Part shown: positions 1-64,000 of the stretch, piece by piece
How positions within the stretch are numbered: the first letter of the stretch is position 1
Layout: each line of letters starts with the position of its first letter
Assembly (NCBI GenBank): GCA_015501585.1
Contig: JADNRY010000159.1
Span: 62,001-126,000, forward strand
Reading direction: 5' to 3'
DNA length: 64,000 nt
DNA from: Rhodocollybia butyracea
Taxonomy: Eukaryota; Basidiomycota; Agaricomycetes; Agaricales; Omphalotaceae
Translations under genes and position numbers: made by a program
Notes under the pieces: model-generated
Seen by the model: only the letters and a program-made list of their open reading frames with translations
Database searches by the model: none
Told to the model about the DNA's origin: nothing

Positions 1-392
1 TCTCGTTTCTCCGTCTCTCCGTCCAAGTTGATGCCAAGATGGCTTGGCAAAATATTTCTCCCATCAAACAACAAGGCTAGGGACTCAGGACTTGTCATTG
101 TATGTATTTACAACCCAATAATCGACGCTCTGCAACTGGATCGCTACGAAATTGCTCTACTTAAGGTTCGGACATCCAAGCTCACCCACTGCCCTGAGCT
201 TGTATTATGAGGCCAAATATTTGCAGACGGCAATGATATACTGTCACCACTTCCGCGGAAATCTGAGCCACCTCTCACAGCCGTTACTCGCCCACAACTC
301 GTACGTCTTTCATTGGGTACCTCCAAGGTACCAACCTCCAATTTTCGCGTCTGCTCTCATCTACTTGAGTTATTGGCGCTGAATGCGTCAAG

Positions 393-400
393 TATTTAAG
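393..400 (+). promoter_or_regulatory. Possible TATA-like box of the laccase gene
   Basis: TATTTAAG lies about 56 bases upstream of the laccase ATG, a usual fungal TATA spacing with a short 5' leader. The rest of bases 1-392 shows no gene I can support. This is inference from position and sequence only. Confidence 0.35.
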
Positions 401-455
401 CTTTCTTAGCTCTCCAGAGACTACAGACTCACCTCGATTTTTACCCAATCTTGAA

Positions 456-3438
456 ATGATTGGCTCTGCTGTTCTCTTCGCACTCTTCGGAGGGGCACTC
501 GCCCAAACTCCCCCCGTCTTCCCCGCCGTCACAGACTTGCGCATCAAGAATGCATTCCTCGCACCCGATGGCTTCAACCGTTCTTTCGTCACCGCGGAAG
601 GTATCATCCCCGGTCCTACAATCTCAGGAAACAAGGTATGTCAAGTCCCGTACGCGTCTGTCGGAGAATAACACGCTCAACATGAATCGGCAGGGTGACA
701 CTTTCAAGATCAACTTGATCAATGAGCTCACCAACGGTACTATGATTTTGAGTACTTCAATCGTGCGTATGCGCTCATAATGATCGATGGTTGCGTAAAT
801 GTACCTTTTTTATTCAGCATTGGCACGGTATCTTCCAAGAAACCACTAACTGGGCTGATGGGTATGTGGAAATTTCAACTCGACGTTTGTAGTTCTTACT
901 AACGAATGAAATTTCGTAGACCGTATGTGACCATCCGATCCGATATACTTTCATGCATACTTACCTGAGTCCTAAAGTCCATTCGTTAACCAATGCCCAA
1001 TCGCGGCTAACAACTCATTCCTATACGAATTTACTGTTCCTGACCAAGCCGGCACCTTCTGGGTTTGTTTGTTCGCCGAACCTCACTCTAACTGTCAGAC
1101 TAACCTCTTGCATTTTAGTACCATTCGCATCTGGGTAAACTTGCCTCCCTTCATTCAAGTATAAGCCTGGATTGACCTCCGTTACAGCTACTCAGTACTG
1201 CGACCAGTTGAGAGGAGGCCTTGTTGTCTATGACCGAGAGCATGATGCCTTGGCTCATCTCTACGACGTCGACGATGGTTTGTTTTGTTTTTTCTTCTTT
1301 AGAACATGAATTGACGTTGTCCTCGGTCTCTTACAGGCACCACTATTATCCACGTTGGACCATTGTAAGTCTGCTTTGTCTATCCTCGTACCATACTCTA
1401 ATCATTTTATAGGTACCGTAAGGATTAGATTTCTTCACAACACAGAATACCCTCTTACACGATAGATTTGTAGATGTTCCCGCACCCTTCATCCCTACCG
1501 GTTCTTCGTGAGTAATCATCTCGATATCTAGATGACCTTGCTGAATATTTGTCAGAGTTGTCGAGGCAGGCATGATCAACAGTTTCGGTAAAATAATTCA
1601 AGTTCTTTTACCTAAGAAGGCACTCAATTTTTGCAGGACGAAACTGGTTCACCCAGGATCCTACTCCCTTGACCGTGATTAACGTTAAACACGGCTTACG
1701 GTGAGCTCTAAAATGTCCAAGTTGGTCCTCGGTACTGAAAAGCCTTTGACTTCTAGTTACCGCTTCCGTCTGATTCACAGTGGTTGTGACCAACCTTTCA
1801 ACGTCTCAATTGACTTCCATACATTCCAGGTAACTACTCTGGCAATTTCCCAGAGTCCCTTCAATAGATACTCAACAAGTTGAATCCATAGGTTATCGAG
1901 GCTGATGGTATCGAACACGAACCCGTTGTCGCAGATGCCGTTCAGATCTTTGTTGCTCAGCGATACTCCTTGGTTGTGAGTGCTACTGTATTTAACAGCA
2001 TACGACAGCTTTTGACGTCGAAATTCTAGATGGCTGCAAATCAATCCGTCGATAACTACTGTTCGTAGGACTTTTATTCTTCGAGCCCACTCCGTCTTAC
2101 CACTGATTATTACAGGGATCAAATCCAACGATGCTGGCGCCTCTGGAACGGCCGGTTTCGCTAATGGAATTAACAGTGCTATCCTTCGCTACCTCGGTGC
2201 CCCCGACAAAGAACCCACAAGGAACCAGGCGGTCATAGGTCAGAACACGCTCAATGAATTCGACCTTCATGTAAGTAAATATATGCTCTTCCGAAGTGAT
2301 CATCACTGACATCGATTGCAGCCTCTTGTAAACGCTCGTGCGGTAAGCTTTGTTCACATTAGCAAGACGTTACCTGGCAGTATGACTGATGTCATTTTAG
2401 CCTGGCCCAGCGACAGTAGACGGTGCAGACGTAAATTTGAACTTGCAGCTCTTCTGGGTGAGTGAACTCTAGTGTTTTTGACCTTTGGGCTCACGTTTTT
2501 ATTTCAGACTGTTGGAGGAAACGGAGATATCGGAACAACAGAGCAAGGAAATTTCTTCTTCGTCAACGGAGTTAGATTCTTCCCTCCCACCGTCCCAGTC
2601 TTGCTTCAGATCATTAGTGGTGCTCGTACAGCTCGTAAGGGACTTCACTTATAATCTTTTGACGCTCCTGAAATATCGGCACTACAGAGGAACTTCTTCC
2701 CACTGGATCGGTCTACGCATTACCTTTGAACTCGACCATCCAAATCAGCTTCAACACGAGTCAAGTCTTCCAACATGGAGGCCCGGTTAGTGAACTTCAA
2801 ACCATCTCACACCCAAGTATTTTACTGACAAGATTTTAGCATCCCTTCCATCTTCACGGAGTACGTTTTACGATCCCAACTCATTCATCTTTTGGGCTCA
2901 TAACTTTGTAGCACGCATTCTCCGGTATCCGAGTTGCTGGAAGCGACGTGTACAACTTCGAGAACCCCGTGCAAAGGGACGTTATCAGCACTGGTGCGCC
3001 GGGAGACAATGTCACCATTCGGTTCTTCACCGATAACGCTGGACCTTGTGAGTTTATTATTGCTTGGGTATCTCACGTTTTGCTGATCTACCGCCTTTCA
3101 AAGGGTTCTTGCACTGGTGAGAGGTGTTGCTCTTTGTGACCCGAAAGTTAGACTAACCTGGCATTGAAGCCACATCGATTGGCATTTGGAAGGGTGCGTT
3201 TGCTAATTTCTCGTCCTGCGCTGTTACTGACAGTCGTGTAAAGTGGTTTCGCCATCGTGCTCGCTGAAGGAACTGCCGAGACTACCGCCCGCAACCCCAC
3301 CCCTGGTACGGTTTTGTTAATTTTTATATAGGCGATGTACTCAAACGTTTTTGAACAGAGGATTGGGACCAACTTTGCCCCATCTACGACGCGTTGACCC
3401 CGGCCCAGCTTGGTGGAGCTGGAGGACCTACTACTTGA
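456..3438 (+). CDS. Laccase (multicopper oxidase, secreted)
   Basis: Extracellular copper enzyme that oxidises phenols and reduces oxygen to water, with roles in lignin or pigment chemistry. The ATG at 456 opens a signal peptide ([17 protein letters not shown]). After splicing, all four copper-binding segments are visible: HWHGIFQ (exon at 818), WYHSHL (1060-1134), HPFHLHG (about 2840-2860) and HCHIDWHLE (about 3105-3190). The stop is the TGA at 3436-3438, after a C-terminus ending [11 protein letters not shown]. The gene is heavily split; early exons I can place are 456-635, 694-762, 818-861, 920-922, 978-1062 and 1119-1134. Two micro-exons are needed to keep the frame: 3 nt (ACC, 920-922), giving DGPPFVNQCP, and 5 nt (GTACC, 1413-1417), giving GPLYHVPAPF. 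No frameshift is required, so the gene looks intact. Family assignment is secure; later exon edges were not all fixed. Confidence 0.95.
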
Positions 3439-6400
3439 GGTAGAAATCTTTGTAGATGATTAATTCTCTTCCTATCTTTCTATTTGTATTGGTTCTTGTG
3501 TCGTTAAAAATTAAAGGTTCTTGTTTGTTCATCGCTATGCTCTGATTGGAAAAAGGAAGAACGAAATGTAACATGACTCTTGCCTTGCACATGACAAAAG
3601 AGGCCTAGTACGCAAATGTCAACACAATGATAACGGCTGGTGTTATTAGGAATACTAGATGACTCGAAAAATAGAACCGCAGCTTTCGTCTCCTCGGTAA
3701 ATGAACACACAGCGCACGAGTCGAAGATCAAACCTCCGCTATAACAACGCAAGGGATGTTCATATATTTTTACGGAAAGCCGACTATAGTGTTCGGGAGT
3801 GGCTCGAGTTTTGCACCTAGAAGCGGACTCAATAATGCTATCCAGTACGAATATGCCAACTATAGGAGCATAGTTCTTGAAACCAATTGCATAGGTTAAC
3901 CATCTGGTCTTGAGAGCTGGAATTGTAAGCGAAACAAGATGCGTGAAATATAAACCTTCGAGCACTTGTAAGCCGGGCACAAGGCCTAGAACAAGTTCAA
4001 GTCGTCATAGTAAATGAAAACCACACACCAAACACTTGAAAATTGATCAATGAAAGTTCTTTGTCGATGACTTTCCCAAGTAGTCTGGCGGTGAAAAGTT
4101 CGGTGGAGGTAATTCAAGACACCAAAAAAATTGTCGTGCGAGATTTAAGACTCGGGAAACACAGAGGCTAAGGCTGAAAGTTTCGTAGGCAGTTTTAACT
4201 ATCCTTTATTCGTAGTTCAACCGCAATTTCGATTGTTTTTGCTATGCGTCATACCATTCAAGTTGGGTCTTTGTAGTTGATGAGCTTGTTTTCGACTAGT
4301 TTACGGGGTGAGAGAGTTTCATTTTGGTCTCTAATGCCAGTAATATGCGTGCCACTAACAATGAGGATCAGACAAAGGCATAGAATCGCTGTAGGGCCGG
4401 GGAGACGACAGCAGCGAAAGAGATTTGTTTGCGAGAGCGATTTCTTGTATTCGAAGCAAGATGGAGGAGAAGGCACCCAGCTCCGGGAGTGTATGGCTTT
4501 CCTTAGCGGAATTTTATGATAGGATCCTTCGATGAGAAGACTGAAGAGGTTCGGCATAACCGCCCAAACTCTGACGGACCGCCTTGGACCGCTCCGCGCT
4601 CGCTTGTACTGGAACCACGATCTCTCTACCACCGAATGGCTTATATATGGTTATTTTCTTCGCGAGTAAAAGCTTTCTGCTCATTTTACACTCAGAGCCA
4701 TTTACCTCACCATTTCCGCAACGAAGGCTCTTACTTGGCCCTCGAAAATGTAACGGTCGAACATTTCAATTTCAGCGTTTTCAGCGTTTCAACTGCTGTC
4801 GACTGTCGGCTATCTCTGTATGGAATTAAATAACCAGTTTCAGAGTACATCCGCTATTGCTAGAAACCATAGTAGTGAATGACCTATTCTTTGCTCTATC
4901 TTTTTCGTCGCTTCCACCATACAAGGCATTTCGATGCTGATGGCTTCCCAATCTAACGTTTCTGCCGTTCAGATTAACTTGGCGCAGTCATCTCGGTCTC
5001 CACGCTTAGGCAAGAGTAGCAACAGGAACCAGCTCCGAAAAACTAAAAAGCAAATTCTCTTTTGTAGGCTCCGTGTTCAAGTTGGTCACAGAATCAGAAT
5101 AAGCCAGAGATAGGGAAACAGGTGCGTTTCTTTCAATCTCATTTGCTTTGTCGTGCTAACGCTTGTATTCTATAGATCATTCCCGACGATTTTCCAACTG
5201 TTTTCCTCTGGGCCACCCATTGAATTTCAACTCCACTGGTGGACGCGATTTATGTGGACAGTTCATACCCAAATCCGCCCATGGTTATGTCTCCCCATGC
5301 TGGAGTACCGGAGACTCGAACTTCCTACAGTTTCTTTCTTTTGCGGGACCGTTTATTATAACCTTGAACGTTTGAACGATCGTTTCAAATTCTGGCTTTT
5401 CTCTCACCGTGTGATGATGCGTTGGCTGGTCCAGATTTGCGGAGGTTCTGTGTAGAGGTGGTATAAACGAGACCGGTATGTTACTTTTTACTGGGATGAT
5501 AATGATCTTGCAGTGACGTGTTCTTTCCTAAAGCTCTCCTCCCGTTATTCTTCCGTCTATCCCGAACCCGATGGTGTGTACAGGCGACTCAAAACATGGC
5601 TAGGGAATCGATACTAGTCCCCCATATCCGTAACTGCTAGTCAGGTTGGAGTGATGCCTCAATTTCCCCTTCATACCATCGTCAAACCCTCACTCCAACG
5701 AGCCGGTGGTGACCTATCGCTGAGACAACATCGCTATATCCCTGGCCTCGCAAGGTCCGTAACTATAGAGTTTTGATGCCACGTCTTTCTAATTTGAACT
5801 TTCTTAGCTCACAAGCAGCGATTGGAGTGTGTATGACTTGCTCGCTTTAAAAAATCATCCTCGCTACGGGTTGACTGGATCACCAGATCTACCGCCCTTC
5901 AACCTATAGACGCATCCTTTTATCAATGATAAGACGTAGCGCTTAGAGTTCTTGTTGATACACCGTGGTGGTCTATCTCCTCAGAGGTCAAATACACTCG
6001 TCCCAAACCTCCACACTCGCTCACGCTAAGCTTGCCGGAACTTGTAAACAATCGTTTCGCGCGGAGATTTATCCAAGGTCTCGCTTAAGTTTGTTTCAAG
6101 CCCCTGCTTCGAAAACGAAAAATTCGATGGGTGTAATCTTTTGGTGTAAACTGCACTGCGGACAGTGAGATATAACAACGGGGAGTTTGCCCCGAGACGA
6201 TGATGTACACTATTAGGCACATCAGGTGGCTTTTTGGATCCCGGCGTATCAGCAATTAACAGCAATTAACCTAACCGCATGAAGTAGAGGTTTCAGTTGC
6301 GTTAATGCAGAGTCAGAGGGGCCCGAGAGTCTAATGAATGAGCTTGAATCATCCGGTTGCTGAGAGCGCGACGAGGACGGTGGTGTTTCTAACGAATATA

Positions 6401-6728
6401 GTGCAGTGATTCACGGGACGACCGATATCGGATGATATCAACTTTTGCAATTACACCAGTTTCACAGGAAGAGGTGTTTAGGTAGCTCAGTCCAACGAGG
6501 CAGATAACAGCTTTTTATTCGCATCTTTTCCGGCCTTTTTCCGTGTTGCTGAGCACCTGATGGTAGGAGGGAAGTAAGCCGGCCAGGGGGGCCATACTAC
6601 ACACATGGTGTCTGATGGTACTTATCGTGCCTATAAGATGATCCGACTCTGAGCTACTGAAAAAGGCAGAGTCACAGGCTTCGACTATAAGAACGACAGG
6701 GGTTGCCAATCATAATCTACTTCTCATC
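3439..6728. other. Intergenic stretch without a supportable gene
   Basis: No recognisable protein. A splice-like pair (donor GTGCGT near 5122, acceptor TATAG near 5176, with a GCTAAC branch-like site) joins short open stretches around 4940-5370. The joined frames stop quickly and match no family I know. This may be a decayed gene or chance. Confidence 0.4.
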
Positions 6729-9132
6729 ATGGTCCCTTCGAAAGATGATGTAGCCAAATTCATTACAGTCTTTCCAAACAGTTCTGAGGAGAAGGCTCTT
6801 ATGTTCCTGGAGGTAGGGTAAAAAACATCTGTCGTTCTTTATTAATATGTGCCTTCAAGGGTGCAAATACTTTCGATGAAGCCATCAGCCAATATTCTGA
6901 AAACCCAGAGAAATCCTTGCGTAGTCACACCCAGGATACCAAGGATACCTTCGAGGATCCCGTGGTGGATGTTAAGCTACCAGTTTACTCTGTTGAGTCC
7001 CCCCCGCCATATACTCCACCGCCTGCTGTGACCCGAAGTGGGCCAAGTCGTTCTCATACAAATGCTGTCATCGAAGCTGGCAATGTTCGTGCTTCAGACG
7101 AGGTATATTCCACTCTCCATTCGGCATGTTTAGGTGCTAACATCTTCTTACAGCAAGAAATACAAAATATGCGACAAATGGTTCAACGGGCGCACGGTAT
7201 CTACAACAGCGATATTGAGCCAGAGCACGTAACGGATTATATCTGTCACTGTGATATTCATGCTTATCGAAAAAAGAATATCACTCGGCTTGGTGTCCAG
7301 GAGATGTGGTCAAGAGCAGTCATGTACCCAGGTCTGCACTGCTTACTACTCGTTGTTGAAACATACGAGCTAACAGATTCTCCATTCGAAGGAGAGAAAT
7401 CATACAATTACGGCTATAAACAGACCAACGAAAACCCGTACAGATACCGTGTTGTCTCCCCATATGGTTTTGACACTTCCGCAAATCGAAGGCCGGATCC
7501 GCGATTCTATGCCCAGTCACTTCAACAGATTATCCAATTGAACGCGGAGCTCAATGAGCAAGCACAAATTGCCATAAATGCCAAGGAACCGCCATTTAAC
7601 ATCTGGGAACTTGACCAGCTAGATTCTTCAATGTTTCACGTACCCATCACCGACGACGCAAAAAGACAATCTGATGACAAAAAACAATCAAACGAAAAAC
7701 CCACCAGTCAACAGTACAGCCCTACTAGTCCTCACGCGAGCAGTAGCAACTTGGAGGATTCTAAACCGTCTAGGTTTGGCTTCAAAAGAGCGATCGCTAA
7801 ATTGACTGCTCCAAAGATAAGTGCCCAAGATCGAGGACGAGAGTTGCGAGACGCGATCTTGGAAGAGGAGAATGGTAGATGGCCAGACCAAGGGACACAG
7901 CAGATCGCAGTAACGTACCGGGACAAAGTGGGGATGACTGGACAGGTTGCTCATCTTCGAGCCCACCAGCCCATTCAATACCTCCACCTACTCCGAGCAG
8001 GATACTTCGAACCAATCCCAGTAGCTTGGTCCACTCCGAAGTCTAATCCTCTGAGATTTCGTATTGACGCATCTGCTGGATGGAGAGGGATCACTCCTAC
8101 CTGGAGAGGATTTGAGAACACTGCCGAGGAGCGCCTATACTGGGTTTTGAATCGCAGAGAAGGAAGTGATGGAGCGGGGATAAAACCAGACATCATTTCT
8201 CAGATGAAAATGGCTCGTGCGAGAATGGCCACCGCGGTCGAGTCTGATCCAATATACTATTCTCCTAACGATACCTGTCGTCTTCAGCAGACTTCCGATG
8301 GTTATTCAAAGCAGGTTCTACCGACTCCTTTCGGAGTTTTTGATAAGACAGAAGTTTCTGCAGACACTATGATACTCCTGGATGTCTCTAGGTCCATGGA
8401 TTCCGATCCAATTCGACCAGATTATAATGGCCATCTCATTGCGGGCTATTCCAAGATTGCGCAGCCAAAAAATAACGGTAGGTACAGCACTCTAATAAGG
8501 TAGCAGGGTCATTGTATACTGACTTACTTCCTCATGATATAGATGTAGCGAAGGCTATCATACGTCGCTTCACTGAAGCCTTGGCTAATCGCGATAACAG
8601 CTTTGAAGGCTGCCATCTCACTACTTTCTCAAGTCAGTCCAATTATATGGGTCTCATCAGCTCCCAAAATCTCGATGCAAAGTGGAATAACATCCAATTT
8701 GGGGGAGGGGCTCAAGTCATGACAGGTTGGCAGAAAGTCAAGGATCTCTACTTTCGGAAACATCCCGAATCGGCAAACAAACATCCGGTGTACGGATGGC
8801 AAGCTGGTCCCCAAACTCCCATGCTCAGATTACTTCTTCTACTTGACGGTGGGGCTACCGATATGGCTGAGTTCGAACTTGATCTTCTGGGCCACTCTTG
8901 GGTCCATATCACGATATTGCTTGTTGGTGTTGATGGAGACCCACATCACCATCGGCATGCCATGGAGCTGGAGAGACTTAGCGAGGTCAACGACCATGTT
9001 TCTTTCGTGGATGTACAGGGCAATGCTCCTGAACGGTATATCACTCACGAGCTGCTAAAGCGACATCTGGGTTATAACCTTTCCATGGATGAGCTCCTGA
9101 AACTGGAGCAACTGCCAGCTTATACACCTTAA
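6729..9132 (+). CDS. Von Willebrand factor A-domain protein
   Basis: Probably a cytosolic protein with a metal-ion-dependent adhesion (MIDAS) fold; its partner is unknown. The ATG at 6729 gives MVPSKDDVAKF. Exons are 6729-6812, 6860-8477 and 8543-9132. The last intron joins KNN to DVAKAIIRRF. A further 51-nt in-frame intron is likely at 7103-7153, which has GTATAT, GCTAAC and TTACAG signals. The second half carries the MIDAS motif DVSRS within MILLDVSRSMDSDP, split by the third-exon junction, followed by the rest of an A domain (FTEALANRD, MLRLLLLLDGG, WVHITILLVGVD). The N-terminal half is polar, with a Pro-rich stretch (YSVESPPPYTPPPAV) and a Lys/Ser-rich linker. Similar proteins are common and uncharacterised in mushrooms. 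The domain call is firm; function is not known. Confidence 0.85.
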
Positions 9133-9636
9133 ACTAGAAGCCAAGTATCTTAAATTATAACTTGGGGTCCTCATGATAGCAACTGTACTATTGAACAGAG
9201 TCGTAAGGCATTGTGCCTCTATAGATAGAGGTGGTTGAGAGAAGCAGGGTAGGAAGTCCAAATTCATTTGACTCGGAGAATGTTTCAGTTTCAATCAATG
9301 ACTCAAATTAACTTTGTATCTGGCTCATGAACAGAACCTAACCGAACCAGTGAATAACAGACGCCAGCCACGCCATCGATGAGTGTTACTGCGCTTACTC
9401 AAACTTTGCTGGTAAAACTTGTTCCTTCGCGTCCGACACATGCTACCATTGTGCTACTTCCACTCTTTTCCACTGTAACCTGCACCTCTGAAAGGCATAT
9501 AAATAGGAAGGTGGATCAATCAAGGATCAATGACAAGCTTCCGAAGGAAAGACTAACAGACAAAGGAGGTACGATTCGTACAAATGAGACAAAAGTCAAT
9601 TGTGGTGATGAGGAGAAGCATAGATGTTAGTAATAA

Positions 9637-11090
9637 TCAAATGCATACTACTCGCGCATACTCCTGTTTGCTCGGACCCCTCCCTGGGATCCAAAGATTC
9701 AATGGAGCTTTTCTCATATGACCATCATCAACAGCAGCCTTAAAACTCCCAAGGTCCTCCTCACGATCATTGTTTAATATTGCCATCGAGGGGGAAGAGA
9801 CCAGCTGTTGCCAATAGCTTCCTGGGGAGAGGACTGGAATTTCCCATATATTTTGTCCAGGAGTGTCAAGCTCTTCCGGAATAGGTTCAGGCAATTGCCG
9901 CCATGCGTGAGCCATACTAGAGCCAGATAGTGAATCGTAATCCACCATGAATCCTTCGACTGTGGGTCTATGTTTTGAATCCACCCAGCACTTTGTAACG
10001 CAACTCCATAATCTATCGGAAAATCCCTTCGTAGGACGCGATGGTCGAGACCCTTTCATGACTTGATATATGACCGCAGCCTGAGGCTTCACTTCAAAAA
10101 AGGGAGGGTTTCCCGTAACAAGCTAACGTGGTGAATGTCAATACAACATTATAAAACTTGGACATACCTCAACAAATGTACAACCCAGTGCATACATATC
10201 TGTGGACATGGATGGTTTAGATTTTGTTGTATAATCAAACAACTCTGGGGCCATCCATCTGGTACTTCCGCGAAGAGTGCCTGCTGAAGAAGATGACATG
10301 GTCTGCAGTGTGCTGATTCCGGCAAGGCCGAAATCGGCCAGACAACACCGCCCCTGGTTGGACACTAAAATATTGCTCTGTGAGAGTTTTAGGTGATAGT
10401 GGTCATTTGTATAAACACTGAATCAGCGTACTCCTTTTACGTCGCCATGGATTATGGGGGGATTTCTTACATGGAGGTATCTGAGGCCTTCAAGAATGTC
10501 CCGTATCTAATACCAACTGAGCAATTGTATGTGGAATAGATGACAAACACTGACAATTTTCATCAAATTGGCTGCCGGATGTGCAATTAAATAAGCCATA
10601 ACACTTCCATTGCTGCACCATGGTGAAACCAAGCAATAACTTTGCGGGAAAAGGACTGTGTTGACACCCAAAAACGGAAGGACATTTGGATGATCCAATT
10701 GGCTCCAGATCAAAGCTTCTTGGGAGAATTCCTAGAACGGGAATGTGTAAACATACTTATTAAATAGTAAGAAGGGAGAATATACTTTGAACAAATGCCT
10801 CCTGTCTACATGTGGGGCAAAGACGCGAAGAACCTTGAGACACAAAAGATCTCCGTTTGGTCTTCGGCCTCTCCAGATATCCTACGTGACTAAGCAATCC
10901 GTAATTCCACCAAAACAATTTACCAGAGACGCACTGCAAATCCCCCTCCCCATACGTAGTGGTTTTCTTCTTTAGCAATATCTTGAACACTAAGAGAGCT
11001 AGGGAGCATCTCAAACTCCCGGGCGATTCGGCGTGTGCACCTAAAGAGCTCAAACTTGACCCATTCGGAAGTTGCAAGTCTTGTTTCCTA
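9637..11090 (-). CDS. TKL-like protein kinase
   Basis: Protein kinase with a nearly complete catalytic domain, read on the minus strand through several short introns. In order: glycine loop GGGFADIWRG (split by an intron with donor GTGCGT), the ATP-binding lysine in LCLKVLRVFAPHVDRRH, WSQLDHPNVLPFLGV, catalytic loop IIHGDVKGSNILV (HGD instead of HRD), DFGLAG, an activation segment ending WMAPELF, and SKPSMSTDMYALGCTFVEV. A C-terminal tail of about 90 residues follows, with stop at 9637-9639. The HGDVKG form is usual in the expanded TKL kinases of Agaricomycetes. The first clear exon begins LATSEWVKFELF near 11080. An upstream in-frame TAG shows that a further exon or start lies upstream. The catalytic residues are present, so it is probably active; its pathway is unknown. 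Confidence 0.85.
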
Positions 11091-11138
11091 TTTATAACTC
11101 CGAATCAACGATGAAGTGGATATGAGATATACTATAAC

Positions 11139-11543
11139 TTAGAAACCAACCCAGTGAAGCAGTTCAAGAAGAACGTTGATGCGAAATACTGTATTCCAGT
11201 CAGGATGAACCCAAGGACGTTGGCTAGCAAGAATGTCACGCCGGAACGAGGGGTCACTAAAGTTGACAGTGAAAGTGTTGCTGTTGTCCTCTGGATGTAT
11301 GAGCCATATCCCATCTTTAATGCAGGTGATATGTGCCTTTATCTGCCCATGGCGGTCGAGGACCTTACTAGTGATCAAAGGACATTCTGGCACAAGGCTG
11401 GTATCGCCGGTAGGTACAAGGTTCATAGGGGTGAGTAAAAGCGGTGTACTTGCTTTGAGATGAAGAGGAAGAAAGGCTTGAATGAGGATGCGACTGAGAG
11501 TCAAACGATTTGGTAGTAGTAAAGTGGAGTAAGAAGATACCAC
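11139..11543 (-). CDS. Possible N-terminal exon of the kinase gene
   Basis: A 134-codon open stretch lies directly upstream of the kinase core on the same strand. It is protein-like in composition (for example CIKDGIWLIHPEDNS and RRDILASQRPWVHPDWN). A donor such as GTATTT within its last 20 codons could join it to the exon starting LATSEWV. No domain is recognised. It could instead be an independent short reading frame. Confidence 0.35.
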   Translation of the reverse strand: MVSSYSTLLLPNRLTLSRILIQAFLPLHLKASTPLLLTPMNLVPTGDTSLVPECPLITSKVLDRHGQIKAHITCIKDGIWLIHPEDNSNTFTVNFSDPSFRRDILASQRPWVHPDWNTVFRINVLLELLHWVGF

Positions 11544-14500
11544 GAAACTGATACTCCACTGTGACGCAGTTTAAGTTGGTTAAAGCCGTCTAACACTGTA
11601 CAGTGCCGGGCTCCAGCCATGATGGTCTTAATATTTCCATGCATATGATTGGTTGAGCAACGCAGTGTCAATTGTAGTGGTCGGAGATGAGAGCCGGGCG
11701 CCAATTTGTTGCTCCACGTACATACTTAGGAGTAACGACGATTTTTTGGCATCCGTAATTCGGATTCCAGCTTTGGGTAGAACAAACGATGTCAATTAGC
11801 ATGGTGATTCTAGTTCGTGGACTGGTAGCCAAGATGGGAAGTCTAGTCTTCCTTCACTGTTTCCACCCACTACTTAGTTTGATTCATTGGCTCGGGTGCT
11901 TGATGTAGTAACTGGTAACTACTGACTATGGCCAGTGATCATGAGTACGCACTAGGTGTAGTAAGTTGAAGAAGTATTCCGTGAAGTGGCCACATGGATA
12001 TTTCGAGATGCGCTGCCTCGTGACTTCGATGCTTAAAAATCAAGTCGCACCGTTAATAATAATACTGTTAATGCTGAACCAAGGGCGTGCCTTACTCTCG
12101 CTCAGTGGACGCCGCAGGTCAAGGATCAACTTTGAGCAATGTACCGAAGGTGGTGACAGAATGTTCCTATCTTAGTATCTACAGTAATCAAAGACCAGCT
12201 GTTTCTGCAGATTTATCTTACTTAAGAATCCTGACAAACGTAATGATACCAATCTGTGTTCTCATGGAGCCACGGTGGACAATTCCACAGGCACTGTTGC
12301 ATGAATAGGTTCATTAACAAACCACTATATTTGGTTTCATAATTTGTCTTTTCGAAGGAACACCCCAGTATACGTGAGCAGAAACAAGCAACTTGAGCTG
12401 CCAGTGGTACTTAAGCTTGATGAACCCCATGATATTGTTGGATATGTGTTTTAGGTTGACGATAGTGCGCTCAACACGGACACCAAAATTATTACTATAC
12501 GCGCATATGGCAAGCGCGAATAGCCCGAATGTAAGATCGATTATGTCGCTGCTCAAATTTTCGGAGTCCGCATCAATCCTAATTTGGACATGTTCAAGCC
12601 AATATGTCATCACTTCCGCTTTGTTGGTGGATCAGACACTGAAACCCAATATTTTTACGCTCGGTTTACTCCAAAACCTCGGGTCCTGAGCCTCAGCGCA
12701 AATCGCCAATGCTACTGGAGCATTGACCTGCGACTTATTCTTTTGAATCTGGTGTTCAAGTAACCCTTGGATTATGCCGTGCGTTAAATACTTTCTTCCT
12801 TCCTTCCTTCCTTCCTTCCTTCTTGGTTGACATGCTTGTTAATGCTTGAGAACCTGGAGTATTCTTGTCTAGGTGGATTAAATAAGCTAGTTACTGTGGA
12901 CTGCAAGAATAAAATCAAATAGGAATATTTTATGGAGTCGGATGGATATCGAGAGACTGAAATACTAAAAAGGAGGGACTCGGTTTCTTGTCGGATAAAG
13001 CACCTGCACGGAGACCGGAAAGAGTGGGAGTAGACACGTTATAATGCCCATGAGACCAATCATCCCGGTGACAGTACAACTTGTTTGCATTGCTCGTGTC
13101 ACTCGAAGGACAAGATGATACTATTGAAGGAGATATGATGAAGGGAATGTAATTTTGTTTGATGGGGTGAAAGCAGACGGAAATGAGGTGGGTATAAAGG
13201 CTCATATTGGTGTTCACTGTGGAAGACTCTAAGTATACTTGTGTCGAGGAATAGAAGCTCAAATGCCTACCCTTAGTACCCACATTGAAGTTCGTTTCGC
13301 TTCAATCACATCCACAGGAAACAACGCCATGGCTTCTAGATCTGAAGCTGACTATTAGTATTAGGCATAAAGATATACTCGTAGAATAGCGTCAGACCGT
13401 TCAGACGGTATTTATCTTGAGAACGACAAAATATTACAATAAGGTAAGGCACGTCAAAGTAAACGCTCTAAGACGGCAATAAGACGGTAAGTAGTAGTTG
13501 TGATAGTAGTATATTTATTTGATATTTATTCTCCTCGATCTACTGGGAATTACAAGGGAATAGCCAGTCTAAGATGAGAGTCAACCGGGTGCGTTGATTT
13601 GTAGCTGAGATAGATCGCAATGGACCTGGTAGTATAGCTAATTCTACGCCTTTTCAAGCTGCTCCTTGGCCAGCAATAAATCTCTTTTAACAAACTACAA
13701 CTTTAATGGTATATACCTATGGGATATACATCACTTGGCCAATTAAGGGTATCTTAGGTATCCTCATTGCGAGAAGGCTTGCCTCGTTTCTCATATGAGG
13801 GCGGAGAGACTTGCGATAATGATGTTCGTTTATGATTGGTCCGCGGGTTGTTTCCAGCGCAGCGTTCACCTGATAAGGAAGGAAAGAAATGTACTTGGCA
13901 CAGTCCGACTTGATCTGAACTTCGGGACAGCCGAAGTTGTCATAGTGCGGAATGCGAAACATTCGCGCGTTCGCACTAAAATAGTCCATGACGATCGTAG
14001 CATTGAGAAGTGGTAGCAAATCACATGAGGGCAACTTCATTCTGTAATTTTGAACCCCATTGGCAACACAATTTCCAAATAAGGAAATGGGTGGATTCTC
14101 TGATTTTGTCCAGCAGATGCCGTCGCTCACGCGTTCAAACGCTCTCCAAAACGCACCTACGCTCACGGCAAGTGTTCGTGCATACCCGATATCCTAAATA
14201 TTCACTGAATGGCCGACTACCATACGGTACAGTCAGTGGGAAATGAAGCTAAGTGGCAAAACCCAAGTTAAGACCATTGTTGGACTGCGGAAAATAGATG
14301 GCAATGAGGTCGAGAACTTAGTCCAGCTTAAGAAGACGAATCGAGTACAAGAAAGCTCTGTTGGGATAGTTAGTACTTTAGTACTGATATGCAGCCCCTA
14401 TGGAGTCTGGAGGCAAGGAGCGATTGGACTCCCTTACTGTTTTCGTGCACTAGTGCCTCAGGACAGCCCCGGGAACTCCCGGTTCTGGCAAACAAACCTT

Positions 14501-14803
14501 AAGCACAAGACCTGCCACATCGGAATGCGACCATTCAAACTATGATCTTAGATAGGATCAAATGTTTCCGAAGATATGTTTCATGTAGTTCCGAATCCGA
14601 CGAGCTTCTAAGAAATGGTTTACTCTCACTGCTCAGCGCTCAATCGAGGTGAAATTCATATATCAGGATGATACACAAGACAAGTCAAGGAACTAGTGAT
14701 TACTAGTGTTATGACAGATCAATTTTGAATAAAAAGAGATACGGGAGATCGTGGATTCCCTCAATTCTTGTTTGCGCGTTTCTTCAAAGCTTTTCTGTTA
14801 ATC
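11544..14803. other. Intergenic DNA, no gene supported
   Basis: AT-rich sequence with scattered open frames (for example 12930-13283 and 13717-14166, both minus) that lack start context, splice partners and recognisable motifs. It contains a TTCC microsatellite near 12795-12823. Confidence 0.4.
12795..12823 (+). repeat. (TTCC)n microsatellite
   Basis: About seven perfect TTCC units in a row. Confidence 0.9.
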
Positions 14804-17800
14804 ATGGGCAATTCACAGTCCACTGACCGCAGTCGAAATTCCGTTGTTCACCAGTCACGGAGGAAACCAGATTCTTCCCACCTCGAACTTGCTCATACTA
14901 CAGTCCGGGGGCAACATACAAGTTCGGACAGTGTTTTACGTCCAACGAGGTCATTTGGCCATTGGCGCTCGACGTCTTCTATATTTGCTCGTCTTGGGCT
15001 GGGACGCATTGCTGAAGATGCATCCGCCTTGAGGAGTAACGAATCACCGAATTCTGATGACGACAAGAGTCTTTCGCAGTACGTCATATCCAGCACAACC
15101 CCGTTGAGCAGGAGCGAGACCGCACCACCGCATTCACTCCCATGTTCACTGCCGTCACATCGGGCCGCCTGTTCATGTCCAAATCATAACTTTCCGGAAG
15201 ATCCAGCAACAGAACATGCATTTGACGCTTTTCTAAAGCAGTTTCCTCGTAAGAATTTTTATTTCGGGTCATCTATATACTCAATTTCTCATTAGAATAT
15301 CGCTTAACATGGATGATCGATACTTTGAGACGTAGTGATTACACCCGGCTCTCACGAACGTTGCCCAACCTTTCCAAGGAGACAGAGACCTACGTTGACT
15401 ACATGGGTGGCTCGCTATATCCAGAATCTCTAATTCGAGCCCATACCAAGTATCTAACTAGCAACGTACTGGGGAATACACACTCCATTAGTGCTAGGTA
15501 AGTCTTATTCATTGATCTATTTTGGGATGCGCTCTGAACTGGAATAGCTCACAGCGCTCATTGAAACAAGTTGAGGAAGCAAGGATGGCCGTCCTTAAGT
15601 TCTTTGACGCACCACAGTCTGTCCCTGAGGACGACTTAGATGAGTACACAGTAGTGTTTACTCCCAATGCTTCTGGAGCACTCAAACTCGTGGGGGAAGC
15701 ATACCAATTCTCAAGAGGCGAGTATATCTGCTATGTATCATTTTCTTCCAAAGTACCAACGTGATCTTTAGGAAGCTCCTTCATCTTGTGCGAGGATTCA
15801 CACAATAGTGTTAATGGTATCCGTGAATTTGCAAGACGAGGAGAGGCTAGCGTGGTGTACATTCCCGCTGGTGGCCAAGCAAGCCAAGAAGGTGCCTTCA
15901 ATTTGAATGAGGCCAAGGTATGAGTATATGCGTCCTGTTGAGCCCACTGCCATCTGATATTCCTTTCAATTCACTCGAAGGAGGCACTACTTATAAACAA
16001 ACCTCCACAGGGCACATCCAGTCTTTTTGCACCGACGGGTTTGTCTAATATAACCAATGCCAAGTGTCCCGGTTTGTATTCGTCTACATCTCCGGTAGGG
16101 GGAGATAACTCAATTGTCACTTTCGCTCGGAGCCTTGGGTATCATACGCTCTTAGATGCTGCCGCATTGGCACCAACGTCACGAATATCTCTTGCTCAGA
16201 TCCCTGTTGACGCTCTAGTGGTGTCTTTTTACAAAATGTTTGGATTTCCGACTGGTATTGGAGCACTCGTAGTAAGTTCATTGATTCTGGTTTTTACATG
16301 AATTGAATACTTCTGCCCAGATACGAAAAGGCTTCCTCCGTATGCTCAAAAGCGGGCGACCATGGTTTTCCGGAGGTACAGTAGACGTTGTACAGGTTCC
16401 TGGAAAGGTCTACACCATGAAGGGCGTCGGAGTAGAACCCGAGAGTTTTGAGGTATAGATATTCACTCGATCGTTTGAAACAATGATATTTACAAGCCAT
16501 TTCGTCAACAGGATGGTACAATCAATTACCTTCTTCTTCCCGCGATAACTTCGGGGCTTCAACTTCTCTCTACGTACCATCACTAAATCGGAGAGGTTTC
16601 GGCAATGAATGGTAGTTGCCCGAAATCTAATATAACTCGGCATAATGATCGTAATATCAGTAAAATATTTCAGCTCAGATTATCATCTATTATTATTGAA
16701 TATATTTGAGAGGCAAGTAATCTGTGATGACCGAGAGTTACAATACATGACAAAATCTGGAGGATATTAGAATCATGCACAATTATTAGAGCGTAAGGCA
16801 TTCACAGGTATTAGAATGTAATGAACGATCTTTAAGCGCAGAAAATGCCCTGGAATCTTGGGGCGAATAAAATTCTTGCCACCAGTGAATTTTCGTTCAG
16901 AATGCTCATGATACGAGAACGTGAGGTGAATAACGTGTATTTGCACGAATACTTCTAAGTAAATTGATACAGTGGAAACGTATGCTACATGAATCGTAAC
17001 AAGGACAGGAGTAGGAGGGGGGAAGAAGACAGTACAGGATACAGAGGGAGTGGGAGTGGGAAGAAAAGCGGGTTAGGAACCGGGAAAGGAAGATAAGTGG
17101 GCGGAAAGGGAGCTGGAAGGGGAACGAGCGGTCACGTCAACCCAAACTTGTATCTTGAAGACTTGAGCGTTGGTTTTTGGACCGGTGGGCTTGATTTCTT
17201 TAAAAATCTTCTCGTCTTGGTATTAAAACTTGTTGTCATTTTGAAAGAGAATCAGTTGCAGGACAGAGAAAATTTGCTTGAGGGCCCAGTGTCTTGCGGG
17301 AGTTGAGGCGTCTTGCTGTCTCTTGAGGGAACAAACGCGACGGTGATGGGGGGAGAAAAAGAAAGAGCGACTTATTGCTGAACTCAGGGTGCGTCAAATA
17401 ATATAATAGGTTTTAGCGAAGAAGCTGCCGGGTAAGTCAGCCTAAGTCATCAGCAAACTGTCGCTGGGTGCTGATGCCAAGCAGGGTTGCTCTTGTTGTC
17501 CTTGTGAGTAAACGGACTTGGTATTTGTTTTCAAGGTTTCATGATATCCTGCCTTCCAGAATCCAATTGCGAGCTTTGAAAGAGGAGCTGACTTTGGCCT
17601 ACTATCAATAGATTAACACTAACCTCAAGATTCAAGGCTATGACTGAAGTCAAAAAGATGCATTGAAACCTGCAGTAAACAATCAGAGAGGGGGAAGACG
17701 CACTGGAAACGAACCTTGCGGGACATAATTCTTTCCAACTATAATGAATGGTATCACCAATGAAATATGGGAGGACGCTGAACATCACATATCACACCAA

Positions 17801-18666
17801 CATAACATGAAGCTAAGACCATGATACTAATGTAATTTGAGATTAAAACCGTAATACATCACAATATCGTCTTATAATTCCTTGGCTATGGGGACGTATG
17901 ATATTCTATTATGATAACACAAAAATTTGATGCGTAATTGCCCTTTTGTATCATCCGACAGCAGCTTTCCCCCGATTTAGTGATGACCTTCCATACTTGC
18001 CCCTTCGATTAAACTGCCTGTTGCATCATCTCATTACGGAGATAAGCCAGATACGGCATCATGGCCAGGATGGGGATATGAAAGAAGGGTCGAGAGTATG
18101 TCGAGTTCTCTCGCGAAAACCTAAGAAGACCTTGAAAAGTCCCGGAGAGACCGATGACGAGACGGGAGCAATAATTGCCTGCGTCTTCTTAAGCGTCAGT
18201 TACCCTGTACTCTCCTTTACTGTGGTGCTGATGCTTTAAGAAATGTATCTAGGAAGCAGGGGAGCCTTTTCCTTTGTCGTTTATCGCTCACTCTGCTGCG
18301 CAGGAGGGTATTTCTCTTCGGACAGGATGTATGTGTAATCCTGGTGGAGCCGCAGCTCTGCTAGGAATACAGGGAAGCATGAAAGATGTAGAGGAGGGCG
18401 GACTGATGCGTGAGGGTATGACGCTCCAGCAATTTGAGGAGGAGGTTGCCAAAGAGCAAAAACAAACAGGCACATATTTTGTTAATGTTAATTTGCCAGC
18501 CCATCAAAGGGGAAGGATAGAACTTGGTGTGGTTCGGATAAGTCTGGGACTAGGCTCTGACTGGAGCGATGTTTGGCGAGTACTTCAGTGGGCAAGGAAA
18601 TTAAGTGATGCTAGAGAACGGAGGGAGATGTGGCGGAGATGGCTAGAGACTGACAACAGAGGATAA
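14804..18666 (+). CDS. Molybdenum-cofactor-sulfurase-like aminotransferase class V (NifS-like)
   Basis: PLP-dependent fold of the kind that moves sulfur to molybdenum cofactor, without a visible MOSC domain. The ATG at 14804 gives MGNSQSTDR, which fits an N-myristoylation signal. After a Ser-rich lead come [76 protein letters not shown] and [16 protein letters not shown]. The PLP-lysine segment is [22 protein letters not shown], then [16 protein letters not shown] and [21 protein letters not shown]. The C-terminal half is [36 protein letters not shown] (the usual Cys region) and [24 protein letters not shown], with stop at 18664-18666. Everything matches the family in order except for 1.4 kb of unrelated DNA between LQLLST and LPYLPLRL. 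The gene is functional only if that segment is spliced out. Confidence 0.85.
16574..17980 (+). other. Abnormally long intron or insertion inside the sulfurase-like gene
   Basis: Reading from LQLLST hits a stop after YHH. Homologous coding resumes with [11 protein letters not shown] donor GTACCA at 16574 and an acceptor ATTTAG ending at 17980 would join ACG|T..GAT in frame (LLST-DDLPYLP), an intron of 1407 nt where all others here are about 50-65 nt. It contains AT-rich DNA and, on the minus strand, short coding-like pieces ([20 protein letters not shown] at about 17787-17730; [14 protein letters not shown] near 17140). No clear terminal inverted repeats are seen. It could be an intron enlarged by an insertion, a nested gene, or a disruption. 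Confidence 0.6.
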
Positions 18667-18836
18667 TAACAACTGTCAGACTGTTAAATCGAAAAGAAGT
18701 GGTGAGTCATTGGGCGCCCTGTAGCATATTAAACTAAGTTTTCAAGCTAATATTAATTAATTAAATCGCAAAATCAAATGTATAAGTACAAGTGGAGTTA
18801 CAAAAAAAAGCTATTCATACGATTCGGGTGGCGAGG

Positions 18837-20099
18837 TCAGGTCGACGGGAAGTGTTGGCCCAAAATTCCCAGGACAGTCACGTAGGGACTATCGATAGAC
18901 CTAACTGCCGTCGCAGAGCTTGTCCACTTTACATTCTGGCCTTCCCTAATCTCCACGTTCAATTTGGGACCATACGCGACCAAAACCGAGATTGGTTGAG
19001 CGTATTTAGGTTCAAGAACACTGGGTGCATCCGGGTTTCGCTTCGGGTACAGAGTTTTTACACCCGCAACGTCCCTAACAAAAGTAATTACAATAGGGCT
19101 CTGAGTTGTAAACAAGTTTCTTACCATTGGCCAGCATGAATATTAAATTTGGCTACCCCCTTAGTTATGAAGTTGAGATATATCCCATTCTGTACATTCG
19201 CCAGGCTGGGTGCTGCAGAGTCAATCTTGACCGCGAACAATGACTGTCCTTGGCCGCCCTCCTGGAGCCAACTGTTCATCTGATCTTTGAGTTCAGGGGA
19301 GGAGTAATACGGCTTTAAAGTTGAAGCTCCTCCATCCTCTACAGACATGTTAAATCTGATTGTCAAAACTAGTAAGTGGTTCTGCTGGCATGCGCCGTAT
19401 AGGTGAACCAACTTACGCCGGATAGTGGGTCTGAGTGTCCAGAGCTTTTGAAAGCTTTTCTTGACACCCATGTAGAGCGTCCGTCAAACCCCAATACGCA
19501 TTATAAGCCGATTCCTGTACCGACTTCGCAGAAGTCAACATTAATTGGGCGTCGCTGAATGGAGGCCAGTTTTCGGAAGCCCATTCATCGTCGAACGCTG
19601 GTTTAGGATCAGGGGTCGCGTCGTATACTACCTTCGCACTATTCCTAGCCTGTTGTAACTCCGTCGTACAACGAGCCACGTCCTTGTTAGCTTCGTCGAG
19701 TCTCGGTTTCGCTGCGGGATTTCGAAGAGAGCTCTACACAGCTTCGTCATGATATTTAATGGCTGGAAAGTCCTTAGCTCAACGTACTTCGTCAACGGTA
19801 GTCAAATAACTGGAATTGAGATAGCAATGTATGAGGAAGGAGTTCTAGAGCGAAAAAGGTCCAGCGCACGTGTTTAGTTCTCCGCTATAATCCCCTGTAG
19901 AGCCATCGGCAGCAAGAGTAGTGTTAGCGAGGGTATAAATGAGATAGTTAAGTCCTTCATTTGTGAGGGGTCCAGTGGCCAGGGACTCAGTAAAAGGAAG
20001 AATGAAGATCTGATTATCCTTCGGGAGCTCAACTAAGGGAAGGAGCTGGCGTTGGACAGCCGAGCTATAAGCGCTCCAGAACGGAGAAGTGTTTGCCAT
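18837..20099 (-). CDS. Unrecognised protein, paralogue 1 of an inverted pair
   Basis: I do not recognise the family. The start is ATG at 20099-20097 (MANTSPFWSAYSSAVQ). Exons on the minus strand are 20099-19870, 19809-19788 (22 nt) and 19733-19417, then a fourth exon starting FNMSVEDGG. The last exon begins DVAGVKTLYPKRN and ends at the TGA at 18839-18837. An alpha-rich first half (AQLMLTSAKSVQESAYNAY) is followed by a beta-like second half (YLNFITKGVAKFNIHAGQW; PKYAQPISVLVAYGPKLNV). Exon count, the 22-nt second exon and the sequence KF..HAGQW-DVA..K.L.P match paralogue 2 at 22109. No signal peptide or catalytic motif is visible. The reading frame looks intact. Confidence 0.7.
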
Positions 20100-22108
20100 G
20101 ATGAGGTTCAATACTCAGTGACGGCAGCTCGCAAGAGAAACGTGTTATTTAAGGATACCCGAAAGCGTGTTATATAGTCATGAGCTCTCGCCAACACGGG
20201 GCTTGGGTACTATGCGGCATGGTAACAGACTTATGCTATCCGCATCATTTGCGGCATTGTGTAGCAAATTCAATGTCTCTGTTAAAGCGGTAAATTGTGC
20301 GAGGCATGTGAAGGTTAGGAATGCAAGACTTTCTCTTCTCCTCTTCTCAGCCCTCGTGTATCAAGCTTTTTCATCTGCCTCGTGCTTCTATCAAGGCAGC
20401 CGTTTATCACCTCCAAGGTAGCACCTGGCTCGGTTTTTTCTTCTCTGACGGTCCATGGGCCTTTAGCGGAAGTAAGCATATACTTAAGCTTATCCCTCTG
20501 ATAAGCGCAGATCTTGGAGTCGATCGGCCGGAAGGATGTATTACATGAGGGAAGATTGCTGACACAGCATAGTACAAGCCTTGCTGAAATGCCAAACCAT
20601 TGGAGTTTGGAAGAGGAGTGGACGAGCTCGCAAATAAACGTAGATCCACCCGACGTCGGAGCTCTAATTTCTGTTAAAGCGGTAAAATTTCCGAAGCATA
20701 TGACCGTTAGGAAAGGAAAACTTTCTTGTATCAAGCTTTTCATCTGAGTGGTGTTTTGTTACCTCAAAGGTAACAGCTGGCTCAGTTTAGTCTTCTCTGA
20801 CGATCCGGGGGGCTTTGGTGTATGAAAGCTTATCGCCTCAGATGAGCGCAGGTCGGTTGGAGGATTACGGAAAGATTTATGACACGGCATGGGACAATCT
20901 TTGCTGAAACGTATGCCCCTTTAACATTTGGAACAGAAGTGGATGAGCTCGAAATTAACTGTGGATCGACCCGAAGCCGAGGCCCGAGTTTTGTCCTCTG
21001 CATTCCCACCTCTCCGGAAAATTTTGTTCATATTCTCGCTGGGTCACAAGTGTCCCAATCGATGCTCACGCGCTATCGATTTGCAACCCTCGTTACGTGC
21101 TCACCCGCTAACGGTCGGAAATCCTCACTACGGGGAACCGGCCAAGTGAAGCTACAGTTAGCTTCAATTGTACCAATGAAAAAAGTCTTCTACTTCTTTT
21201 TTAAGAGCGTTGAGCTACCTATATGTGACATGTCGGGCTGAAGTTAAAAATTCGTTATCATTCAAGAATCGGCGCACTACCGGAGAATAGGTAAAGTTTA
21301 CCTATCACTATTCTCTTGTCTAGCCTCAACTCAGGTAGAAACTTATCTGGCTCCATCTGAAAGACACCAAGGAACGAAGGAAGGGAGTGAGTTACTCGGC
21401 ACACGGTCCAAGATCTGAATGCCAGTCACATCAAGTAAACTCATACTCAAATGTCTCCAAATATTTTGACTCAAACGCAAATCAAATATACTCAAGACTC
21501 ACTCCAAATTATACAGGCCAATAGGAAAGTTTCCAGAGAAAATGGATGTCTATAGCATACTACTGCCCGTCACCCTATGGCAGCAAAGACAGCCCCCTGC
21601 ATTCCAAAGCCTGGGACATGAAGAGTTGATGAAGAGAATCTTTAGCGTACATAAGCTCTTCAATGATGTCACACACGCCAGTTACTAGTAACAGTTAGGA
21701 CTTCTAATCGTTCAAAGCAACGGCTTAATGGGAAGTCTGATTGAGGTACATTGGCGGAATTCTGGGTAATTCCAGAAGGTCGGCGCATTCTTTCCCCATT
21801 TCTGAAAAGACTATCATCTAGTGTTTCGATTTCGGGCTTCAGGTGGAGTTGTCCCTTACTCATCTCTCCACCATTCTTCCCCCACAGGGGGAAGTATTCC
21901 GGAGATCTGCAGAGGTCTGCTGGATGCTATCTGTAGCCTGTAGGAAATGGTAACGTTGACAAGACCATGCTCCACTCTGCCGGCTTTAGGCTTCTCACAT
22001 GGAAAACCTGAGATGTTGGTGAGATATATTGAGAGGTATAAATATGCGATTGTCTACCAATATTTCAGCACAGGTACTCCACTACTTTGCACATCGTTCT
22101 CACTCAAC
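20100..22108. other. Space between the inverted paralogues
   Basis: Holds the promoters of one or both paralogues and a diverged tandem repeat (separate entry). No gene is supported. Confidence 0.4.
20265..21005 (+). repeat. Diverged tandem repeat, unit about 365-390 bp
   Basis: Shared words recur at a constant offset. TCTGTTAAAGCGGTAAA occurs near 20277 and 20669, TATCAAGCTTTT near 20358 and 20728, and CTTCTCTGACG near 20440 and 20803. A third partial unit is marked by GTGGATGAGCTCG near 20940 against GTGGACGAGCTCG near 20620. Units differ by many substitutions and gaps. Confidence 0.75.
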
Positions 22109-23709
22109 ATGTCCGACAAGCCTATTCCCGAAACCGACGCCATCTTTGCCCGTGCTTACGCCAATGCTATCAAAAACTACTTCCAGATTGATGTTGGCGA
22201 ACATTACTGTATCCTCACCAGCCCAATTACTCAGCGTGGGATGGCCGCTGGCGATCTCATTTACCCACAAATGACCAACTATCTCATTTACAAGTTTGCC
22301 GACGCTCTTCAGTTCTCTGACAATCCCACCTACACTGGCGGATCTGCTGGAAGCTACATTGACCAGTTGCAAAGGTATGTATACTCCGGCCTTTTACCTA
22401 ACGCTTGCTCACCCTATGTCTCCCTGCAGTTACATCGATTGGGTTGACACGGTGAAACATGAATATCTTTTTGACGATCTGTCCTAATATTTTTATTTAG
22501 CCATCCAGTCCTTCCCAGGATGTCGTCGACAGGATGAACAAGGCCAGGGATGCAGTCACGGATGCGAGCGTCGGTTATCAGAAGGCTCTAAAGGCCGGGC
22601 AGAAACAATTCAACGAAGACAAAGATCTGTACCCAGACCAGACCTTTTGGCAATGGGCCGCTGATAACTATCTACCTCTTGCCGCCGCCGACGAGACGCG
22701 CAACTCTGCGCAAAGCGAACTCTATGAAGCGATGCAGCTTTTTTACGGCCCTGATGCCCCGCCTTGGGAAGATACATCGATGGCCTTAGGACTGCGCAAA
22801 GTTCCAACTCCCATCCGGGGTAAGCTTTGACAACATCATTTCAATCGATATTTAATAACCTGAGCATTAGTTATAACCAAAAAGGCTTGGTCGATGATGA
22901 GGATCTCATTGCATCGGCCACAAAGTCCGCCAACGGCGGAGTGAAGGCTCGCGCACCGACCATTACTCAGTCAACCATCTATGTACCAACATATACTATC
23001 GAATCATATAGCAGCACAGTTCAGGATTGGATCTCTAAATCTGCCCACAATGCGCCTCGGGACCAGGTCATTACCATAAATGTTGACAAGGGAACCACTA
23101 CGGCCTGGTCGGATTACGGCTTCACACACGTTAGCGGTGGAGGCGACTCCGGGTTCTGGCCATTTTTCTACGCCCGGGTCTATTACGACAACCAGTGGGT
23201 AACGCGCACATTGGAAACCAGTGGCCGGGAGAACGCCGTCTCTATCACACTGGCCATGATTGGTATCCAGAAATTTGATGTTGAAGCAGGTCAATGGTGA
23301 GTTTTTTTGTCGGCTGATTACAACTCAAATAAGAAATATAAATGCTAGGGATGTCGCTAACATCAAGGCTTTGTTCCCCAATCGTCAAACGGGTGCGCCT
23401 CCAGACGTCCTGGGTCCCAAATACGCTAAGGTCGTCTCCGTCATCGCTGGATATGACGTCCAGTTGCGGGTCCAGTTCTCGTCTGAAATTAGAGACGAAG
23501 TCCACAAGATTTACCAAGAGGTTTTGGAAACCCATGGGAGTATGTGTATTTTCGGGTTCGACGTCGGTGGGTCCGATTCGACAACGCGAGTTGACACCTC
23601 GTTTGACAACGTCAAGTGGGACAATGAATCAGGTATGATGAGCCTGACCCCAACCAAAGGCCAGGTTTATCCTACTATCCTTGCCGCTGTTGCTCAGCGC
23701 TTCGATTGA
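22109..23709 (+). CDS. Unrecognised protein, paralogue 2 of an inverted pair
   Basis: Family not recognised. The ATG at 22109 gives MSDKPIPETDAIFARAYANA. Exons are 22109-22374, 22430-22451 (22 nt), 22501-22819, 22885-23296 and 23349-23709. Junctions read in frame as QLQSYIDW, VDTPSSP, PIRGLVDDED and AGQWDVANIKALFPN. The middle part is Ala- and charge-rich (RMNKARDAVTDASVGYQKAL). The second half has TIYVPTYTIESYSSTVQDW, HVSGGGDSGFWPFFYARVYY and GYDVQLRVQF, ending AVAQRFD. Compared with paralogue 1 it has extra C-terminal sequence (about 40 residues from FGFDVGGSDS). It stands alone on the plus strand, tail-outward from its relative. The reading frame is intact and function is unknown. Confidence 0.75.
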
Positions 23710-24483
23710 ACTCGCGTTCAGGGGATTGATCCATCGATAGCCGCGTCCGTGTTATGATCTGTACTTGTAGTTCCGTTTCTTGAAGTCTTGAAAATCTATA
23801 TGCCGATTTTGTGTCAAGTTGAATCAACTGTTGTTTCACCAATATTTTACTGAGTTTTGAAGTGAATCACATTGTAGAGAGCAATTGACCCGTTCTGAAG
23901 CACAGATAATTGATAAAGAGCTTGGTTCCCGCACTCTTAGTCTCTTATTGGTTTCAAATTCCCATAATATTTGGAGAGTAACTCCAGCAGCCAGCTGCAA
24001 AAACCATTGATGGCATCAAGATGGCATATGCCATATTCAAACAACTGGGAGGGTTTCTCTGGATAGTTGCGGTTTCAGGTTGTGCCCTTTTTATTTTTAT
24101 TTATTTTAGGGAAGTATGCGGTAGAAGCTGGCTCTAGGTCGCCGACTTAATCCTCCCTGCTAACTTATGGGAGAGGGATACTAGTGGGACCCGCTGTGAT
24201 CTTTTTGTCAACATATAGTACTTGATTACTAGCTTAAGGTTTGCTTATGGTCCGCTTTCAATTCCTGAGCTCAGCAAGGCTTTCCAGCATTTCTTTCAAT
24301 GCTGTGGAACCCATATTGAGGGGCACTCCCGTACTGAATTTATTCCAGCATCAACTTACTCGAAGCACCTTTGTAAATACTTACTCTAAATAAGTACTTA
24401 GTACACTTACATGATAGCTTATGATAAGCAGTTTTGAACCACGAGACTTGCGGAACCACTGCGCATAGAGCAAATAGTTGAAT
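23710..24483. other. Intergenic DNA
   Basis: AT-rich downstream region shared by two converging genes; no feature supported. Confidence 0.4.
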
Positions 24484-27400
24484 TTATACAGTCGCCTGTG
24501 CAAGGCGGGGTGTTAATCGAGTTTTTGAACTGGAGGTTATTGAAAATCTAGACAATATGAATAACTATGCAGAACCAGTGGGCTGAAAGCGCCTACCGTA
24601 ACCAGCGTGTTGTTTGCTTCCATGGCTGAAAGAAGTCAACAAACTGCAAAGACATTTTTGATTCCCTGTACCTTCAGTTACCAAGTGCCACCAAGTAGCA
24701 TTCAGCGGGTCAGAGTCTGTCCATCCGGGGATATTTTGGCCATAAGTTTCGCGAGTGCTATACTCAAGTTCAAAAGTGGGTCCGAACTGAGTCTGATTGT
24801 CAAGCTCTGGGTAGGAGTTCACATCACTGAACCAACTTAAGAAAATGTTAGTTGGAGAGAATCACAACACTAAGTAGACAGCCTACGTGTATGCGTCCAT
24901 GATATCGAATGTCTGTCAAGACCCGGTAAGTGAATCAATATACAACGTTCATAAGTGTATACACACTGCTGAATCAATCTCGTACACCCTCTGTTTTGTT
25001 GTATCAGTAAGCTAGTGAATCATCGCAGGAAAAAGCACTTGCAAAGCCACTGTTCAAATCTGTAAGAGGCGTGATTGAAGGCGTGATCCAGGCTGTAGTG
25101 AGAGCATTTTCGGCGTTCATGACTGTCCCATTGTTAGCATAAAAGATCTGTTTGAAAAATTGGCTAAGCAAAGGAAGACAGACACTTAAATACAATTACG
25201 AACTGTGAATTCATCCTCATGAGTATGTCCCCAGAAAATATCTACAAGGAGTACTCAGGATTTTGTTTGTTCACAAGACAATAAAACCTACTGGCGATGA
25301 CATGAGGCGAATACCTGTCAACACTATTGAAGGCGCACATTATACCAGCCAACAAATTTCAAAGTAATGTGGCGTACATTTGGTAGAAGAGATTAGTGGG
25401 GTTCAGAAGTGGATCCGAATCATCCCATCCACTGAGGACATGACCAATGATCCAAACTTTCATTAATAGGCAGAATCAATGAGTTGTTTTTGGCAGTTTG
25501 TGTAGGACCAGTGGCCCACATACCTCTTTCTCCTGCATCTTCAGCTTCCTGCAGCTCATCCGTCAGCATTCTCAACATTCCCGATACATCTCCAAGATTT
25601 CATCAGGGCATTGTCACCAGTAGAGACTTAAAGTTGACATACCAGGGTTTGTCATGTCGATATAGTTGTAGAAATTGTTCCTTTGTCAATCTAGTCAGAG
25701 AAGGGAAATATGGAGTAAAAATCAGTCATACGTGAACCCTATAATAAAGTCCAACATAAACAAACATTGACTGCGAAATTCTTTTGGAACACAAGACTTA
25801 CAAAGATTGGTATTCAAGGAAATCACCCGCAGGCCATCAGATCTCTGGACTGAATATGCTGCATAGTGGGTCTTTGCTGCCTGTACAACGGAATCACCCA
25901 ACCAGCCTTCATCCTCCCATAAAGCGGCAACATGATCGTAGTTCCTGCAAATCACAGGCAGCAGTGAGCACTAAGAATCAAAGAACCTGTACCCAGTCCA
26001 TGAGATATACCCACCAGCTGAATTGGTTAGGCCTGGGGCATCAAAAGAGTTGGACGAAGCCTGGCCACTGCAAGAGAACATTAATATACCACTTAGATAG
26101 AAAAATCATAAGATCCATACGAGCTGTAGCTGTCATGGTTTCCAAGAGTAGCATAGACTGGTCCAGAAAGGAGAGTCCGCTTGAACAGATCGTACAACAC
26201 GACCTGTACACTTCCAGATGAGCAGTTCCCTATCGATCATAATATGAAATAACTGACCTCAGCATACTCCACGTATTCTCTTTTCAAGTTGTATTTAGCC
26301 CCAACAGGAGGGAAACCAATTTGAGCCATACCTAGACAGCTGGAAATCACTATCGTGCGAAACAAGGTCTCCAGTGAAGATCATGAAATCGAATGGAGCA
26401 TCTTTCGTATTGGCTAGGACAGGGATGACTTCTAAAGCGGCAAGCCCGAGTGCATATGGCGTGTCACTGTCAACAGCCAACGTTTCCGTTACTAAACAGG
26501 AATGAGCAAGGATACATATGGAATCGAACGCACCAGAGGTAGGAGCCAAAACGAGGGGCTGGGAATGTGATGTGATCTGGGTTAGATGTATTGAAATTGT
26601 TTGCTCTGCAGCAGAGGCCCTTGGTGCAGGAAGCTAAGGAGAATTTTTTGATTCTAGCTTAGCACTTGTTGCTAGTGATACTAATGATCCCCTTACCTTC
26701 TGAACCCTGTATTACGAAAAAAAATGTTGATTAAAAGTGCATTTTGTATTAACGCTGCACACCATGACTTACTGTAGCGTATCCTGCAGACAATTGAGAT
26801 AATGATCAGACATAAGAGGTGTTATTGACTTACTAGGATCGAGATGGAAATCCGACAAATGTAAAACTTTGAGGCGCTTCCCGCTCGGTTTTTTGGGGGT
26901 TGGAAGAGGGTTGGGCTTGGGTTTTGCGAACCACCCCGTTAAATCCAACGGAGTCGTTGGTGGAAGCGGACAGACGCCGAAAAAGTTCTGACAGATCATC
27001 TAGACAAGATAATCAATCAACTCAAGTCCGATCCGAGTCGTTACAACATAACATACCTGACCATCCAAACCGCCTACATCAGCTTGCGCATAAACTTGTG
27101 TAACAACGTTTCCCATATCGTTCGGCCCATAGGTCTGACTGCACGTAGAAGTAAGATCGAACACATTGCAAAGTTCGATGGCGAAAGCCGGGCCCTGCGA
27201 GGGGGCAGCCAAGAAGAGAAACTTGGCAACTTCGAGTGAAGCAACGCATTTAGCGCAATCGGTGTCGAGAATGGTACTGTTTGCGATGGAATTGAGCTGG
27301 GTGATAGCCGATTGGAGCAACTTGGCGGAAGACACGGGTGCTGGGAGGGGATGAGGATCCTTCGTGTCGGTAGTTGGTATATCGTCCGGGTTCGTCAGCT

Positions 27401-27726
27401 CCAAAGGATAGATTTCATGCTAGTAAGCCCGAAAGGTAAATCAGATTGATTTTGAGATACCAAACTAGCGGTTATGCTTACGGTGACAGGATCAGAGATG
27501 ATTGGTTGTGGCTTTAGTCGCTCCGGTTAGATAGAGTTCTGTATAGGTAACCGAAACTGAACATTACCTGCGCAGATGTAGCAGTCGGATCGTTGTAATA
27601 TTTCGAAAATATGGAGGTAGGGAATTTGCCATCGGCAGTAAACACTGTTGTAGGGAAACCTGAGGCGGACGCTGCAGCCACCGTCAAAGAAGGCAGCACG
27701 AACGCAGAGAGAACAAGGAGCGCCAT
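24484..27726 (-). CDS. Acid-sphingomyelinase-like phosphodiesterase (secreted, saposin plus calcineurin-like domains)
   Basis: Secreted metallophosphoesterase related to sphingomyelin phosphodiesterase, expected to split sphingolipid headgroups. The ATG at 27726 starts a signal peptide (MALLVLSAFVLPSLTVAAAS). A saposin-like, Cys-containing region follows (DTDCAKCVASLEVAK, LCNVFDLTSTCSQTYG, MICQNFFGVCPLP), then KRLKVLHLSDFHLDPS. All metal-site motifs are present in order: DFHLD (about 26840), FMIFTGDLVSHD (about 26390), TLGNHDSY (about 26120), WIIGHVLSGWDDSDP (about 25430) and FWGHTHEDEF (about 25215). The end is YSTRETYGQNIPGWTDSDPL, ATWWHLVTE and one or two small exons. The stop at 24484-24486 is my best reading, but the last exon is uncertain. 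At least eight short introns separate the pieces. No inactivating change was seen. Confidence 0.85.
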
Positions 27727-27766
27727 TCGAAAGGAAGGAGCAAGTAAACAATCGCGTTCAACTTGG

Positions 27767-27774
27767 TATTTATA
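27767..27774 (-). promoter_or_regulatory. TATA-like box of the sphingomyelinase-like gene
   Basis: TATAAATA on the minus strand, about 41 bases upstream of the ATG at 27726. Confidence 0.45.
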
Positions 27775-30700
27775 AGACTTTGTCCACATGATAATCCGCG
27801 ATTATGTTGAACAATGTGTGAGAGAGACGCATGTTCATGGCGTATCGAAATGATGCCTGCCTTTGAAAAAGCTCCTGTGTGTCACGCTCCCGTAACTTAG
27901 TAGCCAATTATAGGTTCGGGAGAATAAGATTAAGATCATTAGCCTGCTCAGAGCCTGTTGGCAGCTTGTACAAAGGCATGAGAGTAGATGTTGCGATTTC
28001 TCGCTCAAAATTATTTGTTTCCTGAAAGATTGGCAGCCCCTGTTCAGCTGACTGTTGATATTATGTCCCCAATCCACAAAAAGAGGAAGATCGAGGGACA
28101 AGATCTAGTCCTTATTATGGACTTGAACGGTAAGTTTTTGTCTTATGGATTCAGTACCAATGTATGACATGAATAGTAACTGTACTGACCAGGTGCCAAC
28201 AGCCCCTTTCATTAGTATTCATCGTATCAATTCAGCAGGTCAAACTACTCGAGCATTGTCCTTGACCGCGCACACAAAAAGGCTATAGAGTAGTTTCGCC
28301 GTATAGAGATATTAACTGACTAAGGTTGGACGTTGATAACTTGATAATCAGCGGGTTTTGCGGCAGAAGCATAAAACCTTGATGTTATCTCGTGGTATTG
28401 AAGATTTTTTGGTTCGCGGGTGTACCTATGTACATGGATTGCATACAAGAGTCTTCTCATTGGTTATGCGCCGAATCTGTAGATTGATTTTATCATCCTG
28501 CTGTAAAATCTGGCCGATCCATCTGGATATGACTTACAAACGAGCATCCCAACGGATTTCGTGAGAACCGAGTGAATCTTGTCCATTTCCTCTGCAGCGG
28601 TGGCAGAGGCCCATTATGAGCGAAATCTCCTGTTGTGAGTTTGCGAGTGCGCAACAACTCTTCTCACATGAGAAAAGAGCTCCAGCTGTGTAGCTAGTGG
28701 TAGGAGAGATTCTCGTGCGATAACAATACCGTGCCTTTAATTCTCGATTAGCCATGACACCCCAACATCGGCTTCTTCTCTTCATCTTGGCCGTAGATCC
28801 CCGTTCTCTTCGGCTTTGAATTGCAGGGAATACAATATAACATTGAACCAATGATAACCAGAGGACGGGATAGCGTGAGTTCAAAATCACAGCAGCCGTT
28901 TCCAAACATTCTCGCAGACGGAGGACCGATTGGTTCAGTCCAGAGTCGAAAGAGGATGCCAGGAAAGGAAAGCGCGTGAAGATGGACGAGCTAGTAAACA
29001 AGAGAGTTGATAGGGAGGTGTAGACATCGTTGTATTGCGTGTAATTTCTTGAGACACAGAGATATATCCTTGACTATGTGAAGAGCTCAGTCCTTCACCT
29101 CTCCAGAAGCATATCCGCGTCATGCACCAATGGAAACCAGCTAGACTAAACAACGTCGCGCCAGATACTGACTGAGGAAGTTGCGTGGCGTACCAATTTC
29201 TTGTTTAGTCGGCATATGGGCTTGGTGAAAATCCCTCCAATTCCTCTGCTCGCTAGTAGCATCCTATCTTTTCTGATCCTCTACCAACCCGCTTCACGAT
29301 GCTTGAGATTGAGTACTTGATTTCAAAAGGATATGCAAGTAGAAAAACGAGGTGAGCATATTTGACTTGTCAAGCTAAGAGCAGAATTGTGACTCTAGTC
29401 GATTTAGACGATGCAAGAAGCAGAGGAAATAACGAGCGTTGGTATTGGCGACAGAGAAGGCCCAAGCGTGAAATCGCAGAAGAAGAGGGCTGTCAGCGTG
29501 ATCGGCAAAGAGTCCGAAGGATGACTCTTGGACATGTCACGTTTTTACTAGGCGCCCACCCTCCCATTCCATCAACTCCTTGACTACGACTTGCGGTGGA
29601 TATCGATAAATGGGCGAATGGTGGATTCATAGTCGGAATGGAACGTAGGAACTGAATGAACGACGTGACCACGAGTTTCGACTTGGTTTTCGCGGAAAAC
29701 CAACTCGTTTGAACAGCCGGGTCGTTGGTAGCGAACCTCGTTGTTCAAATTTGCGTGCTCAGTCACATAATCTATACAGTGCGTATGCTTCCCACTGCTT
29801 TTGGCAGGATAGATACGTCTTTCTCACAGCACTATCCCTAGAGATAATCAATAACTTCACGGATGTCCTGTACATGTCCTCGTTTATCCGACTTTCACGC
29901 GCAGTATCCTTCAAGCCTTAGTACTCTAATTGATCGTTGTACCATCCTCCATTGCGGCAACTTCTGCTACCATCGAACCTTTGAGCTTTAGCAACGGTAC
30001 TCAGCGCTCAGTCATCGAACCCTACTCCTTGTTAATCGCTGTACGCACGTGGATATCAGCTATCAGGCTATGCAGACATGGATCGTCGCGCGTCAAGCTT
30101 CAAAACTTCAAGTCTCAAGGCCTCAAGCTTTCAAGGCCTCACGGAATGTTCAGTCCTGGAAGTCGTTAACGCAACTATCCTCTATCTAAAACTCAAAGCT
30201 TCAAAGGTTTACGGCCTCCTTTGCCAATTTAGCAGTTCTGAGAAAATCAACGATATCGACTTCTTGTGAGCATACCTCCTTTGCCTCGTATTGTTAGTAC
30301 TATTACTTCCTCTTGGTCATAGCAGGTGCAGGCCTCAACACCGCGCAGGTCTATATGGTGTCTCCCAATACCCGATTCCCCGCTCTGGTGGTACGTTCAC
30401 GACCACAGGGAGTAGTCTTGTGCCTGGACAAAGTTTTACAAACTTCCCAAAGCCTGTAACCGTCATCACCTTCATATGCCCTGTCCCTCGATCACGACCC
30501 AAGTTGTTGACATTCTTCGAAGCTTATAATATGTGCGATTCCAGCGTCGATCGAAACATTTGACCTCCCGCCGATTGTACTAGACTCAGGTACTTACCTT
30601 CCGACTCGTACTACTCGGTTTGCGGTCTAATATCACAGCCGTTGGTCAGCGCTATTGATTTCTTGTGAGTACCTCTTCTAGCGTATTTTCTTTCGTTGCG

Positions 30701-31107
30701 GGCTAGAGCTGGACTTGGAGCTGGACAGTGCTTATCGCAGCCATAGCTGTTGTACGGAGTACGATACCCTCGTAGATTTAATTAAAACTCAATTCCAGTG
30801 GTTGCGCTGGAGTTTGTATTCCTGGCTGTTTTGCTGTGTTCTCTGATAGTGTTTATATAGATTCTCTACCTGTCTGAAATGCCATATATAGTACCTGGTT
30901 CCTGGTTTTCGCTCAGGGGGAGTAGAGCGCTTGATTGTTGAACAGCAATCTCCTTGGAAGCGACTAGACAGTCGAAGAAGCTTAACAGCTCGGGATCTTT
31001 GTAGCTTAGCGTCATGAACGTTCGAGTGGCAATTGGTAAACTTTACCTGTGAGAAAGTCTATACTAGTACCTTTAGGCCACGTGCGGCCGTAAGTCAACA
31101 GCTTTCT
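27775..31107. other. Intergenic DNA, no gene supported
   Basis: Several open frames occur (for example 28534-29001 minus and 30291-30563 plus) but none has a recognised domain or convincing splice structure. Around 30090-30210 the words TCAAGCTT and AAGGCCTCA recur in a short degenerate repeat. A decayed gene may be present and I cannot name it. Confidence 0.4.
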
Positions 31108-33495
31108 ATGAGTGATATATCTATAGCAAGCACCTCTCTTCCTCCCTCAGACCTTTCATCGATGTCTACTTCCATTGATGATCCCTTGCTTTCTCCAGCA
31201 TTCTCAACTGGAAGCTCCTCATTTCGCCCATACGGCAGTGAACAAGATCTAACTTCATCTACAGACGATATCCTCAAATCCTGTAACAGGTAAAATGCGC
31301 CCTTTCTGATTACATGATGGATTGCTGAAAACTTGCTTTCGCAGGTTTCGTATCCTTGTTCTTGGCAAAGTTAGCTCGTTGGACCTTAGTGAAATGTATA
31401 CTGGGCTTTAACGGAGTTCATATTCAGTCAGGAGCCGGAAAGTCTTCATTAATTAATGCAACTTTTGGGGTCAACGTCGCAGTATGTGTAGTGTACCCCT
31501 TGGTGCTGGTTATATATTTACTAAAAAATGGGTTACAGAATGTATCACACGAGATATCCGGGGTGTCGGACATTCATACCGAGATTACATTTGAAGAGAA
31601 TAGCAAGTTCATTTTGCACGACTCTCAAGGATTCGTGGCGGGGGAGACTCAGAATTACGACACGGTTCAGAAATTTATCATGGACAGGGCGAAGGAGCGG
31701 GAACTGAAAGATCGACTCCACGCAATCTGGTGAGCTTTCAAAAAATACTACTTCTGAATGATACCGCTAAGTAATGCAAAATTCAGGTTTTGCATGGAAG
31801 TCCCTACTGAGAATGGCGCCCTTTTTGAAAAAGCCGACGAGACTTTTCTTGCTCTTGATATCAAAAGCGGTACTATGACTTTCGAGTTTCTAGAATTCAA
31901 CCCTCCGAGTCCTGATGAATTCCTGCCACAGTTCCAGTTGTGGTGGTGTTCACCAAATACGACCTTCTTATTCGTAAGTTTGAGAGGGAAGCTGACGACG
32001 ATATTGGGGACGAAGAGCTGGAAACAATGGTAAACCAGAAAGCCGAAGAGTTTTACAATAACGCATGCGTTCTCCCGCTGAAGAGAATCACTGAGAAACG
32101 AAGGGCCCCTATCACGCATGTCAGAGTCTCTAGTAAGTTAACCCCTTGCATACGAGTGGTTGGGGCTCACATTGTGTTATCACAGAAAAGCCTAGATACA
32201 GTGATACTCTCGCTAATCTCGCGATCGAGACACAGAAGCACTTGGATAGGCATGTGTCGGTTCTGTGGCAATCGGCTCAACGTGCCAGTGTAGATGAGAA
32301 GATAAATGGCTGTATTGCGTACGTGAAGTATTTTGGCAACGAACGACTCTTTTCTCACTTGATGATATTTATTTAGAGTGGGAAAAAGAAGTGGGTGTAC
32401 AACCAAACCTACGCGGAAGCGTCCCCGTCTCAAAAATATTGTTAGAATACTGGCGAAGTTTAGCATCAAGTCTCCACTTCCCAGGTAAAACCTTGCAACA
32501 GTGTTTGTACCGGATCCACGACGATGTGCTTGAAGTTTGGAACTTCAATGATCCCTCACTTGTTCGTACACTTTTTAAGTTACTTGCATGAGTAACCCAA
32601 GCTGAGGTATCGTGTGCCCCATTAGCATCTCAAATCGCGAAAGTTCAAAACCATGATGGCTTTTCTAGTAGACGACCTACATGAAAGCAGTCCGAAGAAC
32701 AGGAAGAGATCGATGTAGAGAAAATTTTAATACATTGAGACTTTTAACTGACAAAGACCTCAGCTCTTTCAATGACGCGTATGATGCGGTTGCAGCTCTT
32801 CCTATTATACCGCCTGTGGCATTGGGGGCTGCTGCTGGACTTGTTGTTGTTCAATGGATTATGCAGGTATACCAGGAAATGTAAGTGCCGGTTGAATTAA
32901 ACACTGTGCAAAGGCTTATTCAGTAGTTCTACAGTCCCAGTATCCTCCGCCTCCTGATGGGATACATATGTGGTCTGTTTTGTGATTTAATCTTCCATGG
33001 CGGCCTGATCTCTTAAGAAAATATTTCTCAGATCTCACCAGTGTCCTACAATGCCTCTTTTGGATTATGCAAGGAGAAGGTCAGTCTACCGAGGTGGATT
33101 GGCCTTTCATTGGCCTAGCAATGGAAGAATATGAGAGTACCGGGGCTCGAAACACAATACATGCAGAGATTTGGCATTTTGTGAAGCCCAACACACTGTT
33201 CCGGCTGAAACAGAAGGCTGAAGCTCTGGATAAGCTGGACCACATGTTGCAGAATGCCGAGAGAGACGAACCTCCAGAAAAACTGGACTATATTTTGGAG
33301 CATGCCCAGAAAGATGAACCCCTGGAAAAATCCAACAGTATTTTGGATAATGAAGAGAAAGATGAACCTCTGGAAAAACTTGACCGTATTTTACAGAATG
33401 TCCGGTTTAAAGCAGAGAATCTTGGGCCAAGTCCAAGGCTATCCCTAGCTTTTGCAGAGTCGGATCAGTTCGCTTTTGATGTGTTCTCGTTTTGA
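31108..33495 (+). CDS. P-loop GTPase (HSR1/septin-like G domain) with hydrophobic segment and C-terminal repeats
   Basis: GTP-binding protein with about ten short introns. The ATG at 31108 gives MSDISIASTSLPPSDLSS, a Ser-rich lead. Splicing gives RFRILVLGKSGAGKSSLINA (G1), then DSQGFVAGET (G3), PVVVVFTKYDLLIRKF (G4) and AVGKRKYWRSLASSLHFPG. The last junction uses donor GTGGGT near 32388 and acceptor TTAG near 32444. Next come YRIHDDVLEVWNFNDPSL, KFKTMMAFLVDDLHESS, and a hydrophobic Gly/Ala stretch IIPPVALGAAAGLVVVQWIM near 32806. Then EIPSILRLLMGYI-YLTSVLQ and a Glu/Lys-rich repeat tail follow. This order is typical of uncharacterised mushroom GTPases that probably bind membranes. One junction (about 32580-32640) was not resolved, so damage there cannot be ruled out. 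Confidence 0.75.
33220..33410 (+). repeat. Four imperfect 18-20-residue repeats at the GTPase C-terminus
   Basis: The coding sequence repeats the pattern KLDxILxxAxKDEPLE: LDKLDHMLQNAERDEPPE, KLDYILEHAQKDEPLE, KSNSILDNEEKDEPLE, KLDRILQNVRF. The DNA copies are also close (AAAGATGAACCYCTGGAAAAA), which suggests recent expansion. A short amphipathic helical repeat is likely. Confidence 0.85.
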
Positions 33496-34034
33496 TTTAA
33501 GTATTCCAAGTCCTGTTGAGCATGACTTAGGCCGTTTGATGGATTAGGGATACATATGGCTGGTCGGACTAATTTAATGCTGATGTGTGGTATTTTCTGG
33601 AAAATACTATGTACTGATATCTAAATTTGTTGCACTTGATTTTATGCTCAGGAATCATTGTCATAAAATTTTTATCCCACATTCTAATTTCTCCAATTGC
33701 AGTCCAGCCAGATGAGTCTCGCAGAGTCTCACGGATACATCTGGCTCAAGTAAATAGCTAACTGGACTTGACTTCCACTAAACTCACTGAGGGTGGTCAA
33801 TGTTTTTATTCCAGTCTCCTCCAACATCAATCATGGTGCTATCAAATGGCCGCCTCCTCAGACCATATATTTGGATTCAAAGGTGGGCACCAGAATGGGG
33901 AAAGTTCAGAGGGTGTCCATGAATTTTTTATTATATCACTATGTATTTTGTCCTTAAGCTTATTTACCCACCCCTTGCCCACCACCCTCCTCCCTACCAG
34001 ATAGGGAAGGAGATTCTCATGCCTACATAAGTGC
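33496..34034. other. Spacer at the edge of the mobile-element island
   Basis: No gene is seen. From here on almost all sequence is repetitive or transposon-derived. Confidence 0.4.
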
Positions 34035-34042
34035 TCTCAATA

Positions 34043-34568
34043 CAAGGGGTATTCAAAATCTTCAGGCCAGACATGACCTTGTTTTTTGGCCATAAGGAAT
34101 TTTTAGCCCCCCCCCTCCCCCCCGCTCCTTATTTAGAGAAATTTTCCCACCCCTAGTAGTCGGCATCACCGGCATGTAGTATTTGTCAGCGCCGGCACGA
34201 CCTGGCATGCCATATTGCCGGCGGTGTAGGCATGTTTTGACAATTACCTATCTGTGACATGAAGATTTGAGTGGTATTATAGCTATCAGTTGCACAGTCA
34301 ACTTTTTTTGGCAGCAAGTTCAGAGTCATTGGTATCATGTTCCAAGCCCAATCAAGAATGAAACTTGGTTTTTGGCCTTTTATGGCTACATTTTAGACTG
34401 GTTACACCCAAATATGTGTTAAAAGGCTACAAAAAGCCTTTCTTCATCATTTGATCACCATTAGAACACAGTTATGTAAGGTTGGAACTTTTGGCCATAA
34501 GCCAGCTTTAGACCCCCCCCCCCCCCCCCCAAGGTCATGTCAGCGCTTAAATTTTTGAATACCCCTTG
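34043..34568. mobile_element. hAT-type MITE, 526 bp
   Basis: Ends are inverted: CAAGGGGTATTCAAAA at 34043 and its complement at 34568, with an inner match ACATGACCTTG, so an imperfect TIR of about 40 bp. It is flanked by a perfect 8-bp duplication TCTCAATA (34035-34042 and 34569-34576), the hAT signature. Long C-tracts lie just inside both ends (about 34106-34131 and 34513-34530). Non-coding. Confidence 0.88.
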
Positions 34569-34654
34569 TCTCAATATTGGTTTGACCTCCGCAGCACTTT
34601 TTGCTCCTTTTCCCCCGGATCCAACTTACTATCTTCAAGAGACAACATGTAAGG

Positions 34655-35221
34655 TAAAGATGGACACAAGTCCAGTTCTTACACAGGTACTCGTGAGTAA
34701 GAACCGTGGGACTACTTGCCAGTATCTGACTCGCAAGTCAAAACACTTGTTTCCCACAAGTCACTAACAAGTCACAAGTCAAGGTTTTGAAAATTCACAA
34801 GTACTTGCAAATACTTGTGACTCATGCCACAGTTAGTACTTATACATACTTTGGTGAAAGAAATATATATTTTAGTAGTAAAAGTTGTGCAATACTTAGA
34901 ACTTACAATGTTTCCTCATATTATACCTACCGTGTAAGTCATCAAGTACTGGCACACAGGCTTTAGATTGTAGACAGCGCCATGGGCTGTCTACAGTCCA
35001 GGACCTTAGTTTCAGTATGTATTTGCTTCGTGGTGTAGTGTGGAACTGTTGTAAATAGGTGTAGTACAGGTCTTTGTAATTACTATACTGTATAACTGAT
35101 GTATACAAGTAAGTAAGTAACAACACAAGTACTTGTAGGTATACTTGCCAAAATACTTGCAATTCAAGTACTTGTGTGCCGGTTCCAAGTATACTTGGAA
35201 CCGGACTCGTGTCCATCTTTA
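34655..35221. mobile_element. hAT-type MITE, 567 bp
   Basis: The TIR TAAAGATGGACAC(A/G)AGTCC is present at both ends in inverted orientation. A perfect 8-bp duplication ATGTAAGG flanks it (34647-34654 and 35222-35229). The TAAAG end fits the hAT consensus. The interior is rich in CAAGTACTTG words in both orientations (for example near 34799 and 35125). Non-coding. Confidence 0.88.
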
Positions 35222-35475
35222 ATGTAAGGTAAATCTACTTTCTTTTATGTATTCTATGGCTCAGAGCTGTTGAGCCCCCAAAGCCGGCTGTATTTGAGCC
35301 TAGCCTAGCCCCAGCCATCATAGGGCTCAGAAGGGCTCAGAATTTCCAAAGCCCTGAGCCGGAGCTCAGTGTTTCATTAAGCGCTGCCCAGCAGGCGGCG
35401 CAAGCAACTGTACAGCTGCACGTGTCTCATCCTCAGAGAATATTGCTATCATCAATTTGAAACTTATTTCTGGAG

Positions 35476-36057
35476 ATGTCAAACCTGACGGAAAAAGAAG
35501 CTTCTTCATGTCGGCACACAGTTCCTTCATCCCGATTGACAGATGCTGCTAATGCTGATCCAAATCAAGTTCTTCCCTCCCAAAAGGCAGCTGTCCAACA
35601 TGCACAGGCTGAGAAAGCTGAGAAGGAATGGCTGTTACTAGCTGAAGGACAATCAGAGAAGGGCACTGAAGGTGTGTTATCAATATATATTTATGTCCCA
35701 TTCATATGATAATCCTGATTGATATAGAATTGTCCACATCAGTGTCTGCATGCAAACATAAAACTCCTCCAGCTGACGATACTGCCAGTGACAATCCCAA
35801 GTCCAAAGCTGCAAGCCCCAGAGATATTTCCAGAACAGAATCCAACAAGGATATCTCAGCAAAAAAATTGACTCAGTGTATGGATTTTTGCTGTTTTGAG
35901 TTCTGTCAATCATTGAATATCTATTGATAGCCAAGAAGGCACGTGTCGAGCCTGTGCCTGAAGAAGATACCCAATTAGCATATCCGATGACAACAATAAC
36001 ACAGTCGCAAAGTCGCAAATCTCCTGTGCAAGTGACACAAAGTACTTCTACACTGTG
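35476..36057 (+). pseudogene. N-terminal fragment of a transposase-like gene
   Basis: Three exons join as MSNLTEKEASSC..., then ELSTSVSACKHKTPPADDT, then SKKARVEPVPEEDTQLAYP, with stop at 36055-36057 after QSTSTL. Introns (donor GTGTGT at about 35672; donor GTATGG at about 35879) are canonical. It is polar, Ser/Lys-rich and has a short basic cluster (KKARVEP) that could be a nuclear signal. This composition is like the disordered head of mushroom hAT/BED transposases, but no zinc finger or catalytic core follows. GC-rich GAGCC words at 35255-35370 could be a transposon end. Origin is inferred. Confidence 0.4.
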
Positions 36058-36459
36058 ACACCACATATTCTTGGTAGCTTTAAAGGACGGCAGAGCTGTA
36101 ATCTCTGCAAGTATGTTTAGAGTATATTCAGAACTAGTATATTGTCAGCTAATTCCATTGCTTAGCTGAAATTTTGTCAATGAAATCATGATTTTACGGT
36201 GCCATCTTGGGTTGAAGCATGAGGTATATTATTTGCTCGATGTTCTGTTATATACACTGGGGGCATTCACCGTGGCACCTGAAAATCAGGTGTGTTCATA
36301 TCACCTACGCAGGCACCTTGAAGCTCACCTGGAAATCAGGGCCCCACTTGTCACACCTTTGAATAGTGATCTAGTGATCAAGATTGATGGACCTTGGGAG
36401 GTCTCAGCTATCTTGGTATAGTCTTGGCTTTCCCTACTAATAGGCTGTGATTCATGTCA

Positions 36460-37310
36460 AATTATTCAAGTTTTGATCTGGCAAGGCTTCTGAGGAAATT
36501 GCTCACCCCATCACACCAAAAGTCAGGCGCGCCGGAGCCAGACCAAGGGTTGTCTTACGCAAATGGGGGGGTATGGCTGACAAGGGGCGGGTCACAAACC
36601 GCGTTTTTGTATAGCTATAAAATATTCATAAGTCCAGTCAATATGTAACTAGTTATCACTAATTAGCAGAATGAAAAGGAGAAACAGTGGTTAGCGGACC
36701 ACAGGCAGGTAGACAACTGATTGGAACGTCTGCGAGTTTGAAGCCATCAATGGGCTCAAACTCAGATTTGTCAGGGAGAGCCCAAAGTATTTTGTGTTCT
36801 CCTTCGAGACTGGGCTTGCAGATTAGAGTGAGGTGGGTGACATGCAAATTGAAAGACTGGGGCATGAAGATTGGATCATGTTCACCAAAGTTGAAGTGGC
36901 GCCAAAGGTGGATGTGCTGTGTCTTGACAAGTAAGGGGACTTGCATATCCATGTTTGGCAATGTAAGATAGAGACCCAGTTTGGGGTATTGATGACCAAT
37001 GACTCCATTCCTGGATTTGAGGATTGCAACATTAGACTAGGTATAAGTAACATTAGCCAAACAGGTAGAAACTGAAGAAGAAACATGTACCATTGAGGAC
37101 ATGCTACTAAACAGTAAAAAGAGTACAAAGTTCTAAAAAGCTCGTTGCCAACGTGTAGTCTAGCAAGAGCCAAAAAACTCACAGCACCAAGCCGATCAGT
37201 TATGGTATTGAGAGGATACCAACTCAAGGTTTAGTATCGAGCAGCAATTCCTATGCAGAGTCTGAAATTGTCAGATGTTTGCTGATGTTGTTGAAGACAG
37301 TGGTAAGCTT
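36460..37310 (-). pseudogene. Unrecognised minus-strand gene fragment
   Basis: A 100-codon frame at 36961-36659 reads like protein (HIHLWRHFNFGEHDPIF; SFNLHVTHLTLICKPSLEG; EHKILWALPDKSEFEP). Overlapping frames extend upstream to about 37227, with intron-like gaps. No family is recognised. It is bounded by a G-tract (about 37311) and R1 repeat copy A, and is probably a relic of a mobile or duplicated gene. Confidence 0.35.
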
Positions 37311-37335
37311 AGGGGGGGGGGGGAAAGCGATTCAT

Positions 37336-38217
37336 TATTAGGCCTAAAATCGGCCTAAGGCGTGTAACCGTACATTTTGACATTTTGTACACGTTATACA
37401 ATGCAATAAGAGAGTTATATGGAGCCTGAGCATGATAGCTGTTGCCGAAACAAAGAACTTAACAATAATACTCAGCAAGCCGTGAAGGTATGCCTACAAG
37501 CGTAGCCTAGAGCCAAGCTAGCAAGGATACATGGGCTGCCCGGAGATGTAACGCTAGATCGTCAATCTAGTTATACCCAAGGGTGTATACTCTCTAAACT
37601 ACAGGACATCTTGAAGCAGGATAAGTACTAAGTCAATGCATTACTCAAGGGAAGGATTTATGAGGGAAGGCATCCCTCGCACTAAGACCCCCAATGAGCT
37701 ATGTTAAGATGAGGACTTTACAGTCCATAACATTGGACCAGAATAATCCTGAGGAAACTGTAGAGGTCTACTCACAGCACTGGTCGTAACCGTGAAAGCG
37801 GTAGAAACATGCTTAGCGGTCCCACGGAAAGCTATGCACCGGGATAGCCTTGGCAAATCAAAACGTTTGATCTTAGAAATCATACACAGGAGGTCTTATC
37901 CATTAAAGCTGACTATTGGGAATCACTTGTACATACTCAGTGCAGTTGCTCAAGACTATCATAAGTGGTGTTGTTGGAAAGCTAGACAACAGGCCTTCTC
38001 GAGAGAATGTTAATTACACTCAGGATGGACAGAACTATCTGAGAAATAGAATGAAACTCACCCAAGGGAAACCGGGCGGCAAGTGATCATGAAGTGTAAA
38101 GGTACTCCTGACCCCAGAGAATTGTGAAGTAATCGGAGAAACCTTGCTCAGATCAAAACACTTTAAACTATGTTAATCCTCACGAAATTATATTTTACCT
38201 CTGATATATATCCAAGA
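37336..38217 (+). repeat. Dispersed repeat family R1, copy A
   Basis: Starts TATTAGGCCTAAAATCGGCC. It matches, almost base for base, copy C at 63121-64000 and, inverted, copy B at 44268-45705. It is non-coding, with short internal palindromes at its head. Downstream of the shared part lie TATATAGG (about 38248) and a pyrimidine-rich leader, which is LTR-like, but no TG..CA ends were found. The right boundary cannot be fixed because copy C leaves the window. Confidence 0.8.
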
Positions 38218-39660
38218 ATGGACTATTTCTTTATTGTGTGTACCATATATAGGCTGGAGTTTCCTTTCCAAGCCAGATTCCTCTGTTCCACTCTCTTTCC
38301 GTCTCTCTCCATATCTGTTTCATCTATTTTTTGTATTAAACTCTCTCTACTCAGTATATAAGCCAGACATATTTATACAATAAGACAAGTTACTTGCCAC
38401 CTCCCCTGTACAAGATTGGTTGTGTTCCTTCATGTTGAAGTTTCTTGCCCTCGACTTGACTGCTAAGACCAGTGCTCCGTAGAACATCCCCACAGGATCA
38501 GTAGCATGACGCCTCCTGACTTGGTGATCTTTAGAAAGTAATCTAACTTCACGCGCTTCACAAAGCCCATTTATATCTTGATAGAATTTAAGTGTGTAGA
38601 GTTCTCTCATACTCCAGATCAACTCAAATCTAGTTGCTTTCTTAGAGGGGATGGTTTCTAGTAAGGGACTATTTGGCTCCAGAGTGAGGGTTCCTTAGTT
38701 GACTTCTTCACGAAGTTAGACAAGCCACTAAAATTGTGGTACGAGTTCCTAGTGATTAAGTTCACTCAGAATATTGTAGCTTGGCCCAGAGTTTGGTTGA
38801 GGACTTTACGGCGTCACAGCAGCTAGTGCCAGAGCTTGCCTAGGGTTGTTGACAAGCCTTGAGATTACTATTCTAGCTAGAGCCAGAGTTTGCCTAGGAG
38901 AATCTTAGTTTTGTTGTATTGGTTTTGGTTTTGATTATTTGGTTTGGTTATATTGATTTGGACATCCCGATGTTCCCTCGTACATATGTACACCCAACTA
39001 GGCTTCCCTTGACTCAGTTCTAAGGGTTGTCCAGGCTTAGTTACCCATGTTAACGCAACTGTCTTGAACCTGGAGCAACCATGGAAATTCTGTTGTCACC
39101 TTGTGACAACAACTCTTCCTTCCTCTCTTACACCTTCACTGTCTTCATTGTTGCCCATAACCAGCAACAGAGTACATTGGACTTGTTCCATTGTGCTCTC
39201 TGACGACTAGACCTTGCATTGGTGCTCTGATCATTCTTTGTTATTAGACCTTGCATCAGTGCTGTTGACGTTGGAGAATCTTTGTTGTTGTGCTCAACGC
39301 TGTCAAGGTATGCCTGTTCTTTCTCTCATTGTGAGCTCTGCTTACTGTATCTTAATTTTTTAGACTTGCCTTCAGAAGGTAAGTGTCTGGTTTCCTCAAA
39401 GACGACTTTTTCTTGATATTTTTTTTTTTTTTTTTGTACTCTAGCCTTTGCCTGCCTTCTTTCCTTGGATTCCATATACTTTGTCCGTTGGAATTTGTAG
39501 TGTTCTTTGGATTCTGTGCCGTTCTTTGGATTTTGTATCACATATCCCAATGTCCTTACTCTGCATTGCATCCACCAGTCTTGTACTCCTTGGTCTCAGC
39601 TCTGTGATACCTAGTACACAGTTTTTATTTGAATAGTTTTTTACCACACTAATACAGTAT
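38218..39660. other. Repeat-derived spacer
   Basis: Contains GAGCCAGAGTTTGCCTAGG-like words repeated near 38829 and 38881, a T-tract at about 39420-39436 and no coding sequence I can support. It may include the internal start of the element whose LTR-like part is R1 copy A, and the 5' end of the hAT element. Confidence 0.4.
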
Positions 39661-40775
39661 AGATAATGCCCAGTTCAAGCACCTCAAGAAACCAAAACCA
39701 ATGGGAAATGTAAGGCTGCAGCTCCGCCTGAAGGATCTGACATTGAGGAGCTGAGTGCTGATGAGTCATGTTCCAAGGAGGAGGAGGAGCCAGAGGAGCA
39801 ACCAAAGAAGAAGTCTACAAAGGTCAAGACATCAAAGGACCACCAGAACTCCTCCAAGTCCAAGGCCAAAGGGAAGAAGGTGAAGGTGACCTTGGCCGGA
39901 GCTGCTCCTGTTTGGGTAGAGGTGCAAGACAAACCACCAGCACCAGAAACAGTCCAAGGCAAACCTGAATGTGGAACACTGGAATGGCACATCTGCACAT
40001 CTGGAATCTCTGTGAGTATTTTTAGGTTTCAAGTTTTACATATGCTCATTGTAATTCAGCAAAAGCTTGGATTGGGTGGAAAGCGGAGTGGTACTTGCAC
40101 TTAAACAAAGTCACTGTTAAGTGGGATGCCAGCAAGAAACATTATTCACATATGTTCTGTTGCAAATGGTGTGTATTTTTATTCTCAAAGTATGGAGTTG
40201 GGTTTAACAAGAGAAATTGTAGACATGGAACCCTACATGCTTGTAAGATTGGAAGTTCTGTTGGAAGTAACCTCTTTAATCATGTTCAATTGCGTGAGGC
40301 AAAGCATCAGGCCACCAATGGTATGAAACAAGTAAAAAGCAAACTGAACCTTTTGCGCATGTTCCGCAAGGGCATTTTTTGTTACAAGCTTGTCAACTGG
40401 GTAACCCATTGTAATCATCCTGATGCCATAGTGGAGGATGAAGAGCTGGCTGATATCTTTACCTACCTCCACCCTGATGCTGTTCCACCATCTCGCCGCA
40501 CACTCCGTTGTGGCATCAGGGTTGCTTTCAAGCTCACATGTGTTGCCTTGAAGAAGCTCTTACATGAGTACAAAGGCCGGTTCAACCTGATCTATGACTG
40601 TGTTATGACCCGATTCTACACTATAGGCATATACACACTCTTTTTTCATTTATTAACAACCACTACTATCATTAATATTTTACCACTTAACACTATCACA
40701 TACATTCATTACTTATCTTCTCAACACAACTTCGGATAATGCTGCACATTACCATGGAAGCTGCAAAGACCCTTC

Positions 40776-40962
40776 CACACAGTATTGACTCATTATTAGT
40801 CAACTCCGGTTCCACTAAATGACTCAATATCAGTCATCCATGACTCTACTGAATGACTCAACATCAGTCATCCGCAGTTCCGCTTAAATGACTCAGTAAC
40901 AGTCATGCTGACTGATCCGCAGCATTTCCGCAGTTATGACTCAAATCTAGTCATTCTGCAGC
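40776..40962 (+). repeat. Array of five ATGACT/AGTCAT hairpins in the LTR
   Basis: Five units share the stem (A)TGACT..AGTCA(T) but have different 7-nt loops: CATTATT, CAATATC, CAACATC, CAGTAAC and CAAATCT. They are separated by CCGCAGTTCCGC-like spacers. Confidence 0.85.
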
Positions 40963-41092
40963 ATTTCCTAACTAGTACATATTAAACAGTATATAAGGAA
41001 GCCAGATTTACCAATGTACAGTAGACGTATTATTTTTCTTAAATCCAAACCCCCACTTGTTTGCTGTTATCACTTGTGTGAATCACCAGACC

Positions 41093-41456
41093 AACTCATT
41101 GTATCTTGTTGAGCTATCTCCAAGCTACAATACACATTTATACATCTTGTTGAGCTAACTCCAAGTTGTATCCACTAATATTCACCTGTTGAGCTATCTC
41201 CTAGTGAATACTTCTTTAATTGCCACTTGTTGAGCTATCTCCGAGTTGCAACTTCCTATTACTTGTTGAGCTATCTCCGAGTATTAGACATCACACTCAC
41301 TATTACTTGTTGAGCTATCTCCGAGTATTAGACACCATACTCACTACTACTTGTCGAGCCATCTCCGAGTATTAGTTCTGATTCATATTACTGCTTGTCG
41401 AGCCATCTCCGAGGGTAATCTTATTATTATTTGTCGAGCTATCTCCAAATAATAAC
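41093..41456 (+). repeat. Array of nine hairpins with constant loop and co-varying stems
   Basis: Nine copies of a loop reading TTGAGCTATCTC (variants TCGAGCYATCTC) are each flanked by arms that pair with each other but differ between copies. Examples: ATTGTA/TACAAT, ATACA/TGTAT, ATTCAC/GTGAAT, ATTAC/GTAAT and ATTATTTG/CAAATAAT. The loop-closing pair is usually CTTG/CAAG or CTTG/CGAG (wobble). It lies downstream of the LTR's TATA-like box, so it would be in the RNA leader. Confidence 0.88.
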
Positions 41457-44400
41457 TTCTGTGAGTTTCGTATTACAAACTAGTTACTAACTTTACTTGA
41501 GCCTAGTTGTTTGAGTATATATTTTTTGCCTAGCGGTTTCAACAAACGGAAAGGCTTGCTCTATAATCTCATTAATTTCTCTTATCATTTTTACTGCCGA
41601 GTTACGTACTGTGAAGGTTTGGACGAGACTATTGATCGAGTCATAACATAATAATACGTCTCCACCCGCCCCCATTAAATGTCTACACAAACAACTCGAA
41701 CGCGCACCCAAACTGGGTCTCATCACCATCCTGAAACATTTGTTCAAGGATCTAGTAATCAAACTATTCCAACCGGTTTTAATGCTCCAGGATATACACT
41801 GGGACAAGACAATCCCAACGTTGGAGACATAAGCCAGTGGACACCCACTGAAATATCAGAAGGTGAAGTTGTAGTGATGAGGAGAATTCACATTGGATCA
41901 GATGGATCAGAAGGTTTGGACGAGACTATTGATCGAGTCATAACAGACTGTTGGACCGCAGGCAATGGTCATGAATTTCTTGGTATAATGCTATCCTTCA
42001 TCCATAACGGCAAAGTTTATATAGTTACATTGGATATGCTTGAGTATGTGGGCTTTCACATTGGATTCACATTTACTTACTTTGTGTCAGAATGACTGTG
42101 TCTCATACTGGGCAGAACTTGGCCAACCAAACAATCATATTACTTGAAGAGTTTGAAATAGCTGATCATACGCTTGGACACACAGCTGACAACGCAACCA
42201 ACAATGACTCTAAACTTGATGCCCTTGAACTGTTCCATAAGGCTTACAAGACCTCCATAGCTGGCCACAATACTCAAATTTGATGCTGGGGACATATACT
42301 CAATCTAATATATCACATATGTTTGACATTATTTCATGTTGTAATTACAGTTCTAATCACTCATCAATCAGGCCATATGTTCTCAGTTTGAGCCACAGAA
42401 GAAGGTGAACACTAACGATAATGATGACAATTGGTTGGATGTGCCCTGGATGACTGGGACCCTGGGGATTTTGATGCAGTAGTTGAGGAAGAAGAAGATG
42501 TGAATGCTGTGGAGGAGATCATTGGAAGCCAGAGAGAAGAGCTTGAGATGTTATGGGCGGAGTCTTCTCGCACACTGATGGAGAGCCCATCAACTGATCT
42601 TGAAGAAGCATGCGGTCGTGCTGCTGTCCAAAAGATTCTCTGTATTGGACATTACTGTGCCCGAAAAGGTCCTATGCAGAAAGCGCTTGTGCACTACTGT
42701 ACCTTGTGCCAAATTCCAAGGCGTAAGATGGTTAAATGAATTTGTACATGTTGGAACACCATGTTTGGTGTTATTACTCATGCTCTTGCACTTCAACCTG
42801 CAATCAATTCCTTGTGTTTGTCTGAGGCCTGGCAGGAGAAGCTTAGTAGATTTAATCCTACAGAGGAACAGTGGGGATTGTTGCAGTGTATGGAACCTAT
42901 TTCAAAGTTTGTGGCAGTCTTCTAAGTGAATTCCTTTTTCTAACGCATGTTTTAGATTCTGAATGAAGCCACAAATTGGATATCAACTTCAAAATATCCT
43001 ACACTTCACCAGGTTATCCTTACTATGGACATTTTAAATGATAAGTTGGAGAAAGAATTCAACAACACTGCTTGCTCAGCTGTCATTTGTCGAGCAATCC
43101 AGAGAGGCATCATAGTCCTTGATAAATACTACTCCTTAACTGATGAGTCTATCATGTGGAAGACAGCAATGTGTAAGTTGTACAATCTTCTCCATATGGA
43201 TTTTAATTCATTGATGTTTTAGTGCTTCATCCAAGGTACCGTGAGAAATGGTTTCACAATGCAAAGTGGGAGGGTTCTTGGGTTGATACTGCTGTGAGAG
43301 AAGCACACCGTATCTAGACTCAGGCCTACAAGACTACAATTACTACTCCATTGAATGGTACTGCTCTTCAACGGACCACCAGTGCTTTCTCAGTTCTTGA
43401 TGCACCTTGTATCGAGAGTTCTAGTGATCCCTTCGATGAGTTTATCAAAGGAAAACAGTCAAACAAGGAGCCTGTTGAATACTGGTCTTCCATTTGGCCC
43501 CAGAACTCAAAGACAATCACACCTTGCCAAGCCCTTGCTTGTATGGCTCTTGACTTCTTAGCTGCCCCTGCTGCAAGTACCAATGTTGAACATTTATTTT
43601 TGATGTCAGGTCTTATTGTTAGCAAGAAGCGCCATAATCTTACACCTGATCATATTTGTCAGAGTATGGTTCTTGGTAACTGGCTAATGGTACCTGGACT
43701 TGTACCAGTTAGTGATATTCAGTGTAAACATGATAAAGGTTATGGTAAGCAGAAGCTGGTGCCTAGTGACAATGAATCTTTATGGTCAGATTCGCAGACT
43801 GCCTCCGCTGATGACTCGGATGAATCTGTTGAAATATGCAACAAACCTTCTCTCACTTCCCACTATGATACTGATACTGAGCATGTTTCTGATTAGTCTA
43901 TACCCAATCTATCTATCAGTCTCTTTATTTAGCTTTTGTTTATAATTCATCTTCATATATTCATCTATATTTGAATATATACACATTCTTCATTCTAGAC
44001 ATTTGAATGTCAGGCATTTGCCATTCGTGACATTCAAGTGCCTACTGCCGCAAATGCATTTGTTGATCAGGGGGTCATTTGAGTGCAAATGCATTCGAAT
44101 ATAGCTTGCAATTTAAGTACATATGTTTATGGCTTATTCTGGGCTTGGGAGCCAAGTGCTGATACTCTGGGATCCAGAAACAGTGAAACAAGGAAAGTGT
44201 CTATCTGTACAGGTATGTATTGACAAAGATCTATAAGAGTAGACCCACTAGGCTACACTTTTGATTTCATGAGGATTAACATAGTTTTAGAGTGTTTTGA
44301 TCCAAGTGAGGTTGCTCTGATTACTCCACAATTCTCTGGGGTCAGGAGTACCTCAATGCTTCATGACCACTTGCTGCCCGGTTTCCCTTGGGTGAGTATC

Positions 44401-44763
44401 ATTCTCTTCCTCAGATAGTCTTGTCCATCCTGAGTGTAATTAACATTCTCTCGAGAAGTCCTGGTGTCTAGCATCCTAACAATACCACTTATGATAGTCT
44501 CGAGCAACTGCACTGAGTGCCTACAAGCAATTCCCAATAGTCGGCTTTAATGGACAGGGCTTCCTGTGTATGATTTCTAAGATCAAATATTTTGATTAGC
44601 CAAGGCTATCCCAGCGCATAGCTTTCCTGGAATCACTAAGCATGTTTCCACCGCTTTCACGGATACAGATGGTGCTGCAAGTAGACCTCTATGGTTTTCC
44701 TCAGGATTATTCTGGTCCAATGTTACAGACTGTAAAGTCCTCATCTTAACATAGCTTGTTGGG

Positions 44764-44892
44764 CATCAGCAAAACATGTATGCATGGGAAGCCACTTTCC
44801 GGCACTTTCCAGCACTGTCCAGCACTGGGAGCTGCTGGAATCGGCTGTATGGTGCCCGACAATGGCTCCAGTTCACCCATGTTTTGCTGATG
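44764..44892. mobile_element. Foldback MITE 1, 129 bp (CATCAGCAAAA family)
   Basis: Ends CATCAGCAAAACATG and its inverted copy. It interrupts R1 between GTTGG and GGGTCTT, with GG duplicated. The body contains repeated CACTTTCCAGCACTG-like words. Confidence 0.82.
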
Positions 44893-45177
44893 GGGGTCTT
44901 AGTGCGAGGGATGCCTTCCCTCATAAATCCTTCCCTTGAGTAATGCATTAGCTTAGTACCTATCCCGCTTCAAGATGTCCTGTAGTTTAGAGAGTATACA
45001 CTCTTGGGTATAACTAGATTGACAATCTAGCATTACATCTCTGGGCAGCCCAGGTATCCTCGCTAGCTTGGCTCTAGGCTATGCTTGTGGGCATACCTTC
45101 ATGGCTTGCTGAGTATTATTGTCAAGTTCTTTACCTTGGCAACAGCTATCACACTTGGCCTCTGTATAACTCTCTTA

Positions 45178-45630
45178 GGCCCTGTTCGGGAACCCGATTT
45201 GCAAATGAGTTTCAAAAGGGTCGGGTTGAAAAGTGTCAAAATCTGTCACAGCTAAGATATTTTGATGGCCATCATATTCCCAGGTTGCTTTGGCGCTCAA
45301 GGGCTTCTTTAGCGCCAGTAGACTAGAGACTACATTTCTAAGTGCGTTATCTTACATTTTGAGTGAAAGTTGTACTGATTAGGTGTAGCTAGATATCAGA
45401 ATGTATTTTATAATGTGTGCCTAGCAATAAACCTTCAACAAAGTCATAGGATGCAATATTTTGAACATTATCGGCAAATGCCATAGGAAAATCGTCATGA
45501 GAAAATTTCTGCTTGTTTCAGGCTGTCACCATATGGGTCATCTGGTGTGACAAAATTAAACTAGCCCTGCAACTCATCTCACGCCAAATTAACTTCAACT
45601 CATTTGCAACTTGGGTTCCCGAACAGGGCC
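45178..45630. mobile_element. Harbinger/Tourist-type MITE, 453 bp
   Basis: Perfect inverted ends GGCCCTGTTCGGGAACCC, with further inner matches, and a 3-bp TTA duplication (45175-45177 and 45631-45633). TIR and TSD fit the PIF-Harbinger superfamily. The empty site is visible in R1 copies A and C (CTCTTATTGC when inverted). Non-coding. Confidence 0.92.
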
Positions 45631-45705
45631 TTATTGCATTGTATACCATGTACAAAATGTCAAAATGTACGGTTACATGCCTTAGGCCGATTTTAGGCCT
45701 AATAG

Positions 45706-47908
45706 CGGGAGCAGGTGGAATAAGTGGAGTAGGTAGGTCGATGGCCGGGCTCATTTTGATGATGGGAGACAATGACAGCTCAGCGGCAGGAGCAGTGAAC
45801 ATAAGTGGAATAGGTGGATCAATGTCTGGACCCGTCTCGGAGATGGGAGTATGCATAATTAGAGGAACAAGAGGAATAAGCTAAAGAGAGTCTGTGTTAA
45901 TCTGTGACTCAGCATCAGGAGAAGCAGACAATGAGAGTTCAGCAGTGAGAGCAGTTGGAATAGACAGATTGGGAGGTTCAATCTCTGGTCCCATTTCAGA
46001 GATATGAATCTGTGTAAGATAATGAGGGACTGATGGCTGGACTGGATCATTGGAGTCACTCTCCGACTCTAAAGGCGGATTGATGACCCACCATGACGCA
46101 ATCGTGATTGGTCCCAAAGACTTGTCAATCATCTCCATAGCCTTTTGATTGCGCAGCTTGTTGCACAGCTGATAAAGACCAGATACAGAGGCAAATTCAC
46201 CTATTTTGCTATGCCATACATCAGTTGGTAAGCTCTGAAGGTATTCAAGGGCCTCTGGAATCAGTTTCCAGTAAGAAAGGAGTGTTGGTGTGACAGAACG
46301 TTTAGGTTGTGGTAGATTTGATTCAACAACTGCAACTTTGATCTCACCTTTGTTATTACCTTCAGGGTTCACCCAGTCGGTGTTGTCAGTCCCAGACTGG
46401 TCCTGAATATTGCAAGTTTTCGGCTTGGGCTTGGGCTTAGGCCTATCCGGGGTGGCAGTTGCATCAAGTGCTGTGGATTTTGTGGGTACAGAACCCTTGG
46501 TGGGTCTGGGTTTTTGGGTCTTCTTCGGCTTCTTTGGTGGTGGGAGAGGTTGGTCATGGGGTAATTGAATCATTTCAGCATCAGGAAAAGGCATATAAAC
46601 TCAAGGCAACTTGAGCAAAGGTTGAACCATTTTGTTTGGCTCAAGTCAATGTAAGCTGACTTGAGCTGACTTGAGTTGACTTGGAGCCAACTTGGGACAA
46701 CCTCACAAACTTCACCAATCCCAAGTTTATGAAGTTGCTCCCAAGTTGGCCTAAGTTGGCCCAAGTAAGCTTAAGTTGACTTGAGCCAAACAAAATGGTT
46801 CAACCTTTGCTCAAGTTGCCTTGAGTTCATATGCCTTTTCCTGATGAGGATTATTAAGAGGGTGAACAATGGGTGGGTGAGTCAAAGAGTCAGAAGGTTG
46901 GCCAGTTGCTGGTCCCATTTGAGCTACTTGAGGGTTGTCTAGGCAAAAAGAGCATGATGTGGATATGTAATTATATACGAAATATCAGTGTACCTCTGCC
47001 CGCATCAACAAAGAGAAGAAAATTATTGACAACGTCTTTAACAAATGATTGTTCATTCCAATTTTCAAACTTTTTTCCTTCAACAGTGCCAGAGCTAACA
47101 CTACAAAGAAAATGAGCATACATTTTCAAAGGTCAGACTGGACAGACTAACATCATAAGATCAAAATCTCCGGCATCACCTGGACCACCAGCTAACAGTG
47201 CAACGGAAGGTCCTGTGTGTGCACAAATTGCATCCAGCATGGGCTGCAGAAACATGACCAAGTTCTCTCCACATCTGAAGAAGAAATGAGATGAGCATTA
47301 GGAAGAGGGGTTGATTGAATGAGATCTCGTACAGCTTTTTGGTTGCCGCATCAAGCTGTCCTACTGTCCTGAGTGAAAATCCCCTTTGTGATATGAGTTT
47401 CTTGAAGGTAGCATGTCACATTGAAAAATCTTCTGAGTTCTGATTGGAACTGGCAGCTTTAACCTTATCATCCTTGGCATCAAACAGTTTCTTTGTGACT
47501 GTGCACATGAGGTTCATTCGTTCCTTGTAGTCAGGTTGGCTGTGCTCAGTTTCATTGTTGAATGCCTCCCGGAACTGCTCCTTGTGATCTTCTACCTGGA
47601 GAAGCCAGCTGGGGTGGTGAAGCGGACAGGATACTGGGAGCAGACAGTGTTTCAGTAGTGCGAGGAGAATTTTGCTGGACAATAGGAGAAAAGCTGGACA
47701 TATGTACAGGCAGAGTGATGCATATGGAGGGGGGTAATTCTGAAGAGGGCAATGGAGAAATAGGAGTAGGTGGGTTACCTGTAGAAGTGCATGGGTATGC
47801 AATGCAGGATAAGGCAGTAGTGTCCCCAGAGGCAATAGCACTACTAGCACCCATTTTTGGTAGGGGAATGTATGAGCGCAATGAAAAGAAGTAGCAATTT
47901 GTCAGCAT
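45706..47908 (-). pseudogene. Broken hypothetical gene, truncated by R1 and split by a foldback MITE
   Basis: Family not recognised. In minus-strand order: a Pro/Ser-rich stretch (about 47890-47560: PPTPISPLPSSELPP, APSILSASPPQL), then VEDHKEQFREAFNNETEH and KKLFDAKDDKVKAASSNQ, then a region near 47270-47000 with LVMFLQPMLDAICAHTG, LLAGGPGDAGDFDLM and VKDVVNNFLLFVDAG. Downstream of the foldback element at 46579-46846 is a Lys/Pro-rich linker (PKKPKKTQKPRPTKG) and a helical part (LIPEALEYLQSLPTDVWHS). The C-terminal region repeats itself (IHISEMGPEIEPPNLSIPTA at about 46000; HTPISETGPDIDPPIPL at about 45850; similar near 45750). R1 copy B abuts the last repeat. Such genes are often found among transposons in mushrooms; role unknown. 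Confidence 0.5.
46579..46846. mobile_element. Foldback MITE 2, 268 bp (CATCAGGAAAA family)
   Basis: Inverted arms of about 70 bp, with one mismatch near the tips, beginning CATCAGGAAAAGGCATAT. It is flanked by AG on both sides (46577-46578, 46847-46848). The loop part is built of TTGACTTGAG and CAAGTTGGCC words. Confidence 0.9.
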
Positions 47909-48039
47909 ATTATCTGGTGAAATATATAAAATAAGCCTTTATGGGTGTGCACCATCCGGTCACTTCCACCATACCGCCACATTGGGAAACTGTAGACACT
48001 GATTTGACTAATATTTGCATCCAGGATGTCTCCCCTGTT

Positions 48040-48143
48040 TTAATGCATTAAACACAGACTACCTGACTAGTTATATAAATACCCGGTTTTGATGCATTAA
48101 GTGTGTGTAGGCGGCTGTAGTACCCACACAGTATCATAGTATA
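48040..48143 (+). repeat. Satellite-like fragment left of the CACTA-like element
   Basis: Contains TTTTAATGCATTAA-, TTTTGATGCATTAAG- and GTAGGCGGCTGTAG-type words, as in the array at 60.2-61.6 kb. Bases 47909-48039 show nothing recognisable. Confidence 0.5.
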
Positions 48144-48500
48144 CACTACGGGAAGGGAAGTCAGTAATCCTTACTGACTAAGACAGTAATTCTGTAAAAA
48201 TACAGTAATCTTTACTGTCTTTTGTAGGACAGTTGTATGTACTGTCTATGAAGACAGTTATACCTACTGTCCTTTTGTGGGGCAGTAATATGTACTGTCC
48301 ATATTTTTATGGCCAGGCATAATAACTGTCTCATATTTTAAGGTCAGTTATATGGACTGACCGTAGAATATGGTCAGTTATTGTAACTGTCAGTATCCTA
48401 ATATCAGTTTTACTGAGCATACTTAGACCTCTACTAGCATGCAACAAGCACCTAAAAATGCCAACTAAAATATAGGACAGAGTGTGAGTGGAATAATATC

Positions 48501-48689
48501 CATCTGCAAAACCTGGGATGAGCTTTGGCTGCTCTGGAGCACTCTGGAGTGCTCCAAAGCTGTCAAAGCTGTCAAAGCAACCCAGAGCACTTCAGAGTGC
48601 TCTACAGCAAGTACCCTTGCTCTGAGATGCTTTGGACTGAATAGCGACTGAATACAACTGCTTTGATCAAAACCCAGGTTTTGCAGATG
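48501..48689. mobile_element. Foldback MITE 3, 189 bp (CATCTGCAAAA family)
   Basis: Inverted ends CATCTGCAAAACCTGGG. The body contains nested small palindromes (GGAGCACTCTGGAGTGCTCC) and an AAAGCTGTC direct repeat. No target duplication is obvious (TC left, AG right). Confidence 0.75.
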
Positions 48690-49322
48690 AGTCCAGTTCA
48701 GCCAATAACTTGATAACATATGGAAAGTGACGGGTCCACAGATTGAACCACATACCTGTTATATTAGATAATAGGGGATTTGCCTAAGCTTGGCCTGGTG
48801 CGTGGATGGGAAAAAGGCGGCGGTACAAGATGGAGCGATCAATGTATACAGGTTAATTTTTGGAAGGGTGGATGGGAAATGAAAATTGGGACGCAATAAG
48901 CAGAGTTCACTTCGATCAGCCATCATTGCCGCTTCATAATCTTATCCTTAGGACACTTTGCGGATCTTATCATGGAAAATCTCAAAAAGAAATTGACAAT
49001 TTCTATCAATTTCACCAGCCAAAGTGCCGAGAGAAGTTGGAAATCGGGTTCAGCTTAGAGCCAGCATGGTAATTTCAGAACTCGAACGGCATTTTAGACT
49101 ACAAAATGATACGACAAGGTGTGGCAAAAGAGCTAGACTGTAGCTCGGCTCAAACTTATCGATTTTGAATAGTGGCACAGCCACATTTGATATGACATCA
49201 TTAACTTTTTGACAGACGCGTCGCGTCTCTCTGACTACTACCACCATGTTCCGCCTTCTTCTACAGGTAAAAAACTGCCTCTATCTCATCCTGGCCCTTC
49301 GTTATCTACGTGTTGACAGTAA

Positions 49323-49488
49323 TGTTGGATATTTATCCTGGGCTGCTCAATCGAGGCTGTGGATAAACACATATATACAAATGATGTGTAACTACAACCC
49401 TTGATAACAATCTAATAGTAGTCTTGAACCGCCATCTCAGAGCCATCTCAGAGCCATCTAAGAGTCTAGGAGTCTTTATTAACCAACA
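49323..49488 (+). repeat. 5' LTR of the gag-only element
   Basis: 166 bp, identical to the 3' LTR. It contains TATATAC at about 49372 and a tandem GAGCCATCTCA repeat near its end. Confidence 0.93.
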
Positions 49489-49500
49489 GGTTATGGGCCC
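49489..49500 (+). promoter_or_regulatory. Primer binding site (initiator tRNA-Met, internal)
   Basis: GGTTATGGGCCC immediately follows the LTR and is complementary to the conserved GGGCCCAUAACC anticodon region of initiator tRNA, as in Drosophila copia. Confidence 0.7.
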
Positions 49501-49629
49501 CGTGTCCACACTATACATCTAGGAGTTTTATTCATCATCTAGGAGCTTTACTTTTCACCCAATCACTCAATCTCACTCATTTCATCATCCCATCCCCAAT
49601 CCCTTTTCAACGACTCATATTCATTCACT

Positions 49630-50727
49630 ATGGCCACACTTTCAGCTCTTCTTAATCTTGGAAGGAACATTCCCCTACTTTCCACTACAAATGCTGATGA
49701 CTGGAGCAACTGGAAAGAGGATGTTCTGCAAATGGTGCTTAGTGCAGATGGTCAGAGCGCCAAGATTGCCACAGGGTTGACTTCACGTCCATCAGAGGCT
49801 GCTGATGCCAAGGAATGGGATCGACTCAACTCACAGGCTGCGTCCATCATTAAATCCCTCACTAATCGAGACTGCCGAAACATCTACAAGGATAAGACAA
49901 ATGCTTCCGAAATCTGGAGTGCACTTGTCTCCTATTTTGAAAAATCATCATTTTCCTCACGTTCAGCTACACGTGCTGCCTATCACCGCATTACGCATGA
50001 TCCGCTTAAACCAACCAAAGTCTATCTTGATGCTTTGGATGATATGCGTGCTCGTCTTCAGGCACTACTCCCTTCTGGTGAAACAATCTCTGATAGTTAT
50101 CACAAGGATATCATGCTCCAGAACCTTCATTCATCATTCGAGGCCTGGAAAACATCTCTTCTTGCCCAACCTACTGGCGAGCCCAATCTTAAAACCTGCC
50201 GCACTGTTCTTGAGAGTGCTATGGTTTCATTTGACCCTGAGAAGAGAGCCGATGAAATTTTAGATGGGATTAATAACCCGTCTGAACCATCCTCCCGTGT
50301 AGAGGCTGCTCATGCTTATGCTACAGCTTTCCGAAAGGGAAGTAAAGGAGGAAGTCGGAATGGATCTGGTACTAGGGAAAGTTTTAGTGGTAGAGGGGGA
50401 GGAAGAGGGGGAGCTTCCAATGGAAGCGGCCATGAAGATGGACAAGGATTTATAGACAGTCGCGGAAATCGCTGGTGCGATATGTCTATGGATGGCTGTC
50501 ACCGTTGTGGAGGTATGTCGCACAAGGCTTCTAACTGTGTCAAGGACATGCCAGAGGAAGTCAAGCACTGGTGTCTTAACCGCACATATGACACTGCGCA
50601 CATCACTCACAATCCTCCCAATAACATCTCTTCACATTTCATTGCTCCTATTGATACTTATGGTTTTTCTGCTCATCCTACTTGTCCACCCTTTGAAGAG
50701 GAGGAGTATATTGATTTTCATGCTTGA
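49630..50727 (+). CDS. Gag protein of the copia-like element
   Basis: 365 codons, ATG at 49630, no intron. Residues about 20-220 resemble the copia-type gag (UBN2-like) fold: WSNWKEDVLQMVLSADG, SLTNRDCRNIYKDKTNASEI, LVSYFEKSSFSSRSATRA and LDDMRARLQALLPSGE. A Gly/Ser/Arg-rich linker (about 235-270) is followed by a CCHC zinc knuckle CHRCGGMSHKASNC, which would bind the element's RNA. The frame is fully open and the stop lies 49 bp before the 3' LTR, so it encodes gag alone rather than a truncated polyprotein. Confidence 0.9.
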   Translation: MATLSALLNLGRNIPLLSTTNADDWSNWKEDVLQMVLSADGQSAKIATGLTSRPSEAADAKEWDRLNSQAASIIKSLTNRDCRNIYKDKTNASEIWSALVSYFEKSSFSSRSATRAAYHRITHDPLKPTKVYLDALDDMRARLQALLPSGETISDSYHKDIMLQNLHSSFEAWKTSLLAQPTGEPNLKTCRTVLESAMVSFDPEKRADEILDGINNPSEPSSRVEAAHAYATAFRKGSKGGSRNGSGTRESFSGRGGGRGGASNGSGHEDGQGFIDSRGNRWCDMSMDGCHRCGGMSHKASNCVKDMPEEVKHWCLNRTYDTAHITHNPPNNISSHFIAPIDTYGFSAHPTCPPFEEEEYIDFHA

Positions 50728-50775
50728 TTATATTTATAGCTTAGGGGGAGCTCTCTTTGTTTCGCAGAGGGGGAG

Positions 50776-50941
50776 TGTTGGATATTTATCCTGGGCTGCT
50801 CAATCGAGGCTGTGGATAAACACATATATACAAATGATGTGTAACTACAACCCTTGATAACAATCTAATAGTAGTCTTGAACCGCCATCTCAGAGCCATC
50901 TCAGAGCCATCTAAGAGTCTAGGAGTCTTTATTAACCAACA
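50776..50941 (+). repeat. 3' LTR of the gag-only element
   Basis: Identical to 49323-49488 and followed by the AGTAA duplication. Confidence 0.93.
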
Positions 50942-50946
50942 AGTAA

Positions 50947-53789
50947 TTCCACCTATCTGACATGATTTGGCTTCTATACGGGCCCTTCTTGGCGAAATCA
51001 AAAAAGTTGGCTTTTAAGGATCTTTTCAGCAATTGGGGTCAGGTGAAGAGGCTGATGCCAGGTGTTATGAATGCTGAGAGGTCCTGCATCAGCATTTCTC
51101 CACGATTGTGATCCGGTATAATTGGCATCAATACATGCCAATCACGCCTCTTTATACAAATTTTGGGAAGTATAATCAGGTATGTATAGACCCCGAGTGC
51201 ATAATAGAAATACCCAATTATACATGATTATAGATGTTTATGCTCTCGATTCTCATCTGATTATACCTTGCTTTATACCCAGTAATACCAGATTATACAA
51301 GATTATACATCCCCATTATACACATTAATACACGGTTATACACCCAGTTTTTAGCTCAGTTGCTCATTACACAGCTGAAAAACTAGCAAAAACATTGTTA
51401 TTACTTCAATATATTACAACTACATATACATAGTACAATATAGGCTAAAAAAATGTTACTACTGTTATGACCACACAAGACAAGCAGCGTCGCGTTGCGC
51501 AGAAAGCAAAACATCACTAGATACCAATCGGCGCATCAGTAAAACGTTATCACAAATGGGAAAAAGACTGACCTTGTAAGCCCCAGAGAATCGTTGCTAT
51601 GTACAAAGACATCAAGTTAGTAAATATCGTCGAACTGATATGAAGTGATAAACCTAAACTCGAAGCCTGGCGAAAATCAAAAAATGGTCTGAGAGCCTGT
51701 GGACATGAAAATGGAGGCGGCCTGCAAAGGAAAGATGCCTGTGCAAGTACTCAACACTCTGTGAATAGTCAGTACATATTCGAGTCTGGCTGGGAATCGA
51801 CTTGCCTAGATTTATGGGAGGAGGTGGGGCTGGCGTCAATGCTTTTCCGAACTTTGAAATGTATAGCTGTATGGTTGGTAGCAGTACAAAACAACGAGGA
51901 CCAGAAAAAACAATAGTAAGTACTAATTGGCTAAAGAAAAAGAGACATGCACCACAATAACACCAAGATCCAAGTCCTAGTGCACCTCTCCGAAAATCAC
52001 TTAAAGAAGGCAAATTCTCGATAGGCAATTAAAAAACGCAGCAGCCCAAGCTGGAGGACTAACTGTAGGCCGCAAGTAGCAACAAGAGCGAGGATAAAAT
52101 TTTAACATCCGAGGAAAAGAAAGATTAGAGATGGTTTGAGTTTTTAAAATTGAAAACGGCGCTGACGTCAAATCATGAAACGATCATGTGGTACTATACA
52201 GCCGTCGGAGTTTCAATGGACTTAGCTGTTCCGCATTGGACTTCAGGCGCTGTCAAGGCCGTTGTCCAACTTCATGTAAAGTTCCGCTATCTTGCTGCTG
52301 GAGCTCTGAATAACTGAGGGATGTCATGACTAAGATACTATGCCTGAGGCTGAGGCACGATACCTGTGTGCTCAGTACAATGTCAGTGTGTACCACCACT
52401 GTCACGGTACTACTACATATAAGTACTACAATTTGACTACAATGTACTAACGTCTCATTGGGTTAACATTATAATTTATTGAGAGTAAGTATAATGAGGC
52501 ATAATCATGCATAATTGGACATAATTGGCGCGTATCATCACTGTATCATCGCGTATAATCATTATACCCTGGGTATAATTCACGAAATCTCAGGGTTGCA
52601 TGATTGAGTATAAATCAGCGTTTTGATTACAATGGATATGCAATTATACCATTTACATTTGTGGAGAATTGTTGATGTGGGCCTTGCATAGGTGACTTTC
52701 TCTCTCTGATTCCGTGTTTAAACTTGTCAGTTTTCTCCAGGTTTACATTTGGTTGTGTTCTTCTATCAGTGGCACTACGCTTATGCTACACTCATGTCTA
52801 ACGGGCCTTTATCTACCTGTTCCGCTAGCTCTCAGAGGATATCACCATAAGCTCTCATCACACAATTTCTTTTCATTTCTGGAAGCCTGCCCATTGAACA
52901 GGCTACACACGACCCCGCTCTGACTCCTTGTATACAATCTTATCTTGCCATTTCCTAAAACACCAGACCTGCCATTTCACCGGCTCCTTTGATATCTTCT
53001 GTCTCAAGTCAAAGTTTAGGGTGTTCTCAATTGCTTTCCTTGTATACTCAATACCATGGTCTCTGGCGGGCATTAATCTCTTATGTGCGCCTTTCATCAG
53101 CGTGCAGACTACCTACTTTTGATAAGTTGGCCTTTCTCTGTCTCAATGGTTTTCTGACTTTCTTTTAGGTCACTTTGACTTCGAAACATGTACATGGTAT
53201 CCATTTTTCAGAGCGCAAGGCGATTGACGAAAGCTTTATTTCAGGATTCTGATGGCCCTCCCGATAGTCGATTGTCAACTCCCACTTTGCGAACCCTTTT
53301 GGAGGATAAAAGCTGGTATCATCTATAGATCAATACCCTCGTTCACAATAACTGTTGACTCGCTGTGAAGATCAAGCTGTTTAATGGTGCAGTACTTCAC
53401 ATTCTCACCTCCAGGTATGAATCACCTTCTCAAGAATAGCATGTCAAAGCTGAACTTTGTAGTTATACCAATATTCTCAAATCTTTTCATTGTTGTTTCT
53501 ACATTGTCCATGTGCATTGCATGGATCCCGGGAACAACACTCCAATTGAGTAAATCTCAATGATATGCTTCCATTACCTGATTACCCAATATTTCCTTCT
53601 CTAAAACCATTTTGTAGGGGTTTCGCGATGTACTAGTCAATCTCGGTAATAGGTGAGCCATTTCTCCCTTTATACATCGTGGGATAACAACTGGGATGAG
53701 AGCGTTTGGCCGGTTGAGGTCTCTGCTTTGCGAGAATAGATAGTAGTACTAGTAGGCCTATGTATAGTATTTGATACATTCAATATAAC
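50947..53789. other. Interior of the CACTA-like element, mostly uncharacterised
   Basis: Two AT-rich zones (51110-51360 and 52480-52660) are full of TATAATC/GATTATA and ATAATTGGCAT words in both orientations. They face each other around inverted GGTATAATTG (51115; complement ending 52650), possibly a further nested element of about 1.5 kb. Minus-strand open pieces (51654-52028; 52903-53097 with KISKEPVKWQVWCFRKWQ) look partly coding but match nothing I know. Confidence 0.4.
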
Positions 53790-54085
53790 TGTATTTTTGT
53801 AGACAGTTGATATAACTGCCCTTGTGCATTAGATATGACTGTCCTGACACAGTCAAGGCTACTGCCTAAGACAGTTATGACTACTGCCCTGGGACAGTAA
53901 TGGCTACTGTCTAGACAGTAAGGATTACTGTCAAAAGACAGTTCTTGGGAATGCAGTCAGGAATCCTTACTGTCTTTGCCAGTAATCTTGGCTGTCTGAG
54001 ACAGTAATACTGCCTGTCTAGACAGTACTATTTGATGTCTTGTACAGTCAGATTTAATGTCTTTTAGGTGGTTATACTACTGTCT
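53790..54085. repeat. Right subterminal repeat region of the CACTA-like element
   Basis: More than ten ACAGTNNNNNTACTGTC-like units, in direct and inverted orientation, mirror those at 48160-48420. Confidence 0.8.
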
Positions 54086-54100
54086 TCCCTTCCAGCAGTG

Positions 54101-54277
54101 TATAGTAGTTATGTTTGTTTTAGCCAAAGTAGTCACCTGGTACCACTTCTAAGCAATGTAACTACTACTTACACTGCTTGGATGTTGATGTATTCAAAAG
54201 GGAGTTTTATTGTAAGCAGGGAATGCGTAGGCGAAGATCACTTACATATATTGACTTTTAGGATTTAACACGTTAAA
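54101..54277 (+). repeat. Satellite-like sliver between two elements
   Basis: Ends with GCGTAGGCGAAGATCACTTAC..TATTGACTTTTAGG, a diverged form of the 113-bp satellite unit. It includes the left CGTTAAA duplication (54271-54277) of the next element. Confidence 0.5.
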
Positions 54278-54542
54278 TTAGGCCTGTTACAGTCCCCTCT
54301 ATGAGGTTGACAGCTTAAGCGAGAAACCTCGATAGAGGGGCCTGGAAACCGGCTCCGGACCGTAGCACAGACTTTTAAACAGCTTTGACCGATCCTTAAT
54401 TAGCTTAACCTCGATTTGGGCAAAGCGGATGGGAATTTTTGAATGTATTGAAACCGTTCCGTGAATTCCGTTCAGCGTTATTTTCTTCCGTCTCGCTCAG
54501 CTTGTCCAGCATTTTCGACGTGTCGCGCGCGCAACAACGCGT
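54278..54542 (+). repeat. Left TIR of the DUF6589/RecQ element
   Basis: Inverted copy of 59967-60232. It contains a small internal palindrome (CCCCTCTATGAGG ... CCTCGATAGAGGGG) near the tip and probably the promoter of the plus-strand gene. Confidence 0.93.
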
Positions 54543-54579
54543 CAATAAGAATATAAATCGTTTTTCAACACTACAACCA

Positions 54580-57500
54580 ATGAATTCTCAACCTTTATTC
54601 CAATTTGTCTCGAATACAGCTCCGATTACACCAGATCCCAGCGCATTACAGCGTTCAATCTCACAACCTATGACCTTTGGCACCGGCCCAGCTTTAGTAC
54701 CAAAAACTCGAAGAAGAAAACAGAAATCTGCGGCATTTAAAGTTCCAAATTATCCTATCCGAAACCTTGCCAACCAAAGCCAATCACTTGCCGACTCATT
54801 GTTTCCGCAATCACCTACTTTGACACCGATTATAGGACTAGGACTTGACGAGCCTTTCCTAGAGAACGGAAATGGTTCCCAGTTACCACTAGGCAGCAGT
54901 TTATTTTCCAACCTTGCTCACACCGAATCACTTTCAAATTCCACCAACACTCATTCATTCTCCCAGTTTCCATCCACTCCAGTTACTCCAGCACTCTCAT
55001 CATCATCTTGGTCGGAGCCATCAAGCTCTCCCGAAACTTTTCTGCACACGCCACAGTCTGCATATAGCTCGTATTCACGTCCTCTTGTTAATTTCGGTGA
55101 CTCTCCTCCAATGCCAATCCCACCATCTATATCCCGCTCCACATCAGTGTCAAAGACCCAGCTTGCACTAGATGAGCTACATAAAATAGGACTATCACCG
55201 TTCGAGTTTATTTCCACATTACTTGACCCCATGCACGAGCAATTTTCCCTCAATCGTAATGCATTTTTTCGCCATGACTCAAAGGTTATTCCCCAGCTTC
55301 TGACTCGGATATTCGACCATCCAGTCGGAAACAGCATCTTTATGAACTGGTTACCACTGGAATATGCTTCGTAATCTTTTTTGTTCACGTATTTCTCAGC
55401 AGATGGTGTCTGCAAAGGAGAAGTTCCATATGACTACCAAGGAATTCAATCTAAAATTTCTCCACTCTTTATGATCTGCGCAGAGATGTAGGTGAATTTG
55501 CCAACGAGAACATGGGCGACTGGATGGCTTGTACTGAAAGCGGCTACTGGCTGCTTAGATTTCAGATAAGAAGACAAGCCAAAACAGAGATGGTAACAAA
55601 TTTACGCATCGTTTTCATATTCACTTCCACTCACTAGATATTCAGGGCCGTCTTGTTATGACATGCCAAGCAATGAACATGCTATCCTTGCAGTGTTCGC
55701 AGTTACAGTACCTCCTTGGAATGTTTGCTTGGGTCCACAGGAACTTCAAAGCAGACTATCGAGGTCTTGGACACTGCTGGTCTGTCCGTTTCGTATCCGA
55801 CTATCCTTAAGACAATTGGGACTATGGCTGATGATAGCGTCGCTCTCGCCTCTGAACTCTCGCACAAGCCCCATGTCTTCACCTATGACAATATGGACAT
55901 CTCGTCTTCGGAACACGTTGAACAGACAAAAGATGCTGTTTCAAAGGTTCGATCCGGCTGCTTTTGTTTGGTTTACGGGATGCTATGGTGTGAAGGACCC
56001 GTAAACATATGCTATTAGCACCGATTCTCAAGAATTTACAGAAGGTTGTGCCTCTACGAGTCCGTGATATCCGTGCACAACAAGCTCAATCCCTTGCGTA
56101 TCATCACCAATGCCTCATTAATATCATCCATTTCCCTGGGCCGCAATTTGAAACAGTTCAAGTCTGTTAATTTCCGATCCTGATCTACAGTTACCAACCT
56201 CGTCGTCCACTTCCCTCTGGTTTGAAGACTATCTTTGCGGCACTTCGTGCTACAACTATCGAGGAGAAAACTATCAATGGGAACCTGTTAAATCAAGAAA
56301 AACTTCTACATTGAACAGATGCATCGCGACCCATTCGATCCGAATCTATCGTTATATGGTATTCCTTCTATCAATGATCAGTTAACAAAACTCTCGCATT
56401 CGTAGTTGTCTCATATCGCGGACAGGCGATATTAATGGTTGGGCACGACGTGAGGTATTTACACTTGGTATTGCACCGCTCCATGCTTGTATGAACCTCT
56501 CATGGGATTGCGTGCAAAGCATTACGGATCTGTGAGCACCCCAGGAAGTTTAGCCTGGTTTTTTGCTATCATGGAGAAGAAGCGACTTGCAGGTGAAAAA
56601 ACCAGACTACCATGCACTAACATCTGCACTCCGCCAAATCCTTGATGGGATATTGATTAGTTGTTGGAAAAAAGAATGCGGATATGGCTCCCTGGACGAG
56701 TTCGCAGATGCCCAACCCGGAGCCATGGAGCTGAAGACGATTGCAACAACTATTCTCAATAAATATTGCACCTCCTTCCCCGAAAAAAAGAAAACGAAGA
56801 CTCTATCTATCCTGTTTTCTGCTACAAGGTCAGAAGATTCGGTTCCTGACATTTCTCCTGATGATATCTGCCATCGAAATCTGCGCCTATTGGTGCGAGA
56901 CTTGCTTGTCTTGCTTGAGCTTATGACTGCTGCTCTCATGGCGACTTCGGAGGATCGAGGACTTGCTTCCAGACCTTGCTGCAATGTTCCGTAGCATAGG
57001 CTCGAACAAGTATGCAGTTGAGTGTATTGGGCTAATGTACAATCTTAAATATGTATGGCCATCGGAATACGCGTACGTTCATTTGATATTCAACTTATAG
57101 GGATGCTGATAGCCTTGTACAGGGATATCATGCGTGATAACCATCTTGTCAAGGTCTCTGGATTAGTTGCACATTTCATGGGTATTGATATGAATATTGA
57201 GCATAATATCGGATATGTGAAGGTAAGCTCGCAGTTTCATGCAAGTGGTAAAATCTCATTGAATATAGGACTTGTATGGCGCAAAGGGTATTTACGGCGT
57301 CTGGGATCTCCTTGCAGACGTCTCCGCTGCAATTGTCCCAGCTCAAGACTGCAAGAAGAAAGTTCAGAAAATGATGGATACATCTTATCAGAAGAGAGGC
57401 CACAGTAATGTTGACACCTCGGCTTTGGTATGGGATGTTTCTCGAGCCGTCGATGGAGAGAACCTGTTAGACTATGATATCACTCGGAAGACAGACACCA

Positions 57501-57697
57501 TGCGGAAACATACCTTGGTCCCTGACCTCTGCGCTGACGGATATCAGAAGCTGAAAGCGACTATCGGAAGCTTCAATAAACGGATGAAGGCTCAGTGGGG
57601 AAAGGATCCAGAAACTGAACCAGTTCGTGAGGTGGAGGATGATCCCACACTTCCTCCGATGGAATGGGCAGACCCTAATGAACTAAATACTGACTGA
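54580..57697 (+). pseudogene. DUF6589 protein gene, with several frameshifts
   Basis: The ATG at 54580 gives MNSQPLFQFVSNTAPITPD, a Ser/Pro-rich head, then LDPMHEQFSLNRNAFFRHD and GNSIFMNWLPLEYAS. Typical DUF6589 blocks follow in order: GTSKQTIEVLDTAGLSVSYP, HVFTYDNMDISSSEHVEQTK, YQPRRPLPSGLKTIFAAL, PSINDQLTKTRIRS, GWARREVFTLGIAPLHACMN, EKKRLAGEKPDYHALTSALR, MRDNHLVKVSGLVAHFMGID and MNIEHNIGYVK. The last exon ends MEWADPNELNTD. Frame changes not explained by introns occur near 55371, 55470, 55735 (an extra G after FAW), 55980, 56400 and 56950. The copy is therefore probably inactive, or carries sequence errors. The domain's function is unknown. Confidence 0.75.
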
Positions 57698-57866
57698 GAC
57701 GAATAGACTTGTATTCTTGCGTATGTATGTAGAAATCAAGTCCTACGTTTACGTTTGGTAGTACGAACTTGAACAGGATACAACATATCAAACGCATTAA
57801 TCACTTGAAAAATTCCCGGTGCCCAAAGAACTGCAAAATCACTACCAACTTCTTCGTCTAAAGCTG
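57698..57866. other. Convergent gene ends inside the element
   Basis: Short spacer between the two stop codons. It holds both 3' ends; no other feature is seen. Confidence 0.5.
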
Positions 57867-59961
57867 CTACAAGGTCCATGTGAGAATTAAGGGTAAATCG
57901 GGTGTATCTTGCAACAAGGTAGCAAGTTCGGAGTCTGAGATTATCAGATACTCGGGGACAACACCAGATATTGGGTTGCGTTCATGCTCTACCCTACGCC
58001 AACGTAACAGTCGCGCCCTCAGTGGTTTCCTATGACGCGTTGTACGGACCTTTAATCCTGCTTCAGTATCTTGTTCATCCAGATTAACTACAGGCTCGTC
58101 AAGTGCTTTGCGTTTCGTCAAGTTCGGCTCAGGAGCAGCAACATAGATAGGACCAGGGAGATGGTCTTGAAGTTGAAATTCGTTGTCGGTGTGTGCAGAC
58201 CCATCACAACAAAATGTGAGGTAGTCAAGACCTGTATTATATGTTAGAACTCGTAAGGATAAGGTAAAATTTGACATACGTGAGGGAGAGCAGTTGGCAA
58301 AATAATTAGCTTTGTATTCTCGGATACATGGTGCAAGTATAGCAGCAATTCCTGAGTGCGGAACACGTTCACGTTTGTTTGAGCCAAGCTTGAGTACAGT
58401 GCGAGGACGATCTGGGTCATTGTGAAAAGGAAGGGATTCATCGTTGAACTCTTCAAGTTTAACGTTGAGAACCCAAGGTTCAAATAGCGTAACATGAATA
58501 CCACCGCGTTCATCGCGATCTCCCCGGCCTTTGCGCTGATCGCTCTCGCTTTCATCCACAATACCTACATTCACCGTTATACGTACATCAGGAAAATCCA
58601 CTCCCTAGATAACATTTTAGATTCACACTATTGCATAAATGATACACATACTGTAGATTCAGCGGAGGTAGCACAAAGGATACGACAAGATCCGTCAGGC
58701 CACGTAAACTCATCATGCGCTATCTGCAGGTACTGTGGAGACATTGTACTGTAGTAATGCCGAACAAATCCAGTAGCTCGAAACTGTTCTGGAATATGTT
58801 TATCCAAGTATCTTGAAACACAAAGAGCAAGAGCATTGCTATCAAAGAACAGCAGGACTCGAGGCTGATCTTGAAGCGAGCCGTTTGTAGGAAACGGAGA
58901 GCGAATGAAGCATAGATAGTTTTGCAACACATCAAAATTTCCGACAACACAGTGACGTGCATAGATTATGCTTGGTCGGTTGGTGCATTGTTGTACGAGT
59001 GAGTATTCAGATCCAAGAAAGGACGATTCGAGTGTATGTTTGACATGGTCGGGGCAAGTTGCGGTAAATGCATTCCATATGAGTGTTCTCGGCAAGGTAA
59101 TTTTGAGCTCAGAAAATCGACCCCATGATGGTCTAAAAGCAGATAAACCAAAGCAATCCCTTCCCAAGTAATGCACAAAATGTACTTCATCGATGTTGAT
59201 GTGAAGGAGTCGTCGACGGAATATATGGTCACGGAGGAGGAGAGCTAATCGAGTGAAATGACCTTCCGGTGATTTGAAGAGTTGCTCAGCCGTTACAATG
59301 AGATGCTGAGCGGTCCCGAGTTGTGAGGAATTAATGGCACCATCATGAATGTGTTTCTGTGCTAAAAAGTTAGCGAAGGGTCAGTACTTGATATTGCGGC
59401 TCGTACATACCTTCCAATACTCTTTATTTCGTGGTGTATCCTGATTTACAGCGACTGTATTGATGCCATACTTGTCAAGAAAAGATGTAACCTGTAAATG
59501 TACAACACGTCAGTACCATATCAGAACCTATATCCAGTGTCACACACCTGCATTGCCTGTAGTCTCTTCAGAGGAGATATGGTAATAGATACTCGGGTTG
59601 AGCCAGAGTTCTCAAGCAGCATCAGCAGTGCCATTATGTGCGTCTTCCCAAATCCTGTTCCTGCAATTACCAAGGAATTTCCTGTCTTTGAAGCTAAAGC
59701 TGCTTGCAGCTGCAACTGCTTGGGAATTTCAGCACCACGAGAGGCATAGTACATCAACAAGCATAGTCTCAATGCGAGAGTTTGTTCGGTCGTTGGTTCT
59801 GAGTCGGATGATGAGAGCGAAAGTATAAAGCCAAATGGAATACGGAGTTTGATGTGTTCGTCAAGAGCGTTGTATTTAGAAATTAGGTTGTTATGCGTGT
59901 CTTCTCTAAGTTCATCCAGAAAGAGGCAAAGTGGCAAAGGAAATATGTGATTTTGTGCCAT
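57867..59961 (-). CDS. RecQ-like DEVH-box DNA helicase of the TIR element
   Basis: ATP-driven 3'-5' helicase type; the frame is intact across four short introns. The start is ATG at 59961 (MAQNHIFPLPLCLFLDEL), six bases inside the right TIR. RecQ motif 0 is RGAEIPKQLQLQA (about residues 75-87), Walker A GTGFGKT (101-107), then SITISPLKRLQAMQVTSFLD (motif Ia). Further motifs are LIVTAEQLF, DEVH in LLHINIDEVHFVHYLGRD, TLIWNAFTATCP (motif III), RVLLFFDSNALALCVSRYLD (motif IV), ILCATSAESTGVDFPDVR (motif V) and QRKGRGDRD (motif VI, QRxGRxGRD). The C-terminal part has Cys pairs (CIREYKANYF; FCCDGS) and ends LIISDSELATLLQDTPDLPL. No HRDC domain is visible. It may work with DUF6589 in moving the element; that is inference. 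Confidence 0.88.
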
Positions 59962-59966
59962 ATTCA

Positions 59967-60232
59967 ACGCGTTGTTGCGCGCGGCGACACGTCGAAAATG
60001 CTGGACAAGCTGAGCGAGACGGAAGAAAATAACGCTGAACGGAATTCACGGAACGGTTTCAATACATTCAAAAATTCCCATCCGCTTTGCCCAAATCGAG
60101 GTTAAGCTAATTAAGGATCGGTCAAAGCTGTTTAAAAGTCTGTGCTACGGTCCGGAGCCGGTTTCCAGGCCCCTCTATCGAGGTTTCTCGCTTAAGCCGT
60201 CAACCTCATAGAGGGGACTGTAACAGGCCTAA
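59967..60232 (-). repeat. Right TIR of the DUF6589/RecQ element
   Basis: Differs from the left TIR by one substitution (GACGGC against GACAGC) and one inserted base in the GTCGCGCGCG tract. Confidence 0.93.
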
Positions 60233-60239
60233 CGTTAAA

Positions 60240-61623
60240 TCCGTACCAGCAGAGTATTATATCTGTATAGGCACTTATAAGCTTTAATGCATTACGAGGG
60301 AAGGTTGTTGAAGTGCATAGTACCAGTTATATTGAATTGAGGACTTTTAATATATTAACTTGCCCGCTGAATATTACACTACTGGGAAGTTTTTGATGCA
60401 TTAAGAGGGAGGGTGTAGTAAGCATATACAGTACTACTGATATTGACTTTGAGGGTTTTAAATGCATTAGGAGAGAAGCTGTAGGCGCTTACAGGCTCAT
60501 GTTTCATATTTACATCAGGAAAAGCCGTTTTTGCCTAGGTGACCCAGAGTGGCCTAAAGCAAACTAGGTGACCTATGAATGCTATGGCATCCTAGGAATT
60601 TGGGCTCGTCCCTTGCCAGTCAAGGCTCTTGAGGATTCCCTAGGGTATCCTAGGCAAACCCAGGGCAAGCCTAGGTTTGCCCAGGTTTGCCCAGGTGTTC
60701 CCCAGGTGTTCCCCAGGAGCACCTGGGCAAACCTGGGCAAACCTAGGCTTGCCTAGGGAATCCTCAAGAGCCTTGACTGGCAAGGGACGAGCCCAAATTC
60801 CTAGGATGCCATAGCATTCATAGGTCACCTAGTTTGCTTTAGGCCACTCTGGGGTCACCTAGGCAAAAATGGCTTTTCCTGATGTATTAACTTTTAATGC
60901 ATTAGCTAGGTACCATAGCTGACCATTACATTGGTGTAGGCTCTTGAAAGTTTTAATGCATTGGGAGGGGGGCTGTAGGCGCTTACACTACTACTTTTAT
61001 TAGATTTGGGGACTTTTAATGCATTAAGTATCTACCAGGCGGCTATTACACTACTTAGAAGTCTTAATGCATTAAGAGGGATGGTTTAGGCGCTTACAGT
61101 ACTGCTGATATTGGATTTGAGGAGTTTAAATGCATTAAGTATGTACCAGCTGGCTATTACACTACTGAGCAGTTTTAATGCATTAAGAGGGAGGGTGTAG
61201 GCGCATACAGGCCAGTCCTATTGGATTTGAGGACTTTTGATGCATTAGGGATGTACCATAGCTGACCATTACATTGGTGTAGGCTCTTGAAAGTTTTAAT
61301 GCATTGGGAGGGAGGCTGTTGGCGCTTATAGTACTACTTTTATTAGATTTGGGGACTTTTAATGCATTAAGTATCTACCAGGCGGCTATTACACTACCGA
61401 GAAGTCTTAATGCATTAAGAGGGATGGTTTAGGTGCTTACAGTACCGCTGATATTGGATTTGAGGACTTTTAATGCATTAAGTATGTACCAACTGGCTAT
61501 TACACTACTGAGAAGTCTTAATGCATTAAGAGGGAGGGTGTAGGCGTATACAGTATACTGATATTGACTTTGAGGGTTTTTAATGCATTAGGAGGGAAGC
61601 TGTAGGCGCTTACAGGCTCACGA
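60240..61623 (+). repeat. Tandem satellite, unit about 113 bp
   Basis: Repeats the words TTTTAATGCATTAAG, GAGGGAGGGTGTAGGCGC, TTACAGTACTGCTGATATTG and ATGTACCAGCTGGCTATTAC. The TACCAG/TACCAT anchor recurs near 61029, 61143, 61253, 61370 and 61485, spacing about 110-117. It is interrupted by foldback MITE 4. Related slivers lie at 48040-48143 and 54175-54277. Confidence 0.85.
60513..60884. mobile_element. Foldback MITE 4, 372 bp (CATCAGGAAAA family)
   Basis: Almost the whole element is one inverted repeat, with arms beyond 130 bp starting CATCAGGAAAAGCC. TA flanks both sides (60511-60512, 60885-60886). The centre is made of CCTAGG, TTTGCCCAGG and TGTTCCCCAGG words. As a result the same peptide frame MTYECYGILGIWARPLPVKA can be read on both strands (60568 plus, 60828 minus); this is a symmetry artefact, not a gene. 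Confidence 0.9.
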
Positions 61624-62108
61624 TGTCAGGTAGTAGTTGGGTTTTCGAGAATGTAGTGTGATTATGGGCTATCTAAGCGCCCGGGTAAGTACTTCACTGA
61701 ACCGCATCAAAAGCTTCAAAAGCCGGCAGCGCCTAATCAACTACTTTAGAATTAGTAATATGCAAATGATCACATGAAATGGCATGTCTGCCGAAGGTAC
61801 GCGTATACAGACACTTGCGTGTCCCCCATATTTTGCTTATTCATGCAGTAGGTCCGTTAGTAAGACAGTAGAATAATTTAATTGTACAGTATATAAACCC
61901 CCAGTAGACAGAAATAAAAAAGTTCTTTCTTCCCCTCTAAATTGCCCCTCTAAGTCTATTCTTTTAGACTCTCAATAAAGTCTTGTTAGTGTATCCTGAT
62001 TGGATTAGTTAGTAAGCTTCAGTCCAGCAAGAGCCTGGTAAATAGTTCTACTAATAATTCAAGTACACTGTTACTTACTCATTGAAAGTCTTGTATTCAG
62101 TTTAGTAT
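61624..62108 (+). mobile_element. Probable LTR/leader of an LTR retrotransposon
   Basis: The region upstream of the gag frame has TATATAAACC (about 61889), a polyadenylation-like CAATAAAG (about 61972) and repeated CCAGCA(A)GAGCCTGGTA words near 62021 and 62119. It may begin TGTCAGG at 61624. The 3' LTR is outside the window, so the limits are uncertain. Confidence 0.5.
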
Positions 62109-62402
62109 ATGAGCTACAGCCCAGCAGAGCCTGGTACAGTTCCATATTCGATTCATATTCACTGCTACGCCTCCGGATACGCCGTTCCCACGCTTCCTAG
62201 TGCGCCTCGGAATTACAGTCACAGAAGCCACTCTTCTAGTCACTCCCGCTACTCTCCTTATTCTCATTCACCCTACTGGTACTTGTCCCCTCCCCAAGCT
62301 CCATTTCAGCCTACTCCTCCTTCATACAGTCACTTTCCATACTTACCTCCGCCTCACTACACACCTCCGTACCCTTACTTGAATTCACGTTACTACTACT
62401 AG
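62109..62402 (+). CDS. Pro/Tyr/Ser-rich leader frame of the retrotransposon
   Basis: 97 codons, ATG at 62109 (MSYSPAEPGTVPYSIHIHCY), rich in Tyr, Pro, Ser and His (SPYSHSPYWYLSPPQAP), ending at 62402. It precedes the gag-like frame at 62540. Such low-complexity heads occur on fungal gag proteins. It may be a separate small frame or a part of gag cut off by the stop. Confidence 0.4.
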   Translation: MSYSPAEPGTVPYSIHIHCYASGYAVPTLPSAPRNYSHRSHSSSHSRYSPYSHSPYWYLSPPQAPFQPTPPSYSHFPYLPPPHYTPPYPYLNSRYYY

Positions 62403-62626
62403 TCCTCAGGGCCTGTGCACCATGCATTTTACGGTCCACCAATAACGTGCTTGCCTGGTCCTTACATTATTGGAAAAGTCCATTAGTGTGACATCTTATT
62501 GGAACTGACGACGGGGACCTTCATTGTAAGACTCCCATTTTGAATTTCCGTAGCTGTCAGCCTAAAGCTATTACATATTCTCACAGACACTCTCCTCACT
62601 TGCCTTTTACTACACCACTATTCAAT

Positions 62627-63120
62627 ATGTCTCACGGACACTCCACCGGACAGTACCGTGATACTTCTAGCTTTGAAGAGGATGATGACTTCCCTCTTCC
62701 AGCTCATGCTAGTTCTTGCCCCAATTCTCCTCCTTCCATTATTCAAGATTCTGGACCAGTGGTCTCTGATGCCGCTGCTTTCCATGGATCCTCGTATGTC
62801 TTTCCTTCCAATGCCGAGGCCAGGTCTAATGTATTTTCCACTACACAGACACCTGGCTATAATGTTCTTGCCCCGTCACATTCTGTCACGGTTGGGACGG
62901 CAAAGGATTTACCTGTGAAGGGTTCGCGTGAAGCCCCCACTAAGTTTACTGGTAAATATACTCAGGTTGAAAGTTTCTTTGAGCACTATGATAGACTATT
63001 AAATAAATACAATGTACAGTCTGATTCTGAAAAGTGCCAAGGACTATTAGAATATGTCTCTTCTTCTGTAAAGACATTGATTCATTCCAGTCCCTTCTAC
63101 CATGCCTCCAATTGGACTGG
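62627..63120 (+). pseudogene. Gag-like gene, cut by R1 copy C
   Basis: From MSHGHSTGQYRDTSSFEED (ATG at about 62627) the frame contains an acidic/Pro head. A gag-like helical part then follows: APTKFTGKYTQVESFFEHYD, LLNKYNVQSDSEKCQGLLEY, SSSVKTLIHSSPFYHASNW. This is the usual start of LTR-retrotransposon (Ty3-like) gag in mushrooms. At 63121 R1 begins and the frame runs on into it (GIRPKIGLRHVTVHFDTLY), so the rest of gag and any pol are lost or lie beyond the window. Confidence 0.65.
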
Positions 63121-64000
63121 TATTAGGCCTAAAATCGGCCTAAGGCATGTAACCGTACATTTTGACACTTTGTACGTGTTATACAATGCAATAAGAGAGT
63201 TATACGGAGCCCGAGCGTGATAGCTGTTGCCGAGGCAAAGAACTTAACAATAATACTCAGCGAGCCGTGAAGGTACGCCCACAAGCGTAGCCTAGAGCCA
63301 AGCTAGCGAGGATACCTGGGCTGCCCGGAGATGTAACGCTAGATCGTCAATCTAGTTATACCCAAAGAGTGTAGACTCTCTAAACTACAGGACATCTCGA
63401 AGCGGGATAAGTACTAAGCCAACGCGTTACTCGAGGGAAGGAATTATGAGGGAAGGCATCCCTCGCACTAAGACCCCCAACGAGCTATGTTAAGATGTGG
63501 ACTTTACAGTCTGTAACAATGGACCAGAACAATCCCGAGGAAACCGTAGAGGTCTATTCGCGGCACCGGTCGTAACCGTGACGACGGTAGAAACATACTT
63601 AGCGGTCCTACGGAAAGCTACGCGCCGGGATAGCCTTGGCAAATAAAACATTTGATCTTAGAAATCATACACGGAGGTCTTATCCGTTAAAGCCGACTAT
63701 CGGGAATCACTTGTACATACTCAGCGCAGTTGCTCGAGATTATCATAAGTGGTGTCGTTGGAAAGCTAGATAACAGGCCTTCTCGAGAGAATGTTAATCA
63801 CACTCAGGATGGACAGAACTATCCGAGGAATAGAATGAAACTCACCCAAGGGAAACCGGGCGGCGAGTGATCATGAAGCGCAAAGGTACTCCTGACCCCG
63901 GAGAATTGTGGAGTAATCGGAGAAACCTCGCTCGGATCAAAACACTCTAAAACTATGTTAATCCTCACGAAATCATATTTTACCTCTGATATATACCCAA
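63121..64000 (+). repeat. Dispersed repeat family R1, copy C (runs off the window)
   Basis: Same head and order as copy A (37336-38217), with more CG dinucleotides, so probably the youngest of the three. It inserted into the gag-like gene. The far end and target duplication are outside the window. Confidence 0.88.

Follow-up and report, generated by a model that had tools for sequence, protein, structure and literature searches.

A DUF6589 element with a RecQ-like helicase in Rhodocollybia butyracea, probably a transposon of AcademH type

AcademH is reportedly a lineage of the Academ superfamily, a placement said to go back to Kojima in 2020. Kolobok elements duplicate TTAA, Mutator-like elements combine long terminal inverted repeats (TIRs) with 9-bp duplications, and Helitrons pair HUH/Rep with a Pif1-type helicase and have neither TIRs nor duplications; Pfam contains KDZ and Plavaka families. 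In the excerpted literature, a RecQ helicase is listed in Academ, citing Kapitonov and co-workers (PMC3627910), and Academ is counted among the DDD/E superfamilies (PMC9587614). Target-site duplications are given, in the excerpt of PMC10045372, as 9 or 10 bp for AcademH and 3 or 4 bp for AcademX, and are tied to the presence of a helicase versus a nuclease; the hosts named for AcademH in part of PMC10799480 are Basidiomycota, Ascomycota and Mucoromycota. Passages of PMC12210899, PMC9970103 and PMC8290104 also cite AcademH, and the last briefly mentions KDZ/Plavaka. KolobokH, reported from fungi only, encodes a RecQ helicase downstream of the transposase domain (PMC9587614, in excerpt). Duplications elsewhere are usually 8 bp in hAT, with variants of 5, 6 and 7 bp, 2 or 3 bp in Plavaka and 8 bp in Zisupton (PMC12730594, in excerpt).

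Here, we analysed a 64,000-nucleotide stretch of the R. butyracea genome (the window), in which an earlier note had proposed an undescribed transposon class pairing a DUF6589 gene with a RecQ-like helicase. The novelty of the class is not borne out by the excerpted sources: a RecQ helicase is already reported in Academ (PMC3627910) and KolobokH (PMC9587614), and the duplications of AcademH fit the element, because its own duplication is now read as 9 bp.

Boundaries, copies and target sites

By comparing copies, we set the element at positions 54279-60231 of the window (5,953 bp, TAGGCCTG...CAGGCCTA). It had earlier been drawn as 54278..60232, with the outermost T included in the TIR; since the copies compared differ at the base outside TAGGCC, this base is target DNA and not element, and counting it as target makes the flanking repeat a perfect 9 bp in 13 of 16 TIR pairs. 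Following the copy comparison, the earlier 7-bp duplication, CGTTAAA, was dropped in favour of a perfect repeat at exactly 9 bp, ACGTTAAAT, on the left (54270..54278) and right (60232..60240) flanks. The description of 265-bp inverted ends about 99% identical stood. The left TIR (54279..54542, plus strand), which starts TAGGCCTG, and the right TIR (59967..60231, minus strand), which finishes CAGGCCTA, agree in the end alignment at 263 of 264 aligned positions, with 2 gap columns (265 bp at each end); an inverted-repeat search gave 249-bp arms at 100%, a rounded value, as one base differs between them. Across element types, the terminal motifs read TAGGCC.., TAGRCTCG.. and TAGGTTCG...

The 9-bp duplication is imperfect in C639, C499 and C672, with 1, 2 and 3 mismatches, respectively. 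Two sites are shared, that of the window copy with C1225 and that of C3 with C760 in inverse orientation, so that the 16 TIR pairs represent 14 distinct sites, 11 of which are perfect. The C702 match was excluded from this count, its right terminus not aligning to its end; C525 and C687 were seen at one end only, and the TIR matches C813, C568 and C972 fell outside the examined set. The window copy (C449) and C1225 are the same insertion in the same flanks, 99.4% alike over 9.4 kb, and for some loci the 95.6-Mb assembly apparently contains two haplotypes.

Five joined flanks were made, and empty sites were sought for three of them, C781, C390 and C428. An empty site exists for C781: its two flanks, once joined, are identical at 400 of 400 positions to C430:82156-82555, most likely the other haplotype. 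C390 lies within one copy of a repeated gene, a relative of which, C434:76389-76649, spans the junction uninterrupted at 95% over 261 bp; for C428, no empty site was found in the assembly. A translated comparison of 19 copies found the transposase complete, at 984 of 984 residues, in three copies (window, C1225 and C433) and represented by 769 to 933 residues in C702, C1172 and C525. C390, C268, C939, C499 and C781 retain no more than its first part, and C687 no more than its last; C428 and C672 gave no transposase match at E ≤ 1e-4, and the 0.8-kb copies C760, C639, C541, C3 and C486 matched neither gene. Movement of copies lacking the catalytic core was thus in trans. The clearest of these is C781, which has the empty site.

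The element is mobile, a real transposon, and movement of its family is recent enough for an empty site to remain. The recurring duplications, the empty site and the counts of DUF6589-helicase linkage given below lie beyond chance.

The DUF6589 protein and its helicase partner

The element contains two convergent genes, tail to tail, as the earlier note had described. The DUF6589 gene (54580..57697, plus strand) encodes 984 aa in 4 exons and the RecQ-like helicase gene (57736..59961, minus strand) 672 aa in 5 exons, according to our own splice models of the C1225 copy, in which both reading frames are open. In the window copy, the last helicase exon is frame-shifted and the transposase frame is broken, with 20 small indels relative to C1225 within 55361-57099 and 4 in the remainder of the element. 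We set this broken frame aside as an argument against function because the C1225 frames are open and the indels are concentrated within a single 1.7-kb stretch, where poor assembly looks likelier than decay. Each start codon is no more than about 40 bp from the TIR inner edge, so each TIR may act as a promoter for the adjoining gene.

Against Pfam, the C1225 transposase model matched DUF6589 (262 bits) and the helicase model Helicase_C and DEAD, with nothing else above cut-off; at E ≤ 1, DUF6589 was still the sole match of the transposase model. The solved structures related to the helicase are RecQ1, BLM and entries bearing the label 'ATP-dependent DNA helicase'. In the predicted DUF6589 fold, an all-helical insertion interrupts an RNase-H-like domain, an arrangement shared with hAT, P, Transib and RAG1, and a conserved candidate catalytic triad, D417, D578 and E835 (C1225-copy numbering), was computed. 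Likeness to DDD/E transposases consists of this predicted fold and candidate triad; a Foldseek search of the PDB returned no match at E ≤ 0.001 with either model (P element, E 0.2; RAG1, E 2.0), nor did one against viral models at the same threshold. The idea that DUF6589 may be the recombinase or transposase is strengthened by the predicted fold: the protein is very probably the recombinase of the element, of DDE/RNase-H type. A literature search, with Repbase and subscription journals outside its scope, found no paper naming DUF6589, and 'PF20231' retrieved only an unrelated optics paper, so the transposase assignment may be new in print.

Genome-wide, 68 DUF6589 matches group into 41 clusters. 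The predicted linkage recurs, with a helicase within 5 kb at 19 clusters versus about 0.8 expected for an assumed 150 helicase loci placed at random. The convergent order predicted with it held in part: 13 of the 19 linked clusters are convergent, 5 divergent and 1 tandem. No helicase was found within 5 kb at the other 22 of 41 clusters.

Divergent genes characterise a second family of about 7 kb (C656, C720, C401 and C1310), with ends TAGGCTCG and TAGACTCG; the C875 element occupies the same site as C656. Perfect 9-bp duplications flank three of the four sites, C656 being the exception, and four of six short relatives. In two short relatives, C1277 and C519, the target 9-mer of one is the reverse complement of that of the other, and the two may represent a single site. 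A third type, C683, has ends TAGGTTCGG; it showed no 9-bp duplication and no helicase match, Pfam on minus-strand frames included. DUF6589 is found in both the window family and the second family, the TIR sequences of which differ.

Two protein searches, each scoring only the roughly 8,000 best candidates, found at least 48 and at least 467 relatives (7,998 candidates and E ≤ 0.001 for the latter). All among the 120 matches listed of the 467 proteins carry the DUF6589 label, and the named relatives among the matches listed belong to genera that we take to be mushroom-forming fungi. An alignment search for distant relatives, such as animal ones, retrieved, apart from the first sequence of the query itself, a single further fungal protein, and in viral contigs 0 of 22 pattern matches were confirmed.

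Palindromes near the termini

Each terminus has an interrupted palindrome, which starts 12 to 16 nt inward. In the end alignment, the left one (54290..54344, plus strand) forms 18 pairs with one bulge and one mismatch, and its counterpart near the right terminus (60166..60220, minus strand) was located by the end alignment and pair counts. The longest perfect arm of the left palindrome, 9 bp, was reached in 1 of 300 shuffles. Eight ends from three families, four of them from the window family, were tested for such arms. In six, a perfect arm of 9 to 15 bp starts 12-16 nt from the terminus, a length matched for each end by no more than 1 of 300 shuffles; in the B_R and C683_R ends the arm is 7 bp, matched by 9 and 12 of 300.

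Among 21 distinct ends of the window family, 96% of cells pair, versus 36-57% with one arm slid by 1-3 bases, a comparison biased towards the palindrome structure, which was drawn from the same sequences. Two of the 18 pairs change on both sides, one from C-G to T-A and the other from T-A to A-T and to G-C; these are few events, and 404 of 500 shuffles also reach a both-side change in two of 18 pairs. Further pair types were not above shuffled sequences (439 of 500), but none of the 500 shuffles attained the observed covariation score or number of cells with changes on both sides. When the outer 75 nt were folded as single strands, seven of eight window-type ends lay far below shuffles (z -2.5 to -6.0), the eighth being C939 (z -0.9). 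Ends of the second family fold weakly (z -0.6 and -1.2, with B_R cut one base short), and both C683 ends gave z -2.0. The near-terminal palindrome may serve as a binding site for a protein or form a hairpin.

We envisage that the DUF6589 transposase would recognise the TIR ends, with their TAGG start and near-terminal palindrome, and cleave where element meets target; joining of the ends to target strands with a 9-bp stagger would yield the 9-bp duplications. The RecQ-like helicase would be an accessory factor, probably one for unwinding or remodelling DNA, be it at the palindromic ends, the target or a repair intermediate.

Placement among known transposons

Most likely, the element is a two-gene DDE DNA transposon of AcademH type, with the DUF6589 protein as transposase and the RecQ-like helicase as accessory. 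It is likely a new family of this type, placed by described features rather than by transposase sequence comparison. We think it improbable that DUF6589 elements are instead a DDE superfamily apart from Academ that gained its RecQ helicase independently, as KolobokH did. Such a history would accord with reports of RecQ in at least two superfamilies (PMC3627910 and PMC9587614, in excerpt), with a link to Academ made here through described features and not sequence, and with a helicase that varies in position (13 convergent, 5 divergent, 1 tandem) and was found near none of 22 of 41 clusters; against it, RecQ, the 9-bp duplication and the fungal host coincide with the excerpted descriptions of Academ/AcademH. 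We also hold at low probability, slightly below the former, that such a distinct superfamily combines a RAG/hAT/P-like transposase with a RecQ helicase acting on compensatorily kept, possibly hairpin-extruding palindromes. If this were true, the helicase would have to unwind structured ends for these elements to transpose, a step that to our knowledge is not known for cut-and-paste transposons.

The duplications, 9 bp of varied sequence and not the TTAA of Kolobok, together with a transposase that matches DUF6589 only in Pfam at E ≤ 1, make it very unlikely that the element is KolobokH, the fungal Kolobok with a RecQ helicase. Common to both is a fungal DNA transposon with a RecQ helicase, encoded in KolobokH, in fungi only, downstream of the transposase domain (PMC9587614, in excerpt) and in this element on the opposite strand. 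It is likewise hard to credit that DUF6589 is a passenger, with TIR movement due to an unlinked enzyme: short copies lacking the DUF6589 core do move (C781), so the enzyme acts in trans, yet DUF6589 occurs in two families of different TIR sequence, its predicted fold and triad are of DDE transposase type, and no other transposase domain appears in the two gene models with Pfam. A Helitron-like, rolling-circle element with accidental TIRs, a comparison the earlier note had raised for this helicase-bearing element, or a set of host genes flanked by a chance inverted duplication has a negligible probability, refuted by 9-bp duplications at many independent sites and the empty site, in an element with TIRs whose helicase is RecQ-like and whose two gene models contain no HUH/Rep or Pif1 Pfam family.

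An element of AcademH type thus explains the locus well as a known kind, and its value lies in the DUF6589 assignment and a tractable helicase system. DUF6589, a large Pfam family without an assigned function, would acquire a concrete role, that of a DDE transposase, and annotators could cease counting the genes of DUF6589 elements as host genes. Since copies with both genes open, an empty site and non-autonomous derivatives are available, the role of RecQ in a cut-and-paste transposon becomes testable via a mini-element. Contributed here are the probable role of DUF6589, the second, divergent-gene family with 9-bp duplications, and the palindromes 12-16 nt inside the termini.

Among the closest known systems, which include the CPA element of Tolypocladium inflatum (Kempken 2008), the hAT (Hermes) and P element transposases resemble DUF6589 in fold matches at 5-8% sequence identity; the present element differs in its 9-bp duplications, its sole Pfam match to DUF6589, with no hAT family at E ≤ 1, and its helicase partner. 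A MULE transposase domain was likewise not matched at Pfam E ≤ 1, where DUF6589 stood alone, and no tyrosine recombinase family, as in Crypton and Starship, was found in the two gene models. KDZ and Plavaka are likewise fungal DNA transposons with accessory enzymes (PMC12730594, in excerpt), and differ in that the transposase here matches DUF6589 only at Pfam E ≤ 1. AcademH, as described in parts of PMC3627910, PMC10045372 and PMC10799480, shares with the element the helicase (RecQ being that reported for Academ), a duplication length within 9 or 10 bp (13 of 16 TIR pairs, and 3 of 4 and 4 of 6 sites in the second family) and a Basidiomycota host; set side by side by description only, the two show zero differences among the features tested, namely helicase, duplication and DDD/E type.

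Indels and flanking repeats of the main element

Compared with the copy of the same insertion on contig C1225, a 1.7-kb stretch of the DUF6589–helicase element (window 55361–57099) carries 20 small indels, versus 4 across the remainder of the element; this indel-rich stretch is probably poorly assembled. A short way beyond the element is an inverted repeat rich in CCTAGG/GCCCAGG (window 60543–60853), with 122-bp arms, 94% complementary, around a 67-bp loop. A direct duplication follows at 60890–61532 (300 bp, 94%, spacing 343 bp), surrounded by eight copies of a 65-nt unit that form a family.

DUF6589 elements on other contigs

A DUF6589 element of roughly 4.25 kb lies on contig C683 (locus L069, 1817–6068), with ends TAGGTTCGG. 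Its minus-strand frames gave no helicase match, and the element may have a different partner gene. On contig C390 (53500–60500; locus L040), an element copy without the transposase core is inserted in a gene that, judged by eye, we take to resemble a sedolisin-type peptidase gene. The insertion is absent from related loci on C434 and C655.

Other repeats in the window

An interspersed repeat occurs in three copies, at 37336–38167, 44262–45704 (inverted) and 63121–63975, pieces of which are 87–96% alike pairwise. At 49323–50947 lies a gag-only Copia-type element, with AGTAA read on either side in the sequence. Its terminal repeats are 172 bp long and 99% alike, and enclose a 394-aa frame matching Retrotran_gag_2. 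It appears to be a TR-GAG element.
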